Shown: positions 1 to 64,000 of the stretch, one piece after another
Position numbering within the stretch: position 1 is the first letter of the stretch
Layout: each line of letters begins with the position of its first letter
Source: Prochlorococcus sp. AG-347-K20
Lineage (GTDB): Bacteria > Cyanobacteriota > Cyanobacteriia > PCC-6307 > Cyanobiaceae
Length of the DNA stretch: 64,000 nucleotides
Assembly: GCA_003281315.1 (NCBI GenBank)
Contig: QCCH01000001.1
Span: forward strand, 1 to 64,000
Reading direction: 5' to 3'
Made by a program: the position numbers and the translations under genes
Notes under the pieces: model-generated
Database searches by the model: none
Told to the model about the DNA's origin: nothing
The model's input: only the letters and a program-made list of their open reading frames with translations

Positions 1-632
1 GCTAAAGATCTATCTTTGCTAAAAAGTCTTAATCCTGGAACTAAGTTAGTATCATCTAAATCTTGCTGTATTGGGAAAATATCTCCAAATTCTATAGGCC
101 AAATTTCTGCTGATTTTAATTCGCCAATTGATATTTCAGAGATAGTTAAAGCATCGCCCCTTACTGCTTCTGGTAGAGGTTGAGGAGGGTTTTCAATTGT
201 AGAAGAAAAAGTAGGGGCTAATACACCTCTCACATAACCTTTTTCCTTTGGATAAATCTCTTTCTCAAGAAATTCAATTCTATCTAATAAATCGTAAGTT
301 CTCCTACTTACAATAGCCTCAATACTTAGGGTCTCTAGAGATTTCTTAATGATCGATTTCATTGACGACCTCCAGAATCGAACTATTGAAGGTTTCTCCC
401 ACCCTTGTTTCTTTGCTTCACTTATTGCTTCATTTAGTGCTTTTGTAAGCCATACTGAGTTAACTTCATTGGCAGGGCATTTTTTATTCCAAAGAAAAAT
501 ATCTTCTGTTTTATAACTTCTTGTAGAGCAAATAATTAACTCCCACCTTTTTTTTCCGTTGGATTCAATAATTGGTCTTGAGTAAAAGTCTAATTCCCAA
601 TCTGAAATTTTTAATTTAAGACTTGACTCCAT
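1..632 (-). CDS. Tab2/Atab2-like RNA-binding protein (3' end beyond window)
   Basis: This gene reads leftward from an ATG at 630-632 and runs off the left edge without a stop, giving about 210 residues. The start of the protein (MESSLKLKISDWELDFYSRP, followed by a KKRWELIIC-like segment) matches the opening of the Tab2/Atab2 family (DUF1092). In plants and algae that family binds RNA and is needed for translation of photosystem mRNAs; cyanobacterial members are full-length homologues of about 280 residues. The gene lies 7 bp downstream of the S1-domain protein gene on the same strand, so two RNA-binding proteins probably share a transcript. The family call comes from recognised sequence; the role in photosystem translation is inferred. 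Confidence 0.82.
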   Translation of the reverse strand, partial: MESSLKLKISDWELDFYSRPIIESNGKKRWELIICSTRSYKTEDIFLWNKKCPANEVNSVWLTKALNEAISEAKKQGWEKPSIVRFWRSSMKSIIKKSLETLSIEAIVSRRTYDLLDRIEFLEKEIYPKEKGYVRGVLAPTFSSTIENPPQPLPEAVRGDALTISEISIGELKSAEIWPIEFGDIFPIQQDLDDTNLVPGLRLFSKDRSL

Positions 633-639
633 TTTTTTA

Positions 640-1863
640 TTAATGTTCATTTATCTTGTTCTTTTTATCGAAGAGTGCTTTAGTTTTTAATGCTCTCTCT
701 GTGGCTTCTTGCATAACTTTTTGCTTATCAATTATTAATTCTCCCGCAGAGTTTTCTAGGAGTGCTGTATTGAGACCAATGCGCCCTTTTTCGAGGTCAA
801 TTTCAGATATTAATGCTTTTATAATTTCCCCTTCTCTAAAAACTTCTCGTAAAGAACGAATCGATCCATTTGTTAGGGAGGATTGATGAAGAAGTCCACT
901 AGCTCCACCTAAATCAATAAAAAAGCCATATGGTTTTACAGCTAAAACTTCTCCTTCAATTAATTGACCTAATTCTAGACTTGTAAGTTTAGAGACTAAT
1001 GATGCTTTCTTTTCAGAGAGAACTAATTTTCTGGATTCTGGATTAACCTCAAGAAACGCGACTTTTAGATTTTTGCCAACAAAAGATTGATACTCTTGAC
1101 CATCTTCAAGTTGGGATCTTGGGATAAATCCTCTTAATCCATCTACATCACAAGTAAGCCCACCTCTGTTAAATCCATTAATTAAAACGTTAATTAATTC
1201 TCCATTTTTTGCGGAACTTGATACTTTCTCCCAACTTTGCCTGAGAATTAACGCCCTAGCGCTTACTGTTACCATCCCATCAGCATTTTGTTCTTTGATA
1301 ACCAAAACTTCCATTTCAAGGCCTATAGAAAACTTTTCTTTAAAGTTAGTTATGACACCCAATCCACATTCTTTTTTGGGCATATAACCAGGTGCTTTTC
1401 CACCAATGTCAACATATAGTCCATCACTCTCGATTGCTATAACCTTACCTGAAATTGTTTCTCCTGTAGCCCCAATTGGCTCATTTGCATTTAAGGCTTC
1501 CAAAAAAGCACTTTCATCAAAATCGAATTCATCAACTGTTCTTTCTATTTGAAAATCTGTGTTTTGTTCAGAAAAATTAAGGGGTCTATTTAAGTGTTCT
1601 AGAGTTAAATCTTGTTGAGAAATATCGAAATTCTTAGTGTTTTCATTACTGTCCTCAATTTCTTTTACTGAATCATCTTTAATGATTTGAGGTTTGATTG
1701 CGATATTTGCTATCTTAACTTCTTCTTGAAAATTGCTTTGCTTATTATCTATTTCTTGGGATTTTTTTTGAGTATTTTTTTTGCTTATGTGAAGTACCTG
1801 AAGAGGTTTTTTATTGCCCTTTGGTTGGATATTATCTTGGGCATTTTTATTACTGACTCCCAT
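640..1863 (-). CDS. S1-domain RNA-binding protein (ribosomal protein S1 homologue B type)
   Basis: 407 residues. Residues 1-115 are rich in Lys, Asn, Gln and Glu and look disordered. Three S1/OB-fold repeats follow at about 133-210, 220-288 and 296-370; the first and third show the GKVIAI...GLYVDIGG and GEVLAV...GFFIDLGG cores typical of S1 domains. Proteins of this size are annotated in marine picocyanobacteria as a second, shorter ribosomal protein S1 (rps1b, also called nbp1). The likely role is mRNA binding at the ribosome or during RNA turnover. The gene is followed after 7 bp by the Tab2-like gene and is divergent from the creatininase gene. The S1 domains are certain; the exact cellular role is not. 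Confidence 0.85.
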   Translation of the reverse strand: MGVSNKNAQDNIQPKGNKKPLQVLHISKKNTQKKSQEIDNKQSNFQEEVKIANIAIKPQIIKDDSVKEIEDSNENTKNFDISQQDLTLEHLNRPLNFSEQNTDFQIERTVDEFDFDESAFLEALNANEPIGATGETISGKVIAIESDGLYVDIGGKAPGYMPKKECGLGVITNFKEKFSIGLEMEVLVIKEQNADGMVTVSARALILRQSWEKVSSSAKNGELINVLINGFNRGGLTCDVDGLRGFIPRSQLEDGQEYQSFVGKNLKVAFLEVNPESRKLVLSEKKASLVSKLTSLELGQLIEGEVLAVKPYGFFIDLGGASGLLHQSSLTNGSIRSLREVFREGEIIKALISEIDLEKGRIGLNTALLENSAGELIIDKQKVMQEATERALKTKALFDKKNKINEH

Positions 1864-1929
1864 TGTAGGTAAAATAAGAATAACTAATTATTAACATACT
1901 CTAAATGTTAGTACTCAAAATTAAAATTA

Positions 1930-2724
1930 ATGAACTTTAAACCAATACCTAATAAATTTGAATATTTAAATTGGCAAGAAATTGAGTGTGTTGCAAAAAA
2001 CAAAAGATCAACAGTTATTTGGCCATTCGGTGCTGTTGAACAACATGGGCCGCATTTGCCTCTTGCTACAGACAGTATTTTTGTTGATGAAATTATTAGC
2101 GAAGTTTTTAAATTATTCTCTGCCGATATCCCATTAAAAAAACTTCCAACACAATATATTGGTTTTTCTCCAGAACACAAGGGTTTTGCCGGGACAATTT
2201 CACTTTCCTCAAATTTAATAACCTCAATGATTAAGGAAGTCGGAGGTCAGTTATCTGAAATGGGTTTTAAAAGATTGATATTGATTAATGGACATGGAGG
2301 TCAAATCTCACTTTTAAATACTGCTGCAAGAGAGCTAAGAAGTTTCGCACCAGGGATGGCAGTTTTCCCTTGTTTCTTGTGGAGTGGTGTTAATGGATTG
2401 AGTGAATTGTTAACAAAAGCTGAGATAGAGAATGGGCTTCATGCTTCTTTAGCTGAAACAAGTTTGATGCTGGCTTTAAAACCAGAATTAGTAGGTGATG
2501 AACGCCCAAATGAGGGCATTAAAGGACATATCCCTGAGGGTTGGAGCCTAGAGGGCAATGCGCCAATTGCTTGGCTTACTGACGACTTCAGTAAATCAGG
2601 TGTTATTGGGGATAGTAGAGGAGCAAATGAGTCTTTAGGAAAAAATTTAAAGGAATTATTGATTAATCATTGGTTTAAATTGATTATGAATCTGATGCAA
2701 TCAGATTGGCCAAGCAATTCTTAA
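1930..2724 (+). CDS. Creatininase-family amidohydrolase
   Basis: 264 residues, about the usual family length. Metal-binding motifs of the creatininase fold are visible: a GAVEQHGPHLPLATD segment near residue 35 (Glu, His and Asp ligands), NGHGG near 120, and HASLAETS near 175 (Glu ligand). The family hydrolyses cyclic or linear amides. It includes creatininase, the archaeal riboflavin-pathway enzyme ArfB and mycofactocin MftE. No creatine pathway is evident here, so the substrate is unknown. The gene is divergent from the S1 protein gene across 66 bp, and its ATG start sits just before the conserved region. Confidence 0.8.
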   Translation: MNFKPIPNKFEYLNWQEIECVAKNKRSTVIWPFGAVEQHGPHLPLATDSIFVDEIISEVFKLFSADIPLKKLPTQYIGFSPEHKGFAGTISLSSNLITSMIKEVGGQLSEMGFKRLILINGHGGQISLLNTAARELRSFAPGMAVFPCFLWSGVNGLSELLTKAEIENGLHASLAETSLMLALKPELVGDERPNEGIKGHIPEGWSLEGNAPIAWLTDDFSKSGVIGDSRGANESLGKNLKELLINHWFKLIMNLMQSDWPSNS

Positions 2725-2792
2725 AAAAAAGTTTAAGTAAAAAATGTGACTTAACAATTGAAACTATTTTCATGATATTTAAATAAACTCTC

Positions 2793-2798
2793 TATAAT
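2793..2798 (+). promoter_or_regulatory. Candidate -10 box of ado
   Basis: A perfect TATAAT lies 40 bp upstream of the ado ATG at 2838. Transcription would begin near 2805. This leaves almost no leader for an alternative ATG at 2811 and a sensible leader of about 33 nt for 2838, so it supports the later start. No clear -35 box was seen, which is common in Prochlorococcus. Confidence 0.5.
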
Positions 2799-2837
2799 CG
2801 TGTAATATTCATGCATAATGAGCTAAAGATTACTGTC

Positions 2838-3566
2838 ATGCAAACTCTAGAATCAAATAAAAAAACTATTGAAGAATCGACTAACTCGATTTCATTGGAT
2901 TTGCCGGACTTCACTACAGATTCTTATAAGGATGCATACAGCAGAATTAATGCAATTGTTATAGAGGGAGAGCAAGAGGCTCATGATAATTACATTTCTA
3001 TAGCAACTTTAATTCCTAATGAGTTAGAGGAGTTAACTAAGTTGGCGAGAATGGAAATGAAGCATAAAAAAGGCTTTACTGCATGTGGGAGAAATTTAGG
3101 TGTAAAAGCTGATATGGATTTTGCTAAGAAATTCTTTTCTAAATTACATGGTAATTTTCAAATTGCTCTTGAAAAAGGAAATTTAACAACATGTCTTTTA
3201 ATTCAAGCTATCTTAATCGAAGCATTCGCAATCTCTGCTTATAACGTCTACATAAGGGTTGCCGATCCTTTTGCAAAAAAAATAACAGAAGGAGTGGTTA
3301 AAGATGAGTATCTTCATTTAAATTATGGTCAAGAGTGGCTTAAAGAGAATTTATCTACCTGTAAAGAGGAATTGATGGAAGCTAATAAGGTTAACCTTCC
3401 CTTAATTAAAAAGATGTTGGATGAAGTAGCAGATGACGCATCAGTTTTAGCTATGGACAGAGAGGAATTAATGGAAGAATTTATGATTGCTTATCAAGAT
3501 ACTTTGATGGAAATAGGTCTAGACAATAGAGAAATTGCAAGAATGGCTATGGCAGCTATCGTCTAA
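2838..3566 (+). CDS. ado: Aldehyde-deformylating oxygenase
   Basis: This ferritin-like di-iron enzyme converts fatty aldehydes to alkanes (n-1) plus formate, the last step of cyanobacterial hydrocarbon synthesis. Counting from the ATG at 2838 gives 242 residues. The six iron ligands then fall at E45, E73, H76, E128, E157 and H160, the numbering known for the structurally characterised Prochlorococcus enzyme, which confirms this start over an in-frame ATG at 2811. The ligand motifs are EMKH, ILIEAF and KDEYLH. The acyl-ACP reductase gene follows after 106 bp, the usual ado-aar order. A TATAAT box precedes the gene. Confidence 0.96.
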   Translation: MQTLESNKKTIEESTNSISLDLPDFTTDSYKDAYSRINAIVIEGEQEAHDNYISIATLIPNELEELTKLARMEMKHKKGFTACGRNLGVKADMDFAKKFFSKLHGNFQIALEKGNLTTCLLIQAILIEAFAISAYNVYIRVADPFAKKITEGVVKDEYLHLNYGQEWLKENLSTCKEELMEANKVNLPLIKKMLDEVADDASVLAMDREELMEEFMIAYQDTLMEIGLDNREIARMAMAAIV

Positions 3567-3647
3567 TTACATTTATACTCAACTAAGATTTTAATAATTA
3601 ATCTTTATCTTTAAGTAGTTACCTCTGTGCTATTCTTCATAACATTG

Positions 3648-3653
3648 TATAGA
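3648..3653 (+). promoter_or_regulatory. Candidate -10 box of aar
   Basis: TATAGA lies 19 bp upstream of the aar start, within the 106-bp ado-aar gap. It suggests that aar has its own promoter in addition to read-through from ado. This is inferred from sequence only; no matching -35 box is obvious. Confidence 0.35.
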
Positions 3654-3672
3654 AAACATTAATAAATTTTAA

Positions 3673-4713
3673 ATGTTTGGGTTAATAGGCCACTCAACTA
3701 GTTTTGAAGATGCAAAAAGAAAAGCTTCTTTACTAGGTTTTGATCATATTGCAGATGGCAACTTGGATGTTTGGTGTACAGCCCCTCCTCAATTGGTTGA
3801 GAATGTAGAAGTTAAGAGTGCTACTGGAATATCTATTGAGGGTTCCTACATAGATTCTTGCTTTGTTCCTGAAATGCTTTCTAGGTTTAAAACCGCCAGA
3901 AGAAAAGTACTAAATGCTATGGAACTAGCTCAGAAAAAAGGGATTAAAATTACCGCATTAGGAGGATTTACTTCTATTATTTTCGAGAATTTTAATCTTC
4001 TACAGCATAAACAAATTAGAAATACTTCATTAGAGTGGGAAAGGTTCACTACTGGCAATACTCATACCGCTTGGGTTATTTGCAAACAACTAGAAATAAA
4101 TGCCCCTCGCATAGGGATAGATCTTAAAAAAGCAACTGTTGCTGTAATTGGCGCTACAGGTGATATTGGTAGCGCTGTTTGTAGGTGGCTTATTAATAAA
4201 ACTGGGATTTCAGAACTTCTTATGGTAGCAAGACAACAAGAACCACTAGCGCTGTTACGAAAAGAATTAGATGGCGGGACCATAAAAAGTTTAGATGAGG
4301 CATTGCCTCAGGCGGATATTGTTGTATGGGTTGCAAGTATGCCTAAAACTATTGAAATTGATACTGATAACTTAAAAAAACCATGTTTAATGATTGATGG
4401 TGGATACCCCAAAAATCTTGATGAGAAATTTCAGGGTGAAAATATTCATGTTTTAAAAGGGGGTATAGTAGAGTTTTTCAATGATATTGGTTGGAATATG
4501 ATGGAACTTGCGGAAATGCAAAACCCTCAGCGAGAGATGTTTGCTTGCTTTGCAGAAGCAATGATTTTAGAATTTGAAAAATGTCATACAAATTTTAGTT
4601 GGGGAAGAAATAATATTTCACTTGAAAAGATGGAATTTATTGGGGCAGCTTCTTTAAAGCATGGTTTTTCTGCGATTGGACTTGATAAGCAGCCTAAAGT
4701 ATTAACTGTCTAA
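3673..4713 (+). CDS. aar: Long-chain acyl-ACP reductase
   Basis: 346 residues. The enzyme reduces fatty acyl-ACP (or acyl-CoA) to the fatty aldehyde used by the neighbouring deformylating oxygenase, with NADPH as donor. The N-terminus [18 protein letters not shown] is characteristic of cyanobacterial AAR. A Rossmann GxxGxxG motif lies at residues 160-166. Cys292, in an [11 protein letters not shown] context, corresponds to the catalytic cysteine that forms the acyl thioester. accA starts only 3 bp after the stop, so aar, accA and the following SDR gene probably share a transcript. That would couple aldehyde production with the first step of fatty-acid synthesis. Confidence 0.95.
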
Positions 4714-4716
4714 ATT

Positions 4717-5724
4717 ATGGCAAAACGTTACCTCCTTGATTTTGAAAAGCCTCTTGTTGAACTTGAGAAGCAGATAGAGCAAATTAAAGAATTAGCTAGA
4801 GATTCAGAGGTAGATGTTAGTCAACAGCTTCTACAGCTTGAAACCTTAGCTGCTAGGAGAAGAGAAGAAATATTTAAATCTCTCACCCCTGCTCAAAAGA
4901 TTCAGGTAGCTAGACATCCTCAAAGACCAAGTACTTTGGACTTTGTTCAAATGTTTTGTGATGACTGGATCGAATTACATGGAGATAGAAATGGTGGTGA
5001 TGATATGGCATTAATTGGGGGGATAGGTTCGATAAATAATAGGCCAGTATTGATGTTAGGGCATCAGAAAGGAAGGGACACAAAAGAAAATGTAGTAAGA
5101 AACTTTGGGATGGCAAAACCAGGAGGTTACAGAAAAGCTCTTAGATTAATGCAGCATGCAAATAGATTCTCTTTGCCAATTCTTACATTTATTGATACTC
5201 CAGGAGCTTATGCTGGTTTAAAAGCTGAAGAACAGGGTCAAGGGGAAGCGATTGCAAGAAACCTTAGAGAGATGTTTGGATTGAAAGTCCCAATTGTGGC
5301 TACTGTCATTGGAGAAGGAGGTTCAGGAGGTGCCCTTGGAATAGGTGTTGCCGATAGGTTACTAATGTTTGAACATAGTGTTTATACAGTTGCTAGCCCG
5401 GAAGCATGTGCATCAATTTTGTGGAGAGATGCTGCCAAGGCACCAGAAGCTGCATCAGCACTCAAAATTACAGGTAAAGATTTACTTAAATTGGGGATAA
5501 TTGATGAGGTATTACCTGAACCTTCTGGTGGCAATAATTGGGCTCCTTTAGATGCTGGCAATACACTAAAAGATGCTATAGAGAAACACCTTAATGTTTT
5601 ACTGCAAATGCCTGAGGAAGAATTAATTGAGGAAAGATACAAAAAATTTAGGGTTTTAGGTAAATTTATCGAAGCAAATAATATTGAAGAGATTTATAGT
5701 GAAATTCCTCTAACAACTGAATAA
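4717..5724 (+). CDS. accA: Acetyl-CoA carboxylase carboxyltransferase subunit alpha
   Basis: 335 residues, normal for bacterial-type AccA. AccA and AccD form the carboxyltransferase that moves CO2 from carboxybiotin to acetyl-CoA, giving malonyl-CoA for fatty-acid synthesis. The N-terminal coiled region (about 10-60) is followed by the crotonase-like core, with glycine-rich [10 protein letters not shown] and TPGAYAG segments. The gene sits between aar (3 bp upstream) and a short-chain dehydrogenase gene (1 bp downstream). This close packing with alkane genes fits a lipid-metabolism transcript. Confidence 0.96.
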
Positions 5725-5725
5725 A

Positions 5726-6433
5726 TTGAAACTAGCTTTTATAACGGGTGCTACTAAAGGTATTGGCAGATCTACCGCAATTACTTTTGCTAATGCTGGC
5801 TGGGATTTAATTTTACTTTCCAGGAATATGGATTTAATGGAGAAACTAAAGAGCAAACTGTTGATTACTAAATCAAAAATTAACTTAGTTAAATGTGATT
5901 TATCTAATCCTCTAGAAATAGAGCATTGTGTTAAAGAAGCAATTGAGAAGTATGGGTGCCCTTCAGTATTGATAAATAATGCTGGTTGTGCATTTAACGG
6001 CTCCTTAGTTGAAATGGATTTAGGTCAATGGGAACAAACTATGCAAATAAACCTCACAAGTGTTTTCCAAATTTGCAGTTCAATAATTCCTAAAATGAGA
6101 AAAAATGGTGGATTAGTCATTAACGTTAGTAGCCATGCTTCTTATAATGCATTTCCCCAATGGGGAGCATACTGTATTTCAAAGTCTGCACTAGCTATGT
6201 TTACTAAATGCTTGAGGGAAGAGGAGAGATCTAATTCAATTAAAGCTTGCACAATAACTTTGGGTTCAGTAAATACTCCTCTTTGGGACTCAGAATCTAT
6301 CAATGCTGATTTTGATAGAACTTCTATGCTCTCCTCAAGCGAAGTATCAGATACTATTCTCTATATGGCACAACAACCTGAATCACAATTGATTGAAGAC
6401 TTAACTTTAATGCCCTCTGGAGGAGCTTTTTAA
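5726..6433 (+). CDS. Short-chain dehydrogenase/reductase (SDR)
   Basis: 235 residues from a TTG start one base after the accA stop. The TTG is supported because the cofactor motif TGATKGIG begins at residue 7, leaving no room for a later start. Other SDR landmarks are the NNAG motif near residue 88 and a catalytic YxxxK (YCISK) near 151. It resembles 3-oxoacyl-ACP reductase-like classical SDRs, but the substrate is not shown by the sequence. Its place after ado-aar-accA hints at a fatty acyl or aldehyde/alcohol substrate, which is only an inference. Confidence 0.82.
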   Translation: MKLAFITGATKGIGRSTAITFANAGWDLILLSRNMDLMEKLKSKLLITKSKINLVKCDLSNPLEIEHCVKEAIEKYGCPSVLINNAGCAFNGSLVEMDLGQWEQTMQINLTSVFQICSSIIPKMRKNGGLVINVSSHASYNAFPQWGAYCISKSALAMFTKCLREEERSNSIKACTITLGSVNTPLWDSESINADFDRTSMLSSSEVSDTILYMAQQPESQLIEDLTLMPSGGAF

Positions 6434-6586
6434 ATATTCTTTTTCATATCTTAGTCCTTTAAAAGTGATTTTTTTTAGGGCTGCGTGAACCCGATTAAAC
6501 AAGAGAATGTGATATAGTGTATAAGCAATTAAGCTTTAAGAAGATACAGTTAATTAAGTTGCGTTCAATTTTCTGTCAAGAATTTT

Positions 6587-7327
6587 ATGACCTCTACATT
6601 ACCCAACGATAATATTAGAAACTTTGACGACCAGATTACTAATAAATTAATGTCAGAAATTATAAGAGACAGAATCAAGAATTCTGGAACAAAATTCAGC
6701 GCCAATGATAATATTGCAGATTTTATAAATCCTGGAGAATTAGAGATTTTAGAAAAAGAAGTTGCCTCAAGAGTTAAGGACTTATTAAAGTCCCTCATAA
6801 TAGATGTTGAAAATGATCATAATACTCAAGAAACTGCTGAAAGAGTTTCAAAAATGTATTTAAATGAAGTTTTTAAAGGCAGATATCATCAACAGCCTAA
6901 AGTTACAAGTTTCCCAAATGACAAGAATCTTGATGAGATATATACAGTCGGCCCAATTTCTGTTAGATCTGCATGTTCGCATCACTTTGTTCCAATTCTA
7001 GGAGAGTGTTGGATAGGCATTAAACCTGGGAATAAAGTCATAGGACTTTCAAAATTTGCGAGAGTTGCTGATTGGGTTTTTTCAAGACCTCATATTCAGG
7101 AAGAAGCTGTGATGATTCTTGCAGATGAAATCGAAAAACTATGCGAACCTAAAGGTTTAGGTATTATTGTGAAGGCCCAACATTATTGTATGAAGTGGAG
7201 GGGAGTCAAAGAACCTAATACAAGCATGATTAATTCTGTGGTGAGAGGCGATTTCAGACACGATTTAAGTTTAAAACAAGAATTTTTTGAGCTTGTAAAA
7301 CAGCAGGCAGCAACTAATAATTACTAA
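6587..7327 (+). CDS. folE: GTP cyclohydrolase I
   Basis: 246 residues. The enzyme converts GTP to 7,8-dihydroneopterin triphosphate, the first step of folate and pterin synthesis. The zinc ligands are C130, H133 and C201; the 71-residue gap between the cysteines equals that of the E. coli enzyme. CSHHFVPILGE and QHYCMKWRGV are family signatures. An extra N-terminal segment of about 45 residues precedes the conserved domain. A 153-bp gap separates it from the SDR gene, so it probably has its own promoter (TATAGTGTATAA-like sequence near 6515). Its stop codon overlaps that of the convergent trpF by 4 bp. Confidence 0.95.
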   Translation: MTSTLPNDNIRNFDDQITNKLMSEIIRDRIKNSGTKFSANDNIADFINPGELEILEKEVASRVKDLLKSLIIDVENDHNTQETAERVSKMYLNEVFKGRYHQQPKVTSFPNDKNLDEIYTVGPISVRSACSHHFVPILGECWIGIKPGNKVIGLSKFARVADWVFSRPHIQEEAVMILADEIEKLCEPKGLGIIVKAQHYCMKWRGVKEPNTSMINSVVRGDFRHDLSLKQEFFELVKQQAATNNY

Positions 7328-7980
7328 TCCCTTGTTAAAAACTTAAAAAGTTCTTCTGTTTTTTTTATATCTTTTATACCAGGAGAAATCTCAACACTAC
7401 TAGAAATATCTACCCCATCAGGTTTGATATCTGTAAGGATTTCATCAATCCATTCAATTGATATTCCACCTGCTAACAACCAAGGCTTGCTAAATTGCAG
7501 ATTTTTTAAATAAGTTGATTTTATTTTTTTTCCTGAACCTCCATAAGTTTCTTTATTCCAAGAATCAAGTAGTATCGCATCTACAAAATCTTCAAAAGGT
7601 TTAATTTTATCTATGTCCTTTTCCGTTTTTATCCTGAAAGCTTTCCATAGGCCAATGTTGGGAATTTTTTCCCTTATTTTTTTGCAGTAATCAAGATCTT
7701 CATCTCCATGTAATTGAATGATAGTTTCACTTGGGTTTCCTAAGAAATTTTTAATAATTAAGTCTATTGGACAATTTTGTACAACTGATACCCTTTCAAT
7801 GTTTGGATACAACCTTTCTAAGGTTCTAAAAATTTTTTTCTTAATTTCAGCAGATACGTATCTTGGTGACTCTTCCACTGAAATAATGCCGATAGCATGC
7901 GCCCCTAATTTTGAGACTTGAAGGGCTTGTTCTTCTGAGGTCAGGCCACAAATTTTAATTAAAGTATTAGTCTTGGGCAT
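7324..7980 (-). CDS. trpF: Phosphoribosylanthranilate isomerase
   Basis: 218 residues, a typical TrpF (beta/alpha)8 barrel. It isomerises N-(5-phosphoribosyl)anthranilate to CdRP in tryptophan synthesis. Visible motifs are KICGLT at the N-terminus (catalytic Cys), VVQN near residue 67, QLHGDE near 93, and LAGGIS near 168. It is convergent with folE; TAA and TAG stops overlap at 7324-7327. The other tryptophan gene in this window, trpA, lies 30 kb away, so the trp genes are scattered. Confidence 0.94.
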   Translation of the reverse strand: MPKTNTLIKICGLTSEEQALQVSKLGAHAIGIISVEESPRYVSAEIKKKIFRTLERLYPNIERVSVVQNCPIDLIIKNFLGNPSETIIQLHGDEDLDYCKKIREKIPNIGLWKAFRIKTEKDIDKIKPFEDFVDAILLDSWNKETYGGSGKKIKSTYLKNLQFSKPWLLAGGISIEWIDEILTDIKPDGVDISSSVEISPGIKDIKKTEELFKFLTRD

Positions 7981-8035
7981 ATAATTATCCTGTATGTAAA
8001 ATTAATATTATTGCTCAATATAGCGGAGATTATTT

Positions 8036-9259
8036 TTGAGAAGTTGGCAAGTTTTTAAAATATGGGGAATTCCCTTTAAAATTCACCCTTATTGGTTCGC
8101 TATTCTCTTTTTATTCTCATGGAGTATAAGTAATCAGGTTAATTTAACCCCAGGTAATATTTACAATACCAAAGAAGCTTGGATTATAGGATTTTTAACT
8201 TCTTTTTTCTTTTTATCTTCAATTATTTTTCATGAGGTTTTTCATACTTTTGTTTCCATTAATCAGGGTGTAAAAATAAAAAAAATAACTTTTTATTTTC
8301 TAGGGGCAATTTTACAAATAGATAAGTATTGTCAAACTGCTTTAGGCAATATAAAAATTGCAGTTGTTAGACCTCTTTTATGTTTTGCTACAGCACTTAT
8401 CCTACTTATAATTAGTAACTACACTGCATCTCAAGAACAAATAGCTATTAATGTAATTTTTAGAGTAGGTATATTTAATTTGTTCTTAGGATTCTTAAAT
8501 TTGATTCCAGTTGGTACTTTAGATGGAGGAAATTTATTAAAAAGTATTATTTGGCATTTTACAGGAAGTAAAAACAAAGGAAGAAATTTCCTAAATAAAG
8601 TAAATTTATTATTATCTTTTTTTGTTTTATTTTTTGGGATAGTTTGTTTGTTTAGATTTAACTTTTACTTTGGTTTTATTCTTTCTTTTTTGGGCTTGTT
8701 TGGTGTTAATTCTTCAAAATCTGAAAGTCAATTTTTTAAAATTGAAAACATACTTAAATTTAGTAAAGTTTCTGAGATCAAATTAAAGCCTTTGAGGAAA
8801 ATTGAATACGATTCAAATCTCTCAGAATTTAATACATTAATAAAAAATAAAAAGGATTTATCGGATAAATATTTTTTTGTCACGAATAATGGTAGGTGGA
8901 CTGGTTTTGTTGATGAGAATATTTTAAAAACTGTTTCTTTAAAAAAATGGGAACGGAACTTTGTTGGCGATTTTAAGAAACCAATCGATAGTTTTGAAAG
9001 CATATCTCATAACGAAAAATTATGGAGAACTATAGTAAGACTTGAAGAAACAAATGAAGGTTTTTTATTGGTTCTCAATCCTGCAGATATCCCTTTGGGG
9101 ATAATTGATAGGTCAAAAATTGGAAACTTTGTACTGAATAAATTAGGTTTTAATTTGCCTTCAGAGATTGTTAACAAATTAAACTTTAAAAATCATTATC
9201 CCTTAGGAATTGAATTGCCAAGAATAATTAATTTAATGAAGCAGAAAGGAGATCTTTAA
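8036..9259 (+). CDS. Site-2-protease-like membrane metalloprotease (M50) with CBS-like tail
   Basis: 407 residues from a TTG start. The N-terminal half has several hydrophobic segments. The zinc motif HEVFH lies at residues 66-70 inside a membrane helix, and the third ligand is D163 in NLIPVGTLDGG. These are hallmarks of the S2P/M50 family, which cuts transmembrane substrates such as anti-sigma factors. The C-terminal part (about 235-400) is soluble and looks like a degenerate pair of CBS domains, as in many cyanobacterial S2Ps. The substrate is unknown. Its TAA stop overlaps the stop of the convergent lipoate-ligase gene in a shared TTAA. Confidence 0.85.
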   Translation: MRSWQVFKIWGIPFKIHPYWFAILFLFSWSISNQVNLTPGNIYNTKEAWIIGFLTSFFFLSSIIFHEVFHTFVSINQGVKIKKITFYFLGAILQIDKYCQTALGNIKIAVVRPLLCFATALILLIISNYTASQEQIAINVIFRVGIFNLFLGFLNLIPVGTLDGGNLLKSIIWHFTGSKNKGRNFLNKVNLLLSFFVLFFGIVCLFRFNFYFGFILSFLGLFGVNSSKSESQFFKIENILKFSKVSEIKLKPLRKIEYDSNLSEFNTLIKNKKDLSDKYFFVTNNGRWTGFVDENILKTVSLKKWERNFVGDFKKPIDSFESISHNEKLWRTIVRLEETNEGFLLVLNPADIPLGIIDRSKIGNFVLNKLGFNLPSEIVNKLNFKNHYPLGIELPRIINLMKQKGDL

Positions 9260-9975
9260 TAATTCTCGTCATTAAAATTTTTGTATTTTTTATTATCTAT
9301 GGCAATATTTTTGAAATCTATATTTGATTTATTTTTAAGGAATGAAGTTCTCAAATATTGAACTATTTCATCATTTGTTAGTTTTAAATTTACTTTTGGT
9401 GGAGCTTCTTCTTTGAATAATTTGAACCATAAATCTCTTGGAGGATTTGTTTGAATCTCTCCATGTTGAAGGAATGCACCTTTTTTACGAAATTGGGCAC
9501 TACCTATTCTCTTAAACCCATCCTGATCAACTAAATCAGAAATTAATGAAGTCCCAAAACAATTTGTATTAATGCTAGATTTTTGTGAATCACCATATTG
9601 TAAGTTTAGACCTAATTCTCTAAAACTTTTAATTAACCAATTATTGACCATTTCATAACTTAAGACTTTATAGTAGGATTTTTTAAATGTTAATGCATAT
9701 GTTATGCCTCCTGAATGCAGAACAGCACCCCCTCCAGAGGGACGTCTAACAATATTAATTTCTCTATTTGATAATAAATTTTTCCAGTGAAGAGGAATCT
9801 CCTTTTGGTGATAACCAATTGAAAGCCAATCCCCAGTCCAATAGTAGAACCTCAATGTGAGAATTATTTCAGGATTCGAAATAGTCTGATTTAAAGAATT
9901 TAAATCTAAAGCCATTTGATCAAATCCAGGTAAATTATTTGTCGAAAAAATTAAAGCTTGATTTCCTATTCCCAA
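9256..9975 (-). CDS. Lipoate/biotin protein ligase family (LplA-like)
   Basis: 239 residues. The signature RRPSGGGAVLHSGGITYAL-type segment near residues 70-90 marks the biotin/lipoate A/B protein ligase fold (BPL_LplA_LipB). Such proteins attach lipoate or octanoate to E2 and H proteins, though some members act on other substrates. The C-terminal region is short and Asn/Lys-rich. The gene is alone on the minus strand, overlapping the protease gene by 4 bp and divergent from psaM over 136 bp. The family is clear; whether it is a true lipoate ligase is not shown. Confidence 0.78.
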   Translation of the reverse strand: MGIGNQALIFSTNNLPGFDQMALDLNSLNQTISNPEIILTLRFYYWTGDWLSIGYHQKEIPLHWKNLLSNREINIVRRPSGGGAVLHSGGITYALTFKKSYYKVLSYEMVNNWLIKSFRELGLNLQYGDSQKSSINTNCFGTSLISDLVDQDGFKRIGSAQFRKKGAFLQHGEIQTNPPRDLWFKLFKEEAPPKVNLKLTNDEIVQYLRTSFLKNKSNIDFKNIAIDNKKYKNFNDENY

Positions 9976-10111
9976 AGTTAATTTTGTAATTTTATTTATG
10001 ATAATTTTCAGTTAATTTTTTCTTTCAATTTGTTAATTACGTAACATCATTTTGTAATAGTGTTTCAAATCTCCTCTTTTCGGTGGAGAATATAGAAAAT
10101 AATTTTTTACC

Positions 10112-10216
10112 ATGGAGCCAACTCAAACAATAAATCTTATTGCATTAAGCCTCATAGTAGTTATGCATGCAGGAGTTTTAGCACTCAGACTAGGAATTAG
10201 TTTAGGTAGGAACTAG
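10112..10216 (+). CDS. psaM: Photosystem I reaction centre subunit XII
   Basis: A 34-residue protein starting [20 protein letters not shown] and ending LGISLGRN, the expected length and sequence of PsaM. It is a single membrane helix in photosystem I, at the trimer-forming side of the complex. The start ATG follows a GGTGGAG Shine-Dalgarno-like sequence (10083-10089, somewhat far) and an AT-rich TATAGAAAAT stretch that may be part of the promoter. It stands alone between the lipoate ligase-family gene and an unknown membrane protein gene. Confidence 0.93.
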
Positions 10217-10301
10217 AGTTTATTAGAAAATTTAACCTTTATAAGGTAATAATATAATAAGACTGAATTGATTTATTCAGTAAAAATTTCTCGTACTTAA
10301 T

Positions 10302-10649
10302 TTGTCAAAATCTTTTTATAAAAATAGTATTTTTCAAAAAAAATATTTAGGGTTTTTATTTATTAAAAGACAACAGAAACAGGATGATTTTGTATCATTA
10401 ATTTTTTTAATTATAAAAATTAGCTTTTCCCTTTTAGCAATAATAAGCCTTATTAAACTTGGCTATAGTTCCAAAGTTAGGTTGACCAGATTAAGGGAAA
10501 TTGAAGACTCATTTTTATACGAAAAATATAGATTTAATGTTTTAACAAGTAAGTTTGATGATTTATTCTCTTCTGATGGTGAGCAAAGATTTATGAAGGA
10601 TCAGGATCAAATAATTTCTAGGGACATTATCAGAGTAATATGGCGTTGA
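10302..10649 (+). CDS. Conserved hypothetical single-pass membrane protein with coiled-coil
   Basis: 115 residues from a TTG start. Residues 1-28 are basic and cytoplasmic-looking, 31-53 form one hydrophobic helix, and 57-90 are charged and likely coiled-coil; the tail ends in RDIIRVIWR. The bitopic layout with a short N-terminus and an outer coiled-coil resembles FtsL/FtsB/DivIC division proteins, but no sequence match is recognised. A stem-loop with T-rich tail follows the stop, so it ends its own transcript before por. The function is unknown. Confidence 0.6.
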   Translation: MSKSFYKNSIFQKKYLGFLFIKRQQKQDDFVSLIFLIIKISFSLLAIISLIKLGYSSKVRLTRLREIEDSFLYEKYRFNVLTSKFDDLFSSDGEQRFMKDQDQIISRDIIRVIWR

Positions 10650-10650
10650 A

Positions 10651-10690
10651 AAGAATGACCTTGAATCATTCTTCTTTTCATTTTTCTATC
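10651..10690 (+). terminator. Intrinsic terminator between the membrane protein gene and por
   Basis: AAGAATGA (10651-10658) and TCATTCTT (10666-10673) form a perfect 8-bp stem with a 7-nt loop. It is followed by CTTTTCATTTTT. The hairpin begins 2 bp after the upstream stop codon, as expected for a Rho-independent terminator, and separates that gene from por. Confidence 0.65.
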
Positions 10691-10703
10691 TAAAATTTAT
10701 CTA

Positions 10704-11708
10704 GTGAGTAAGAACATTAAGGGTTTAGTCCTAATAACAGGAACAACCTCAGGAGTTGGATTAAATACTCTAAAACCTCTTTTAAGATTTGGATGGGAGG
10801 TTATAGCTGTTAATCGATCAAATAAAAGAGCTATAAAAATTGCTGAGGAATCCTTGACAAAAGAGGAAGTTGAAAATGTTCACTTTATAGAAATAGATCT
10901 TTCTAACTTGGATGATGTGAGAAAAGGTTGCGATGAAATATTAGAAAGATTTAAAAAGCCAATAAATTCTCTTATTTGTAATGCAGCAGTTTATAAACCG
11001 AGACTAAAGAGACCTGAAAGGTCTCCTCAGGGGTTTGAAAACTCTATGGCAGTAAATCACTTTGGCCACTTTCTTATGATAAACCTTCTTTTTGAAAATA
11101 TTTTATCTTCAGAAAGAGAAATTGTTTTAAATGGAAAATCTACTTTATTCAAGCCAAGAATTACAGTATTAGGAACTGTTACGGCTAATTATTCAGAACT
11201 TGGAGGAAGGATCCCCATCCCTGCCCCAGCTGATTTGGGAGATTTGTCTGGATTCAAAAATGGTTTTTTATCTCCAATAAGTATGGCGAATGGAAAGAAA
11301 TTCAAACCTGGTAAGGCTTATAAGGATAGTAAACTTTGCAATATGGTGACCGTTCAGGAATTATCAAAAAGATATCCTGAAGAGAAAATTATTGTAAATT
11401 CTCTATATCCTGGATGTGTTGCTGATACAAAACTTTTTAGAGATACTCCTTGGTTATTTAGATTCCTCTTCCCTATATTTCAGAAATTCATAACAAAAGG
11501 ATATGTTTCACAAAGATTGGCAGGAGAGAGAGTCGCTCAAGTAGCAACTTACAAAGAATTTGCTAAACCATCAGTCCATTGGAGCTGGGGGAATCGTCAA
11601 AAAACTGGAAGAAAAGCATTTTCTCAAAAGTTGTCAAAAAGAATTATTGATACGAAGACTTCTCAACAAACTTATGATCTAACAAGCCAATTGGTTGGAT
11701 TAGATTAA
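10704..11708 (+). CDS. por: Light-dependent protochlorophyllide oxidoreductase
   Basis: 334 residues from a GTG start. The enzyme uses light and NADPH to reduce ring D of protochlorophyllide, giving chlorophyllide. It is an SDR: cofactor motif TGTTSGVG at residues 12-19, NAA near 93, and the catalytic Y206-x3-K210 pair (YKDSK), with the family-specific Cys at 212. The GTG start places the Rossmann motif at the correct distance. It is convergent with the chlLBN cluster, so light-dependent and dark enzymes for the same reaction sit side by side. Confidence 0.96.
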   Translation: MSKNIKGLVLITGTTSGVGLNTLKPLLRFGWEVIAVNRSNKRAIKIAEESLTKEEVENVHFIEIDLSNLDDVRKGCDEILERFKKPINSLICNAAVYKPRLKRPERSPQGFENSMAVNHFGHFLMINLLFENILSSEREIVLNGKSTLFKPRITVLGTVTANYSELGGRIPIPAPADLGDLSGFKNGFLSPISMANGKKFKPGKAYKDSKLCNMVTVQELSKRYPEEKIIVNSLYPGCVADTKLFRDTPWLFRFLFPIFQKFITKGYVSQRLAGERVAQVATYKEFAKPSVHWSWGNRQKTGRKAFSQKLSKRIIDTKTSQQTYDLTSQLVGLD

Positions 11709-11714
11709 CTAAGA

Positions 11715-12602
<888 letters not shown>

Positions 12603-12654
12603 TTAAAGCTTAAAACTCATCATTATTTATATTCTTGCAGCGTAAATACACATG

Positions 12655-12708
12655 AAATATGTTTCTAAACAAATATGTATTTAATTGTATTAAAAGTGTG
12701 AAATATGT
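12655..12708. repeat. Three copies of AAATATGT upstream of chlL
   Basis: The octamer AAATATGT occurs at 12655-12662, 12671-12678 and 12701-12708, 53-100 bp upstream of the chlL start. The first and third are part of a longer shared TGAAATATGTT. Such spaced copies could be binding sites for a regulator of chlL. AT-rich sequence makes chance recurrence possible. Confidence 0.4.
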
Positions 12709-12746
12709 TCTTATAACTGAATTTTTGGGATTAAATCTATTAGATT

Positions 12747-12764
12747 ATGAGTGAAAATACTCAT
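12747..12764. promoter_or_regulatory. Palindrome/hairpin between chlB and chlL
   Basis: ATGAGT-N6-ACTCAT is a perfect 6-bp inverted repeat 27 bp downstream of the chlB stop. In the minus-strand transcript it could be a processing or attenuation hairpin between chlB and chlL; at DNA level it could be an operator. No long T-run follows, so a strong terminator is unlikely. Confidence 0.45.
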
Positions 12765-12791
12765 GACTTAATTATATTTTATTAGTAAAAA

Positions 12792-14363
12792 TTAACTGAA
12801 ATATGCTTTAGCATCATAAAGAGTTTCATCGCTTATCTCTGGAATTCCTCTCAAGATTGCGTATTTTTCAGTATTTGTTTTAACTTTACCTCTTACAAAA
12901 AATGGAACTTTTGTTAATTCAGCTCTACCAGATTCAGTCCAGATAATTCCTTCTTTAATATTTTTTTCTTTTTTCTCGTCAGAATTTAAAATGTCATTTG
13001 TGTTTGTCGCTGTATGTCCTAAATGGCTTTGATGACCATCAACAAACTCAAAGTCATGTTTGAACATATCAATAAGATGCTCTTCTAAGCCCATCATTAG
13101 GGGATGTACCCAGTCATCAAAAATCACATTTGCTCCTTCCCATCCCATTTGAGGGCTATATCTTGCAGGAACATCTTGAACATGCATTGGAGTACTAATT
13201 ACTGAGCATGGAATGCCGAGTCTTTTTGCACTATGCCTTTCCATTTGGGTCCCTAAAACTAGTTCAGGGGCGACCTTTTTCATGGCATCTTCCACTTCTA
13301 GATAATTGTTAGTTATCAGAGCTTCTACATTAAGATCTTTTGCAGTAGCTCTTACTTGCCTGGCCATTTCCCTGCTATATGTTCCAAGACCCACTACTTC
13401 AAAACCCAATTCTTCCTTAGCAATTTTGGCTGCTGCAATTGCATGTGTTCCATCACCAAAAATAAAAACTCTTTTACCAGTTAGATAATTTGAGTCAACT
13501 GATTTTGAGTACCAAGGAAGTTTTGATTTATTTTCTAATTCTTCTTTATTTGTCAAAGGAAGATCTAATTTCGCATGAACTTCATTTATAAATTCAATCG
13601 TATTTTTTATTCCAATAGGAATAGTATTCGTATATTCCATTCCAAAGTTCCGTTTAAGCCACTCACATGAAGTTTCTGCAATTTCTTGATAAAGACAGAT
13701 ATTTATTTCAGCATCAATCAGTCTTTCAATATCATCAGGACTAGCACCTAATGGAGCAACAACATTTGTATCTATACCTTGTTCCGAAAGTATGCGTTGG
13801 ATTTCGATTACATCATCTCTGCATCTAAATCCTAGTAATGAAGGGCCAAGTATATTAACTTTTGGTCTGCGACCTAATTCCTTCCATCTTAGAGGACTTA
13901 TTTTTTCTGAAGAACTTACTTTTTCTTTTAAAAGGGTTCTTGTTAGTTGATAAAAGGTTTCTGAAGCCCCCCAATTTTCTTTCTTGCTATAAGCAGGTAA
14001 TTCAAGATTAACAATCGGCATATCAAAACCCATACCTTTTGCAAGTGCTCCAGGTTGGTCTTGAATAAGTTCTGCTGTACAACTTTCTCCGACTAAAAGA
14101 GTTTTGGGTTTGAATCGTTCAACCGCTTCCTTAATATTTTTCTTCACTAATTCTGCTGTATCGCCTCCAAGGTCTCTAGCCTGAAAAGTTGTATAGGTTA
14201 CTGGAGGCCTTTGCCCCCTCCTTTCGATCATGGTAAAGAGAAGATCTGCATATGTATCTCCTTGGGGGGCATGAAGCACATAATGAATGTCTTTCATTGA
14301 CGAGGCAATTCTCATAGCACCAACATGTGGTGGCCCTTCATATGTCCAAAGAGTTAATTCCAT
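12792..14363 (-). CDS. chlB: Dark-operative protochlorophyllide reductase subunit ChlB
   Basis: 523 residues. ChlB and ChlN form the catalytic heterotetramer that binds protochlorophyllide and an unusual 4Fe-4S cluster. Asp36 of ChlB, in [10 protein letters not shown], is the known non-cysteine cluster ligand and is present. The C-terminal domain (about 465-520) carries the light-independent reductase tail. chlB starts 5 bp after the chlN stop, so the two are co-transcribed. Length and motifs are normal. Confidence 0.97.
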
Positions 14364-14368
14364 AGTTT

Positions 14369-15667
<1,299 letters not shown>

Positions 15668-15781
15668 TTAATTTAAGAAAGTAATTAATAAGTTCTCTTA
15701 CAAAATGAACACATTTAAAAAACTTATATGAATGTTTAAATACTTAAATGAGAATTATGAAAATTATTTTTAGGATATATT

Positions 15782-16150
15782 CTAATTTCTATAGAAGGAA
15801 TTTCCTTGACTTGTTTTTGAAAGCTTCCATACATTTCTAGCTATTTTCGTAGCTAATAATCCTGCTCTTTCTAACTTAGATTTTCCTGGCTTAGCTCCAA
15901 TTAGAGCTGTCACTTCTGAAGTGGTTAAAGGTGCTCCAGTATTTATAGCTAATTGGGTTAACTCCAATCTATCTCTAAGGTTCTTAAGATTTACTTTCTC
16001 AATTTTATCTTCTTCTAACCAGCTAAAAGATGGGTCTTTCTGAGATAGTTTTTGCATCAAACTTAGGCTAACTAATCCAAGAGTTTGATCAGGAGTTAAT
16101 TCTTTTTCAGTACCAGAAACATTTGGTTCTTTTTTTTGAGAAGTTCCCAT
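15782..16150 (-). CDS. Conserved hypothetical protein next to the carboxysome locus
   Basis: 122 residues. The N-terminus is polar ([10 protein letters not shown]...). The rest is predicted helical, with an [15 protein letters not shown] segment near residues 75-90 that looks like a winged-helix or DNA-binding-like helix-turn, followed by basic residues (KSKLERAG...KIARNVWKL). It is divergent from csoS1D, with 97 bp between the starts, so both may be controlled from one region. I do not recognise a named family. A regulator of the carboxysome genes is possible but not demonstrated. Confidence 0.6.
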
Positions 16151-16247
16151 AAAAATGCATATCTTTTACTTGAAGTTATCGTTTTGTGGTAAGCATGCAA
16201 GTAAATTTAATAGAAAAAATGAACCATTATCCGTTATAGTCGCCTCA

Positions 16248-17018
16248 ATGGAACCAACTTCTAGCTTAAACAGAGGGAAACGAAAAAAAGGGAGTTCTCT
16301 AGTCACAGGATCTGAGGTGCAATCTCAGGCCAGTGGTGCTAGCTGTTTTATTACTACCGATTCAGAAAAGTCTCTGGTATCCAGACAAGCAAGTCAAGTT
16401 GAGCAAATTGAATTAAGAACATATGTTTTTTTAGATTCTCTTCAGCCTCAATTGGCTGCATATATGGGAACTGTTAGTAGAGGTTTTTTACCTATTCCTG
16501 GTGATTCATGTCTTTGGATGGAAGTTTCACCCGGGATGGCTGTTCATAGAGTCACTGATATTGCCCTAAAAGCTAGTAATGTAAGACTTGGTCAGATGAT
16601 TGTTGAAAGAGCATTTGGATCTCTTGCTCTTTACCATAAAGATCAAAGCACGGTTTTACATTCTGGTGATGTTGTTCTAGATGCTATTGGGAGCGAAGTT
16701 AGAAAAAGAACAAAACCTGCTACCAGTTGGACTGAAGTTATTCGAGCAATTACTCCAGATCATGCAGTTTTAATAAATAGACAGAACAGAAGTGGATCGA
16801 TGATTCAATCTGGAATGAGCATGTTTATATTAGAAACTGAACCAGCTGGTTATGTTTTAAAAGCAGCAAATGAAGCTGAAAAGGCATCTAATATAACGGT
16901 TGTTGATGTTAAGGCAGTTGGAGCTTTTGGTAGATTAACTCTCGCCGGGAAAGAAGGAGATGTAGAAGAAGCAGCAGCTGCTGCTATTAGAGCAATTGAA
17001 GAAATTTCAAATTATTGA
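16248..17018 (+). CDS. csoS1D: Tandem-BMC carboxysome shell protein CsoS1D
   Basis: 256 residues from the ATG at 16248 ([15 protein letters not shown]...); an upstream in-frame ATG would add 31 residues lacking family likeness, and 256 is the known length. Two fused BMC folds occupy roughly residues 55-150 and 155-256. CsoS1D forms pseudohexameric trimers that stack and have a gated large pore, proposed to pass ribulose bisphosphate or 3-phosphoglycerate across the alpha-carboxysome shell. A TATAGT box at 16235-16240 lies so close to the start that the message may have almost no leader. rdgB interrupts the link to the main cso operon. Confidence 0.93.
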
Positions 17019-17042
17019 GAATTTTTTAATTTAAACTTTTTT

Positions 17043-17627
17043 TTAACTTAAACCTATCTCTTTTTTTAAAAAAGGTGACATAATTTTTGCAGCTTTACCT
17101 CTACTACCTAATTTATTTAGTTGTGATTGTGAGAGCTCACCGTAAACACAGTTAGACTCTTTTACCCAAAAAATAGATTCGAATTCCCCGTTTGGATATT
17201 TGGGGTTCTTAAGAATTTCTCCCCAGCATATTCCTGTTGTATCTTTAACTAAGTTTCCTGAGGGATCGCACAAAACCATACAACTTATAAATCTTGCACT
17301 CCTATAAGGACTATCAGAAAGTTCATTAATTAATTTTTTAATTTTCTCATCATTAGTTTTGGCATATCGAGCAGAATAAATTCCTGGCCGACCATCTAAA
17401 ACATCTACTTCAAGACCCGAGTCATCAGCTAATGCCCAAGTTTTAGTCTCTAAAGCAGCTGCTTTTGCTTTTAGAAGTGCATTCTCAAAATATGTGTTTC
17501 CAGTCTCTTCGACATTTAAATATTCTGGTTGCTTCTGAACCTTTAAAGACAAAACATCCAGCATCTCTGAAATTTCAGATACTTTTCTTTGATTGCCACT
17601 AGCAATCGTTAGAACTGGAAGGTTCAA
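17043..17627 (-). CDS. rdgB: XTP/dITP pyrophosphatase (RdgB/HAM1)
   Basis: 194 residues. The enzyme hydrolyses non-canonical purine triphosphates (ITP, dITP, XTP) to the monophosphate, protecting DNA and RNA. The N-terminal ASGNQRKVSEI motif and the ALADDSGLEVDVLDGRPGIYSARYA-type core near residues 65-90 are family signatures. It lies on the minus strand between csoS1D and csoS1, convergent with the first and divergent from the second. There is no evident functional link to carboxysomes, but its start borders the csoS1 regulatory region. Confidence 0.94.
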   Translation of the reverse strand: MNLPVLTIASGNQRKVSEISEMLDVLSLKVQKQPEYLNVEETGNTYFENALLKAKAAALETKTWALADDSGLEVDVLDGRPGIYSARYAKTNDEKIKKLINELSDSPYRSARFISCMVLCDPSGNLVKDTTGICWGEILKNPKYPNGEFESIFWVKESNCVYGELSQSQLNKLGSRGKAAKIMSPFLKKEIGLS

Positions 17628-17674
17628 AATAACAAATAAATTTACTGTGAATATTATCTTACTTCAAAGCTTGA

Positions 17675-17731
17675 TACGGAGACAGGAAAGGTTGAACATT
17701 CCACACCTGTATAGACAGGGCCTGTCTCGTA
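17675..17731. promoter_or_regulatory. GC-rich nested inverted-repeat element
   Basis: TACGGAGACAGG (17675-17686) pairs with CCTGTCTCGTA (17721-17731), 11 bp with one bulged G. Inside, CCTGT (17706-17710) pairs with ACAGG (17715-17719) over a 4-nt loop. The alternative pairing AGACAGG-G-CCTGTCT (17713-17727) is a perfect 7-bp inverted repeat. The element stands out by its GC content. It could be a small structured RNA, a leader element or an operator array. Confidence 0.5.
17692..17705 (+). repeat. 14-nt direct repeat, copy 1
   Basis: TTGAACATTCCACA lies in the loop of the GC-rich element and recurs exactly at 17923-17936 next to the csoS1 start, 231 bp away. Confidence 0.55.
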
Positions 17732-17804
17732 CGGAAATAACATAATGTAAATTTTTTCTTAACACAACAGTATGTTTTGATGCACTAACTAATTTCTATA
17801 AGTA

Positions 17805-17833
17805 TTGACATATCAATAGTACCAAGGGTGATA
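17805..17833 (+). promoter_or_regulatory. Possible promoter of the csoS1-rbcLS operon
   Basis: A perfect TTGACA (17805-17810) is followed after 17 bp by GTGATA (17828-17833), a weak -10. The spacing is ideal but the -10 is poor, so this is a candidate only. Transcription from here would give a leader of over 100 nt carrying both downstream palindromes. Confidence 0.3.
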
Positions 17834-17900
17834 AGTTTAACTTATGAATCATAGAAAAAACATTAATGGAGATTTTGTCGAAAACGCTTGACTTATAAGT
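17831..17900. promoter_or_regulatory. Two palindromes with a shared ATAAGT/ACTTAT half-site
   Basis: ATAAGTT-T-AACTTAT (17831-17845) is a perfect 7-bp inverted repeat. ACTTATAAGT (17891-17900) is self-complementary and uses the same half-site in the opposite order. Both precede csoS1. They look like operator sites for a dimeric regulator; a CbbR/LysR-type factor is the obvious candidate by context, not by proven match. Confidence 0.45.
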
Positions 17901-17922
17901 ACTTAATGAAGCATTCTTCGAA

Positions 17923-17936
17923 TTGAACATTCCACA
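17923..17936 (+). repeat. 14-nt direct repeat, copy 2 (csoS1 leader)
   Basis: This is an exact second copy of TTGAACATTCCACA, ending 18 bp before the csoS1 ATG, in the place where a ribosome binding site would be. No Shine-Dalgarno sequence is seen here. Confidence 0.55.
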
Positions 17937-17954
17937 TTTAGTATTTAGTAGACA

Positions 17955-18266
17955 ATGGCTACAGAAACAATGGGTATCGCTCTCGGCATGATCGAGACAC
18001 GCGGACTTGTACCTGCAATCGAAGCAGCAGACGCAATGACAAAGGCAGCAGAAGTTCGCCTTATTGGTCGTGAATTCGTTGGTGGCGGTTATGTCACAGT
18101 ATTAGTTAGAGGCGAAACAGGCGCAGTTAACGCAGCTGTAAGAGCTGGTGCTGATGCTTGTGAAAGAGTTGGTGACGGTTTAGTTGCAGCTCACATTATT
18201 GCTCGTCCTCATAGAGAAGTTGAACCTGCTCTAGGTAACGGTGAATTTCTTGGTCAAAAGGACTAA
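17955..18266 (+). CDS. csoS1: Major carboxysome shell protein CsoS1
   Basis: 103 residues, a single BMC domain. CsoS1 forms the hexagonal tiles of the alpha-carboxysome facets, with narrow pores thought to pass bicarbonate and sugar phosphates. The sequence MATETMGIALGMIETRGLVP and the HIIARPHREVE segment are typical. It is the first gene of the csoS1-rbcL-rbcS-csoS2-csoSCA-csoS4A-csoS4B series. Codon use is less AT-biased than in its neighbours (GGC, CGC, GAC codons at the start), as expected for a very highly expressed gene. Confidence 0.98.
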   Translation: MATETMGIALGMIETRGLVPAIEAADAMTKAAEVRLIGREFVGGGYVTVLVRGETGAVNAAVRAGADACERVGDGLVAAHIIARPHREVEPALGNGEFLGQKD

Positions 18267-18335
18267 TTAAGTAAAGCAAGATTTATAAATTTTGCAAAAT
18301 AATTATTTTCCCTACACAGACCTAAATTTATCCTT

Positions 18336-19751
18336 ATGAGTAAGAAGTATGACGCAGGGGTAAAGGAGTACAGAGATACCTACTGGACTCCAGAATATGT
18401 CCCCCTAGACACCGATTTACTAGCCTGTTTCAAATGTACAGGTCAGGAAGGTGTTCCAAGAGAAGAAGTTGCAGCAGCTGTTGCCGCTGAATCTTCAACA
18501 GGTACTTGGTCAACAGTTTGGTCCGAGTTACTTACAGACTTAGAATTTTATAAAGGACGTTGTTATCGAATCGAAGACGTTCCTGGAGATCCTGAAGCTT
18601 TCTATGCTTTTATTGCATATCCTTTAGATCTTTTTGAAGAAGGCTCAATTACAAACGTATTAACATCTCTTGTAGGAAACGTTTTTGGATTTAAAGCTCT
18701 TAGACATCTACGTCTAGAAGATATTAGATTCCCAATTGCTTTCATTAAAACTTGCGGTGGTCCACCAAATGGAATCGTAGTTGAAAGAGATCGACTTAAC
18801 AAATACGGAAGACCTCTACTTGGTTGTACCATCAAACCTAAATTAGGATTATCTGGTAAAAACTATGGTCGAGTTGTATATGAATGTCTTAGAGGAGGTC
18901 TTGATTTAACGAAGGATGATGAGAATATTAATTCTCAACCATTCCAACGTTGGAGAGAAAGATTTGAGTTTGTTGCAGAAGCAGTTAAGCTTGCTCAGCG
19001 AGAAACTGGAGAAGTTAAAGGTCACTATCTAAATTGTACTGCTAACACTCCTGAAGAACTCTATGAAAGAGCTGAATTTGCAAAAGAGCTAGATATGCCA
19101 ATCATCATGCATGATTATATAACTGGTGGTTTTACTGCAAATACTGGATTAGCTAATTGGTGTCGTAAAAATGGCATGCTTTTGCATATTCATAGAGCTA
19201 TGCATGCTGTTATTGATAGACATCCAAAGCATGGTATTCACTTCAGAGTTCTTGCAAAATGTTTGAGACTATCTGGAGGAGACCAATTACATACTGGAAC
19301 CGTTGTTGGAAAACTAGAAGGTGATCGTCAAACAACTCTTGGTTATATTGACAACTTAAGAGAGTCATTTGTTCCTGAAGATAGATCAAGAGGTAACTTC
19401 TTTGATCAAGATTGGGGTTCAATGCCTGGAGTATTTGCAGTCGCATCAGGTGGTATCCATGTTTGGCATATGCCTGCACTTCTAGCGATCTTTGGTGATG
19501 ACTCCTGCCTTCAGTTCGGTGGAGGAACACATGGTCATCCATGGGGTTCTGCTGCTGGAGCTGCAGCTAACAGAGTTGCTTTAGAAGCTTGTGTAAAAGC
19601 ACGAAATGCTGGTCGCGAAATCGAAAAAGAGAGTAGAGACATTCTTATGGAAGCTGCTAAGCATAGTCCTGAATTAGCTATTGCTCTAGAAACTTGGAAG
19701 GAAATTAAGTTCGAGTTTGACACTGTCGACAAGCTTGATGTTCAGGGTTAA
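18336..19751 (+). CDS. rbcL: Rubisco large subunit, form IA
   Basis: 471 residues. Rubisco fixes CO2 onto ribulose 1,5-bisphosphate inside the carboxysome. The carbamylated active-site lysine is K193, in [11 protein letters not shown], with the following Asp-Asp-Glu magnesium ligands. The protein is of the proteobacterial-like form IA found in alpha-cyanobacteria, consistent with the cso-type operon and acquisition by transfer from a chemo- or photoautotrophic bacterium (established for this lineage). csoS1 lies 69 bp upstream and rbcS 89 bp downstream. A small palindrome follows the stop. Confidence 0.99.
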
Positions 19752-19770
19752 CTCAAGTTTCGAAATTGAG
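19752..19770 (+). promoter_or_regulatory. Palindrome directly after the rbcL stop
   Basis: CTCAAGTTTCGAAATTGAG begins the base after the rbcL stop. CTCAA pairs with TTGAG, and TTTCGAAA is self-complementary. A smaller CTCG-TTTTTA-CGAG hairpin follows at 19801-19814. These may stabilise or process the rbcL-rbcS mRNA. Confidence 0.4.
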
Positions 19771-19840
19771 TAGATTTATTCTCCTCAAACTTATTAAAAT
19801 CTCGTTTTTACGAGTAATTACATTCACATTTTGATTAATT

Positions 19841-20182
19841 ATGCCTTTCCAGAGCACAGTAAGCGACTATCAAACAGTTGCAACCCTGGAAACATTCGGT
19901 TTCTTACCACCGATGACCCAGGAAGAAATATATGACCAAATTGCCTACATAATTGCTCAAGGTTGGAGTCCAGTTATTGAGCATGTTCATCCAAGTGGAT
20001 GTATGCAAACTTATTGGTCTTATTGGAAACTCCCATTCTTTGGGGAAAAAGATCTTAACTTGATAGTGAGCGAATTAGAGGCATGCCATAGAGCATACCC
20101 TGATCATCATGTAAGAATCATCGGATACGATGCTTACACTCAAAGTCAAGGAACAGCTTTTGTAGTTTTCCAAGGACGTTAA
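19841..20182 (+). CDS. rbcS: Rubisco small subunit, form IA
   Basis: 113 residues, normal for form IA. Eight copies cap the large-subunit octamer and stabilise the L8S8 enzyme. Typical segments are ETFGFLPPMTQEEIYDQI near the N-terminus and HHVRIIGYD near the C-terminus. The start ATG follows an 89-bp leader with two small hairpins. A strong stem-loop with a T-run follows, before csoS2, which may make rbcLS messages more abundant than those for the downstream shell genes. Confidence 0.98.
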   Translation: MPFQSTVSDYQTVATLETFGFLPPMTQEEIYDQIAYIIAQGWSPVIEHVHPSGCMQTYWSYWKLPFFGEKDLNLIVSELEACHRAYPDHHVRIIGYDAYTQSQGTAFVVFQGR

Positions 20183-20203
20183 AGCTACTTTTCGTAGTAA
20201 ATA

Positions 20204-20245
20204 ACTTTCTCCATAAGAACTTAATTTTTTGGAGAAAGTCTTTTT
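20204..20245 (+). terminator. Stem-loop with T-run between rbcS and csoS2
   Basis: ACTTTCTCC (20204-20212) and GGAGAAAGT (20231-20239) form a perfect 9-bp stem with an 18-nt loop, followed by CTTTTT. It begins 21 bp after the rbcS stop and ends about 24 bp before csoS2. It resembles an intrinsic terminator but lies inside the operon, so partial termination or 3'-end protection of rbcLS mRNA is likely. Confidence 0.6.
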
Positions 20246-20268
20246 AAAAAGTTTCACAATTGAAGGTT

Positions 20269-22545
20269 ATGTCAATGAAAACTAGTAGAGAAATTGCATT
20301 AGAGAGAAGAAAAGCTATGAGTGATAGCGGAAAAAAAGCTGTTGCCAATTCTTCCACTACTAAAGACAGGGTTCGTACATCTGATGATATGCAAATTTCT
20401 GGGATAAAATCTTCCATTGATACAAATACTGCGAAAAAACATATTCCAACAGCAAAAATGAATAAAAAATCCTTTTCTAAAAATTTATCCAGCAAAGAAC
20501 TTGTAATTGAAAGAAGGAAAGCAATGTCAACTCATGGCAAATCAGCCATAAATTCATCTGATAGAACTCGTACAGAAGCTAATAAAAAGATCCAAGTAAA
20601 TGAAATAAAAATAACTTCAGATAAAAGCCCTGACTTATCAAATTCTGGTAATTCAGAGAATAAAGTTCTAAATACTAAAATTAAAAGAAGGGTAACTCAA
20701 AAAAGAAAACCTATCACCAATACAAGTAGAGATATTGTTTTGGCAAGAAGAGAAGCTCAATCTAAACATGGCAAATCAGCTTCTAAACAAAATAGTAGTG
20801 CAGCATCTTTAGCTAGAAGAGGAGATCCAGATTTATCAAGCAGAGAAATATCTCAAAGAGTTAGGGAATTAAGAAGTAAAACTGGAGCAACCTCAAAAAA
20901 AGGAAATGGTAAATGTAGACCATGTGGACCAAATAAAAATGGATCAAAAATGAATATTGCTGATGCAAGTTGGAAAGTTGGTAAAAGTGAAACTAATTCT
21001 GGACAAACAGTAACTGGAACACAGGCTAATAGATCGTTAAAAACTACTGGTAATGAAGCTAGTACATGTAGAAGCGTCACAGGTACACAATATTTGGGAT
21101 CCGAAGTACTTAATCAATTTTGCCAAAATCAACCTGAATATAAACAGCCAACTAGATCCTCAGTAACTTCAACATCAGCTGGTAATAAAGTCACAGGTAA
21201 TGAGGTCGGAAGATCTGAGAAAGTTACTGGCGATGAACCTGGAACTTGCAAAAATGTAACTGGTACTGAATATAGTTCTGCAAATCAGTCAAAGGAATAT
21301 TGTGGAGAAGTTCCCAAAAATCCCTCAAAGGTTAAACATAGTAATACAGCTGACGGATTAAAAGTATCTGGTTCTTTACCTGGGAGATCTGCACTTGTAA
21401 CTGGAGATGAGTCAGGATCTGGTCATCAATTAACAGGCGATCAATATCTTGGTTCAGAAACTAATCCTAAAGGGAGATCTCATGAAAAAGTCGGGAAATA
21501 TAATACATTAAATGGCAATGCATTAACTGGTACAGGAGTAGGTAGGTCTGAATTCGTTACTGGTAATGAACCAGGAAGCTGTAAAAATGTAACTGGCGAT
21601 GAATATATTGGTTCCCAACAATACGAGTCATTCTGTAAATCCAAACCAAAACCTGAAGCAATGAAGGTTGGAGTTAGTCTTTCAAATAACGCTAATGAGA
21701 TTAGTGGCACCTTAACTGGAAGATCTGAGAAAGTTACTGGCGATGAACCTGGAACTTGCAAAAATGTAACTGGGACACCATATGCTGGATTAGATCAAGT
21801 TGAGGAAAATTGTAATTCTGACTTAATAACTGAATTAAAAGATAAAGGAAAAATTTATTTAGGAGGTAGCTCAAATGCACGCCTTACGGGTATACAACCG
21901 GGTATCGGAGGAAGTATGACTGGAGCAGGCAAAGGTGCTTGTCTAAATCCAACAGGAACCCCATATGTTGGAGGAGATCAGTTAGGTAATAATTGTTCCA
22001 ATCATTCATCCGAAAAAAATTATGCCAATAGTGAAAGAAAAAATTCAAGCTCATGGGAAGAATTTTCTGTAAATTCTCCCTCAAGAGATAAATACTCTGA
22101 TAAAAAAAGAGATGGTGTAACAGGCAATGAGTATGAAAATGGCTCAAAGATTACAGGCCCATTCGATATGGCTGAGGACACAGTAACAGGGACAGAACAA
22201 TTTAGGTTTGATAAAAACAAAAATTCCCTACTTACCCCAAAAAAAGATTTAAAGGAATTTGATTCTTCAAAAGAGAGAGCACAATCCAGAATTACTGGCG
22301 AGGGTCAATCTGCTGGGTTGAAGATAACAGGGGATGATTGGGCAAGAGGAAACAGGGTAACAGGTACTGAAGGAGCTTCAGCAAGAAAAAGAAATCCTAC
22401 AAGACCAGGCATGACGAGTGCAATGCCAGTGATGGATATAAAAAGGAATGATGAAATGAAAGAGCCAGATTTCTTGATAACTGGATCAAGTGGCAATACT
22501 CGTGAAGGACAACTTGTTACCTTTTCAGGTGGTGCACGAGGGTAA
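20269..22545 (+). CDS. csoS2: Carboxysome scaffold protein CsoS2
   Basis: About 758 residues from the ATG at 20269 (MSMKTSREIALERRKAMS); a TTG at 20260 and an ATG at 20275 are alternatives. CsoS2 is an intrinsically disordered scaffold linking Rubisco to the shell. Four N-terminal repeats with basic helices (ERRKAMS and variants) bind Rubisco. Six middle repeats of about 43 residues follow, each with VTG/ITG triplets and mostly a Cys pair. The C-terminal part has further VTG/ITG motifs and a conserved tail ending FSGGARG. The frame is continuous, with no sign of the internal frameshift that makes a short form in some proteobacteria. Two middle repeats share 56 identical bases. Confidence 0.96.
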   Translation: MSMKTSREIALERRKAMSDSGKKAVANSSTTKDRVRTSDDMQISGIKSSIDTNTAKKHIPTAKMNKKSFSKNLSSKELVIERRKAMSTHGKSAINSSDRTRTEANKKIQVNEIKITSDKSPDLSNSGNSENKVLNTKIKRRVTQKRKPITNTSRDIVLARREAQSKHGKSASKQNSSAASLARRGDPDLSSREISQRVRELRSKTGATSKKGNGKCRPCGPNKNGSKMNIADASWKVGKSETNSGQTVTGTQANRSLKTTGNEASTCRSVTGTQYLGSEVLNQFCQNQPEYKQPTRSSVTSTSAGNKVTGNEVGRSEKVTGDEPGTCKNVTGTEYSSANQSKEYCGEVPKNPSKVKHSNTADGLKVSGSLPGRSALVTGDESGSGHQLTGDQYLGSETNPKGRSHEKVGKYNTLNGNALTGTGVGRSEFVTGNEPGSCKNVTGDEYIGSQQYESFCKSKPKPEAMKVGVSLSNNANEISGTLTGRSEKVTGDEPGTCKNVTGTPYAGLDQVEENCNSDLITELKDKGKIYLGGSSNARLTGIQPGIGGSMTGAGKGACLNPTGTPYVGGDQLGNNCSNHSSEKNYANSERKNSSSWEEFSVNSPSRDKYSDKKRDGVTGNEYENGSKITGPFDMAEDTVTGTEQFRFDKNKNSLLTPKKDLKEFDSSKERAQSRITGEGQSAGLKITGDDWARGNRVTGTEGASARKRNPTRPGMTSAMPVMDIKRNDEMKEPDFLITGSSGNTREGQLVTFSGGARG
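21208..21263 (+). repeat. 56-bp perfect direct repeat in csoS2, copy 1
   Basis: Identical over 56 bp to 21718-21773, exactly 510 bp (170 codons) downstream. It encodes GRSEKVTGDEPGTCKNVTG in middle repeats 2 and 5. Confidence 0.9.
21718..21773 (+). repeat. 56-bp perfect direct repeat in csoS2, copy 2
   Basis: This is the second copy of the perfect repeat at 21208-21263, in the same frame. Flanking repeats encode similar peptides with different codons, so the identity exceeds what protein conservation requires. Confidence 0.9.
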
Positions 22546-22552
22546 TTAAATA

Positions 22553-24082
22553 ATGCCTTTAAGAGGACTGGCAAAAGCCAAGAACTTCACATTGGGGCCT
22601 ACAGCTCCAATGAAAACTTTTACGGAAAATATTCATACACAAACTAAAAAATCAAACGATTTAGGTAATTCTGGAAAATCTCATAAATTAACTAACAGTA
22701 TCCAGAATGAAAATTTATATAGGTATGAAAGCAAAATAAAAAGTGATTTTGATGAAATTGTTCCTACTTTAAAGGAAATTGCTAGAATACAACATCATGA
22801 AGATTTTATAAGTAAAGCTCAGGTAATATCAAGAAAAAATTTGGGAATAGATCTACCTCTTCATGTATTAGATAAATCTTGGGTTAAACCTCTCGATATG
22901 AGAGCTCTATATGCATGGTGTGCTTTTAAACAACATGAGAAACTTAGTGACAATTTTTTTAAAAATGATCCTCTTGAAGGGGCTTCAGGAAGTAGAAGTG
23001 CGGAAGATTTTGAAAAATTTCTTTTAGATTGTGGAATACATTTACTTGATATAACTCCTTGTTCGGATGGTCGATTAGCTCATTCAGTAGCGTATGTAAT
23101 GAGAATACCTTTTAGTTCAGTGAGAAGAAGATCTCATGCTGGTGCACTTTTTGATATTGAAAATACAGTAAATAGATGGGTAAAAACTGAACATAAAAGA
23201 TATAGAGAGAATATCCCTAATGAAGCCCATAAAGATACTAGGTACTTAAAGGTTGTAACTTATCATTTTAGTTCTGTAGATCCTTTGCATCAGGGATGCG
23301 CAGCTCATGGGAGTAATGACGAGTTAGCTGCGGAAGAAGGGAGAAGTAAACTATATGCTTTTAAAGAGGCTGTAGAGAATAGCTTTTGCTGTGGTGCTTC
23401 TGTGGATTTAATGTTAATTGGACTTGATACAGATACTGATTCATTAAAAATACATATGCCAACTAGTGATGGAGGGATTGATTTAGAAAAAACTATTTCT
23501 ACTTTAGAAATTTATAATTCAACAATAAACTTTTCAAAAGAGGATGCGGAAAAAGAAATTTGTCAGACAATTTCTAAGCAATTTTCAAAAGATAAACTCA
23601 GTGGACTGGAAAAATTTATGTATAAATTAATTGTCAATAATATTTCTCAAATTGATTATGTAAAGAGTTTTCATAATGGTTCTTATAAAGATATTGGACA
23701 TGCAGAGAGGTTTATTGGAGTAGGTATAGGTTTTAAAGAAGTACATCTAAGAAATTTAACTTATTTTGCTCATTTAGATACAGTCGAAGAAGGGGCTCCA
23801 GATTTAGATGTAGGAGTGAAGATTTTTACTGGACTAAATGTGTCTCAAGATCTACCTATTCCAGTAGTAATAAGATTTGATTACTCTGGCAAAGTACCCG
23901 GCGCAAAAGAGAGGGCAATAAAAGATTGTGAAAGGGTTAATAATGCGATATCAATTAGGTATAAAAATTTAGTTGATCAAGGTTTGTTGCATACTTGCTC
24001 TACTATTAGAGATAGAGACAACATTCATTCCGCCCAAATTATTGGAATGTCTTTAGATAAAAAAACAGAGGAGGCTCACTAA
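22553..24082 (+). CDS. csoSCA: Carboxysomal carbonic anhydrase CsoSCA (CsoS3)
   Basis: 509 residues. CsoSCA dehydrates bicarbonate to CO2 for Rubisco inside the shell. It is a divergent beta-type carbonic anhydrase. Zinc ligands C170, H238 and C249 and the catalytic D172-R174 pair (CSDGR) are all present, with the same His-Cys spacing as the Halothiobacillus enzyme. A disordered N-terminal segment (1-60), then a helical domain, precede the catalytic domain; the C-terminal domain is a duplicated, inactive catalytic-like fold in this family. It starts 7 bp after csoS2 and ends 2 bp before csoS4A. Confidence 0.96.
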   Translation: MPLRGLAKAKNFTLGPTAPMKTFTENIHTQTKKSNDLGNSGKSHKLTNSIQNENLYRYESKIKSDFDEIVPTLKEIARIQHHEDFISKAQVISRKNLGIDLPLHVLDKSWVKPLDMRALYAWCAFKQHEKLSDNFFKNDPLEGASGSRSAEDFEKFLLDCGIHLLDITPCSDGRLAHSVAYVMRIPFSSVRRRSHAGALFDIENTVNRWVKTEHKRYRENIPNEAHKDTRYLKVVTYHFSSVDPLHQGCAAHGSNDELAAEEGRSKLYAFKEAVENSFCCGASVDLMLIGLDTDTDSLKIHMPTSDGGIDLEKTISTLEIYNSTINFSKEDAEKEICQTISKQFSKDKLSGLEKFMYKLIVNNISQIDYVKSFHNGSYKDIGHAERFIGVGIGFKEVHLRNLTYFAHLDTVEEGAPDLDVGVKIFTGLNVSQDLPIPVVIRFDYSGKVPGAKERAIKDCERVNNAISIRYKNLVDQGLLHTCSTIRDRDNIHSAQIIGMSLDKKTEEAH

Positions 24083-24084
24083 TT

Positions 24085-24336
24085 ATGTTAATTTGCAAGG
24101 TTGTAAAACCACTTGTTTCTACCAATAGGATTCCTGGTTTTGAACATAAACATCTACAGGTTGTTTTGGATGGTTCTTCAAGTAAGGTTGCGGTAGATGC
24201 TGTTGGTTGTAAGCCAGGAGATTGGGTTATTTGTGTTGGAAGTTCTGCTGCTAGGGAAGCTGCGGGAAGCAAATCTTATCCAAGTGATTTGACGATTGTT
24301 GGAATAATTGATCATTGGGATCCTGATAAGTCATAA
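24085..24336 (+). CDS. csoS4A: Carboxysome vertex protein CsoS4A
   Basis: 83 residues, EutN/CcmL (BMV) family. Pentamers of this protein close the twelve vertices of the icosahedral shell. Visible family features are MLICKVVKPLVSTNRI at the start, a VGCKPGDWVICVGSSAAR segment in the middle, and a C-terminal IVGIIDHWD. It follows csoSCA after 2 bp and precedes its paralogue csoS4B by 18 bp, so it is translationally coupled with both. Confidence 0.96.
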   Translation: MLICKVVKPLVSTNRIPGFEHKHLQVVLDGSSSKVAVDAVGCKPGDWVICVGSSAAREAAGSKSYPSDLTIVGIIDHWDPDKS

Positions 24337-24340
24337 AAAA

Positions 24341-24345
24341 GGAGG
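24341..24345 (+). promoter_or_regulatory. Strong Shine-Dalgarno site of csoS4B
   Basis: AAGGAGG-type sequence 9 nt before the GTG at 24355. It supports this GTG over the ATG at 24364. So complete a site is unusual in this window. Confidence 0.7.
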
Positions 24346-24354
24346 ATAGAAATT

Positions 24355-24603
24355 GTGGAAATAATGAAGGTTCTTGGAAGGATGGTTTGTACTCAAAGAG
24401 TCGCTGGCTTAGGTTATATGAATTTACGAATTTTAGAAAATAATAAAGGAAAGAAATTAGTTGCTGTTGATCCTGTTGGTGCCAGAGAAGGTAACTGGGT
24501 TTTTACTTCTAGTGGCTCTGCCGCTAGATTTGCTTGTCCTAATCCAGAAATTCAAACCGATTTAACTATTGGAGGTATTATTGATTATTGGGAGAGTGAC
24601 TAA
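24355..24603 (+). CDS. csoS4B: Carboxysome vertex protein CsoS4B
   Basis: 82 residues from a GTG start with an excellent Shine-Dalgarno sequence. It is a paralogue of CsoS4A: the same EutN/CcmL fold, with VGAREGNWVFTSSGSAAR matching the CsoS4A middle segment and a final IGGIIDYWE. It forms pentameric vertex caps. It is the last shell gene of the operon; the Rubisco assembly factor follows after 74 bp. The strong ribosome binding site is at odds with a protein needed in very few copies, unless it offsets low mRNA at the operon end. Confidence 0.95.
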   Translation: MEIMKVLGRMVCTQRVAGLGYMNLRILENNKGKKLVAVDPVGAREGNWVFTSSGSAARFACPNPEIQTDLTIGGIIDYWESD

Positions 24604-24677
24604 AAATTTTAACTTCAAAAATTTATTGAGTAACTTTGTTGAAGGTATAGTGTAATAAGTTTTGATTAAAAAATTTA

Positions 24678-24917
24678 ATGTGGAATGAAAGAGAATCACC
24701 TTTAAGGATTGAAAAAAGATTTGAATTTGAGCAATACTCAAAAATTAGTAAATTCATGATGAAAATTGAGAAATTATGTAAAGAAAGGGATGTCTATCCA
24801 AATATCAGCTTCGGTAAAAATTTTGTAAGTCTTTCAATTTTTTTAGATAATAAAGAAATATCAGAAAAGGAAAAAAACTTTTCAAAGGATATTGATAAAT
24901 TTTATTTAGAAGATTAG
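24678..24917 (+). CDS. Pterin-dehydratase-like Rubisco assembly factor (acRAF)
   Basis: 79 residues. It has the small alpha/beta layout of pterin-4a-carbinolamine dehydratases (RIEKRFEFEQYSKISKFM... YPNISFGKNFVSLSIFL) but lacks the usual His-His catalytic pair. In alpha-carboxysome operons this PCD-like protein has been identified as a Rubisco assembly factor, and its position after csoS4B matches. It is convergent with the DUF3136 gene, with 6 bp between stops. The family assignment rests on sequence shape plus context. Confidence 0.82.
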   Translation: MWNERESPLRIEKRFEFEQYSKISKFMMKIEKLCKERDVYPNISFGKNFVSLSIFLDNKEISEKEKNFSKDIDKFYLED

Positions 24918-24923
24918 TTCTTT

Positions 24924-25151
24924 TTAATAATTATTTGGCTTTGCAATATCTCTTTTGATTAAAGCCATTAAATATGTGGGGGCTTTATATCTTCCAGGTA
25001 GACATCTATTTAAAGTTTCAAGATGACTCCAACAAACTGTCTTTTCTATATCTTTAACTGAATTACCTTTTAAAATTAAGAGTCTTAGAGCTTTGCAAAA
25101 TAAAGGATAACCTGCTTCTAGTTCATCTATATTAAGCTTTGCTGCTGACAT
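24924..25151 (-). CDS. DUF3136-family small protein
   Basis: 75 residues. The sequence LNIDELEAGYPLFCKALRLL, HLETLNRCLPGRYKAP and LMALIKRDI is typical of a short family found in marine Synechococcus and Prochlorococcus (DUF3136). It is likely all-helical and soluble, with two or three conserved cysteines (C19, C40, C50). The function is unknown. It ends the carboxysome region on the opposite strand and could simply be a neighbour. Confidence 0.72.
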   Translation of the reverse strand: MSAAKLNIDELEAGYPLFCKALRLLILKGNSVKDIEKTVCWSHLETLNRCLPGRYKAPTYLMALIKRDIAKPNNY

Positions 25152-25236
25152 AGATCAAAGATGAATTATCAACTAATAATCTATACAACTATGGTGCACA
25201 ATAGGTGCATATTTCAAATTTCTCAATAATTAGAAA

Positions 25237-25629
25237 TTAATCTAGAAATGCGACGCAATCTATCTCAACTAAAACTCCTTTTGGTAGAGATGAAACTTCT
25301 ACACAGGCCCTGGCTGGAGGATTCTCTGTATTAAAAAAATCACTATATATTTTGTTGACAATTTGAAAATTACTTAAGTCGGTTAAGTAAATAGTTGTTT
25401 TAATTACATCCTCTATTGTTGCTCCACCAGCTTTAAGAACTGCTGCGAGATTTTTTAAAACTTGAATAGTTTCCTTCTCTATATCACCTAAACATGTTAT
25501 TTCATTTAAAACTGGGTCTATAGCAATTTGTCCAGAACAATAGATAAAATCCCCAGCTTTTATTGCTTGATTATAAGGTCCGACTGGATCTGGAGCATTT
25601 GATGTTTTGATTACTTGTTTGGGGGACAT
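25237..25629 (-). CDS. RidA-family reactive imine deaminase
   Basis: 130 residues, the normal Rid/YjgF/YER057c length. Family landmarks are APDPVGPYNQAIKAGDFIYCSGQI near the N-terminus, the substrate-binding Arg in PPARACVEV near residue 107, and the terminal VLVEIDCVAF. RidA hydrolyses reactive 2-aminoacrylate-type imines produced by PLP enzymes such as threonine dehydratase. It lies 24 bp downstream of glyoxalase II on the same strand, suggesting a pair of detoxifying enzymes. Confidence 0.93.
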   Translation of the reverse strand: MSPKQVIKTSNAPDPVGPYNQAIKAGDFIYCSGQIAIDPVLNEITCLGDIEKETIQVLKNLAAVLKAGGATIEDVIKTTIYLTDLSNFQIVNKIYSDFFNTENPPARACVEVSSLPKGVLVEIDCVAFLD

Positions 25630-25653
25630 TTGTTTAAGAAGATACCTATCTAT

Positions 25654-26394
25654 TTAAACCCATAAATCTTTATTTGCTCTTAAAAAAGTAAATTCTTCTA
25701 AATTTTTTGCTCTTAAGAAAAGGTTTATTTTCATCTCTTCATCAAGTAAAAATGGAATTGTCAATTCATTAAGAGAAAGTTTTTTTTCAACTTCCGAAAG
25801 TTTATTTTTTATATCTTGATCTTTAGGCTTGAGATTCAATGCCCACAATATATTTGCTTTAGTATATTCATGTGCACAATATATGAGAGTATTTTTTGGT
25901 AAAGATTTGATTCTTTCTAGTGAAGAATACATTTGTTGATAAGTCCCTTCAAAAATTCTTCCACAGCCTCCAGAAAATAATGTATCACCAATAAAAAGAA
26001 CAGGATTTTTCCCATTCAAAAAGAAGGCAATATGTGAGCTTGTATGCCCTAATACTTCAATTATTTTTACTTCTTCACCTAAAATATTCAAAGTTTCTCC
26101 ATCTGCGACAGATATATTTTGAAAAGGTATTCGCTTTTTTTCTTTGGAGGAAGCAATCACTTTTACATTTGGCCATCTTTCAATAAGAGATTTCGTCCCT
26201 CCAATATGGTCTGAATGATGATGAGTTTGCAAAATAGCTTCTAAGTGAAAATTGTTTTCATTTATATATTTAATAACTGGTTCGTGAACAGATGGATCTA
26301 CAACCACAACGGATTTATCTTTTACCAACAACCAAATGACGTTATCACTTAAAACTCTAAGTCCGATTATATTTCGAGCTTTATTAAATTCCAT
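25654..26394 (-). CDS. gloB: Hydroxyacylglutathione hydrolase (glyoxalase II)
   Basis: 246 residues from the ATG at 26392-26394. A longer in-frame start would run 171 bp into the divergent hisG and add residues foreign to the family. The metallo-beta-lactamase motif THHHSDH, the HTSSH histidine, the GDTLF aspartate and the CAHEYT histidine form the di-metal site. The enzyme hydrolyses S-lactoylglutathione to lactate and glutathione. ridA follows after 24 bp. Glutathione enzymes also appear at 32308-34957. Confidence 0.93.
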
Positions 26395-26434
26395 TGTTAA
26401 CTTAGAATGAAGAATCCTTGGAAGAAATTGATCT

Positions 26435-27073
26435 ATGTTTACTATAGCTTTACCAAAAGGGGCTCTGTTAAAAGATTCAATTTCAACTTTTAAAAGAGCT
26501 GGGTTAGATTTCTCAGATGCGTTGGACGAAAATAATAGATCATTAACCTTTGAATCAAATTGCAAACGGGCAAAAGCTTTATTAGTAAGAAATGGAGATG
26601 TTCCTGTTTATGTAAGTTATGGTCAGGCTGATTTGGGTATTGTTGGGTATGACGTTTTACGAGAATCTGAATTAAAAGTCGCAAAGTTATTAGATTTAGA
26701 ATTTGGTGGTTGTCATATGTCGTTGGCGGTTAAGAAAAATAGCAATTATTCAAAACCAACTGATCTTCCAGCGAATTGTAAAGTAGCAAGTAAATTTATT
26801 AAAACAGCAAGAGCTTATTTTGAAGAATTAAATATTCCTGTAGAAATAGTTCATTTGACTGGATCAGTCGAGCTTGGTCCTATTACAGGTATGGCAGAGG
26901 CAATAGTTGATTTAGTTGCAACCGGAAAGACTCTTAAAGAGAATGGTTTAATTAAGATAGATGATCTTTATTACTCGACTGCAAGACTAATTGGAAATCC
27001 TTTATCTATGAGGTTAGATGATAATCATCTCAGAGATACTATTTTATCAATAGAATCATCTAATGATTTATAG
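26435..27073 (+). CDS. hisG: ATP phosphoribosyltransferase, short form
   Basis: 212 residues. It catalyses the first step of histidine synthesis, joining ATP and PRPP. The length shows the short HisG form, which lacks the regulatory C-terminal domain and needs the HisZ partner. Motifs are [14 protein letters not shown] at the N-terminus, [16 protein letters not shown], and the PRPP-binding [14 protein letters not shown] near residue 165. It is divergent from gloB across 40 bp and 12 bp ahead of an ABC transporter gene. Confidence 0.95.
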
Positions 27074-27085
27074 AAGATTAGCTAA

Positions 27086-28882
27086 ATGTTTTTTAAAGAT
27101 TTTAGAAGGATTAAAAAGTTAGGTAAATATTTAACTAAAGATAAAAAAACAATCTATCTAATCTTGATAGTTTTGTTACCTGTTTCTTTCTCTGGAGCAA
27201 TTCAACCATTATTAGTTGGTCAAGCCATTACTATTCTAAAGAACGAAACTACAGATGTTTGGCTAAGTAAAACTTTCTTTGGGCAGTCAATAAATGCCAT
27301 AATCCTAACTTTATTTATAACTGTATTATTCAGATTAGTTCTGCAGGGATACCAAACTTACAATATCCAAGCAGTGGGACAACGTTTGACAGCAAGAATA
27401 AGAAGAGAACTTTTTGATCATTCAATATCTTTATCTCTTAAGTATCACGATAAAATGCCTGTAGGGAAATTATTAACGAGATTAACAAATGATGTTGATG
27501 CTTTAGCCGAGGTTTTTGGAAGTGGGGCAGTTGGAGTCATTGCTGACTTCGTCAGTCTGATAGTAATTTCTTTGACAATGCTGTCAATTGATAGAGGGCT
27601 TGCTATTTTATTACTTTTGACTCAAATCCCAGTTTCATATTTTATTATTTGGCTTCAAAAACGTTATAGAAGAGCCAATTATCAAGTAAGGGAAGAATTA
27701 TCTCAACTCAACTCTGATTTTCAAGAGAATCTTCAAGGTTTAGAAGTCGTTCAGATGTTTAGAAGAGAGGCTTTTAATAGCAAGAAATTTTCCAAAACTG
27801 GAGTTGCTTATAAGAAAGCAGTTAATGGAACAATATTTTATGACAGTAGTATTTCGGCATTTATAGAATGGATTTCTCTTGCAGCAGTTTCCTTAGTTTT
27901 AGCAGTTGGAGGTTTTCTTGTTACTTCTGGAAATATTGGTTTAGGAACATTAACAACCTTTATTTTATATTCCCAAAGACTTTTTGAACCTCTTAGGCAG
28001 CTTGCAGAAAGATTTACTCAAATACAAGGAGGTTTAACAGCTGTAGAAAGAATAAACGAATTATTGGATGAAGAAATACAGATTAAGGACACTACTCCCG
28101 CAAAACATTTTTTAGAAAATGCTGAAAATATAAATAAAAAATTTAAGGGCAAAATTGAGTTCAAGAATGTTAATTTTTTCTACAACGAAGGAGAACATAT
28201 TATAAAGAATTTATCTTTCAAGATCAATCCAGGAGAGCATGTGGCTTTTGTAGGGCCAACTGGTTCAGGTAAAACAACCATAATAAGATTATTATGTAGA
28301 TTGTACGAGCCTCAGTCAGGCCAAATTTTAATCGACGAAATAGATATCAAAGATATTCCTATTGCTACTCTGAGAAATATGTTAGGAGTAGTTTTGCAAG
28401 ATACCTTTATCTTTAGTGGAAATGTCGCAGATAATTTAAAACTAAATTCCAATGTGGACAATCTTGAATTAGAAAATCTTTGTAACGAATTAGGGTTAGA
28501 TAATTTATTACAAAAATTACCAGAAGGCTTGAACACCTTACTAAGAGAAAGAGGGGGAAATCTCTCTTCTGGAGAGAGACAACTTCTTTCAGTAGCTCGA
28601 GTAGCGATTAGAAATCCTGTCGTTTTAATAATGGACGAAGCAACAGCGTTTATGGATCCATCTACAGAGGCTACTTTGCAGAAAGATCTTGAGAGAATTC
28701 TGTCAAAAAGAACAGCATTAGTAATAGCTCACAGATTAGCCACTATTGAAAGTTCTGATAAGATTTTAGTCTTAAAAGGGGGCTCATTAGTTGAAGAGGG
28801 AACACATAGTGAATTGAGACAGAAAAAGGGTTTATATTTTCAGCTCTCTGAGCTTCAACAAAAAGGATTCGTGAATTTTTAA
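27086..28882 (+). CDS. MsbA-like ABC exporter (TMD-NBD fusion)
   Basis: 598 residues. Six membrane helices lie in about residues 20-310 (DUF/ABC_membrane type), followed by the nucleotide-binding domain. Walker A GPTGSGKTT is near residue 389, the signature LSSGE near 492, Walker B VLIMDEA near 511 and the H-loop His in IAHRL near 550. Such half-transporters dimerise and export lipids, peptides or drugs. The substrate is not indicated. It follows hisG by 12 bp and shares one base with the GNAT gene (TAATG). Confidence 0.9.
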   Translation: MFFKDFRRIKKLGKYLTKDKKTIYLILIVLLPVSFSGAIQPLLVGQAITILKNETTDVWLSKTFFGQSINAIILTLFITVLFRLVLQGYQTYNIQAVGQRLTARIRRELFDHSISLSLKYHDKMPVGKLLTRLTNDVDALAEVFGSGAVGVIADFVSLIVISLTMLSIDRGLAILLLLTQIPVSYFIIWLQKRYRRANYQVREELSQLNSDFQENLQGLEVVQMFRREAFNSKKFSKTGVAYKKAVNGTIFYDSSISAFIEWISLAAVSLVLAVGGFLVTSGNIGLGTLTTFILYSQRLFEPLRQLAERFTQIQGGLTAVERINELLDEEIQIKDTTPAKHFLENAENINKKFKGKIEFKNVNFFYNEGEHIIKNLSFKINPGEHVAFVGPTGSGKTTIIRLLCRLYEPQSGQILIDEIDIKDIPIATLRNMLGVVLQDTFIFSGNVADNLKLNSNVDNLELENLCNELGLDNLLQKLPEGLNTLLRERGGNLSSGERQLLSVARVAIRNPVVLIMDEATAFMDPSTEATLQKDLERILSKRTALVIAHRLATIESSDKILVLKGGSLVEEGTHSELRQKKGLYFQLSELQQKGFVNF

Positions 28883-29412
28883 TGATTTTTAGAAACCAAG
28901 GATCCTTAATAAAAAAATCAAACACTTTATCAAGGGAAGAGCTGATAGATCTCTATGGTTTAAATTCTTATGAGTTCACTCAAACAAATAAAGAAGAAAT
29001 ATTTGTTTGTAGTAAAAATAAAGATTTAGATCTAATAGAACTAGATCAACTTTTGCAAACTGTTGGTTGGAGCAGAAGACCTATAAGGAGGGTAAAAAGA
29101 GCGTTAGATTTCAGTATTTTGGTGGTTGGGTTATGGCGTCATGATGATAAATTCCCCAGACTAGTAGGATTTGCAAGATGCACTGGCGATGGAATTCTAG
29201 AAGCAACAGTTTGGGATGTGGCTATTAACCCTGTCTATCAAGGAATTGGATTGGGGAAAGAGTTAATGAAATATGTCCTAAAAGAATTGAAAAATACTGG
29301 AATTTCTAAAGTAACCCTTTTTGCTGATGCCGAAGTGGTTTCATTTTATAAAAGACAAGGTTGGACATTAGAACCTAGAGGCTCTAAATGTGCTTTTTGG
29401 TATGCAAATTAA
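28882..29412 (+). CDS. GNAT-family N-acetyltransferase
   Basis: 176 residues, starting in the stop codon of the ABC exporter gene (TAATG overlap). The acetyl-CoA-binding GNAT motif A is visible as VAINPVYQGIGLGKELM near residues 113-130, followed by VTLFADAEVVSFYKRQGW typical of the C-terminal fold. The substrate is unknown. In cyanobacteria and plastids, relatives of this type act as protein or small-molecule acetyltransferases. Its stop directly abuts the stop of the convergent glycosyltransferase gene. Confidence 0.87.
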   Translation: MIFRNQGSLIKKSNTLSREELIDLYGLNSYEFTQTNKEEIFVCSKNKDLDLIELDQLLQTVGWSRRPIRRVKRALDFSILVVGLWRHDDKFPRLVGFARCTGDGILEATVWDVAINPVYQGIGLGKELMKYVLKELKNTGISKVTLFADAEVVSFYKRQGWTLEPRGSKCAFWYAN

Positions 29413-30096
29413 TCATTTTTTGTAGTAGTCAGAATATATAGATTTTAAAGATTCGCCTTTTAACCATCTTCTTCTAAATTGCCAGTTCTTAATTGCTTGG
29501 AGAAAAATATTAGTTCTTTCCCATTTTCTTGAACTTATAAAAATGGGTAAATTTAATTGTTTTAAATCTTTTTTTTTGTTTAATCTCCTTAAAAAATCTA
29601 CATCTTCCATCAAAGGTATTTTTCTAAACCCATTATTCTTAAAGTAGGTAGTTCTTTGAATTATCAAACCTTGATCACCATACGGTTGTTTCAAAAATTT
29701 ACTTCTAAAATTAACGAGAATTTCGAGAACTCTATAAATTATCTTTTTGTGATTAATTTTGAATTTAAAATAGTAAATGCTATTCTTGTTTCCCTTTAAA
29801 AATGAATTTATTTTTTTAAACCAATCATGAGTTAATCTTGTGTCTGCATGTAAAAATATGAGCCACTCTCCTTTTGAGTTTTTAGCTCCAATATCTAATT
29901 GTAAACCTCGATTTCTTTCTTTGGATATAAATACTTTTGCTCCATAAATATTTGCTACATCAATAGTTTTATCTTCACTTCCAGAATCAACAATTATGAT
30001 TTCTCCCTCTTTCAGAATACTTGATAAGTCTGAAAGCAATAATGGCAAATTACTAGCTTCATTAATAGTTGGAATAATAATTGAAATTTTTAACAA
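29413..30096 (-). CDS. Family 2 glycosyltransferase (TIGR04283-like)
   Basis: 227 residues, GT-A fold. Visible motifs: ISIIIPTINEASNLPLLLSDL at the start, IIVDSGSEDKT near residue 35, and GEWLIFLHADTRL near 76, carrying the nucleotide/metal Asp. The Rossmann-like domain is short and there is no obvious membrane anchor. Together with the upstream neighbour (5 bp away) it forms the TIGR04283/TIGR04282 pair, named after arsenosugar biosynthesis. No radical SAM arsenosugar enzyme (ArsS) is in the window. The real acceptor is unproven. Confidence 0.82.
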   Translation of the reverse strand: MLKISIIIPTINEASNLPLLLSDLSSILKEGEIIIVDSGSEDKTIDVANIYGAKVFISKERNRGLQLDIGAKNSKGEWLIFLHADTRLTHDWFKKINSFLKGNKNSIYYFKFKINHKKIIYRVLEILVNFRSKFLKQPYGDQGLIIQRTTYFKNNGFRKIPLMEDVDFLRRLNKKKDLKQLNLPIFISSRKWERTNIFLQAIKNWQFRRRWLKGESLKSIYSDYYKK

Positions 30097-30101
30097 GTCG
30101 A

Positions 30102-30737
30102 TTACTTTCTATTTTCAATATCAACAATTGTATCTATATCTATTTTTTTATCTAAAAACTTATATTTAAATTTTTTAGAAGCAAAATTATCAATTGTATT
30201 TTGAAGAACATTTTCTGTCCCCCACTTTATGTTGATAAAAGGTAAATATGTATGGGATAACATTATTTTCTCTGATAAACCAATAAGCCAATATCCTCCA
30301 TCGTTAGATGGTCCTAAGATGAGATCATTATTTTGAAGCTCTTTTAGAGTATTCAATAAATCTTGATGGCATAAATCTGGAAGGTCAGTACCAATAAAAA
30401 TAATATTTTTAATCTTATGTCTTTCACAAAATTTTTTGTTGATAATTATTTGCCGTTTCATTTTTTCTCCCAAGCAGCCTTTCCCCTGCAAATTAAATTT
30501 TTTGATGCCTAATTCTCTAGACCATTTTCTACAATTTCCTACTCCCAAACCAGTTATGGCAATAGAAATATCAAGCAGTTTATTTTCTTGAAGAAATTTT
30601 GCTACTGAAATTGTGTGTCTGGTCATTACACTTTGTACTTTCGCCGAATTATTTTTACCTATATCTTCTGATAATCTTGTTTTGCATCTTCCAAAACCAT
30701 GCCATTTCGCCATGATAATAAGTAATGCTTTATCCAA
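30102..30737 (-). CDS. TIGR04282-like / DUF2064 glycosyltransferase
   Basis: 211 residues. The N-terminus (ALLIIMAKWHGFGRCKTRLSEDIG) resembles nucleotidyltransferase-like GT-A enzymes; FIGTDLPDL near residue 105 and LGPSNDGGYWLIGL near 130 are DUF2064 signatures. In other bacteria the family accompanies TIGR04283 in arsenosugar-type clusters, and the two genes here are 5 bp apart in one transcript. The substrate is inferred only from this pairing. Confidence 0.8.
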   Translation of the reverse strand: MDKALLIIMAKWHGFGRCKTRLSEDIGKNNSAKVQSVMTRHTISVAKFLQENKLLDISIAITGLGVGNCRKWSRELGIKKFNLQGKGCLGEKMKRQIIINKKFCERHKIKNIIFIGTDLPDLCHQDLLNTLKELQNNDLILGPSNDGGYWLIGLSEKIMLSHTYLPFINIKWGTENVLQNTIDNFASKKFKYKFLDKKIDIDTIVDIENRK

Positions 30738-30879
30738 TAATTTAGTGAAATTTAAAATAATTATATGCCTATTTAAAAAATATAAAATTTATTTTTATAA
30801 ATTTAGTCGATACTTTGTTAAATAATTTTAAATTTGTCGTGATCTTGTGATTTGATAATGGCCAATTATTAAATTCCAA

Positions 30880-30896
30880 CTAGATTAATAATCTAG
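30880..30896. promoter_or_regulatory. Perfect palindrome just upstream of dnaA
   Basis: CTAGATT-AAT-AATCTAG, a 7-bp inverted repeat with a 3-nt centre, ends 11 bp before the dnaA TTG. It could be an operator or a hairpin that hides the start codon. A GATAAT (30855-30860) lies just upstream as a -10 candidate. Confidence 0.45.
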
Positions 30897-30907
30897 AGAA
30901 TAAAACT

Positions 30908-32302
30908 TTGCAAGCAACTAATCCTATTTGGGCGGAAGTTCAACAATCACTCCAAAAAACTTTAAGTAAGCCTTCATTTGAGACATGGATAAGGCCTGCT
31001 AAATTTAATTGTTTTGAAAATGGCTTATTAACTTTAATCGCCCCAAATTCATTTTCTAGTGATTGGTTGAGAAAGAATTATTGTGAAACTATTGAAAAAG
31101 CTGCAACGGAAATCTGCGGTCATGATGTAAAAGTTGTTTTTAAATCTGAAACGAATACCAGCAGCGATTTAACAAATGAAGATAAACCTAACGAACAGAA
31201 CGTTCATCATAAAACAAGATCTTTTTCTAGTAATAACCAAAATAATTCTTCAAAAAATCAATTCAAGAATCCCAATGGTTTAAATTTACGCTACGTATTT
31301 AAAAGATTTGTTGTAGGTCCAAATAGTAGGTTGGCTCATGCCGCAGCTTTAGCCGTTGCCGAATCTCCTGGGAGAGAATTCAATCCATTATTTATTTGTG
31401 GAGGAGTGGGTCTTGGTAAGACTCATTTAATGCAAGCAATAGGTCATTATCGAGTAGAAATAGATCCAGAAGCAAAAGTTAAATATGTATCTACAGAGAC
31501 TTTTACAAATGATGTTATTAGTGGTATTCGAAGAGATGGAATGACAGCTATTCGAGATAAATATAGAAATGTAGATTTGATTTTAATAGACGATATACAG
31601 TTCTTAGAAGGCAAAGAGTATACACAGGAAGAATTCTTTCATACTTTTAACGCACTTCACGAATCAGGAAGTCAAATAGTTATTGCAAGTGACAGACCAC
31701 CAAGTCAATTGTCGGGAATTCAAGAGAGATTAATTTCTAGGTTCTCAATGGGTATGACCGCAGATATTCAACCACCTGATCTTGAGACGAGGACAGCCAT
31801 CCTTCAAAAAAAGGCAGAACAAGAGAGGATGAGTCTTCCAAGAGATTTAATTCAATTTATAGCAGGAAGATTCACTTCGAATATTCGAGAATTGGAAGGA
31901 GCATTTACTAGGGCTGTTGCATTTGCATCAATAACAGGCTTGCCAATGACAGTTCAATCAATTGCTCCAATGCTTGATCCTAATAGTGTTGGAGTAGTTG
32001 TTACTCCAAAACAAGTTATTAATAAAGTGTCAGATTTCTTTAAAGTTTCTACTGATGAATTAATCAGTTCAAGTAGGAGAAAACCAGTAAGTCAAGCTAG
32101 ACAAATAGGTATGTATCTTATGAGACATGGTACGGATCTAAGCCTACCAAGAATTGGAGATGAGTTTGGGGGCAAGGACCATACAACAGTTATGTATGCT
32201 ATTGAACAAGTTGAAAAAAAATTATCTATTGATCCAAATATTGCAAGTCAAGTTCAAAAAATAAGAGATTTACTTCAAATAGATTCAAGAAAAAATTTAT
32301 AG
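30908..32302 (+). CDS. dnaA: Chromosomal replication initiator DnaA
   Basis: 464 residues from a TTG start. Domain I spans about 1-80, a polar linker follows (about 85-130, Asn/Ser-rich), then the AAA+ domain with Walker [10 protein letters not shown] near residue 160 and Walker [10 protein letters not shown] near 223. The DNA-binding domain ends with the DnaA signature [12 protein letters not shown]. DnaA binds DnaA boxes and opens oriC. No cluster of TTATCCACA boxes or neighbouring dnaN was seen, so the origin is probably elsewhere, as in many cyanobacteria. Confidence 0.96.
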
Positions 32303-32307
32303 TTTTA

Positions 32308-33540
32308 CTAATAACTAGAAATGAAATTTATAGGATCTTGATCATATCTGTGCCTGAAAGGTATATTATCTATTTCATTGATATCACTTAGCGATTCAAT
32401 TTTATTTAATGATTGCCTTAATAACCTTGCTGAAATAATTGGCATATCTCTTGGAACTGAGATTCTATTTTTTAAGTATCTTAGAGAGATTCCTGAAAGT
32501 TTTTTTGGGATTAATACTTCACCTGTGATCATATAGCTCAAAGCTGATCTCAATGATTCGTCAAAGGATTCTTTATTGTATGGGTTAACCTTTAGCAAAT
32601 TGTCTTTATGCTTTATCACTCTTTTAAGAGCAATTGTTGCATAATATTTTGACTCATAATTTTGGTTTAATTCATAATTACCTAAACCCTCCCCAGTATC
32701 TATTAGCTTAGAGAAAGTAATCTGTTGTTCATTGCTTTCTTTATAGCATCCTCCCATTTGTGGGGGTAAATCATGAGAATGAGTATGAAAATCTCCTTGA
32801 GTACCTCTATAAGCACTTGTCCCTTCAAAAAGGGTAAGCCAGTTATCTAAATGACGGTAATTAGATCTTAAATTAAACCCTTTATAATAAATAAGTGATG
32901 CATTCATTCTCTCCATATAGGGAATAAAAATAATATCTCCAACACCAGGCTCTATATCACCTGTGTTAGAAACTGATGGATCAACAAACCCTGATTTTGA
33001 GCTACTTAAGATTTCATCGAGTTTAGAAATGGATTCTTTAAATCTTTTTTTTCTAAAAGAGTTATCTATAAAATTAAAGCTTTCTCGGCAGAGCCAATTA
33101 CACCAGGATCTGAAAATTTCTCTTTCTAACTCTCGAATTTTGATAAGGTGACTTGATGTTATGAAAGATCCAAGTGCTCCAAATTCATTTTCTAAAAAAG
33201 CTATGATATCGTCGCTTTCGGTTATGACTTTCCCTTTAAATTCAATTGCAGGTAATTTCCCCGATCTGACTTTTTCAAGGAACCAACTTTCTTTTTGGCC
33301 GTAGCAAAACATATTTATTTTCTTGACTCTGTATGGGATTTTTTTAAATTCAAGCCATAACCATATCTTCTGACAGTAAGGACACCAAGAATGCCTATCC
33401 CTATAGAGGGTAACTAATACATCATTTTCACTATGTCCAAATAATCTTAAATTGGCGTAGGAATTATTTATACCATGGACTCTATCAAGATCTTCAACTT
33501 CAAATTTATTTAAATCATCCCATGTCAAAATCCCATTCAT
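32308..33540 (-). CDS. Glutathione S-transferase-like protein with extended helical domain
   Basis: 410 residues, about twice the length of a usual GST. A thioredoxin-fold N-terminal domain carries the glutaredoxin-like WCPYCQKIWLWLE motif near residue 52 and a cis-Pro/ES site (LPAIEFKGKVITESDDI). A long all-helical region follows, of the kind found in cyanobacterial and plastid GST-like proteins. It probably uses glutathione for thiol transfer or conjugation. It is divergent from glutathione reductase over 52 bp, a sensible functional pairing. Confidence 0.8.
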   Translation of the reverse strand: MNGILTWDDLNKFEVEDLDRVHGINNSYANLRLFGHSENDVLVTLYRDRHSWCPYCQKIWLWLEFKKIPYRVKKINMFCYGQKESWFLEKVRSGKLPAIEFKGKVITESDDIIAFLENEFGALGSFITSSHLIKIRELEREIFRSWCNWLCRESFNFIDNSFRKKRFKESISKLDEILSSSKSGFVDPSVSNTGDIEPGVGDIIFIPYMERMNASLIYYKGFNLRSNYRHLDNWLTLFEGTSAYRGTQGDFHTHSHDLPPQMGGCYKESNEQQITFSKLIDTGEGLGNYELNQNYESKYYATIALKRVIKHKDNLLKVNPYNKESFDESLRSALSYMITGEVLIPKKLSGISLRYLKNRISVPRDMPIISARLLRQSLNKIESLSDINEIDNIPFRHRYDQDPINFISSY

Positions 33541-33592
33541 TATTTGAATTAAAGCTATAAACTAACGTTATAATAATTGATTAAAAAAAGTC

Positions 33593-34957
33593 TTGGAATT
33601 TGAATTTGATTTAATTGTTGTTGGCGCTGGATCTGGAGGACTCGCGGCGGCTAAACGTGCGGCTAGTTATGGAGCAAAAGTCGCAATCATAGAAGTAAAT
33701 CAAATAGGAGGAACTTGTGTGATAAGGGGATGTGTGCCTAAGAAATTAATGGTTTATGCAGCTAAAAGTAAAAAAAATATGGATTCTTCTGAAGGATATG
33801 GATTAAAAAATGGAAGTATTAATTTTGAATCAAATATTTTGTTGAAGAATGTTAGAGAGGAAGTTTCTAGATTAAGTAATTTACATAGAAATTCTTTAAA
33901 AAAGTTGAATATAACTATTTTTGAAGGTTTAGGAAGATTTATTAGTCAAAATGAATTAGAAATTATTTGTTCAAACACAAAAAAAATTAAAAATAAAATA
34001 AGTTCAAAAAAAATTCTTATTTCAGTTGGCGGTAAACCAAAGAAATTAAATATTCCTGGGGTAGATTTGGCATGGACTAGTGATGATATTTTTGAATTAG
34101 AAAAGTTTCCCAAAACAATATTAATAGTAGGAGGTGGATATATTGCTTGTGAATTTGCTTCTATTTTCAGAAATTTAGGTACTGAAGTAACTCAATTAAT
34201 TAGAGGTCAAAATTTACTTAATGGTTTTGATGAGGATCTTTCTTCATGCCTAGAGGAATCACCTACTTTTACTGAAATCAATATAATCTCTAATACTCAA
34301 TTAAAGTCTATCAAGAAAGTAAATGGAAATCTGGAATCAACCCTAGACTCGGGAGATAAACTCCTAACTAATAATATCCTTATTGCTACAGGAAGAGAAC
34401 CAAATCTTTTGCCTTTAAATTTAGATTTTTTAAATCTAAAGATGGATGGCCAATATTTAGATGTCGATGAACTTAATCAAACAAGCATCGCAAATATTTT
34501 TGCAGTTGGCGATATCATAAATAAGCCAAACTTAACTCCAGTAGCAATAGAACAAGGGAGAGTTTTTTCGGATAATTTTTTTAATGACCAAAAAAGAAAA
34601 GTAAATTATGAATATATCCCTAAGGCCGTTTTTACTATTCCAGAAATTTCAACAGTTGGCTTAAGTGAGAAACGAGCTAAAGAGATTTACTCTGAAAAAA
34701 ATATAAAAATTTTCAAATGCAAATTTACCCCTATGTCTAATACCTTTAAAAAGAATAAATCAAAATGTATGTTGAAGATTGTAGTTCATAAGCTAACTGA
34801 CAAAGTCCTAGGATGTCATATGTTTGGAGAAACATCGTCTGAGATTATTCAAATGGTATCAATTTCATTAAATGCAGGGATAACGAAAAAAGACTTTGAT
34901 ATTACTATGGCTTTGCACCCAACTATCTCAGAAGAATTTGTGACTATGTATGGATAA
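33593..34957 (+). CDS. gor: Glutathione reductase
   Basis: 454 residues from a TTG start that places the FAD motif VVGAGSGGLAAAKRAA right at the N-terminus. The redox pair lies in GGTCVIRGCVPKK (CxxxxC) near residues 42-47. A second GxGxxA motif (VGGGYIACEFASIF) near 184 binds NAD(P)H, and the C-terminal HPTISEEFV supplies the catalytic His-Glu pair. The enzyme reduces glutathione disulfide. It is divergent from the GST-like gene and convergent with the antiporter gene, with 2 bp between stops. Confidence 0.92.
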   Translation: MEFEFDLIVVGAGSGGLAAAKRAASYGAKVAIIEVNQIGGTCVIRGCVPKKLMVYAAKSKKNMDSSEGYGLKNGSINFESNILLKNVREEVSRLSNLHRNSLKKLNITIFEGLGRFISQNELEIICSNTKKIKNKISSKKILISVGGKPKKLNIPGVDLAWTSDDIFELEKFPKTILIVGGGYIACEFASIFRNLGTEVTQLIRGQNLLNGFDEDLSSCLEESPTFTEINIISNTQLKSIKKVNGNLESTLDSGDKLLTNNILIATGREPNLLPLNLDFLNLKMDGQYLDVDELNQTSIANIFAVGDIINKPNLTPVAIEQGRVFSDNFFNDQKRKVNYEYIPKAVFTIPEISTVGLSEKRAKEIYSEKNIKIFKCKFTPMSNTFKKNKSKCMLKIVVHKLTDKVLGCHMFGETSSEIIQMVSISLNAGITKKDFDITMALHPTISEEFVTMYG

Positions 34958-34959
34958 AA

Positions 34960-36039
34960 TTATGAATTAGAAAATTTTAATTTTTCTTGAACAATCAGAA
35001 ACATTATAAGTAATGCAAAGTAAATAAATAAACCTATCCTTAATTCAGAAAGGAAGTTAAATCCATTCAGGAAAAGTATCTTATCGAGAATGTAGAAAAT
35101 ATAAAGATTAAGCAAAATAAATCCTTCAATTCTTGTGATTTTCCCTTTGCTCCAGAAAATTGGTAAGCATGCAAAGGTAGTTAAAACCATAAAAGGTAAG
35201 TCAACTTTTATTAGACTCTGATCAATGACTAACCCTTTAAATCCTGAAAAAATACTGCAACTTCCAAGGATTAAAAGTTGATTGAGTAAATTACTTCCTA
35301 TTACATTACCAATCGCAAGATCTGTTTTGCCTTTAAATGCAGCAATTATTGAAGTTACTAATTCTGGTAAAGATGTTCCAGTTGCGACGATAGTTAAACC
35401 AATAACAATTTCATTTACACCCAAAAGAGTAGCGAGCGTTTGAGAACCATTTACTAAAATATTTGAACCAAAGCTTAAAAGAAATATTCCCAATATTAAC
35501 TTTAGTAAAATATTCATTTTCCCTTTATAGTTATCTTTTAATTCTTCTATCTCTGGTTCAGCATCTTTTGTCTCCTCCCCTTTCTCATTGATGGTATTGA
35601 TTTCCCATATTGTATTTAAGATTAAACAAAATATTAGAAATACCCCTGCTTGTAATGTTAATAGGCCTGTTGATGACATAGCCCAAACTGCACAAGAAAT
35701 TGCCATTAAAAGAGGCACATCTCTTCTGACTATTCTGCTTTTTACTTTAAGAGGTGTTATCAATGAGCTTATGCCCAAAACAACGAGAACATTAAAAATA
35801 TTGCTTCCAATTACATTGCTTGCCGCAAGCGAATCACTGCCTTTTAAAATTGAACTCAAACTTACCAACAACTCAGGAGAGCTTGTTCCAAGAGAAACAA
35901 CTGTCAAACCAATTACTATTTGAGGTATTCCTAAAATTAAAGATAAAAATATGGCTCCTTGAATAAAGAACTCTCCTCCAGCAAAAAGTAGAACTATGCC
36001 TAAAACTATTTCTATTATTGGAAATAAAAAATCACTCAT
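34960..36039 (-). CDS. Sodium/calcium exchanger family antiporter (CaCA)
   Basis: 359 residues with about ten hydrophobic segments. Two inverted alpha repeats are plain: SLGTSSPELLVSL with GSNIFN near residues 50-90, and ATGTSLPELVTSI with GSNLLN near 215-255. The Ser/Thr-Pro-Glu residues of these repeats bind the cations. An acidic loop (KGEETKDAEPEIEELKDNYKG region) joins the halves. The likely role is Ca2+ or Na+ efflux in exchange for protons or Na+. It resembles YrbG-type proteins. Confidence 0.9.
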   Translation of the reverse strand: MSDFLFPIIEIVLGIVLLFAGGEFFIQGAIFLSLILGIPQIVIGLTVVSLGTSSPELLVSLSSILKGSDSLAASNVIGSNIFNVLVVLGISSLITPLKVKSRIVRRDVPLLMAISCAVWAMSSTGLLTLQAGVFLIFCLILNTIWEINTINEKGEETKDAEPEIEELKDNYKGKMNILLKLILGIFLLSFGSNILVNGSQTLATLLGVNEIVIGLTIVATGTSLPELVTSIIAAFKGKTDLAIGNVIGSNLLNQLLILGSCSIFSGFKGLVIDQSLIKVDLPFMVLTTFACLPIFWSKGKITRIEGFILLNLYIFYILDKILFLNGFNFLSELRIGLFIYFALLIMFLIVQEKLKFSNS

Positions 36040-36157
36040 GTTTAGGATTTAATTTAGATAATAAAAATTTTCATAATTGGTTAGTAACTATCCTCGAATA
36101 TCTATAATTTATTGTCAATTTTAATTTGCTGTTAAAATTGATTAAATAGAAAAAATT

Positions 36158-37207
36158 TTGAAGTCTTTAAACATAATAAAACCTGATGATTGGCATTTAC
36201 ATTTAAGAGAAGGTCTTGTATTAAAAAATATCATTCAGTTTACTTCGGAATATTTTGGAAGAGCCATTGTCATGCCAAATACTAAAAGTCCCATAACATC
36301 AATCAATAGCGCTATTTCTTATAGGAAATCTATTGTTGAAGCGCTACCAGAAAGTTCTAAGTTTGAACCATTAATGACAATTTATCTTACAGATGACACT
36401 GATAAAGGGGAACTAATTAATGGTTTTAAAAATAATGTTTTTTTTGCAGCAAAATTATATCCTGCTAATGCCACAACAAATTCCAGTCATGGAGTAAGGA
36501 AAATAGAAAATCTATATAAGATCTTTGAATTAATGCAAGATTCTGGAATGCCTCTTTTAATTCATGGGGAAGTGACTGATTCTGAAGTAGATGTATTCGA
36601 TAGAGAAGAAGTTTTTATAGATAAAGAACTTTCTCAAATAACCAAAAGATTTCCAAAATTAAAAATCGTTCTAGAACATATAACCACATCTTATGCAGTG
36701 GATTTTGTGCAAGAAAATAATATTGGGGCTACTATCACTCCGCATCATTTGCATATAAATAGAAATGCAATGTTTTTTGGAGGCTTAAATAGTGATTTTT
36801 ACTGCTTACCAGTTGCTAAGAGGGAAAATAATAGACTCGCTTTAAGGAGAGCGGCAACAAGTGGGAAAAAATGTTTTTTCTTGGGGACTGACTCTGCTCC
36901 ACACCTTAGGAAGTGGAAGGCTTTTTGTGGATGTGCAGGCATTTTTAATTCGCCAGTAGCAATAGAAAGCTACTTAACAGTTTTCGAAGAGGAGGATGCT
37001 CTAGATAATTTTGAAAAGTTTGCAAGTTTGAATGGCCCTAATTTTTATAATGTCCCACCAAATAAAGAAAAATTAAAATTAGTTTCTAGACCTAACAAAA
37101 TTAAAGAATATATTGATGTTGTTGAAGAAAAAAATATTGTCGGACAAATAAAACCATTTCACGCAGGTGAAACTTTACAATGGCAAGTAGAAGGAATAGT
37201 AAATTAA
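36158..37207 (+). CDS. pyrC: Dihydroorotase
   Basis: 349 residues from a TTG start; the metal motif DDWHLHLREG begins at residue 10, so no later start is possible. The enzyme closes carbamoyl-aspartate to dihydroorotate in pyrimidine synthesis. The carboxylated lysine is in FFAAKLYPA near residue 105, further ligands are in LIHGE and VLEHITT, and the catalytic Asp is in GTDSAPH. It is the single-function class II (E. coli PyrC-like) form. The tRNA-Leu gene follows. Confidence 0.94.
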   Translation: MKSLNIIKPDDWHLHLREGLVLKNIIQFTSEYFGRAIVMPNTKSPITSINSAISYRKSIVEALPESSKFEPLMTIYLTDDTDKGELINGFKNNVFFAAKLYPANATTNSSHGVRKIENLYKIFELMQDSGMPLLIHGEVTDSEVDVFDREEVFIDKELSQITKRFPKLKIVLEHITTSYAVDFVQENNIGATITPHHLHINRNAMFFGGLNSDFYCLPVAKRENNRLALRRAATSGKKCFFLGTDSAPHLRKWKAFCGCAGIFNSPVAIESYLTVFEEEDALDNFEKFASLNGPNFYNVPPNKEKLKLVSRPNKIKEYIDVVEEKNIVGQIKPFHAGETLQWQVEGIVN

Positions 37208-37305
37208 AAAATTAGATTTAATCTGAGAATAAAAGTGTAAATATTCCAATTTTTCTTGGTTAAATGGGTTGCTTTCAGCTACGATTAGAAAGCGCAAATT
37301 CCTTT

Positions 37306-37391
37306 GGGAGTGTGGCGGAATTGGTAGACGCGCCGGACTTAAAATCCGTCGAGCGATTTAGCTCGTGGGGGTTCAAGTCCCCCCACTCCCA
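37306..37391 (+). tRNA. tRNA-Leu (anticodon UAA), intron-free
   Basis: 86 nt. The acceptor GGGAGTG (37306-37312) pairs with CACTCCC (37384-37390), with A as discriminator; CCA is not encoded. The anticodon loop CTTAAAA gives UAA. A CGAGC/GCTCG long variable arm marks it as a class II tRNA, and the GGTTCAAGTCC T-loop is intact. The anticodon loop is uninterrupted: the group I intron found in tRNA-Leu(UAA) of many other cyanobacteria and plastids is absent. Confidence 0.96.
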
Positions 37392-37469
37392 TTATTTAAT
37401 TATTTATTTTTAGTTCTGACGATAACTTCCAATAGTTGTTATGTTTTAACTAAGCAACCATAAATTAAA

Positions 37470-37703
37470 ATGGAAAGTTTTTTCAATAATTCATTCGCTA
37501 CTTTAATTGCTTATATCGGAATTATTTCTACCTATTTATTGGTTATCCCATTGTTACTATTTTACTGGATGAATAATAGATGGAATATTATGGGCAAATT
37601 TGAAAGATTAGGAATTTATGGCCTTGTATTTCTTTTCTTTCCAGGTTTAATTTTATTTTCTCCATTTTTAAATCTCAGACTAAAAGGAAGTGGTAAAGGG
37701 TAA
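37470..37703 (+). CDS. ndhL: NAD(P)H-quinone oxidoreductase subunit L
   Basis: 77 residues with two hydrophobic helices (about 10-32 and 46-68). NdhL is a small membrane subunit specific to photosynthetic NDH-1 complexes, which drive cyclic electron flow and respiration. The sequence around [28 protein letters not shown] is characteristic. It is followed 4 bp later by a DUF3007 gene and then trpA, the conserved ndhL-DUF3007-trpA order of cyanobacteria. Confidence 0.93.
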
Positions 37704-37707
37704 ATAA

Positions 37708-38028
37708 TTGACTAAAGGAAAAGTTATACAAATAGGTTTATTTATTTCATTAATAGGATTAATTAGTTATAAATTTGCACCGCAAATTGGGATCGACAAT
37801 TTTACAGCCTCTACTCTCTCAAGTTGTATCTTGATTTTGATTGTTATTACATGGGTCACATCTTATGTTTATAGAGTTATAAATGGAAAAATGACTTTTA
37901 TGGAACAAAGGAAGCGTTATAGAAAAGAGTATGAAAAAGTTGTTAATGATAAACTAGAAACTAAATTCAACTCATTGTCAAAGGAAGAGCAGCAAAAACT
38001 AATGGAAGATTTAGAAAAAAATACATAA
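37708..38028 (+). CDS. DUF3007 membrane protein
   Basis: 106 residues from a TTG start 4 bp after ndhL. Two membrane helices (about 7-25 and 36-57) are followed by a charged, helical C-terminus (YRVINGKMTFMEQRKRYRKEYEKV...). This is the DUF3007 family of cyanobacteria, almost always placed between ndhL and trpA. The function is unestablished; context suggests NDH-1 assembly or another thylakoid role, which is inference. Confidence 0.8.
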   Translation: MTKGKVIQIGLFISLIGLISYKFAPQIGIDNFTASTLSSCILILIVITWVTSYVYRVINGKMTFMEQRKRYRKEYEKVVNDKLETKFNSLSKEEQQKLMEDLEKNT

Positions 38029-38056
38029 ATTTTTCATAGAAAAATATCTAAAAATC

Positions 38057-38899
38057 ATGAAAGATAACAAAATGCAAATTACTAAAAATGAATCTTTATC
38101 TAAGGTAGATGAGATGTTTTGTGAGTTAAAAAATAAAAAAAAATTAGCTTTGATGCCTTTTATAATGGCTGGGGATCCCAATATTGAAATAACTTTTGAG
38201 ATCTTATTAAAGTTACAAGAAAATGGAGCTGACCTTATTGAATTAGGCATCCCTTACAGTGACCCACTTGCAGATGGACCAGTCATTCAAGTGGCTGCCT
38301 CTCGTGCCTTAAAGTCAGGCACTAGCCTAAGAAAAGTAATAAATCTTTTAGAGACTTTAAAAGGTAAATTAAATATTCCCATCATTCTTTTTTCTTACTT
38401 AAATCCATTACTATGTTTTGGCTTTGAAGAGTTTTGTGAGATGGCATCTAATGCTGGAGTTTCTGGCCTAATAGTTCCTGATCTCCCTTTAGAAGAAGCT
38501 TATAAATTTTCTAAAATAGTAAGTAGCCGTTTTATGGACTTAATTTTATTGGTGGCTCCAACTACTCCTTTTGAAAGAATGAAACAAATATCAGATCATA
38601 CAAAAGGCTTTACTTATTTAGTAAGTGTTACAGGTGTCACTGGTGAAAGAAACAAAATGGAAAATAGAGTAGAAAGTCTTATCTCTAAATTAAAAAATGT
38701 AAATAGCAATCCAATTGCTGTTGGTTTTGGAATATCCACTCCAGAACATGTTAATAAAGTTCGTGAGTGGGGAGCAGATGGGGTAATTATTGGGAGTGCA
38801 TTTGTAAAACGAATTTCTAGTTCAAGTGAAAAAGATGTTGTCGATCATGTTGGTGAATTTTGTAAAGAAATGCGTTTAGCTGCTGATCAAAAAAAATAA
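38057..38899 (+). CDS. trpA: Tryptophan synthase alpha chain
   Basis: 280 residues; another ATG six codons in is possible but the first is compatible with the family, whose N-terminus varies. TrpA splits indole-3-glycerol phosphate to indole and G3P, passing indole to TrpB. Catalytic Glu in LIELGIPYSDPLADGP near residue 65 (E/D pair), and the phosphate-binding GFGIS and GSAFV segments are present. It is 28 bp after the DUF3007 gene and convergent with cyAbrB. Confidence 0.95.
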   Translation: MKDNKMQITKNESLSKVDEMFCELKNKKKLALMPFIMAGDPNIEITFEILLKLQENGADLIELGIPYSDPLADGPVIQVAASRALKSGTSLRKVINLLETLKGKLNIPIILFSYLNPLLCFGFEEFCEMASNAGVSGLIVPDLPLEEAYKFSKIVSSRFMDLILLVAPTTPFERMKQISDHTKGFTYLVSVTGVTGERNKMENRVESLISKLKNVNSNPIAVGFGISTPEHVNKVREWGADGVIIGSAFVKRISSSSEKDVVDHVGEFCKEMRLAADQKK

Positions 38900-38985
38900 A
38901 TACAAAGATAATTTATTAATATAAAGAATTAATTATTGAAAAATAATTTAAAAAAAAATAATATAACCAATTTGTTTTTTTGTCT

Positions 38986-39342
38986 TTAAGATTCTTCTGT
39001 AGGTAATAATCTGATTTGTTTCCTTCCGAGCTTAATTTCGAATTCATCACCTGCTTTTAAATCAAGAAGTGCTGTATATGCTTTTCCAATCAGAAGATTT
39101 CCATTGCCTTGTACTGTAGCTATGTAACTAAGTTTTCTTCCACCTTTTCCAATACCTGCAACTCCAGAATCACCAAGATTGACCCCTTTTGCTTCTAAAA
39201 GTGCTTCATAGAATGCGGTAAAGTTTAAGCGTTCACTTCCGTTTTTCTTAGTAGAAACATATCCACATGAGCGAACTAGGTCTGATTTGCTAACATCACC
39301 AAGTTCTTTAACTTTTGCAAGGAGATCGCTTCCAGTTAGCAT
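38986..39342 (-). CDS. Cyanobacterial AbrB-like transcription regulator (cyAbrB)
   Basis: 118 residues. Unlike Bacillus AbrB, cyAbrB proteins carry the swapped-hairpin DNA-binding domain at the C-terminus; here it is about 75-115 (GKAYTALLDLKAGDEFEIKLGRKQIRLLP). The N-terminal part (LTGSDLLAKVKELGDVSKSDLVRSCGYVS) is the conserved cyAbrB segment. These factors control carbon and nitrogen genes, among others, in cyanobacteria. It is divergent from the YciI-like gene over 96 bp of AT-rich DNA, where it might autoregulate. Confidence 0.92.
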   Translation of the reverse strand: MLTGSDLLAKVKELGDVSKSDLVRSCGYVSTKKNGSERLNFTAFYEALLEAKGVNLGDSGVAGIGKGGRKLSYIATVQGNGNLLIGKAYTALLDLKAGDEFEIKLGRKQIRLLPTEES

Positions 39343-39438
39343 AATTAATTAAAAGAAAGTTGTATTTAATAACATACCAATTTGTGTGTAATATATGCAA
39401 TTATCTAGTATATTTTATTCTATTGTTTATCTTGAAAA

Positions 39439-39708
39439 ATGGAAAAGTTTGTAGTTTTTGGAAAGTACTGCGAAGATGCAATTATTAAAAGGGGACCGTT
39501 TCGTGAACAACATCTTAATAGACTTAAAAACTTAAAAGATCGAGATATTCTAATTACATTAGGGCCAACAAAATGTACCAAATATTTGTTTGGCATTTTT
39601 AATGCTAATGATGAAAATGAGTTGCAAAATCTTATTGAGGAGGATATATATTGGGAAAAAGGTATATGGATTAATTATGATATTTATCCTTGGATCCAGG
39701 CATTCTAA
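39439..39708 (+). CDS. YciI-like (YCII domain) protein
   Basis: 89 residues, ferredoxin-like fold. The YCII-domain features are KFVVFGKYCEDAIIKRGPFREQHLNRLKNL at the start (Arg-Pro-His region replaced by REQH) and the LQNLIEEDIYWEKGIW segment. The family includes small dehydrochlorinase-like or stress-related proteins of unclear function; a His/Asp pair is thought to be catalytic. It is monocistronic, divergent from cyAbrB and followed by a 194-bp gene-free region. Confidence 0.8.
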   Translation: MEKFVVFGKYCEDAIIKRGPFREQHLNRLKNLKDRDILITLGPTKCTKYLFGIFNANDENELQNLIEEDIYWEKGIWINYDIYPWIQAF

Positions 39709-39902
39709 ATACAATTTACGAAAAAATTTTTAGTAATTATTATTTATTAATTGAAAAAAATTAATTTAAATAAAATACATAATATTTTTCTTTAATAATT
39801 TAATTATTTATCATATTTAAAAATTAAAACTATATTTATTTAAAGGTTAGTTTTTAGGCAGTTGTATTATTTTTAACTAAAATATAATATTTTAAATAAT
39901 AT
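39709..39902. other. Gene-free AT-rich stretch
   Basis: 194 bp with over 85% A+T between the YciI-like gene and the HTH gene. Only runs of A and T and short ATTAATT-like words were seen; no reading frame, RNA gene or convincing hairpin was found. Confidence 0.6.
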
Positions 39903-40223
39903 TTATTCACAAGTATCTTGAGATATCTGGTTTACTAATGAGTCGATATCTAATTGATTATATGGTGGTGTTTGTTTTGCTTCTCGATAATCATTCTTGA
40001 AATTGTTTAACCATTTTTGTTCAATCTTTATTAGATTTTTTACAATATTGAACATGCCGCCTTTTTTATATAACTCTTTCATTTTGAGAATAATCTCGGA
40101 GGTTCTGCTCGATTTAATATTTAATTCATTTGCTAAGTCTTTTTGGGTAAATCCATGAGATTTTAGCCAATCTTTAATGAAGGAAACGAGTTCTTTTTCT
40201 TCCTGTATAGATAATTTACTCAT
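39903..40223 (-). CDS. Small helix-turn-helix protein
   Basis: 106 residues. A helix-turn-helix of the XRE-like type lies at about residues 16-50 (FIKDWLKSHGFTQKDLANELNIKSSRTSEIILKMKEL). The rest is helical and charged (IVKNLIKIEQKWLNNFKNDYREA). It is probably a DNA-binding protein. It starts immediately after the stop of the DUF1232 gene upstream on the same strand (adjacent bases), implying one transcript with that gene and perhaps the sigma factor. No specific family name is recognised and the target is unknown. Confidence 0.65.
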   Translation of the reverse strand: MSKLSIQEEKELVSFIKDWLKSHGFTQKDLANELNIKSSRTSEIILKMKELYKKGGMFNIVKNLIKIEQKWLNNFKNDYREAKQTPPYNQLDIDSLVNQISQDTCE

Positions 40224-40592
40224 TCAATAATAAGGAAATAACTTATTAAGCTTATTCTGTGCTCTTGCTCTTATAGAAGGAGTCATATATTTGCTCCATA
40301 TACTGAGTACTGCCGTGAGGGCTACAAAATCATCACTGAAGCCAACTAAAGGCATGAAGTCAGGGAAAAGATCAAATGGCATGATTAAATAGGCTAGCGC
40401 AGCCATTAACGAAACTCTTACTTGTGCTGGAGTATAAGGATCTAAAGCCATCTCCAAAACTTCTAAGGCAGGCTTGGCAATTGTTCTTCCTGCTTTAATA
40501 AGAATCTTTATAATGATATTTTCATCAAATGTTGAACTCTCTAAAACTTCAGTATCATAGATTTTTTCTTGGGTTTTGTAATTCTCTTTCAT
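40224..40592 (-). CDS. DUF1232 (YkvA-like) membrane protein
   Basis: 122 residues. The YPYTPAQVR...LMAALAYLIMPFDLFPDFMPLVGFSDDFVALTAVLS region (about 52-100) is the DUF1232 domain: a short hydrophobic hairpin with a conserved Pro-Asp-Pro-like PFDLFPD turn. Some members have been linked to envelope or membrane stress, but no biochemical role is established. It lies 36 bp downstream of the sigma factor gene and directly abuts the HTH gene, so the three may form a small operon. Confidence 0.83.
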   Translation of the reverse strand: MKENYKTQEKIYDTEVLESSTFDENIIIKILIKAGRTIAKPALEVLEMALDPYTPAQVRVSLMAALAYLIMPFDLFPDFMPLVGFSDDFVALTAVLSIWSKYMTPSIRARAQNKLNKLFPYY

Positions 40593-40628
40593 CCCTATAA
40601 ATGAAATAAAATATTTTTAATGGAATTT

Positions 40629-41552
40629 TTAGCTAATACTATCAACTAATCCATTCTGTATTCCTGCTTTTCTAAGTTTTCTTAAAGCACGTTGAACAAC
40701 TTGTCGGCAATATTCTCTGCTACAACTCATATGTCTTGCTACTTCAGCTAAAGTTCTCCATTCATTTGAGCCGTCTAAACCAAATCTTAGGCTTACTATC
40801 TTTCTTTCTTTTTCAGTTAAATTTGCTTTATCTAATAACTTCCACGCTGAGGCTGTCCTTTCCGCTAATTCCGCTAACTCCATTGGTGCAACCTGATCAC
40901 TCGGAAGGATGTCAACCAACTCGGAAGGATCTGATTTTGATTTAACAGTACCTTGGAGGCTAACAGTGATGCTTCTCAATTCACAAGAGAGGAGTTCGTC
41001 AATTTCCTCTTTGGTTATTTTCATCTCTTCAGCAAGCTCATCACTACTGGGTGGAATACCCTTAAGTTGCATAAGTTTTGATTTTGCTGATCTTAGTTTT
41101 GTAAGTTTTTCATTGATGTTTACAGGGATCCTAATAGTTCTACTTTGAGTTGATAATGCTCTATTTAAACCTTGCCTAATCCACCAATAAGCATAGGTAG
41201 AAAATCTATGTCCTCTAGATGGATCATATTTTTCTACGGCCCTTGTAAGACCTAATGTACCCTCCTGAATTAAGTCCAATAATTCTAATCCTTTCCCTTG
41301 GTATCTTTTAGCAAGGTTGACAACTAGTCTTAGGTTGGCTGTTATCATCTCGTTTTTAGCTTTTTCACCAATTTTGATCTTTTTCCTTTCAACTTCGGAA
41401 TATTCACAAGCAGGCCCCTTGCCACCTGCTTCTTGACATCTATTAACAAGTACAACCATCTCTTGGACTTTTCTGCCCATTGTGAGTTCTCTCTCGGGAG
41501 TCAAAAGTTGATGACGACCTATTTCACCAAGAAAATCGCTTAATGAACTCAC
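40629..41552 (-). CDS. Group 2 (RpoD-like) sigma factor
   Basis: 307 residues. Region 1.2 is at the N-terminus (SDFLGEIGRHQLLTPERE). Regions 2.1-2.4 are at about 68-140, with RLVVNLAKRYQGKGLELLDLIQEG and the -10-binding RFSTYAYWWIRQGL. Region 3 follows, and region 4 with the -35 helix-turn-helix at about 250-300 (TLAEVARHMSCSREYCRQVVQRALRKL). It lacks the long region 1.1 of the housekeeping factor, so it is an alternative group 2 sigma, used in cyanobacteria for light, nutrient or diel responses. A phased AT repeat sits upstream. Confidence 0.93.
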   Translation of the reverse strand: MSSLSDFLGEIGRHQLLTPERELTMGRKVQEMVVLVNRCQEAGGKGPACEYSEVERKKIKIGEKAKNEMITANLRLVVNLAKRYQGKGLELLDLIQEGTLGLTRAVEKYDPSRGHRFSTYAYWWIRQGLNRALSTQSRTIRIPVNINEKLTKLRSAKSKLMQLKGIPPSSDELAEEMKITKEEIDELLSCELRSITVSLQGTVKSKSDPSELVDILPSDQVAPMELAELAERTASAWKLLDKANLTEKERKIVSLRFGLDGSNEWRTLAEVARHMSCSREYCRQVVQRALRKLRKAGIQNGLVDSIS

Positions 41553-41612
41553 GATTTACCTCATAGTTGATATATTCAACTTATAGTTAATTCAGTAATA
41601 AGCCATACATGT

Positions 41613-41659
41613 AATAATTAATTAATAATTAATTAATAATTATTAATTAATAATTAATT
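41613..41659. repeat. Tandem 11-bp AT repeat upstream of the sigma gene
   Basis: Four tandem copies of AATAATTAATT: 41613-41623, 41624-41634, 41635-41648 (with a 3-bp insertion) and 41649-41659. The period is close to one helical turn, and the repeat is itself nearly palindromic. It lies 61 bp upstream of the sigma factor start and may bend DNA or act as a promoter UP-like element. Confidence 0.75.
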
Positions 41660-41724
41660 ATTTAACTACATCTTTTTTTGAAATTTTTAGTTTAAAAAAA
41701 ATATAAATTTTAAATTTAAATTAT

Positions 41725-42384
41725 TTAATTTTTTCTTCTTGATTCTAGAACAGTAAGTACATCTCTCCACTCAACGCCTTTATGCATAAGGGCTACTTGT
41801 AGATGATAAATTAAATCAGCAGCTTCATTTGAGATTGAAGTTTTATCATTATCTTTGCAAGCCATTATAAATTCTGCAGATTCCTCTCCTATCTTTTTCA
41901 AAATAGTATTACTGCCTTTTTTTAATAAATCATTTGTGTAACTTTCTTCTGATGGATTTATTGATCTTTCGTTAATTGTATTGAATAATTCAGAGCAAAT
42001 ATTTGAGAAGGGAGTTGTTTTTTTCTCTTTTTTATCACTTTGATTAATTTGTATTTCGTTGAAAAAACAACTTTTTTCGCCGGTGTGACATGCTCCTGAA
42101 CCATTTTGTTCAATCAAAAGGATTAGTGCATCATTATCGCAGTCGAATCTTATCTCCTTAAGTATTTGGGTACTTCCACTTGTAGCTCCTTTTCTCCAAA
42201 TCTCGGCTCTTGATCTACTCCAATAATGAATGTTTTTACTTTCAAGTGTCATTGACAAAGATTCTTTATTCATCCAAGCAAGCATAAGAATTGATCCGTC
42301 AAGCCAATCTTGTGCTATCGCAGGGATTAATCCATAATTATCAAAGCGTAGATCCTCTATCGAGAAATTAGTTGAATAAGTCAT
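41725..42384 (-). CDS. hisIE: Bifunctional phosphoribosyl-AMP cyclohydrolase / phosphoribosyl-ATP pyrophosphatase
   Basis: 219 residues. The HisI domain (about 1-115) carries zinc and magnesium ligands in SRSRAEIWRKGATSG, RFDCDNDALIL and CHTGEKSCF. The HisE domain (about 120-219) has GEESAEFIMACK. The fusion performs steps 2 and 3 of histidine synthesis. Gene fusion is usual in cyanobacteria. It is divergent from the QueD-like gene over 63 bp and separate from hisG. Confidence 0.95.
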   Translation of the reverse strand: MTYSTNFSIEDLRFDNYGLIPAIAQDWLDGSILMLAWMNKESLSMTLESKNIHYWSRSRAEIWRKGATSGSTQILKEIRFDCDNDALILLIEQNGSGACHTGEKSCFFNEIQINQSDKKEKKTTPFSNICSELFNTINERSINPSEESYTNDLLKKGSNTILKKIGEESAEFIMACKDNDKTSISNEAADLIYHLQVALMHKGVEWRDVLTVLESRRKN

Positions 42385-42447
42385 TATGTTCGTTATGTTA
42401 AATCCTATTCAATGTGTTTTATTAAAAATAATCCTACCAGTTAATTG

Positions 42448-42918
42448 ATGTATATTCATTCTCTGAAATTTTCATGCAGCAAAAGTTACGAGGATTTTCC
42501 CTGTTCTCATCGGCAATGGCGCCATGAAGGCCACTGCAGATTTGTGCATGGATATTCAAGATCATTCACATTTTGGTTTACTGCAAAAAAATTAGACCTA
42601 AATGGTTTTGTTGTCGATTTTTCAAGTCTAAAGCCTCTAGAAAATAGATTAAAGGAGCAATTTGACCATACATTTTTAGTAAATAAAGATGACCCTTTGT
42701 TGAATTATTGGGAAAAATTACATGATTTAGATGCTTTAGATCTGAGAATTATGGATAATGTGGGCATGGAGTTCACTTCTGAATTAATTTGGAGATGGGC
42801 TAATGAATACTTGCAGGATAAGGATAAGGGCAGAACATGTTGTTGGAAAACAGAATCAAAGGAAAATAAATCTAATAAAGCAAGTTATGAAAAAATTCCT
42901 GATTGGTTCAAATCTTAG
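42448..42918 (+). CDS. QueD/PTPS-like 6-carboxytetrahydropterin synthase homologue with variant zinc site
   Basis: 156 residues from the ATG at 42448 (a TTG just before is less likely). The fold is that of PTPS/QueD. H21 (PCSHRQW), C30 and H34 (HCRFVHGY) align with the first zinc His, the catalytic Cys and the second zinc His. The third zinc ligand, normally the last His of HGH, is Tyr36 here. The catalytic D73-H74 (QFDHTF) and E109 are kept. The canonical enzyme makes the queuosine precursor CPH4 from dihydroneopterin triphosphate, the FolE product. The altered ligand suggests a distinct subfamily whose reaction may differ. Confidence 0.82.
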   Translation: MYIHSLKFSCSKSYEDFPCSHRQWRHEGHCRFVHGYSRSFTFWFTAKKLDLNGFVVDFSSLKPLENRLKEQFDHTFLVNKDDPLLNYWEKLHDLDALDLRIMDNVGMEFTSELIWRWANEYLQDKDKGRTCCWKTESKENKSNKASYEKIPDWFKS

Positions 42919-42967
42919 ATCCAAGTCGTTTAATTTCAAGTCATATAGAATTCTTCAATTTAGATCT

Positions 42968-45550
42968 TTAATCAACAATTATCTCTCCATTAACCAGATA
43001 AATATTAATCTCGTCTTTATGAAGGTAATGATTATTCAATAGATTGTTTGAAATTTTTGTCTCAATTTGTTTTTGAATAATTCTTTTTAATGGCCTTGCA
43101 CCATAAGCATGATCGAAACTATTTTCGACCAGTTGGTTAATTGCATCATCCGTAATTTTGAATTTTAAGTTTTTTTTGTTAAGTCTTTTTTCTAAATTTT
43201 GAAGCTGGATTTTTGCAATTTCTTTAATATCATTTAATTCTAGATTATTAAAAATAACTATTTCATCAAGTCGATTTAAAAACTCAGGCTTGAAAAATTT
43301 TTTTAGTTCATATTCGACAACTTTTTTAATTTCACTTCTATCTTCTTTTCTAACTGTTAAATCATTTATTGATTGACTTCCCAAATTACTTGTGAGAACA
43401 ATGATTGAATTTTTGAAATTTATTGTACGACCTTGGCCATCTGTAATGATTCCATCATCAAGAACCTGTAAGAGAATATCTAAAATATCTTTGTGAGCTT
43501 TCTCTATTTCATCTAGAAGTATTAATGAATAAGGATTTTTGCGTACGGCTTCAGTTAGTTGACCGCCTGATTCGAAACCTAAATATCCCGGAGGAGCACC
43601 TATGATTTTGCTAACTGAATGCTTTTCCATATATTCAGACATATCCAGTCTTGTAATTGAAGAATTTGAGTCGAATATAATTTTTGCTGTCACTTTACTC
43701 AACTCTGTTTTCCCAACACCAGTTGGACCTAAAAAGAGGAAACTAGCTAATGGCTTGTTTGGATCATTTAGACCTGTCCTTGATCTTTTAATGGAATCTG
43801 CAACAGATCTAATTGCACTATCTTGGCCAATGATTTTTTCTTTAAGAATCGACTCTAGGCTTAAAAGCTTGTCTTTTTCTGACTGGTTTAAGTTTTGAAC
43901 TGGAATTGAGGTCCACTTTGAGACAACTTCTGCAATATCATCAAAAGTCACCTCTTGCCTTAAAAGACTCGTCTCTTCATTTTTTTGAGAATTTACCAAG
44001 GACTCACTTTTTTCTTTTAATTTTTTTTGTAAAGAATTTAAAGTCCCAAATTCCAATTCTGCTGCTTTATTAAGGTCAAAACTCCTTTTGGCTTGATCTA
44101 TTTGCAATTGAATAGATTCAATTTCTTCTTTTATAGTGCTAATCTCATTAATTTCATCTTTTTCTTTTTTCCATTGAGCGCCTAATTCTTCCTGTCTATC
44201 CTTAAGTAAATTAAGTTCATTATTGATTTTTTTTAATCTTTCTATTGAAAAATTATCTGTTTCTCTTTTTAAAGATAATTTTTCCATCTCAAACTGAAGA
44301 ACTTTTCTATCGATTTCATCAATTTCTTCAGGTTTGGAAGTTATGACCATATTCAATCTTGAAGCTGCTTCATCGATTAAATCTATTGCTTTGTCAGGAA
44401 GAAATCTATCGTTAATATACCTTTCGCTAAGGGTGGCAGCTGCAACCAAAGCATTATCAGAAATTCTCACACTATGATGAACTTCATATCTTTCTCTTAA
44501 TCCTCTTAATATTGATACAGTATCATCTATTGAAGGAGCATCAATTTTTATTTTCTGAAATCTTCGTTCTAAAGCAGGATCTTTTTCTATATTTTGTTTG
44601 TGTTCATTAATAGTTGTTGCACCAATACATCTAAGTTCTCCTCGTGCAAGCATTGGTTTTAATAAGTTGCTTGCATCTAAAGAACCTCCACTAGCGCCTG
44701 CACCAACTACTGTATGAATTTCATCAATAAAAAGAATGATCTTACCGTCTGATTCTTTCACTTTCTTTAGGACATTTTTTATTCTTTCTTCAAATTCACC
44801 ACGATATTTTGCTCCAGCTAAAAGTGAACCCATATCTAATGAAATTAGTTGCCTATTTTGTAGTGCAGAGGGTACATCGCCATTAATAATTCTTTGAGAC
44901 AACCCTTCCACTATGGCTGTTTTACCAACCCCAGGTTCTCCGATAAGAACGGGATTATTTTTTGTTCTTCTACTCAATATTTGAATTGTTCTTCTAATTT
45001 CTTCATCTCTACCAATAACTGGATCTAAGACTCCATCCCTTGCTGATTGGGTTAGATCAATACCATATTTATCTAAAGAATCATTAGAGGTATCAAAGTC
45101 ATTTTTTACTGCTGGATCTGACTTCATTTTCTTTATAGTTTCAAGAAATTCTGGAATACTTTTTTGATTTAAAATTTGAAATCCGTACTTATTATCATAA
45201 GTCAAACCGTAAACTAAGTGTTCTGTTGATATCACTACATCATCTAGAGTGTTTTTAATATCATTTGCTTTTAAAAATATTTTGTAAAGAGCATCACCAA
45301 TATATAAATTATCTTGTTTGTTTTTCATTTTTGCCTTTGAATTTAATGAAGATATTATTTCCTTCTCAAACTCTTTGATATTTACATCATTTTTTTTTAA
45401 GGTCTTTTTTGTAAAGTTGTCTTCTTTTATAAGAGCTAATAATAAATTATCTGAATCTACGTCTTGTTGGTGATTTTTATAAGCAATTTCTTTGGCCAAA
45501 ATAAAACAGTTCCAAGCAGAATTTGAAAATTCGCTTGGAACTATTTTCAT
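42968..45550 (-). CDS. clpB: ClpB-type disaggregase ATPase
   Basis: 860 residues. The Clp N-domain spans about 1-150; AAA1 has Walker [10 protein letters not shown] near residue 207; the long coiled-coil middle domain is about 400-525; AAA2 has Walker [10 protein letters not shown] near 607. The middle domain and absence of a UVR motif and ClpP loop identify ClpB rather than ClpC. With DnaK it rescues aggregated proteins after heat or oxidative stress. The N-domain is divergent from the common ClpB sequence, as in the second cyanobacterial paralogue. Confidence 0.92.
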
Positions 45551-45574
45551 TAATCAAAAATTAGATATGACTGT

Positions 45575-45612
45575 AATTAAAGTTAAGTAAAAAAGAGTAT
45601 TTAACTAATTAA
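45575..45612 (-). terminator. Possible terminator stem downstream of petE
   Basis: On the minus strand TAATTAGTTAA (45602-45612) can pair with TTAACTTTAATTA (45575-45587) as an 11-bp AT stem with a 2-nt bulge and T-rich loop. It lies 6 bp after the petE stop. There is no terminal T-run, so this is weak. Confidence 0.3.
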
Positions 45613-45617
45613 AAGAT

Positions 45618-45968
45618 TTATTCAACAATAACTTTACCTACCATTCCAGCGCCTCTGTGAGGCTCGCAATAGTAATCATAAGTTCCAGCAGTATCAAATG
45701 TTTCTTCCCAAGACTCTCCTGGAGCAAAAGCAAGGTCTGCATGACTTAATTCCTCATGCCCATCAAAAACAGCATTGTGAGGGGCAAGTTTATTATTGAC
45801 GAATTTAACTGTATCACCAGCGCTAATGGTTACTGTACTTGGTTCAAATGCGAGCATTCCAGCATCCGTTCCGAGTTTAACTTCAACCGTCTTAGCTGAA
45901 ACTGATGAAATACCTAGACCTAGAGTTAAAACTATTGCAAATAACCCTGCAAAAATTGAACGTAACAT
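45618..45968 (-). CDS. petE: Plastocyanin
   Basis: 116 residues, including a signal peptide of about 25 ([20 protein letters not shown]... cut after SVSA) for the thylakoid lumen. Copper ligands are H64 (LAPHN), C101, H104 and M109 (CEPHRGAGM). Plastocyanin carries electrons from cytochrome b6f to photosystem I or the terminal oxidase. It is monocistronic; the 59-bp upstream gap contains TAATATATATA as a likely -10 region on the minus strand. All ligands are intact. Confidence 0.97.
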
Positions 45969-45991
45969 AATTAAAATTTGCTTGTTTATAT

Positions 45992-45997
45992 ATATTA
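45992..45997 (-). promoter_or_regulatory. Candidate -10 box of petE
   Basis: Minus-strand TAATAT, preceded by TTG, lies 24 bp before the petE ATG in a short upstream gap. Spacing and composition fit a -10 element; no firm -35 box is visible. Confidence 0.35.
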
Positions 45998-46027
45998 CAA
46001 GGCTTTGGTAACCTAACTGCGAGAATT

Positions 46028-47011
46028 TTAATTGTTATTACAGCTTGGTAACTTTGATAACCTTAAAATATCATTTAGTGATTTGGCATAACTTTTAAGT
46101 CTGAAAGTCTCAGGATTAGTGATGTGGACATGATTAAAGTCATATTTTTTGATACTGAAGCTATCCCAAGTGGTAGTTTGGATGGGGAGAATTCTTAATA
46201 ATAATTTTAGAATATTCTTTGTAAGCGGTATAGCAAAAAATCTCTTCATATTATGTTTTTTTAAAAGTGTAATTATGGCATCATCAATTGAAATGAATTT
46301 CTGACCAAGCACAAATTTTCTAAAGCCTTTGTATTGCTCTTCTTTATGATTTTTAATTAGAAACCCGCAAATCTGGGCGATATCATTTGCGTGTATGAAG
46401 TGAAATTTAGAATCGAGTTTTAAAAATCTTGCTAACCAAAGCCATTTTCCTATTTCTTTCAATCCACTAGTTAAATAACTCACAGGATATTTACTTTTTT
46501 TTCCAAGATTTCCTCCAAAAACCAAGGTAGGGAAAACAGCGAATGTTTTTTCTGCATATGAGCTTTCTCTAAGTCTCTGAAAACATTCATATTTTGTTTG
46601 AATGTACTCTGTTCCATAAATCAATGATTCCCTCATTAATTCTGTTTCGGTATCAAGAATACTAGCTGTTGAAAAATAAATAATCTTTTCTAACTTTTCA
46701 ATATCAAGCATTTCAAGTAATTCTTCAAAAGCTTTAATATTTACTTCATAGGCTCTTCTTGGATCTCCCCAAGCTGTAGCAGTATGTATTAGGTAATTAA
46801 TTTGACTAATTTCCTTTTTATACCTGTTTGATTCCCTGATATCACAAACCATTAACTTGACTTTTTCATTTTCTTGAATAGAAATTGGCAACTTACTTTT
46901 GTCTCTTACCATGAGATAAAGCCTGAATTTTGTGTTTTTTAAAAACCAATCAACTAAATATTGGCCAACACATCCATTCGCACCTGTGATTAATAAGTTT
47001 TTATATGCCAA
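46028..47011 (-). CDS. NAD-dependent epimerase/dehydratase-like SDR
   Basis: 327 residues, extended SDR. The cofactor motif [15 protein letters not shown] is at the N-terminus (residues 8-22), HTATAWG near 76, and the catalytic YxxxK (YIQTKYE) near 134. It resembles nucleoside-sugar epimerases or dihydroflavonol-reductase-like enzymes, but the C-terminus lacks a clear substrate signature. It is 8 bp downstream of hemE on the same strand. The substrate is unknown. Confidence 0.8.
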
Positions 47012-47019
47012 GACTTTGA

Positions 47020-48060
47020 CTAGTAAGTGAGTTTTTTCCCATGTTCAAAAAATGTTTGAGCATTTTCTTCTGGAGTCCCAGGTAAAATCCCATGACCCAA
47101 ATTAAGAATATATTTCCTGTCTTTAATTTTATTGAAAGTATTATCTATTCTTTCTTTTATTGATTCTTTGTTTCCGAATAAAATGCCAGGGTCAACATTA
47201 CCTTGAATTCCTATCCCACTAGGGATTCTTTCACAAGCCTCTTCAATATCTACTGTCCAGTCTAATGAGATTATATCTACTCCAGTTTTTGCCATTCTTT
47301 CTATGACACCAGCACTCCCTGAAATGTAAAGTATAATTGGTGTTTTAGGGTATTCCGCTTTTACAATTTCAACAACTTTTCTTTGATACGGCCCAGCAAA
47401 GATATCGTAATCTTGTGGGCTAAGTTGGCCTGCCCATGAATCAAAAATTTGTACTACTTGCGCTCCAGATTTAATTTGATATTTAAGATATTCACCAATA
47501 GATTTTGCAAAATGATCAAGAAGTTTATGCAGTAAATCTGGTTCATTAAAAGCCAATGATTTTATTAAAGAATAATTTTTACTGCTTTTACCTTCAACTA
47601 CATATGCAGCAAGAGTCCAAGGTGCGCCAACAAAACCTAAAACTGTTGCCTCATTATTCACATCTTTTTTTAGTGAAGAAAGAACTTGCCCAACAAAACT
47701 TAAACTCTCACTTGGATTTAATTCTTTTAAATTTTCAACCTGATTAAGAGTTCTTATAGGGTCCTCAATAATTGGACCTTTACTTTCTATTATTTCGAAA
47801 TTTATGCCCATCCCTGGAAGAGGTGTGAGAATATCTGAAAAAAGGATCACACCATCTGGTTTGAAAGCATGAAAAGGCTGCATTGAAATTTCATATGATA
47901 GTTCTGGATTTTCAGACCTCTCTCTAAAACTTGGGTAACGCTCCCTTAAATCTCTATAGATTTTCATATATCTTCCTGCTTGCCTCATCATCCATACTGG
48001 AGGCCTATTTACTTTTTTACCTAATGCGGCAGAAAGTAGTAGTGGTAAATCTTGACCCAT
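47020..48060 (-). CDS. hemE: Uroporphyrinogen III decarboxylase
   Basis: 346 residues, standard length. HemE removes four carboxylates to make coproporphyrinogen III for heme, chlorophyll and phycobilin synthesis. Signatures are [13 protein letters not shown] near residue 20 (substrate Arg) and [16 protein letters not shown] near 145; the catalytic Asp is in [14 protein letters not shown]. It is the first gene of a short transcript with the SDR. A 116-bp gap separates it from glgB. Confidence 0.96.
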
Positions 48061-48176
48061 TTTTAGATTCGATATGTTTAAAAAAATAAAATTCCAACTT
48101 AAAAATCTTACAATGCAAAGCAGAGCAAAAGCGGTATATGAACATTTATATGAAGTACTAAGTTAAATGAGCCTTC

Positions 48177-50441
48177 TTATTTTTTTGATTGATGTTTGAA
48201 GATACTCACGCTTAACGGGGGCAAAGCAAGTTCTAGAGCATTTTGATAATTATGAATATTGTAATTTATAGTTTCTTTACCCCCCATATTCCCTTTGTTA
48301 CTACCCCCGTATCTAGAGCCATCTGAATTAAATATTTCTTTATAAAATCCTTCTAAAGGGACACCTACTTTGTATGACCCATGAGTATTAGGTGTAAAGT
48401 TAGCAACAACGACAAGCCACTCATTGGTATCGTTTTCTCTTCTCATGAAACTTATAACCGAATTAGATTTGTCATTACAATCAATCCATTGGAATCCATA
48501 AGGATCAAAGTCATTCTTCCACAACGCAGGTTCATTTTTATAAAGTTCATTTAGGTCATCAATCAAGTTTCTGATACCTTTATGAGGCTCAAATTCTAGT
48601 AACTCCCATTGCAGATCATCCCAAACATTCCATTCTTGTCTTTGTCCAAATTCCATTCCCATAAATATCGTTTTTTTACCAGGGTGAGTCCACATATAAG
48701 TTAGTAAAGCTCTAGTGTTTGCAAATTTCTTCCAGTCATCTCCAGGCATTTTATGCAAAAGATGACTTTTTCCATGCACAACCTCATCATGACTAAGAGC
48801 AAGCATAAAGTTCTCTGTATAGTTATATGTTATTGAGAAAGTTACACTATTTTGATGAAATTGCCTAAACCAAGGATCTATCTCAAAATAATCGAGCATA
48901 TCGTGCATCCATCCCATATTCCATTTCAAATTAAACCCTAACCCTCCCATGTCAGTTGGTTTGGTTACCATTGGCCAAGTTGTTGATTCTTCAGCGATAG
49001 AAAGTGCACCTGGGAAATGTTGGAAGAGTACATGATTAGCCTGTTGAAGAAATATAACGGCTTCTGTATTTTCATTTCCACCATTTTCATTGGGTATCCA
49101 TTCGCCATCTGGACGTAGATAATCTCTGTAAAGCATTGAAGCTACAGCATCTACTCTTATGCCATCAATATGAAACTCTTCAAACCAATAAACGAGGTTG
49201 GCTACTAAGAAATTTCTTACTTCGTTTCTGCCGTAATTAAATATTAGGGTTCCCCATTCTTTGTGTTCACCAATTCGTGAATCTCCATGTTCATAAAGAT
49301 GACAACCATCAAAAAATGCTAAACCATGCTTATCTTTTGGGAAATGTCCAGGTACCCAATCAAGTATTATGCCTATGCCCTCTTCATGACATTTATTGAC
49401 AAACTCTCTAAATTCATTTGGGCTACCAAATCTACTTGTTGGTGCATACCAGCCTGTTACCTGGTATCCCCATGAACCATCGAAAGGATGTTCAGATATT
49501 GGCATTAGTTCAATATGAGTAAATCCTCTCTCTTTTACGTAAGGGATGAGTTTTTCGGTTAATTCTGGATAAGTTAATAATCTTGTCCCAGGTTTTAAAT
49601 CTGCTGCAGGCACTGGGTCTCTTGGTTCACCATTGTTTTCAAGATATTTATTATCTGTTGATTCATGGAGCCAACTTCCTAAATGCATTTCATAAACTGA
49701 AATTGGCGTGTCAATTTGACTAGAAGAATCTCTATTTGAAATCCAAGAACTATCATTCCAATTAAAGTTTTTCAATTTTGAAACTATTGAACCATTTTGA
49801 GGTCTGATTTCATGAAGGAAACCATATGGATCAGCTTTCTCATAAATATGACCTTGTTGTGTTCTTATTTCATATTTATATGTGTCTCCCTCTTGCATTG
49901 TTGGCATGAATAGTTCCCAAATCCCCCCTAATCTCTTTTGCATTGGATGATGTCTTCCATCCCAAGAATTTATATCTCCAATTATCGAGATTGATTTTGC
50001 ATTTGGAGCCCATATGCAAAACATGACTCCTTTTTGATTTTTTTCTTCAATGAGATGTGCTCCCATTTTTTCCCAAATATGATGATGATTACCTTCTGCA
50101 AAAAGATGCCTATCAACTTCTCCCATCCACTCTTCTCTATATGACCAAGGGTCATGCTGTGTATGTGTGATACCTCCTCGTGAAGTATTTATTTCGTAAT
50201 TAGAATTTGGATTTTCAGGCAAGATTGCTTCAAAAAGCCATTTATGGTTTATGCTCTCTGCCTTGTAGATATTATTTTTAAACTTTATTTTAACCTCTTC
50301 GGCTTCAGGCATCCATACCCTTAATACCCATTGCTCTTCATAAAAATGAGGACCTAATATTTTTAATGGATTATCATTGCAACAATTTTCTAGGTTGATA
50401 GCTTCTGATTTAATCCAGTCTGCTTGAATTGTCTCGATCAT
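48177..50441 (-). CDS. glgB: 1,4-alpha-glucan branching enzyme
   Basis: 754 residues, GH13. Two N-terminal CBM48-like beta domains (about 25-115 and 120-230) precede the TIM barrel. The nucleophile Asp lies in GIRVDAVAS near residue 430 and the acid/base Glu in IAEEST near 484, with the third Asp in [10 protein letters not shown]. The enzyme makes alpha-1,6 branches in glycogen, the carbon store for the night. A C-terminal beta domain completes the protein. The frame is intact. Confidence 0.96.
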
Positions 50442-50500
50442 GACTGGTAGATATTAAGGATTAATAATATCAAATGATTAACCAAAAAAATAATTGTTTA

Positions 50501-52075
50501 TTAAAAAAAAGGGGTCATTTTCATAAATGTTTTATTAAGGCTAAAACTTAGAGTAATTATTCTATGATTTGCTGAAGGCGCCCCAATATTTCCCTCCCCA
50601 AATCCAGGGTTAACTCCAATAGCGGGATAAGCTGATGCAGATATAGATAAGCGAAGCTTACTATTTTTAATCAAACAAATATTTGTTGGCTGCATTGTTA
50701 TTTGGTATGTGCATTCTTCACTTATTTTGGAGTTTTTAACTCTTAAGAATCCAGTTGAAAATTGATTCACATTCTCATTATCTTTTTCAACTAGAGATAA
50801 AGCAAGGCAGATATCGAAATTAGGCTGATCACTTTTTACTGGGATTTCTAATGTGGGAACTCCTGTTAAATATTGATCTTCTTTAAAATAATTAGTTTGA
50901 AAAACACCTACATCCAAGCGTTTATCAATAATACTTCTATTAAATTTTCCTGGATTTGGACCTAAATGACCACCGTCAGATGGAGTAGGTCTCCATGGGT
51001 CATTAACAATTGTGAACCATCCTGATCCTTTTGAATTTATGGTTAAACTTCCATCTTCAACCTCTATATTGGCTGCGCCATTGCTTTTGAGCCCAAAAAT
51101 AAATTCAGGGTGAAATTTATTATCTAATTCTTCCCATTTATTTAATGAAACATTCCATATTTTTTTCTCGTCTTTTGAATTCTTAGAATTAAATTTTTCA
51201 TCTGATTTTAAATGTTTATCAAAAAATTTTAATAAAGATTCTTGTGATCCATCCCACCAATTTAGATGTGTCGCATTTCCAATAATAATCTCTGGGCTTC
51301 CACCAGCTTCTTTAGATTTTTTATAGAGATCAAAGGCACCTTTTAAATGTGGATCCCAAAGTCCTCCAATAATTAACATAGGTTGTTTCATCCATGTTGA
51401 AATTGGTTTAAATTCTTCAAATGGGCTAGCATTATTTAAATTTTTAAGCCATTTCAAAACAAAGCTATTAGGATCATATTTTTTTAAAATATCAATTCCT
51501 TCCCTTAAATAACTTTTATTTTCTAAGGCTAATCTTATCTTTCCCCACACAAGCAAATTATTTTCTTTTTTCATTTTTAGTGCTGCGATTTGAAGTCCCC
51601 AGGCAATATTGTTATGCCACCAATATGCTCCTCCATCTGAGCACCAATGCTCCATAATATTCATACCAGTCATTGCTGGAGATAAACAATCGGGGGGCTT
51701 TGAATTTAATTCACCAGTTAGTTGAGTAAATCCTTGATATGAAAAACCATATAAGCCAAGTTTTCCATCACATTCTTTAAGAGACCTTACCCATTCATGC
51801 GTTTCTGAAGTATCGCTAGCTTCTTGAGAAAAACCATTAAAAACTCCTTCAGAAGAACCCATACCTCTTACATCTTGAATTATTACCATATACCCTTTGG
51901 AGGCCCACCATTCAGGATGAGAATATGTAATAGTTGAAGCTATTTCCCTGCCGTAAGGTTGTCTCATTAATAATGCAGGCCATGGCCCATTACCATTAGG
52001 TAACCAAATCCTTGATATAAGTCTTACTCCATCTCTAAGTACTAGAGACTTGTCAAACCATCTTGAATCTGACAT
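50501..52075 (-). CDS. CocE/NonD-family (S15-like) hydrolase
   Basis: 524 residues. The alpha/beta-hydrolase domain has the nucleophile S112 in GFSYQG, an Asp in GGLWDPHLKG and a His in NATHLNWWDG. A C-terminal jelly-roll domain (about 340-520) is typical of X-Pro dipeptidyl-peptidase (S15) and cocaine-esterase-like enzymes. It may be an aminopeptidase, esterase or acylase. It is 7 bp before... (on the transcript, after) the small secreted protein gene and upstream of glgB by 59 bp. The substrate is unknown. Confidence 0.87.
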   Translation of the reverse strand: MSDSRWFDKSLVLRDGVRLISRIWLPNGNGPWPALLMRQPYGREIASTITYSHPEWWASKGYMVIIQDVRGMGSSEGVFNGFSQEASDTSETHEWVRSLKECDGKLGLYGFSYQGFTQLTGELNSKPPDCLSPAMTGMNIMEHWCSDGGAYWWHNNIAWGLQIAALKMKKENNLLVWGKIRLALENKSYLREGIDILKKYDPNSFVLKWLKNLNNASPFEEFKPISTWMKQPMLIIGGLWDPHLKGAFDLYKKSKEAGGSPEIIIGNATHLNWWDGSQESLLKFFDKHLKSDEKFNSKNSKDEKKIWNVSLNKWEELDNKFHPEFIFGLKSNGAANIEVEDGSLTINSKGSGWFTIVNDPWRPTPSDGGHLGPNPGKFNRSIIDKRLDVGVFQTNYFKEDQYLTGVPTLEIPVKSDQPNFDICLALSLVEKDNENVNQFSTGFLRVKNSKISEECTYQITMQPTNICLIKNSKLRLSISASAYPAIGVNPGFGEGNIGAPSANHRIITLSFSLNKTFMKMTPFF

Positions 52076-52082
52076 CTAGGCT

Positions 52083-52355
52083 TTAGATAATGTCTGGACA
52101 GTGCAGTCCAATGACGTAAATAGAAAAGATCTCTGCGTTAACGGGGGTTAACTTTTTTTTGTTTGATACATAATCTATAGCTTTATCTGAACTAGCTGAA
52201 ATACCTTTTGAATTAAACTCTCTAAACTTATTACATAAATTCCTTGCTTCGTTTGGATTTTTTTTTACACTTTCCAATAAGTTAGATTGACTAAAAACAG
52301 GGTATAAAGTGTTGGAAAACAAAAATAATAAAAATAATAAAGGTTTCATTATCAC
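52083..52355 (-). CDS. Small secreted protein of unknown function
   Basis: 90 residues. An N-terminal hydrophobic segment (residues 3-21, PLLFLLFLFSNTLYPVF) ending in SQS looks like a signal peptide. The mature part of about 68 residues is helical with two cysteines, C41 and C86, possibly a disulfide, and ends in LHCPDII. I do not recognise the family. It is transcribed just before the S15-like hydrolase gene, 7 bp apart, and 34 bp after the DUF4332 gene. Confidence 0.62.
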   Translation of the reverse strand: MIMKPLLFLLFLFSNTLYPVFSQSNLLESVKKNPNEARNLCNKFREFNSKGISASSDKAIDYVSNKKKLTPVNAEIFSIYVIGLHCPDII

Positions 52356-52389
52356 TAACTTTTTCTAAATTCTACATTAAAAAAATTTT

Positions 52390-52809
52390 TTAACCAAGAT
52401 TTCGAATAGATTTGTCTATTTGACTAGCTTTTTTAATCCATTCTTTTAAGAGAGTAAAAGTTGTACCAGTCTCATTTTTTATTCTAAGTTTTCTTTCTAA
52501 TCTTCCAATTTTGCGCTCCAATTCGTGAGGAGTAGATAGTGATAATGATTTAATTGAAGATATTCCGCAATGTAAAAGTAGATATGCTTGCGGCGGAGAA
52601 ATTCCAATTTCTTTTTTAAAAATAGCTATAGCTCTAATTTTTTTTAGATTATTCAATGTACATAGTGAAGATTTTCTTTGAATCTCATTTATATCTGGGT
52701 CCGAAAGATTACTTAATTTTTCGAAGTCTGTTAGGTTATTCTGTATAAAAAAAGATTTCTCATGTCTAAAATTAGTTGGCAAAAAATCTAAAAAGGTTTT
52801 AACTTCCAT
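52390..52809 (-). CDS. DUF4332 (helix-hairpin-helix-like) protein
   Basis: 139 residues, all-helical. The repeated pattern of short helices around GISPPQAYLLLHCGISSIKSLSLSTPHELERKIGRLERKL resembles the helix-hairpin-helix-like DUF4332 domain, found as nucleic-acid-associated helices in several bacteria. No enzymatic motif is visible. It lies between the Ycf51 gene (11 bp upstream) and the secreted protein gene (34 bp downstream). Confidence 0.68.
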   Translation of the reverse strand: MEVKTFLDFLPTNFRHEKSFFIQNNLTDFEKLSNLSDPDINEIQRKSSLCTLNNLKKIRAIAIFKKEIGISPPQAYLLLHCGISSIKSLSLSTPHELERKIGRLERKLRIKNETGTTFTLLKEWIKKASQIDKSIRNLG

Positions 52810-52820
52810 TGCCTAAAAGA

Positions 52821-53264
52821 CTAATTCATTTTGACATTTTTCTGAACTTCTCCTATAACCACTGGTTTACTTATACCATCTGAAATTTTTTCAAGTTTCC
52901 TTACCTTTATTTTTACTTTCGCACCCGAACGGCTACCTTTCATTAGGTTCTTCGATAATTGTTCTAAAGTTGGTTCAATAGACTCTACTGAAAAGTTATC
53001 ATCTGCTTTAGCAATAATTAAATCAAATCCATTATCATAAACAATCGGAACATATTTTGCACCTTCTATTACAACGTTTTCGGTGTAACTTTGTATAAAT
53101 GCCCAACTGCTTAAAGAAAGCAATAATGAAAAGATAGTTGCTCCAATTATTCGAAATTTAAAACCAAAATTAAATATAAAAGCTGCTATGGTGCAAATGA
53201 AAAGAAATATTCCAAATAATCCAAAAATTTTGGGTGTGTTCTCTAATAGTTCAAAAAAAGACAT
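52821..53264 (-). CDS. Ycf51/DUF2518 membrane protein
   Basis: 147 residues. Two membrane helices (about 12-33 and 37-57) are followed by a soluble domain of about 85 residues with a basic tail (GSRSGAKVKIKVRKLEKI). The sequence matches the Ycf51 (DUF2518) family of cyanobacteria and some red-algal plastids. The function is unknown. It heads a minus-strand series with the DUF4332 gene and is divergent from the TamB-like gene over 52 bp. Confidence 0.82.
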   Translation of the reverse strand: MSFFELLENTPKIFGLFGIFLFICTIAAFIFNFGFKFRIIGATIFSLLLSLSSWAFIQSYTENVVIEGAKYVPIVYDNGFDLIIAKADDNFSVESIEPTLEQLSKNLMKGSRSGAKVKIKVRKLEKISDGISKPVVIGEVQKNVKMN

Positions 53265-53316
53265 TTAGTGGCTTTGACCTGATTAATTTCTTATATTTTG
53301 TAAGCCTACTCTATTT

Positions 53317-56300
53317 TTGGGCTCTAGCTTGAAAAAAATTAGATCTCTGAATTTAAATATTAAGATTCTTTTATTAGGGATGCTTTTCCCTTTAGGTTTT
53401 TTGGGAACTTTTTTATTAAATAGTTTTTTAAAAGAAACTTATAGTTCTAGGAAATTAGAATTAGAAGAAAGTATTGAAAATCTTTTAGATAAAAATGTTG
53501 ATTTGGGTGATTATGTTGGGATTAGATTTCTAGGCTTTTCTTTAGGTAATTCAAAAATTAATGATAAAAAAGATATAGATTCTGAAATTAAAGCTAAAAA
53601 TGTATATGTGGGCATCATGCCTTTTAGATCTTTTTTAAAACAAAAATGGATAGTAAAAATAAGTCCTGAGCAAACTGCAATTAATATTGACAGAGATTTT
53701 TTTAAAAGGGACAAACCTTATGAAAAAGATAGAAGTATAAAAAAATCAAAATTAAAATATGAGTTGAACTTTAACTTAAATAAATATTCAAACCTTAAGT
53801 TTAAAAAAATAGGATTAAAAACAAAAGTAAAAGGTAATTTTATCTACAAGTCAAGTAATAGACAAATCATTGCCAATGTAAAATCAAATTTTGATGAAAA
53901 AGGGTTTTTAAAATTTAAATTTAATACAAAATTAAATCAAGACTTTTTAAAGCTGGATTTATTTTCTAGGGGGTTAGATCTTAAGAATTCTGAATATATT
54001 ATTGGGAATAGAAAAATTAGTTTTAAAAAAGGAAATTTTAAATCTAACTTTAAATTTAATAAATTACCAAATCAAACATTTTGCAAAGGAAGATTCTCTT
54101 TCACTAATTTAAAAATAAAATCAGAAGTTTTCTCTGAAAATATAAATTCAGATTCAACTAGTTTTTTTTGTAAAGATAATAATTTAATTGGTAATTTAGA
54201 AGAATTAAATTATGGAACTTTGACTTCGAATTTTAATTTAAATGTGCCATTTCAGAGAATTTCCAATAATATTGAGCTAAAAGGAAGTATTGAATACATT
54301 AATAGCCTTAATCCAGATATCCAATTATCTGGTGAAATTCCCTACTGGTTTGATAGAAGAGGTATTAATTTTGGTGCTATAGATACTAGTTTTAAAATAA
54401 ATAGAACCCAATTATCTAATTTAAATATTTTCCGAAAAAATGACATAAGGGGTTTCATTACTGCTAAAGGAGAATTAAAAGGAAAAATTAGTGATCCTGA
54501 TATTTCGATAAACTTTAATCTTGATTATCCGCACTTTAAAGGTATCCGTATTAAGGAAATATGGGAGGGAGATATTAAAAATGAAAATAATGCATTTCTG
54601 CTAAATATGAAAAATAGATATTCTTCTCCAATCCCTTCATTTCTTTCAATTAAGTTTGACTCTGATCTTAAACTAGATAATGCAAATTTTATAAGAGTTT
54701 TTAACTCAAATAAAGGTACTATAGGTATAGTTAAAGAAGATGATAGTTATAATTGGCGAGCTGATAATTTTCCTCTTGATGAACTTGATTTATCTATAAA
54801 TAAAAATCAATTCGATAGAATTGAAGGATTTATTAATGGTGAGGGATCAATTTCGTCAGACCAGTCATCCCTTGATGGTCGTATTGCTTGGAGTTTAGGA
54901 AAATATGGGAATATCAATCTAGCAAATTCATTATTTGATTTCAGCGTTAAAAATAATTCTTTTTATATAAACTCCTCATTATATCCAGTTGATGGAGGGA
55001 TAATTGAAGTAGAATATGATTCAAGTAAAAATAATTTAATTAATTCAGAATTCAAGGATATAAGTACTAGTTGGACTATTCTTACCGCTGTTGATATTTT
55101 TAACTTTGATAATAAAAAAGTAATTCCTTTAAGTAAATCGAATATCTTGGATGATTTGGAGATAAATAAAAATAATAAATCATTTAAAGAGAGGATCGAT
55201 TTTATAAATAACTTTAATGAAAATAATAATTTGCTAGAGGACAAACTTAATTTGCAAAAATATCTAAATAAATTTAAAAGTAGATACAATGGGAAATTTA
55301 CTATTAAGGGCGATAGACCTGTCAATTACAAATTGAATGCAAAATTAAATGGCTATCTTGATGTATCTAGAGATGACTTTAAGAATAATAAAGAGGAATT
55401 TTCTATTGATTTGGAAGGGGGTCTATTAGCAGGGAAAGGTTCTTTAAGAATTAAAAAATTACCATTGAGTGCAGCAAATATTTTTTTAAATAAACCAAGG
55501 GATTTTCTTGGAGGGTTGGATATGAATTTATTTTATGATCTTGATACAAAATCTTTCTCTAGCGAAATTATTTCCAATAATTTATCAATTAAAAATAATA
55601 TAATAATATTTGATAAAGGATTAGCTGAATTTAATAATTCTATTTTTGATATTGATTTTTCACTTCTAATAAATAATTCTGAAATCCCAATTAATATTGA
55701 AGGCTCAATACCTATAAATAAATCTGACAACTTAAATTTAAGATTGATTGGGAATGGAAAATTTATTGAATTAATAGATATTTTTGCTGATCAATACTTT
55801 ACCTTTAAAGAAGGTGATGTGAATCTTCGGATGATAATTAAAGGGAGTTTAAATAAACCAATCTTGAATGGTTTTATAGCAATTAAAGATTCCGAAATTG
55901 ATTTATATAAAAACATAATAAAAGATATTAATAGCTTGATAATTTTTGACTTTGATTATTTAGATATCAAGAATCTAAAAGCAAAAGCGGAAGATTCTGG
56001 AGACCTTTTTATAAAAGGTTCTCTGCCTTTTTATAGCAAGAATGATTCTGTTAAATCAAAGATTAATATGATAACAAATAAATTTAATTTAAAAACACAA
56101 AATTCTAATTTTCTAATCGATTCAGATTTAGATTTAAGTGGATCGTTTGAAAGTCCTGTTTTGGGTGGTTCTGTATCTTTTAATAATGGATTCATTAATT
56201 TTAATAGCAATAATCAAAATAATAAATTAGATAAAAATATTAAACGAACAGATAAAAAGGATTGGCCAGAACTATATTGGGAGAATAACCAGAGTATTGA

Positions 56301-57276
56301 AATAATTTCAAATGAAACAATTTTGAATTCTGTTCTTTTAGGTGAAACTTTACCTAATTATTTGGATAATTTGAGTTTTAATAATCTTAAATTAAAACTT
56401 GGTCCAGATTTTAGACTACAATATTCTGAAATTGTTAAAGCTGAATTAGATTCGTTAGTTGATTTAAATATAAGCGGAGCGATAGGAAAAGATTTAAAGG
56501 CTAGGGGTTTAATAAAATTAAGTAAGGGCAAAGCAAATTTATATACAACTCCTTTTAAATTGGACAAAAATAAAGATAACCTTATTTTATTTGCAGAAAG
56601 AAAAGGTATCGTCCCAGATGTGAACTTTTCTTTAGTTAGTAGAGTTCCTGATTCAATAATTCCTATAAGTGAAAATAATCTAGATACAAATATTTCTAGT
56701 AATTCGAATGCTAATGTAAGTTCAGTTAGTTTAGGAACATTTGGAATTGGAAATTCAAGATTAATAAAGATTGAGGCATCTTATTCAGGACCTTTAGATC
56801 AATTATCATTTGAAGATGAAAATAAAAGAATCCAATTAAGGAGTACTCCAAGTTATAACAGGTCGCAAATAATTGGTTTGATTGGAGGTAACTCTGCAAA
56901 TTTAATAAATAGAGCATTTATTTCGCAACTTAATAATGCCGATGCTTTTAGTGAAAGATTTCAGTTATCTTTATATCCAGCCTTAATAGAAAACAATGAT
57001 TCTTTAAATAATATTTTTTCTAATGATAATTTAGGCATAGAAAATGATGGGCAAACATCTTCTAATGACCAATTTTCTTCTCAAGCTTGGGTGGCTGAAT
57101 TAGGGCTTGATATAACTGATGCAATTAATTTTGCCTTTCAAACTATTCCGGGTAGAGATGACATTTCACCTACAGGAATTTTGACTTTCCAGGCAAATCC
57201 AAACTTAGAATTATTAGGATCTTATGATTATGATGGAGATTGGAAAAGTCAAATTCAATTATTTTTTAGATATTAA
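53317..57276 (+). CDS. TamB-like translocation and assembly module protein (DUF490)
   Basis: 1319 residues from a TTG; a second TTG at 53329 is also possible. A single N-terminal membrane anchor (about 18-37) is followed by over 1000 residues of repetitive beta-strand sequence, very rich in Asn, Lys, Ile and Ser. The C-terminal about 400 residues contain the DUF490/TamB domain (WRADN... LGFQT, FSLVSRVPDSI, final strand LELLGSYDYDGDWKSQIQLFFRY). TamB-like proteins bridge inner and outer membrane, moving lipids or outer-membrane proteins. Its base composition is the most AT-rich of the large genes. Confidence 0.88.
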   Translation: MGSSLKKIRSLNLNIKILLLGMLFPLGFLGTFLLNSFLKETYSSRKLELEESIENLLDKNVDLGDYVGIRFLGFSLGNSKINDKKDIDSEIKAKNVYVGIMPFRSFLKQKWIVKISPEQTAINIDRDFFKRDKPYEKDRSIKKSKLKYELNFNLNKYSNLKFKKIGLKTKVKGNFIYKSSNRQIIANVKSNFDEKGFLKFKFNTKLNQDFLKLDLFSRGLDLKNSEYIIGNRKISFKKGNFKSNFKFNKLPNQTFCKGRFSFTNLKIKSEVFSENINSDSTSFFCKDNNLIGNLEELNYGTLTSNFNLNVPFQRISNNIELKGSIEYINSLNPDIQLSGEIPYWFDRRGINFGAIDTSFKINRTQLSNLNIFRKNDIRGFITAKGELKGKISDPDISINFNLDYPHFKGIRIKEIWEGDIKNENNAFLLNMKNRYSSPIPSFLSIKFDSDLKLDNANFIRVFNSNKGTIGIVKEDDSYNWRADNFPLDELDLSINKNQFDRIEGFINGEGSISSDQSSLDGRIAWSLGKYGNINLANSLFDFSVKNNSFYINSSLYPVDGGIIEVEYDSSKNNLINSEFKDISTSWTILTAVDIFNFDNKKVIPLSKSNILDDLEINKNNKSFKERIDFINNFNENNNLLEDKLNLQKYLNKFKSRYNGKFTIKGDRPVNYKLNAKLNGYLDVSRDDFKNNKEEFSIDLEGGLLAGKGSLRIKKLPLSAANIFLNKPRDFLGGLDMNLFYDLDTKSFSSEIISNNLSIKNNIIIFDKGLAEFNNSIFDIDFSLLINNSEIPINIEGSIPINKSDNLNLRLIGNGKFIELIDIFADQYFTFKEGDVNLRMIIKGSLNKPILNGFIAIKDSEIDLYKNIIKDINSLIIFDFDYLDIKNLKAKAEDSGDLFIKGSLPFYSKNDSVKSKINMITNKFNLKTQNSNFLIDSDLDLSGSFESPVLGGSVSFNNGFINFNSNNQNNKLDKNIKRTDKKDWPELYWENNQSIEIISNETILNSVLLGETLPNYLDNLSFNNLKLKLGPDFRLQYSEIVKAELDSLVDLNISGAIGKDLKARGLIKLSKGKANLYTTPFKLDKNKDNLILFAERKGIVPDVNFSLVSRVPDSIIPISENNLDTNISSNSNANVSSVSLGTFGIGNSRLIKIEASYSGPLDQLSFEDENKRIQLRSTPSYNRSQIIGLIGGNSANLINRAFISQLNNADAFSERFQLSLYPALIENNDSLNNIFSNDNLGIENDGQTSSNDQFSSQAWVAELGLDITDAINFAFQTIPGRDDISPTGILTFQANPNLELLGSYDYDGDWKSQIQLFFRY

Positions 57277-57341
57277 TTCAGAAAAAAATTTACTTTTAAG
57301 AATCGTTAATTTGAATTATCATTATATTAAATAAAAATACT

Positions 57342-58652
57342 ATGGCTAATATTTTTGAAGTTCCTCAACCAGGTAATGATCTTCTAGAAAAAGCTGATAA
57401 AGTTCGTTTGGCATCAATAAAAATAAGTCAGACTGAAAATCAAAATCGAATTAAAGCCTTAAATTTTATGGCTGATTATCTAGAAAAAAATACTAAAGAA
57501 ATATTAGAGGCTAATAGTGAGGACTATGAAAGAGCAGAAAAAAAAGGAATTTCAAACGCTTTACTCTCTAGATTGAAGTTATCAAAAGAAAAATTAAATT
57601 CAGGAATTGAAGGAGTAAGAAAAGTTGGAGAATTGTCTGATCCCGTAAATCAAGTTCAAATAAAAAGAGAGCTTTCAGGGGGATTGATCTTAGAAAGAAA
57701 AACAGTGCCAATTGGAGTCTTAGGGGTTATTTTTGAATCAAGACCAGATGCCGTTATGCAGATTAGTTCATTAGCAATAAGATCAGGTAATGGAGTAATG
57801 CTAAAAGGTGGTAGTGAAGCAAATTTAACAAATACTTCAATAGTGAAAGCATTGCAAGAAGGTTTAAAGCAATCAGTTCTTGATAAAAATGCAATATGTT
57901 TACTAACAAGCAGAAAAGATAGCATGGCGATGTTAAATCTTGAAAAATATATTAATTTAATAATTCCAAGAGGAAGTAATGAATTAGTTAAATTTATTCA
58001 GGAGAATACGAGAATTCCTGTGCTAGGCCATGCTGATGGCATTTGTCATTTGTTTGTAGATATTGAGGCAAATCTAGAGATGGCTTTATCAGTCGCTTTG
58101 GACAGCAAAATTCAGTATCCTGCGGCATGTAATGCTATAGAAACTTTATTAGTCCATAAAGATATCGCACCAGCTTTTTTAGAAAAGGCCATCCCTTTGT
58201 TTAATTCTAATAATGTTAAATTAATTGGAGACGAGAGATCAGTTAAATTAGGGTTAAAGTATGAGGCTAGTCTGGAAGATTGGAAAACTGAATATTTGGA
58301 TTTAATTTTATCGATAAAAATTGTTGATGATCTTGAGGAGGCAATTACACATATTCAAAAATATAGTTCAAAACATACAGATGGAATAATTACTGAAAAT
58401 TCAAATACTGCCAATAAATTTATGAATGTAGTAGATAGCGCAGGTGTTTTTCATAATTGCTCTACTAGGTTTGCAGATGGGTTTAGATATGGATTCGGAG
58501 CTGAAGTTGGTATATCTACTCAAACTCTTCCACCAAGGGGACCTGTGGGTCTAGAAGGTTTGGTAACTTATAAATATTTCCTAAAAGGTGATGGAAATGT
58601 AGTTGATGATTTTTCATCAGGAAAGTCTATCTATACACATAAAGATCTTTAA
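57342..58652 (+). CDS. proA: Gamma-glutamyl phosphate reductase
   Basis: 436 residues. ProA reduces glutamyl 5-phosphate to the semialdehyde in proline synthesis. It has an aldehyde-dehydrogenase fold with the catalytic cysteine in QYPAACNAIETLLVH near residue 268. The NADP-binding LKGGSEA near 155 and GLEGLVTYKYFLKG near the C-terminus are conserved. Only 11 bp separate it from folB. No other proline gene lies in the window. Confidence 0.96.
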   Translation: MANIFEVPQPGNDLLEKADKVRLASIKISQTENQNRIKALNFMADYLEKNTKEILEANSEDYERAEKKGISNALLSRLKLSKEKLNSGIEGVRKVGELSDPVNQVQIKRELSGGLILERKTVPIGVLGVIFESRPDAVMQISSLAIRSGNGVMLKGGSEANLTNTSIVKALQEGLKQSVLDKNAICLLTSRKDSMAMLNLEKYINLIIPRGSNELVKFIQENTRIPVLGHADGICHLFVDIEANLEMALSVALDSKIQYPAACNAIETLLVHKDIAPAFLEKAIPLFNSNNVKLIGDERSVKLGLKYEASLEDWKTEYLDLILSIKIVDDLEEAITHIQKYSSKHTDGIITENSNTANKFMNVVDSAGVFHNCSTRFADGFRYGFGAEVGISTQTLPPRGPVGLEGLVTYKYFLKGDGNVVDDFSSGKSIYTHKDL

Positions 58653-58663
58653 AACTTTTAAAG

Positions 58664-59026
58664 ATGGAAACATTCTTAAAAATTGAGAATATTAAACTTT
58701 GGGCTAGGGTTGGCGTTCTTGATGAAGAAAGGGAATTAGGACAACTATTTATTTTAGATATATTTTTGTGGACTGATTTTGAAAAATGTACAGTAAATGA
58801 TGATATAAAAAAAACAGTTGACTATTCAAAATTAGTTCAAATCATAAAAGATCAATCAAAGAAAATATATTGTTTCACAATCGAAAAATATTCAAACGCA
58901 ATTTTAGAAATCCTTGATAAGGAATTTAAGCTTTCTAAAATTAAAATTATTTTGACAAAATCTAATCCTCCAATTACAGGTTTCGATGGGAAGGTATCAA
59001 TAGTAAGAATTCTTGAAAAAAATTAA
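58664..59026 (+). CDS. folB: Dihydroneopterin aldolase
   Basis: 120 residues, typical FolB length. It converts 7,8-dihydroneopterin to 6-hydroxymethyl-dihydropterin in folate synthesis, downstream of FolE (6.6 kb from the left edge). Visible are WARVGVLDEERELGQLF (catalytic Glu) near residue 15 and VDYSKLVQIIKD near 48; the catalytic Lys is near the C-terminus (ITLTKSNPPITG-like). It overlaps the next gene by 14 bp, so the two are translationally coupled. Confidence 0.93.
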   Translation: METFLKIENIKLWARVGVLDEERELGQLFILDIFLWTDFEKCTVNDDIKKTVDYSKLVQIIKDQSKKIYCFTIEKYSNAILEILDKEFKLSKIKIILTKSNPPITGFDGKVSIVRILEKN

Positions 59027-59624
59027 AGTACTGAAAAAAAGAAATCCCATTATATTGATTCATGGTCTTTGGAATACTTCAAGTATTTTTTCATCTATTA
59101 TTTCAAAACTTGATGATATTGGCATTGAATATTTTGCCCCAACTCTTAAGCATTCATATGGAATGACTTCAATTCTGGATTTGACTAATAAATTAAACGA
59201 ATTAATTTTAGAGAAATATGGTTTAGAAAAAGAAATAGATATTTTGGGATTTTCTATGGGAGGAATAATTGGTAGGTACTGGCTTCAGAAATTTAATGGA
59301 TATAAAAGAACAAGAAGATTGATATCAATAGGCTCCCCTCACAAAGGAACTTTGATGGCTCAATTAATACCTAAATACCCTTTTAGAGGAATATCAGAAA
59401 TGAAAATAAATAGTAAATTTTTGAGAGAACTTGCAGATAACGATTTTTTTCTTGATGATATCGAGTGCATAAATTTTTTTACTTATTGGGATCTAATGGT
59501 TTTCCCTGGCTGGTGGACAAATTTAAATTTTGGGAAAACAATATCAGTAAAAGTATACAAACATAGAAATCTCGTAAGAAATAAATCTGTGATTGACAAA
59601 ATAATCTATGAAATTATTATGTAG
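59013..59624 (+). CDS. Lipase-like alpha/beta hydrolase
   Basis: 203 residues from a TTG inside the end of folB. The strand IILIHGLWNTS near residue 14 and nucleophile S81 in GFSMGG identify an alpha/beta hydrolase of the PGAP1/lipase-like type; SIGSPHKGT near 110 fits triacylglycerol or phospholipid lipases. It lacks a signal peptide, so it acts in the cytoplasm or at the inner side of membranes. The substrate is unknown. Its stop overlaps the convergent M3 peptidase gene by 8 bp. Confidence 0.83.
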   Translation: MKKIKVLKKRNPIILIHGLWNTSSIFSSIISKLDDIGIEYFAPTLKHSYGMTSILDLTNKLNELILEKYGLEKEIDILGFSMGGIIGRYWLQKFNGYKRTRRLISIGSPHKGTLMAQLIPKYPFRGISEMKINSKFLRELADNDFFLDDIECINFFTYWDLMVFPGWWTNLNFGKTISVKVYKHRNLVRNKSVIDKIIYEIIM

Positions 59625-61704
59625 TTCCAGATAGGCCCAAGTGTCTTATTAATGAATCTGTTTGTGGCTCTCTTCCCCTGAATAGTTTAAATATGTCTAA
59701 TGGAGGTAAGCTTCCACCCAGACTAAGTATGGTATCTTTAAATTTCTTTCCTATTAACTTTAAATCTTCAGAGTTTTCTAGATCAGCTTCTTCAAACATT
59801 GAAAATGCATCAGCACTTAGAACCTCAGCCCATTTATATGAGTAGTAGCCTGCAGAATATCCGCCTGCAAATATATGACTAAAACAACAAAGAAATTGAT
59901 CCTCTTGAATTGGTTCAATAACAGTAGTTTGTTTTGCAATTTCTCTTCTTATTTCATCTGCTGTTTTGCCTTCGTTTTTATCAATACAACTGTGTAATCT
60001 GAGGTCTGTTATCGCAAAATGTAGTTGTCTAAGAGTAGCCATGCCACAATTAAAAGTTCTATTCTTTAGGAGCTTTTCAAAATTTTCGTTTGATAATTTT
60101 TCTCCTGTTTTATAGTGCTTAGCAATATTCAAAAGTGTGTTTTTGTGGAAACACCAGTTTTCCATGAATTGACTTGGAAGTTCGACTGCATCCCATTCAA
60201 CATTATTTATGCCAGCTGCTTGAGGTAGATTTACAGTAGTAAGCATGTGTTGAAGACCATGACCAAATTCATGGAAAAGTGTCTGAACCTCTTCAAAACT
60301 CATCAAACTTGGTTTATCTTTTGATGGTGGGGTCTGATTACAAACAAGATAGGCTACAGGGAGGGTTTTTTTGCCGACATTATTTTTATTCAAACATTCA
60401 TCCATCCAAGCCCCCCCTCTCTTTGATTCAGGCCGAGAATATGGATCGAGGTAAAAAGATGCTATTCTGATTTCTTCCTTATCAAGGATATTAAAAAACA
60501 AAACGTCATCATTCCACAGAGGAGCCTCATCAGTTGCCTCGACCACTTTAATTTCAAAAAGCTTTTCGCTTAATTGGAATAAACCTTTCAAAACATCATT
60601 TAGTGGGAACCAAGGTCTCAAAGACTCTTGATCCAAATTAAACTTTTCTTTTCTAAGAAGTTCAGACCAATAACTTATATCCCATGGCTCAATATTCTGT
60701 GATTTTGGAAATCCATTGGCTTTAGAAAACTTATCGAGAGTTTCTAATTCAATTTTTGCTGTTTTGAATGCTGGTTCTCTCAATTCTTCTAAAAGGTTTT
60801 CAACATTTTTAATTTCTTTCGCCATTTTCGTTGACAAACTGAGTTCAGCCCAACTTTTATAACCGAGAAGATTAGCCTGTTTAGTTCTAAGAGATAATAT
60901 CTCTTCAATGATTTGAGAATTATTTTTCTCTCCGTGAGAAGCTCGACCAACGAATGCCTTATATAGTTTCTCTCTAAGGTTACGGTCGGTGGCATATGTC
61001 ATAAATGAAGTGTAAGTCGGTATATCAAGACTTAATTTCCAGGGACCGTTTTTAATATCAATTTCTTTATCTTTTTTCAAGTGATTGTGTGCAGAAATTG
61101 CCATCAATTCAAGTACGCGTTCAGGAAGACCATCAACTTCAGATTTTTTATTTAATATCAAAAACCATTTATTAGTGGCATCAAGAACATTGTTGCTGAA
61201 GTCTGTTGATAGCTTTCCAAGCTTTTCTGAAATATTGTTGAAATTTTCTTGATCATTTTTTTGTAGTGAAATACCTCTATGTTGCATCTCAAGAATTTCT
61301 TTATCTAAGATTCTGTTTTTGATTTGATCAAAATTATTTGTTTCTTTAAGCTTGACTAAAGAATTGTAAATTATTTTACTTTGTCCGAATTTATTACTCA
61401 AGCTAATAATCTCTGGAAGAAATTTTGAATAAATATCTCTAAGACTTTCAGAATTATTTACAGCATTTAGGTGACTTATTACTCCCCAACTCCACCTTAG
61501 AATTTCATTGATTTCATTTAAAGGATTAATCACTTTATCCCAATTTAAATCATTTTGGATCAAATAAATAGATAAATTTTTCTCTATGGTTTGAAATTCT
61601 TCAGCGATCTTTTCTAGGACTGTGGGAAATTGTGCACTTATTTTTTCGGGAGTAAATTTTTTAAATTCAGGTAATTCTCCATCTTTAAATATTGAGGTAT
61701 CCAT
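59617..61704 (-). CDS. M3-family oligopeptidase (oligopeptidase A-like)
   Basis: 695 residues. The zinc motif HEFGH is near residue 477, in FEEVQTLFHEFGHGLQHML, with the third Glu about 25 residues on. This is the M3 (thimet/oligopeptidase A, PrlC) family, which degrades short cytoplasmic peptides, including cleaved signal peptides. It has no signal peptide. It lies 12 bp downstream of ndhD on the same strand and overlaps the lipase-like gene's end by 8 bp. Confidence 0.93.
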   Translation of the reverse strand: MDTSIFKDGELPEFKKFTPEKISAQFPTVLEKIAEEFQTIEKNLSIYLIQNDLNWDKVINPLNEINEILRWSWGVISHLNAVNNSESLRDIYSKFLPEIISLSNKFGQSKIIYNSLVKLKETNNFDQIKNRILDKEILEMQHRGISLQKNDQENFNNISEKLGKLSTDFSNNVLDATNKWFLILNKKSEVDGLPERVLELMAISAHNHLKKDKEIDIKNGPWKLSLDIPTYTSFMTYATDRNLREKLYKAFVGRASHGEKNNSQIIEEILSLRTKQANLLGYKSWAELSLSTKMAKEIKNVENLLEELREPAFKTAKIELETLDKFSKANGFPKSQNIEPWDISYWSELLRKEKFNLDQESLRPWFPLNDVLKGLFQLSEKLFEIKVVEATDEAPLWNDDVLFFNILDKEEIRIASFYLDPYSRPESKRGGAWMDECLNKNNVGKKTLPVAYLVCNQTPPSKDKPSLMSFEEVQTLFHEFGHGLQHMLTTVNLPQAAGINNVEWDAVELPSQFMENWCFHKNTLLNIAKHYKTGEKLSNENFEKLLKNRTFNCGMATLRQLHFAITDLRLHSCIDKNEGKTADEIRREIAKQTTVIEPIQEDQFLCCFSHIFAGGYSAGYYSYKWAEVLSADAFSMFEEADLENSEDLKLIGKKFKDTILSLGGSLPPLDIFKLFRGREPQTDSLIRHLGLSGTT

Positions 61705-61716
61705 TTATGAGAAATT

Positions 61717-63258
61717 TTAATTAACTAAAATTGGGATTATTCCAACCAACTTAGCTAAAGTAAGCTGCTGACTGAGAGCATTGGTTGAGGATTCGTATAA
61801 ATTTATGGCGATTTTCGGCCAAAAACCTATTACCAAAGTAGGTAACAATAAACTGAAACCAATCGTCAATTCTCTACCATTCATCTCTTTAACTGTAGCT
61901 AGTGCAGGAATTCTAGGTCCAAAGAATACTCTTCTACACATTGATAGTAGGTATATTGGTGTTAGAACTAATCCTATAGCTGCAATAAGAATCGTGATTG
62001 ATCTAAAGATAGAGCTAAAGCCTTCTTGACTAGTGATACCTAAAAATACGGTTATTTCACTTATAAAACCGCTCATCCCAGGTAGGGCTAGAGAGGCCAA
62101 AGAGCTTGCCAAGAAAAAAGCAAAAGTTATTGGCAAGACCTTTGCTAAACCGCCCATATTTGGTATTGAAAGAGTATTTGTTCTTTCATAGAAAGAGCCC
62201 GTAACAAAAAACATAGCTGCAGCGATGAGTCCGTGACTGATCATTTGGAGCATTGCTCCGCTTATACCTAAAGCGTCTACTGCTCCAATCCCTAATAAAA
62301 CAAAACCCATATGACTTACAGAGCTACATGCAATTCTCCTTTTAACATTATCTTGTGCAAAGGCATTAAGAGCTCCGTAAATTATGTTGATGATTCCAAG
62401 AATAATTAACGCAGGTGCAATCTGAAGGTGTACTTCAGGTAGTATTTGAACATTGAATCTCAAGAGAGCGTAGCCTCCCATTTTTAAGAGTATCCCAGCC
62501 AGTAACATTGAAACTGGGGCATTAGCTTCTCCATGTGCATCTGGTAACCAAGTATGTAAAGGAAAGATAGGAAGTTTTACTCCAAAACCAATTAAAAATC
62601 CTAAATAAGATAATAAGGCTAGGCTGCCTGTTACATGTTTATTGGTTAAATCAGTAATATTCAAAGTAAAGGTGTCACCACTTAAGGCAAGTGCTAACCC
62701 ACTAATGAGTATTAATAAAGAGGCTAAAGCTGTATAGAGGATAAATTTAGTGGCAGCATATAATTTCTTTTTCCCTCCCCAAATAGCAATAAGAAGATAA
62801 ACCGGAACTAATTCAAGTTCCCATGCCAAGAAAAATAATAGGAAATCTTGAGAAAGGAAAACTAGTGCCTGTGCTGATGCTTGAACTAATAAAAGAGCGA
62901 AATATAAATTAGATTTTTTCTTAATTTTCCAACTAGCCGCGGCTGATAAAAATGTAATTAATCCACTTAAAGCTACTAGAGGAGCAGATAACCCATCTAC
63001 GCCAAGAGACCACTCTAGGCCTATTGATGGTAACCAGGTAGCCCTTTCTACCAGCTGTAACGTACTATCTGAAGTATTGAATTTTTGAAAAAGGACTCCA
63101 ATTATTAGTAAAAAATCTATAAATAAAAAACTTAATGAGATATTTCTAGGGAGTGTATTATCTTCTCCTTCTTTTGAACTCAAGAAAGGCATTATTAATG
63201 CCCCGATTAAAGGCAGTAAAACAATAGATGATAGCCAAGGAAAAGATTCTAAATTCAT
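61717..63258 (-). CDS. ndhD: NAD(P)H-quinone oxidoreductase subunit 4
   Basis: 513 residues with about 14 membrane helices. NdhD is an antiporter-like proton-pumping subunit of NDH-1. The conserved lysine/glutamate helices are visible: [19 protein letters not shown] (Glu in the fifth helix), [19 protein letters not shown] and [17 protein letters not shown]. It resembles the NdhD1 type, used for respiration and cyclic flow rather than CO2 uptake, but the paralogue type cannot be fixed from sequence alone. The M3 peptidase gene follows. Confidence 0.94.
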
Positions 63259-63337
63259 TTATGTAATGAATAATTTTTTTATTCTAGTTGAAGTTGTACT
63301 AGCTTGAGACTATAACATTAAAAATGCCTAAGTAAAA

Positions 63338-64000
63338 CTACTTAGCAGAGATAGCACTAAATTGGCTGCCTGTTGTTTGAATGTTTAAGAATGGTGCTCT
63401 GCTAGCTACACCTGACTTCTCCCATGCTTTTACCATCGCTTGACTAACATTTTTACCATTTTCTTTTTTACACAAAGCTAAGATACTTGGCCCAGCCCCA
63501 CTAATTGCGCATCCTAGAGCACCTGCATTTAGTGCGGCATCTTTGACTTCTAGTCCACCTTTAATAAGTTTCCATCTATAGGGTTCATGGAGCTTATCAA
63601 ACATTCCCTCTTTTATAAGTTCTGCATTTCCTGCTTTTAAGCCGTTTAGTAATAAAGTAAGTGCCCCCATATTTGTCACTGCATCAGAAATAGGCACATT
63701 CTTAGGCATAACCTTTCTTGCTTCACTTGTGCTTAGACGAATTGCAGGTATTGCTACAACAACTTTAATTGAATCATGCCAATCACATCTTATGATTCTC
63801 CATCTTTGAGAAGACGACCTGGCTGTTAAACAAAGCCCTCCTAGGAGAGAGGGAACTACATTATCAGGATGACCTTCTATATCAATGGCAAGTTCAAGGA
63901 GTTTTTCTTTTGCTAATGGAGAGTTCATTATTGCATTTGCTCCGATTAGCCCAGCAACTATTGCCGTAGCACTGCTCCCCAGCCCGCGTGCAGGCGGTAC
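63338..64000 (-). CDS. thrB: Homoserine kinase (5' end beyond window)
   Basis: The reading frame enters from the right edge and is open for 221 codons to the stop. The first residues seen are VPPARGLGSSATAIVAG, the GHMP-kinase ATP-binding motif PxxxGLGSSA, so an apparent ATG at 63926-63928 is internal. Other GHMP segments are VVPSLLGGLC and LGCAISGAGPSILAL. ThrB phosphorylates homoserine in threonine synthesis. Roughly the first 90 residues of the usual 315 are missing outside the window. Confidence 0.94.
   Translation of the reverse strand, partial: VPPARGLGSSATAIVAGLIGANAIMNSPLAKEKLLELAIDIEGHPDNVVPSLLGGLCLTARSSSQRWRIIRCDWHDSIKVVVAIPAIRLSTSEARKVMPKNVPISDAVTNMGALTLLLNGLKAGNAELIKEGMFDKLHEPYRWKLIKGGLEVKDAALNAGALGCAISGAGPSILALCKKENGKNVSQAMVKAWEKSGVASRAPFLNIQTTGSQFSAISAK

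Follow-up and report, generated by a model that had tools for sequence, protein, structure and literature searches.

The rdgB–csoS1 locus

The window, by which we mean the whole 64-kb stretch of DNA that was analysed, comes from a genome of 1.5 Mb and contains two open reading frames on opposite strands that are separated by a gap of 327 bp. We take the first to be rdgB, encoding an NTP pyrophosphatase, and the second to be csoS1, the first gene ahead of what is presumably rbcL. The following features lie at this locus:

17043-17627, minus strand: open reading frame of rdgB, located 3' of the RNA element on the minus strand
17675-17731, assigned to the minus strand: candidate three-helix RNA element
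17831-17845, plus strand: palindrome ATAAG-N5-CTTAT, upstream of the csoS1 promoter boxes
17888-17893, plus strand: predicted -35 box of csoS1 (TTGACT)
17912-17917, plus strand: predicted -10 box of csoS1 (CATTCT)
17923-17936, plus strand: putative target site TTGAACATTCCACA
17955-18266, plus strand: open reading frame of csoS1, ahead of rbcL (18336)

Conservation of the gap is unusually high. The window was aligned with 139 relatives to give 140 distinct sequences, and in the 20-bp bins covering positions 17655-17754 the agreement with the window was 0.946-0.985, whereas the start of rdgB itself gave 0.855-0.912. An initial reading of this DNA from its letters (hereafter the sequence-only reading) had described a conspicuous GC-rich patch in the gap. 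This is true locally: the G+C content of 60-base windows peaks at 47%, compared with roughly 23-38% in neighbouring windows of the gap. The patch is only locally GC-rich, however, because windows within the csoS1 coding sequence also reach 43-55%.

The two boxes assigned to the csoS1 promoter belong to a rigid arrangement in relatives, TTGACN-18-CANNNT-7-GAAC, which was found in 264 of 270 loci (the spacer is 17 bases long in one of them, and some genomes are counted twice). In the window, the GAAC of the target site stands 7 nt past the -10 box, and the site ends 18 nt before the csoS1 ATG. This arrangement places the copy of GAACATTCC at the base where transcription of csoS1 is predicted to begin, some 30 nt ahead of the ATG, so that the csoS1 transcript would start near 17925, at the target site. 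The promoter blocks of the gap are conserved in a 27-row alignment of the family, and the palindrome is kept in most of its rows. The palindrome is possibly an RbcR/LysR-type site of the csoS1 promoter; it resembles the RbcR motif, given as ATTA(G/A)-N5-(C/T)TAAT in the accessible part of a published report (PMC13249358).

A conserved three-helix RNA element

Both of the nested stems proposed in the sequence-only reading are present, and they form part of a structure with the following components:

17675-17686 with 17721-17731: outer helix P1 of 11 bp, TAC-(G)-GAGACAGG pairing with CCTGTCTCGTA, with a bulge at 17678
within 17675-17731, assigned to the minus strand: region of the loop and helix P2
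17706-17710 with 17715-17719: helix P3, the inner 5-bp stem, CCTGT pairing with ACAGG
17692-17705, assigned to the minus strand: conserved loop, predicted RNA 5'-UGUGGAAUGUUCAA-3'
17739-17744, minus strand: predicted -10 box TATGTT, 7 nt ahead of the first base of P1

On the minus strand, the loop displayed by the helices has the sequence GUGGAAUGUUCA. The sequence of the element folds better than most of its shuffled versions on both strands, with z-scores of -2.51 on the plus strand (3 of 200 shuffles equally good) and -2.21 on the minus strand (5 of 200). A covariance model of the element (R1) matches positions 17677-17731 of the minus strand with a score of 45.1 bits.

The conservation of the structure was analysed on relatives presenting the loop motif. 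A total of 229 out of 250 sequences contained this motif with at most two mismatches, and thinning reduced them to 68 rows, 31 of which were of near-equal length and were used to measure covariation. In these 31 relatives, 99.6% of the cells of the outer helix are paired and seven of its eight pairs have changed on both sides. Over the whole structure, changes on both sides were observed for 11 of the 15 pairs, compared to a mean of 3.1 in shuffles and at most five in slid controls, although the shuffle counts do not represent probabilities since the sequences are related. Across all 68 rows, 508 of the 544 outer-helix cells pair, some rows of Synechococcus-type being misaligned (here and below, the labels HL, Synechococcus-type and Cyanobium-type are our own assignments, based in part on G+C content and gene order). 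The arms of P1 vary in sequence among relatives yet remain complementary, as in GAGACAGG/CCTGTCTC, GCAACACG/CGTGTTGC, GGAACCGGC/GCCGGTTCC, AAGCGTGC/GCACGCTT and GGATCGGC/GCCGATCC. Compensatory base changes, the feature expected of a conserved structured RNA, are therefore present, and the conservation and covariation in relatives on which the sequence-only reading had staked its proposal both speak for the element.

We also searched 26 further motif matches, of which 21 (17 distinct) contained an outer helix of at least 6 bp, whereas a free search with shuffled flanks yielded a mean of 10 and a maximum of 17; pairing was partly selected for in this set, as all but two of these loci (L335 and L404) are R1 matches. 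These helices are supportive but not decisive. Overall, the element is very probably a conserved structured RNA, our confidence being slightly reduced because the additional helices are less telling against the shuffled-flank control.

The sequence-only reading had also noted an alternative pairing and suggested mutually exclusive structures. Such a pairing is possible in the window because ACAGG/CCTGT recurs four times. The third helix as read by eye differs in sequence in other family members, and the alternative pairing was not seen by eye outside the genus, so that a mutually exclusive switch is probably not common to relatives.

Strand and predicted start of the RNA

Several observations indicate that the element is, with high probability, read on the minus strand. 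When oriented on this strand, the 31-row alignment presents 35 G-U cells against four A-C cells. The consensus fold of the 68-row alignment forms the helix on the minus strand and none on the plus strand. Within the genus of the window, all the changes in the P1 core would be A-C on the plus strand and G-U on the minus strand, and these perhaps represent few events. Minimum energies did not differ between strands in the 68 relatives (p = 0.14). The strand test was neutral on 17 further helices (two minus-type against four plus-type cells). The count for HL helices was based on a pattern sensitive only to plus-strand A-C changes; a symmetric search likewise detected no G-U within the 8-bp core of HL helices.

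On the minus strand, a TANNNT motif was found ahead of P1 in 67 of the 68 relatives (shuffled mean 20, maximum 36), its end lying 5-11 nt from the 8-bp core of this helix. In the window, this motif is TATGTT at 17744-17739, which leads to a predicted start near 17731, the position at which P1 begins and which also bounds the element as originally delimited. No terminator-like site was found within 17550-18000, and the RNA may therefore be a leader of rdgB.

Distribution across picocyanobacteria

We identified csoS1 in 139 of 151 genomes of the family. Among 80 upstream regions from 79 genomes outside the genus, the motif with at most two mismatches out of 12 was present in the upstream region of 57 and directly before csoS1 in 71, in AT-rich and GC-rich genomes alike. 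Using strict filters, R1 matched 186 of 300 family genomes and 44 of 59 genera; these counts represent lower bounds, since some elements are missed, and they include the training rows of R1 among the matches. None of 54 genomes from other families of the class presented a match. The element corresponds to no family of Rfam 15 at the gathering score, the sole match of the window being a tRNA elsewhere, and a search of Rfam with seven sources of the element and E-values up to 5 returned a single match (E = 2.2) with a bit score far below gathering.

In Cyanobium-type genomes, R1 detects the element on the rdgB side, and csoS1 follows about 1.6-2.5 kb downstream. Genes lie between the two in L301, L305, L307 and most of L328-L347, and we read them as sbtA (a bicarbonate transporter) and sbtB (its PII-like partner). 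The csoS1 site is retained in all eleven Cyanobium-type genomes examined. This gene order speaks against a fixed-length DNA loop and in favour of an RNA on the rdgB side that is able to act at a distance. A separate observation concerns a 36.9-kb contig (contig 17 of G200), which carries two copies of csoS1 35 kb apart near its ends (L216 and L217), each with an element; this pair is perhaps an assembly duplication.

Complementarity between the loop and the predicted csoS1 5' end

The key feature of the locus was absent from the sequence-only reading: an exact second copy of the loop 14-mer TTGAACATTCCACA (17692-17705) lies at 17923-17936, immediately ahead of csoS1. Because the two stretches have the same letters, the loop on the minus strand is the exact complement of the predicted csoS1 5' end. 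Out of 12,790 stretches of the 64-kb window, the csoS1 5' end forms the best duplex with the loop (-25.7 kcal/mol), leaving aside the element's own complement.

All 68 sites and 66 of 68 loops carry the 9-nt core GGAAUGUUC without a mismatch. Agreement between loop and site exceeds that of shuffled pairs at position 11 (0.72 vs 0.49) and position 12 (0.88 vs 0.59), although these 68 relatives were chosen for carrying the motif within two mismatches and their relatedness inflates the agreement. At position 11, a loop C facing a target T, which would form a G-U pair in a minus-strand RNA, was observed ten times and a loop T facing a target C (A-C) was never observed; besides the G-U cases, loop and site are mismatched in nine of the 68 relatives. 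On the tree, loop and site change on the same branch weakly more often than by chance at position 12 (p = 0.016), and no more often than by chance at positions 11 and 10 (p = 0.13 and 0.07, respectively). The tree-aware evidence for joint change of loop and site is thus weak.

The presence of the element and the integrity of the site are associated. The csoS1 site GAACATTCC is intact in all 69 loci with the element, against nine of 23 without it; this count omits L217, whose genome is shared with L216, as well as seven loci superseded by longer versions, and element status was coded by hand from R1 matches, with L253 added by motif and the degenerate L335 and L239 scored as absent. In a second set of 40 genomes, in which only G272 is common to the first set, the site is intact in 13 of 14 genomes with the element against nine of 26 without it; G272 and G317 were scored among these 26 for lack of an R1 hit despite an upstream motif, and G317 presents no outer helix in the searched range. 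In the one genome with an element and a site that is not intact (G294), the outer helix is largely broken and the loop is altered, which represents joint decay of loop, helix and site and not compensation. The site may also have another role, because nine of the 23 loci without the element keep it. Moreover, six loci or genomes (G245, G303, G339, G343, L335 and L344) present the loop variant GAACAGTCC, with one mismatch, facing an unchanged site, which counts against strict pairing. Conserved complementarity to an mRNA start region, as expected of a base-pairing small RNA, was thus found with exceptions and with a weak tree test. The loop of the element probably pairs with the 5' end of csoS1.

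Proposed mechanism and alternative explanations

These results suggest, with a probability of roughly 0.6, that the element is a divergent RNA whose loop pairs with the 5' end of the csoS1-rbcL message and sets the output of the operon. In the mechanism that we infer from the computed structure, conservation, complementarity and loop–site co-occurrence, a minus-strand transcript would start at or near the first base of P1, with the element as its structured 5' end, and extend toward rdgB. It may work as a small RNA derived from the leader or while still within the rdgB message. The helices would expose the loop GUGGAAUGUUCA, and in the cell this loop would bind the predicted 5' end of the csoS1-rbcL-cso message (its first ~9-14 nt, GAACAUUCCAC..), which lies about 20 nt ahead of the start codon. 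Such pairing could mask the 5' end from 5'-end-dependent decay, impede ribosome loading, or both, and in this way set carboxysome and Rubisco output. As to the direction of the effect, the location of the site at the predicted transcript start slightly favours protection of the 5' end over a translational block. The more specific proposal that a family-wide alpha-cyanobacterial RNA from the rdgB leader masks the carboxysome-Rubisco message 5' end in trans is tentative, and we give it somewhat less than an even chance. Of the roles suggested in the sequence-only reading, that of a small RNA controlling the Rubisco/carboxysome operon survives, given the conservation, the compensatory changes and the complementarity between the loop and the predicted 5' end of csoS1 mRNA.

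Alternatively, the RNA might be a cis-acting leader of rdgB that is regulated by a protein, a ligand or itself, its likeness to the csoS1 5' end being secondary. The element indeed lies directly upstream of rdgB and stays there when genes separate it from csoS1, and its loop is nearly complementary to the region of the rdgB start codon (139 of 169 loci of the genus present no more than two mismatches out of 12). This match is weak outside the genus, however, where none of 80 loci present zero or one mismatch and four present two, and the explanation does not account for site loss at csoS1 where the element is missing; we consider it unlikely. The start codon region of rdgB (17616-17627, mRNA UUGAACCUUCCA) is an observation in its own right: the leader might fold onto its own start, or the match may reflect a constraint on the codons.

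It is also conceivable that the two copies of the motif are DNA operators of one transcription factor, forming a repression loop or serving two divergent promoters, with an incidental hairpin. The same motif is found near both predicted starts, the spacing of the copies is mostly 230-238 bp where the gap holds both, and element and site are lost together. This explanation is quite improbable and the operator array of the sequence-only reading is disfavoured along with it: the P1 arms differ in sequence but keep their complementarity, the spacing extends to about 1.6-2.5 kb in Cyanobium-type genomes, and the bias between G-U and A-C is not expected of a DNA site.

There is little to recommend a csoS1 leader element or switch on the plus strand, as the sequence-only reading had implied. 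The element folds equally well on this strand as a single sequence, the minimum energies of the 68 relatives do not separate the strands, and a promoter-like site is found at 17629-17657. Nevertheless, the wobble pairs favour the minus strand by 35 to four (while being neutral on further loci), the conserved csoS1 promoter is downstream of the element, and promoter-like matches are below the shuffled expectation (one vs a mean of 1.8). Finally, conservation of the region as promoter DNA with no RNA function, as it was read in a 2005 screen, is very hard to sustain since compensatory changes in P1 exceed shuffles and slid controls, even though the promoter blocks are truly conserved.

Relation to known RNAs

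The literature searched, including the main texts of PMC7368042, PMC3898218, PMC5069720 and PMC2897979 as far as accessible, yielded no description of the element; an unremarked transcript may exist in supplements. The statement of the sequence-only reading that no element had been described here is nearly right, the exception being cluster 87 of Axmann 2005, which the accessible part of that report lists as untested ('Region upstream of the rbcLS cluster containing conserved promoter'; ALIFOLDZ Z -4.24/-3.64; 336 aligned nt, one sequence each from MIT and WH8 genomes) and for which that part gives no structure or target (PMC1242208). This region upstream of the rbcLS cluster is very probably the rdgB–csoS1 gap. 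We take PMM0548 and PMM0549 to be the locus tags of rdgB and csoS1. Neither tag appears among the neighbours in Table 1 of the ncRNA survey of Steglich 2008 or in the accessible main text (PMC2518516).

According to the available part of one report, FasX of group A Streptococcus binds the 5' end of ska mRNA, blocks exoribonuclease access and raises stability (PMC12675982); the predicted target of the element is likewise a message 5' end, that of csoS1. FasX is a stand-alone small RNA of 205 nt, whereas the element would be divergent, 5'-terminal and possibly part of an mRNA leader, and the two are likened here by the position of the predicted site. RblR, an antisense RNA of Synechocystis 6803, is a case of RNA control of Rubisco in a cyanobacterium, as proposed here (PMC5306279). 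Unlike the element, RblR is reportedly antisense to rbcL and belongs to a beta-cyanobacterium.

In the sources available to us, Yfr1/Yfr10 and Yfr2 are base-pairing small RNAs of Prochlorococcus, the same organisms as those carrying the element. Their conserved motif presumably differs from that of the element. A pull-down with Yfr10 enriched csoS1 and csoS2 mRNA, according to the accessible part of the report (PMC6778093), and is the only post-transcriptional link to the alpha-carboxysome operon found in the literature searched. The predictions give the element a single partner, the initial bases of the csoS1-rbcL message, and this allows a precise and cheap test with the lineages lacking the element as natural controls. 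Prochlorococcus and Synechococcus perform a large share of ocean CO2 fixation. Pairing of the element with the carboxysome-Rubisco message may tune this process and, if the proposal is correct, an rdgB-leader RNA would, in the most abundant phototrophs on Earth, link the capacity for CO2 fixation to the cleansing of the nucleotide pool by way of rdgB transcription.

Other copies of the motif

Additional copies of the motif were evaluated as candidate elements and rejected. Two further copies of GTGGAATGTTC in the genome of the window are both inside open reading frames, one in a short frame ending ...MSPLRAGYLQCAKNTLWNVQQSNTKKKF before an rpoD-like gene and the other at the end of an ABC-transporter-like frame. 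Open frames also span the extra copies in G338, G336 and G203. None of the 13 motif stretches from viral contigs was convincing: the best R1 match had an E-value of 0.0021 (match G+C 0.67), and an open frame runs through the motif in each of four stretches (L348, L352, L357 and L360). The short open frame ending MSPLRAGYLQCAKNTLWNVQQSNTKKKF is also found between rpoD-like and priA-like genes at ~1454-1540 of L275, where it is highly conserved (20 rows including the genome of the window); the loop 11-mer within it is due to chance.
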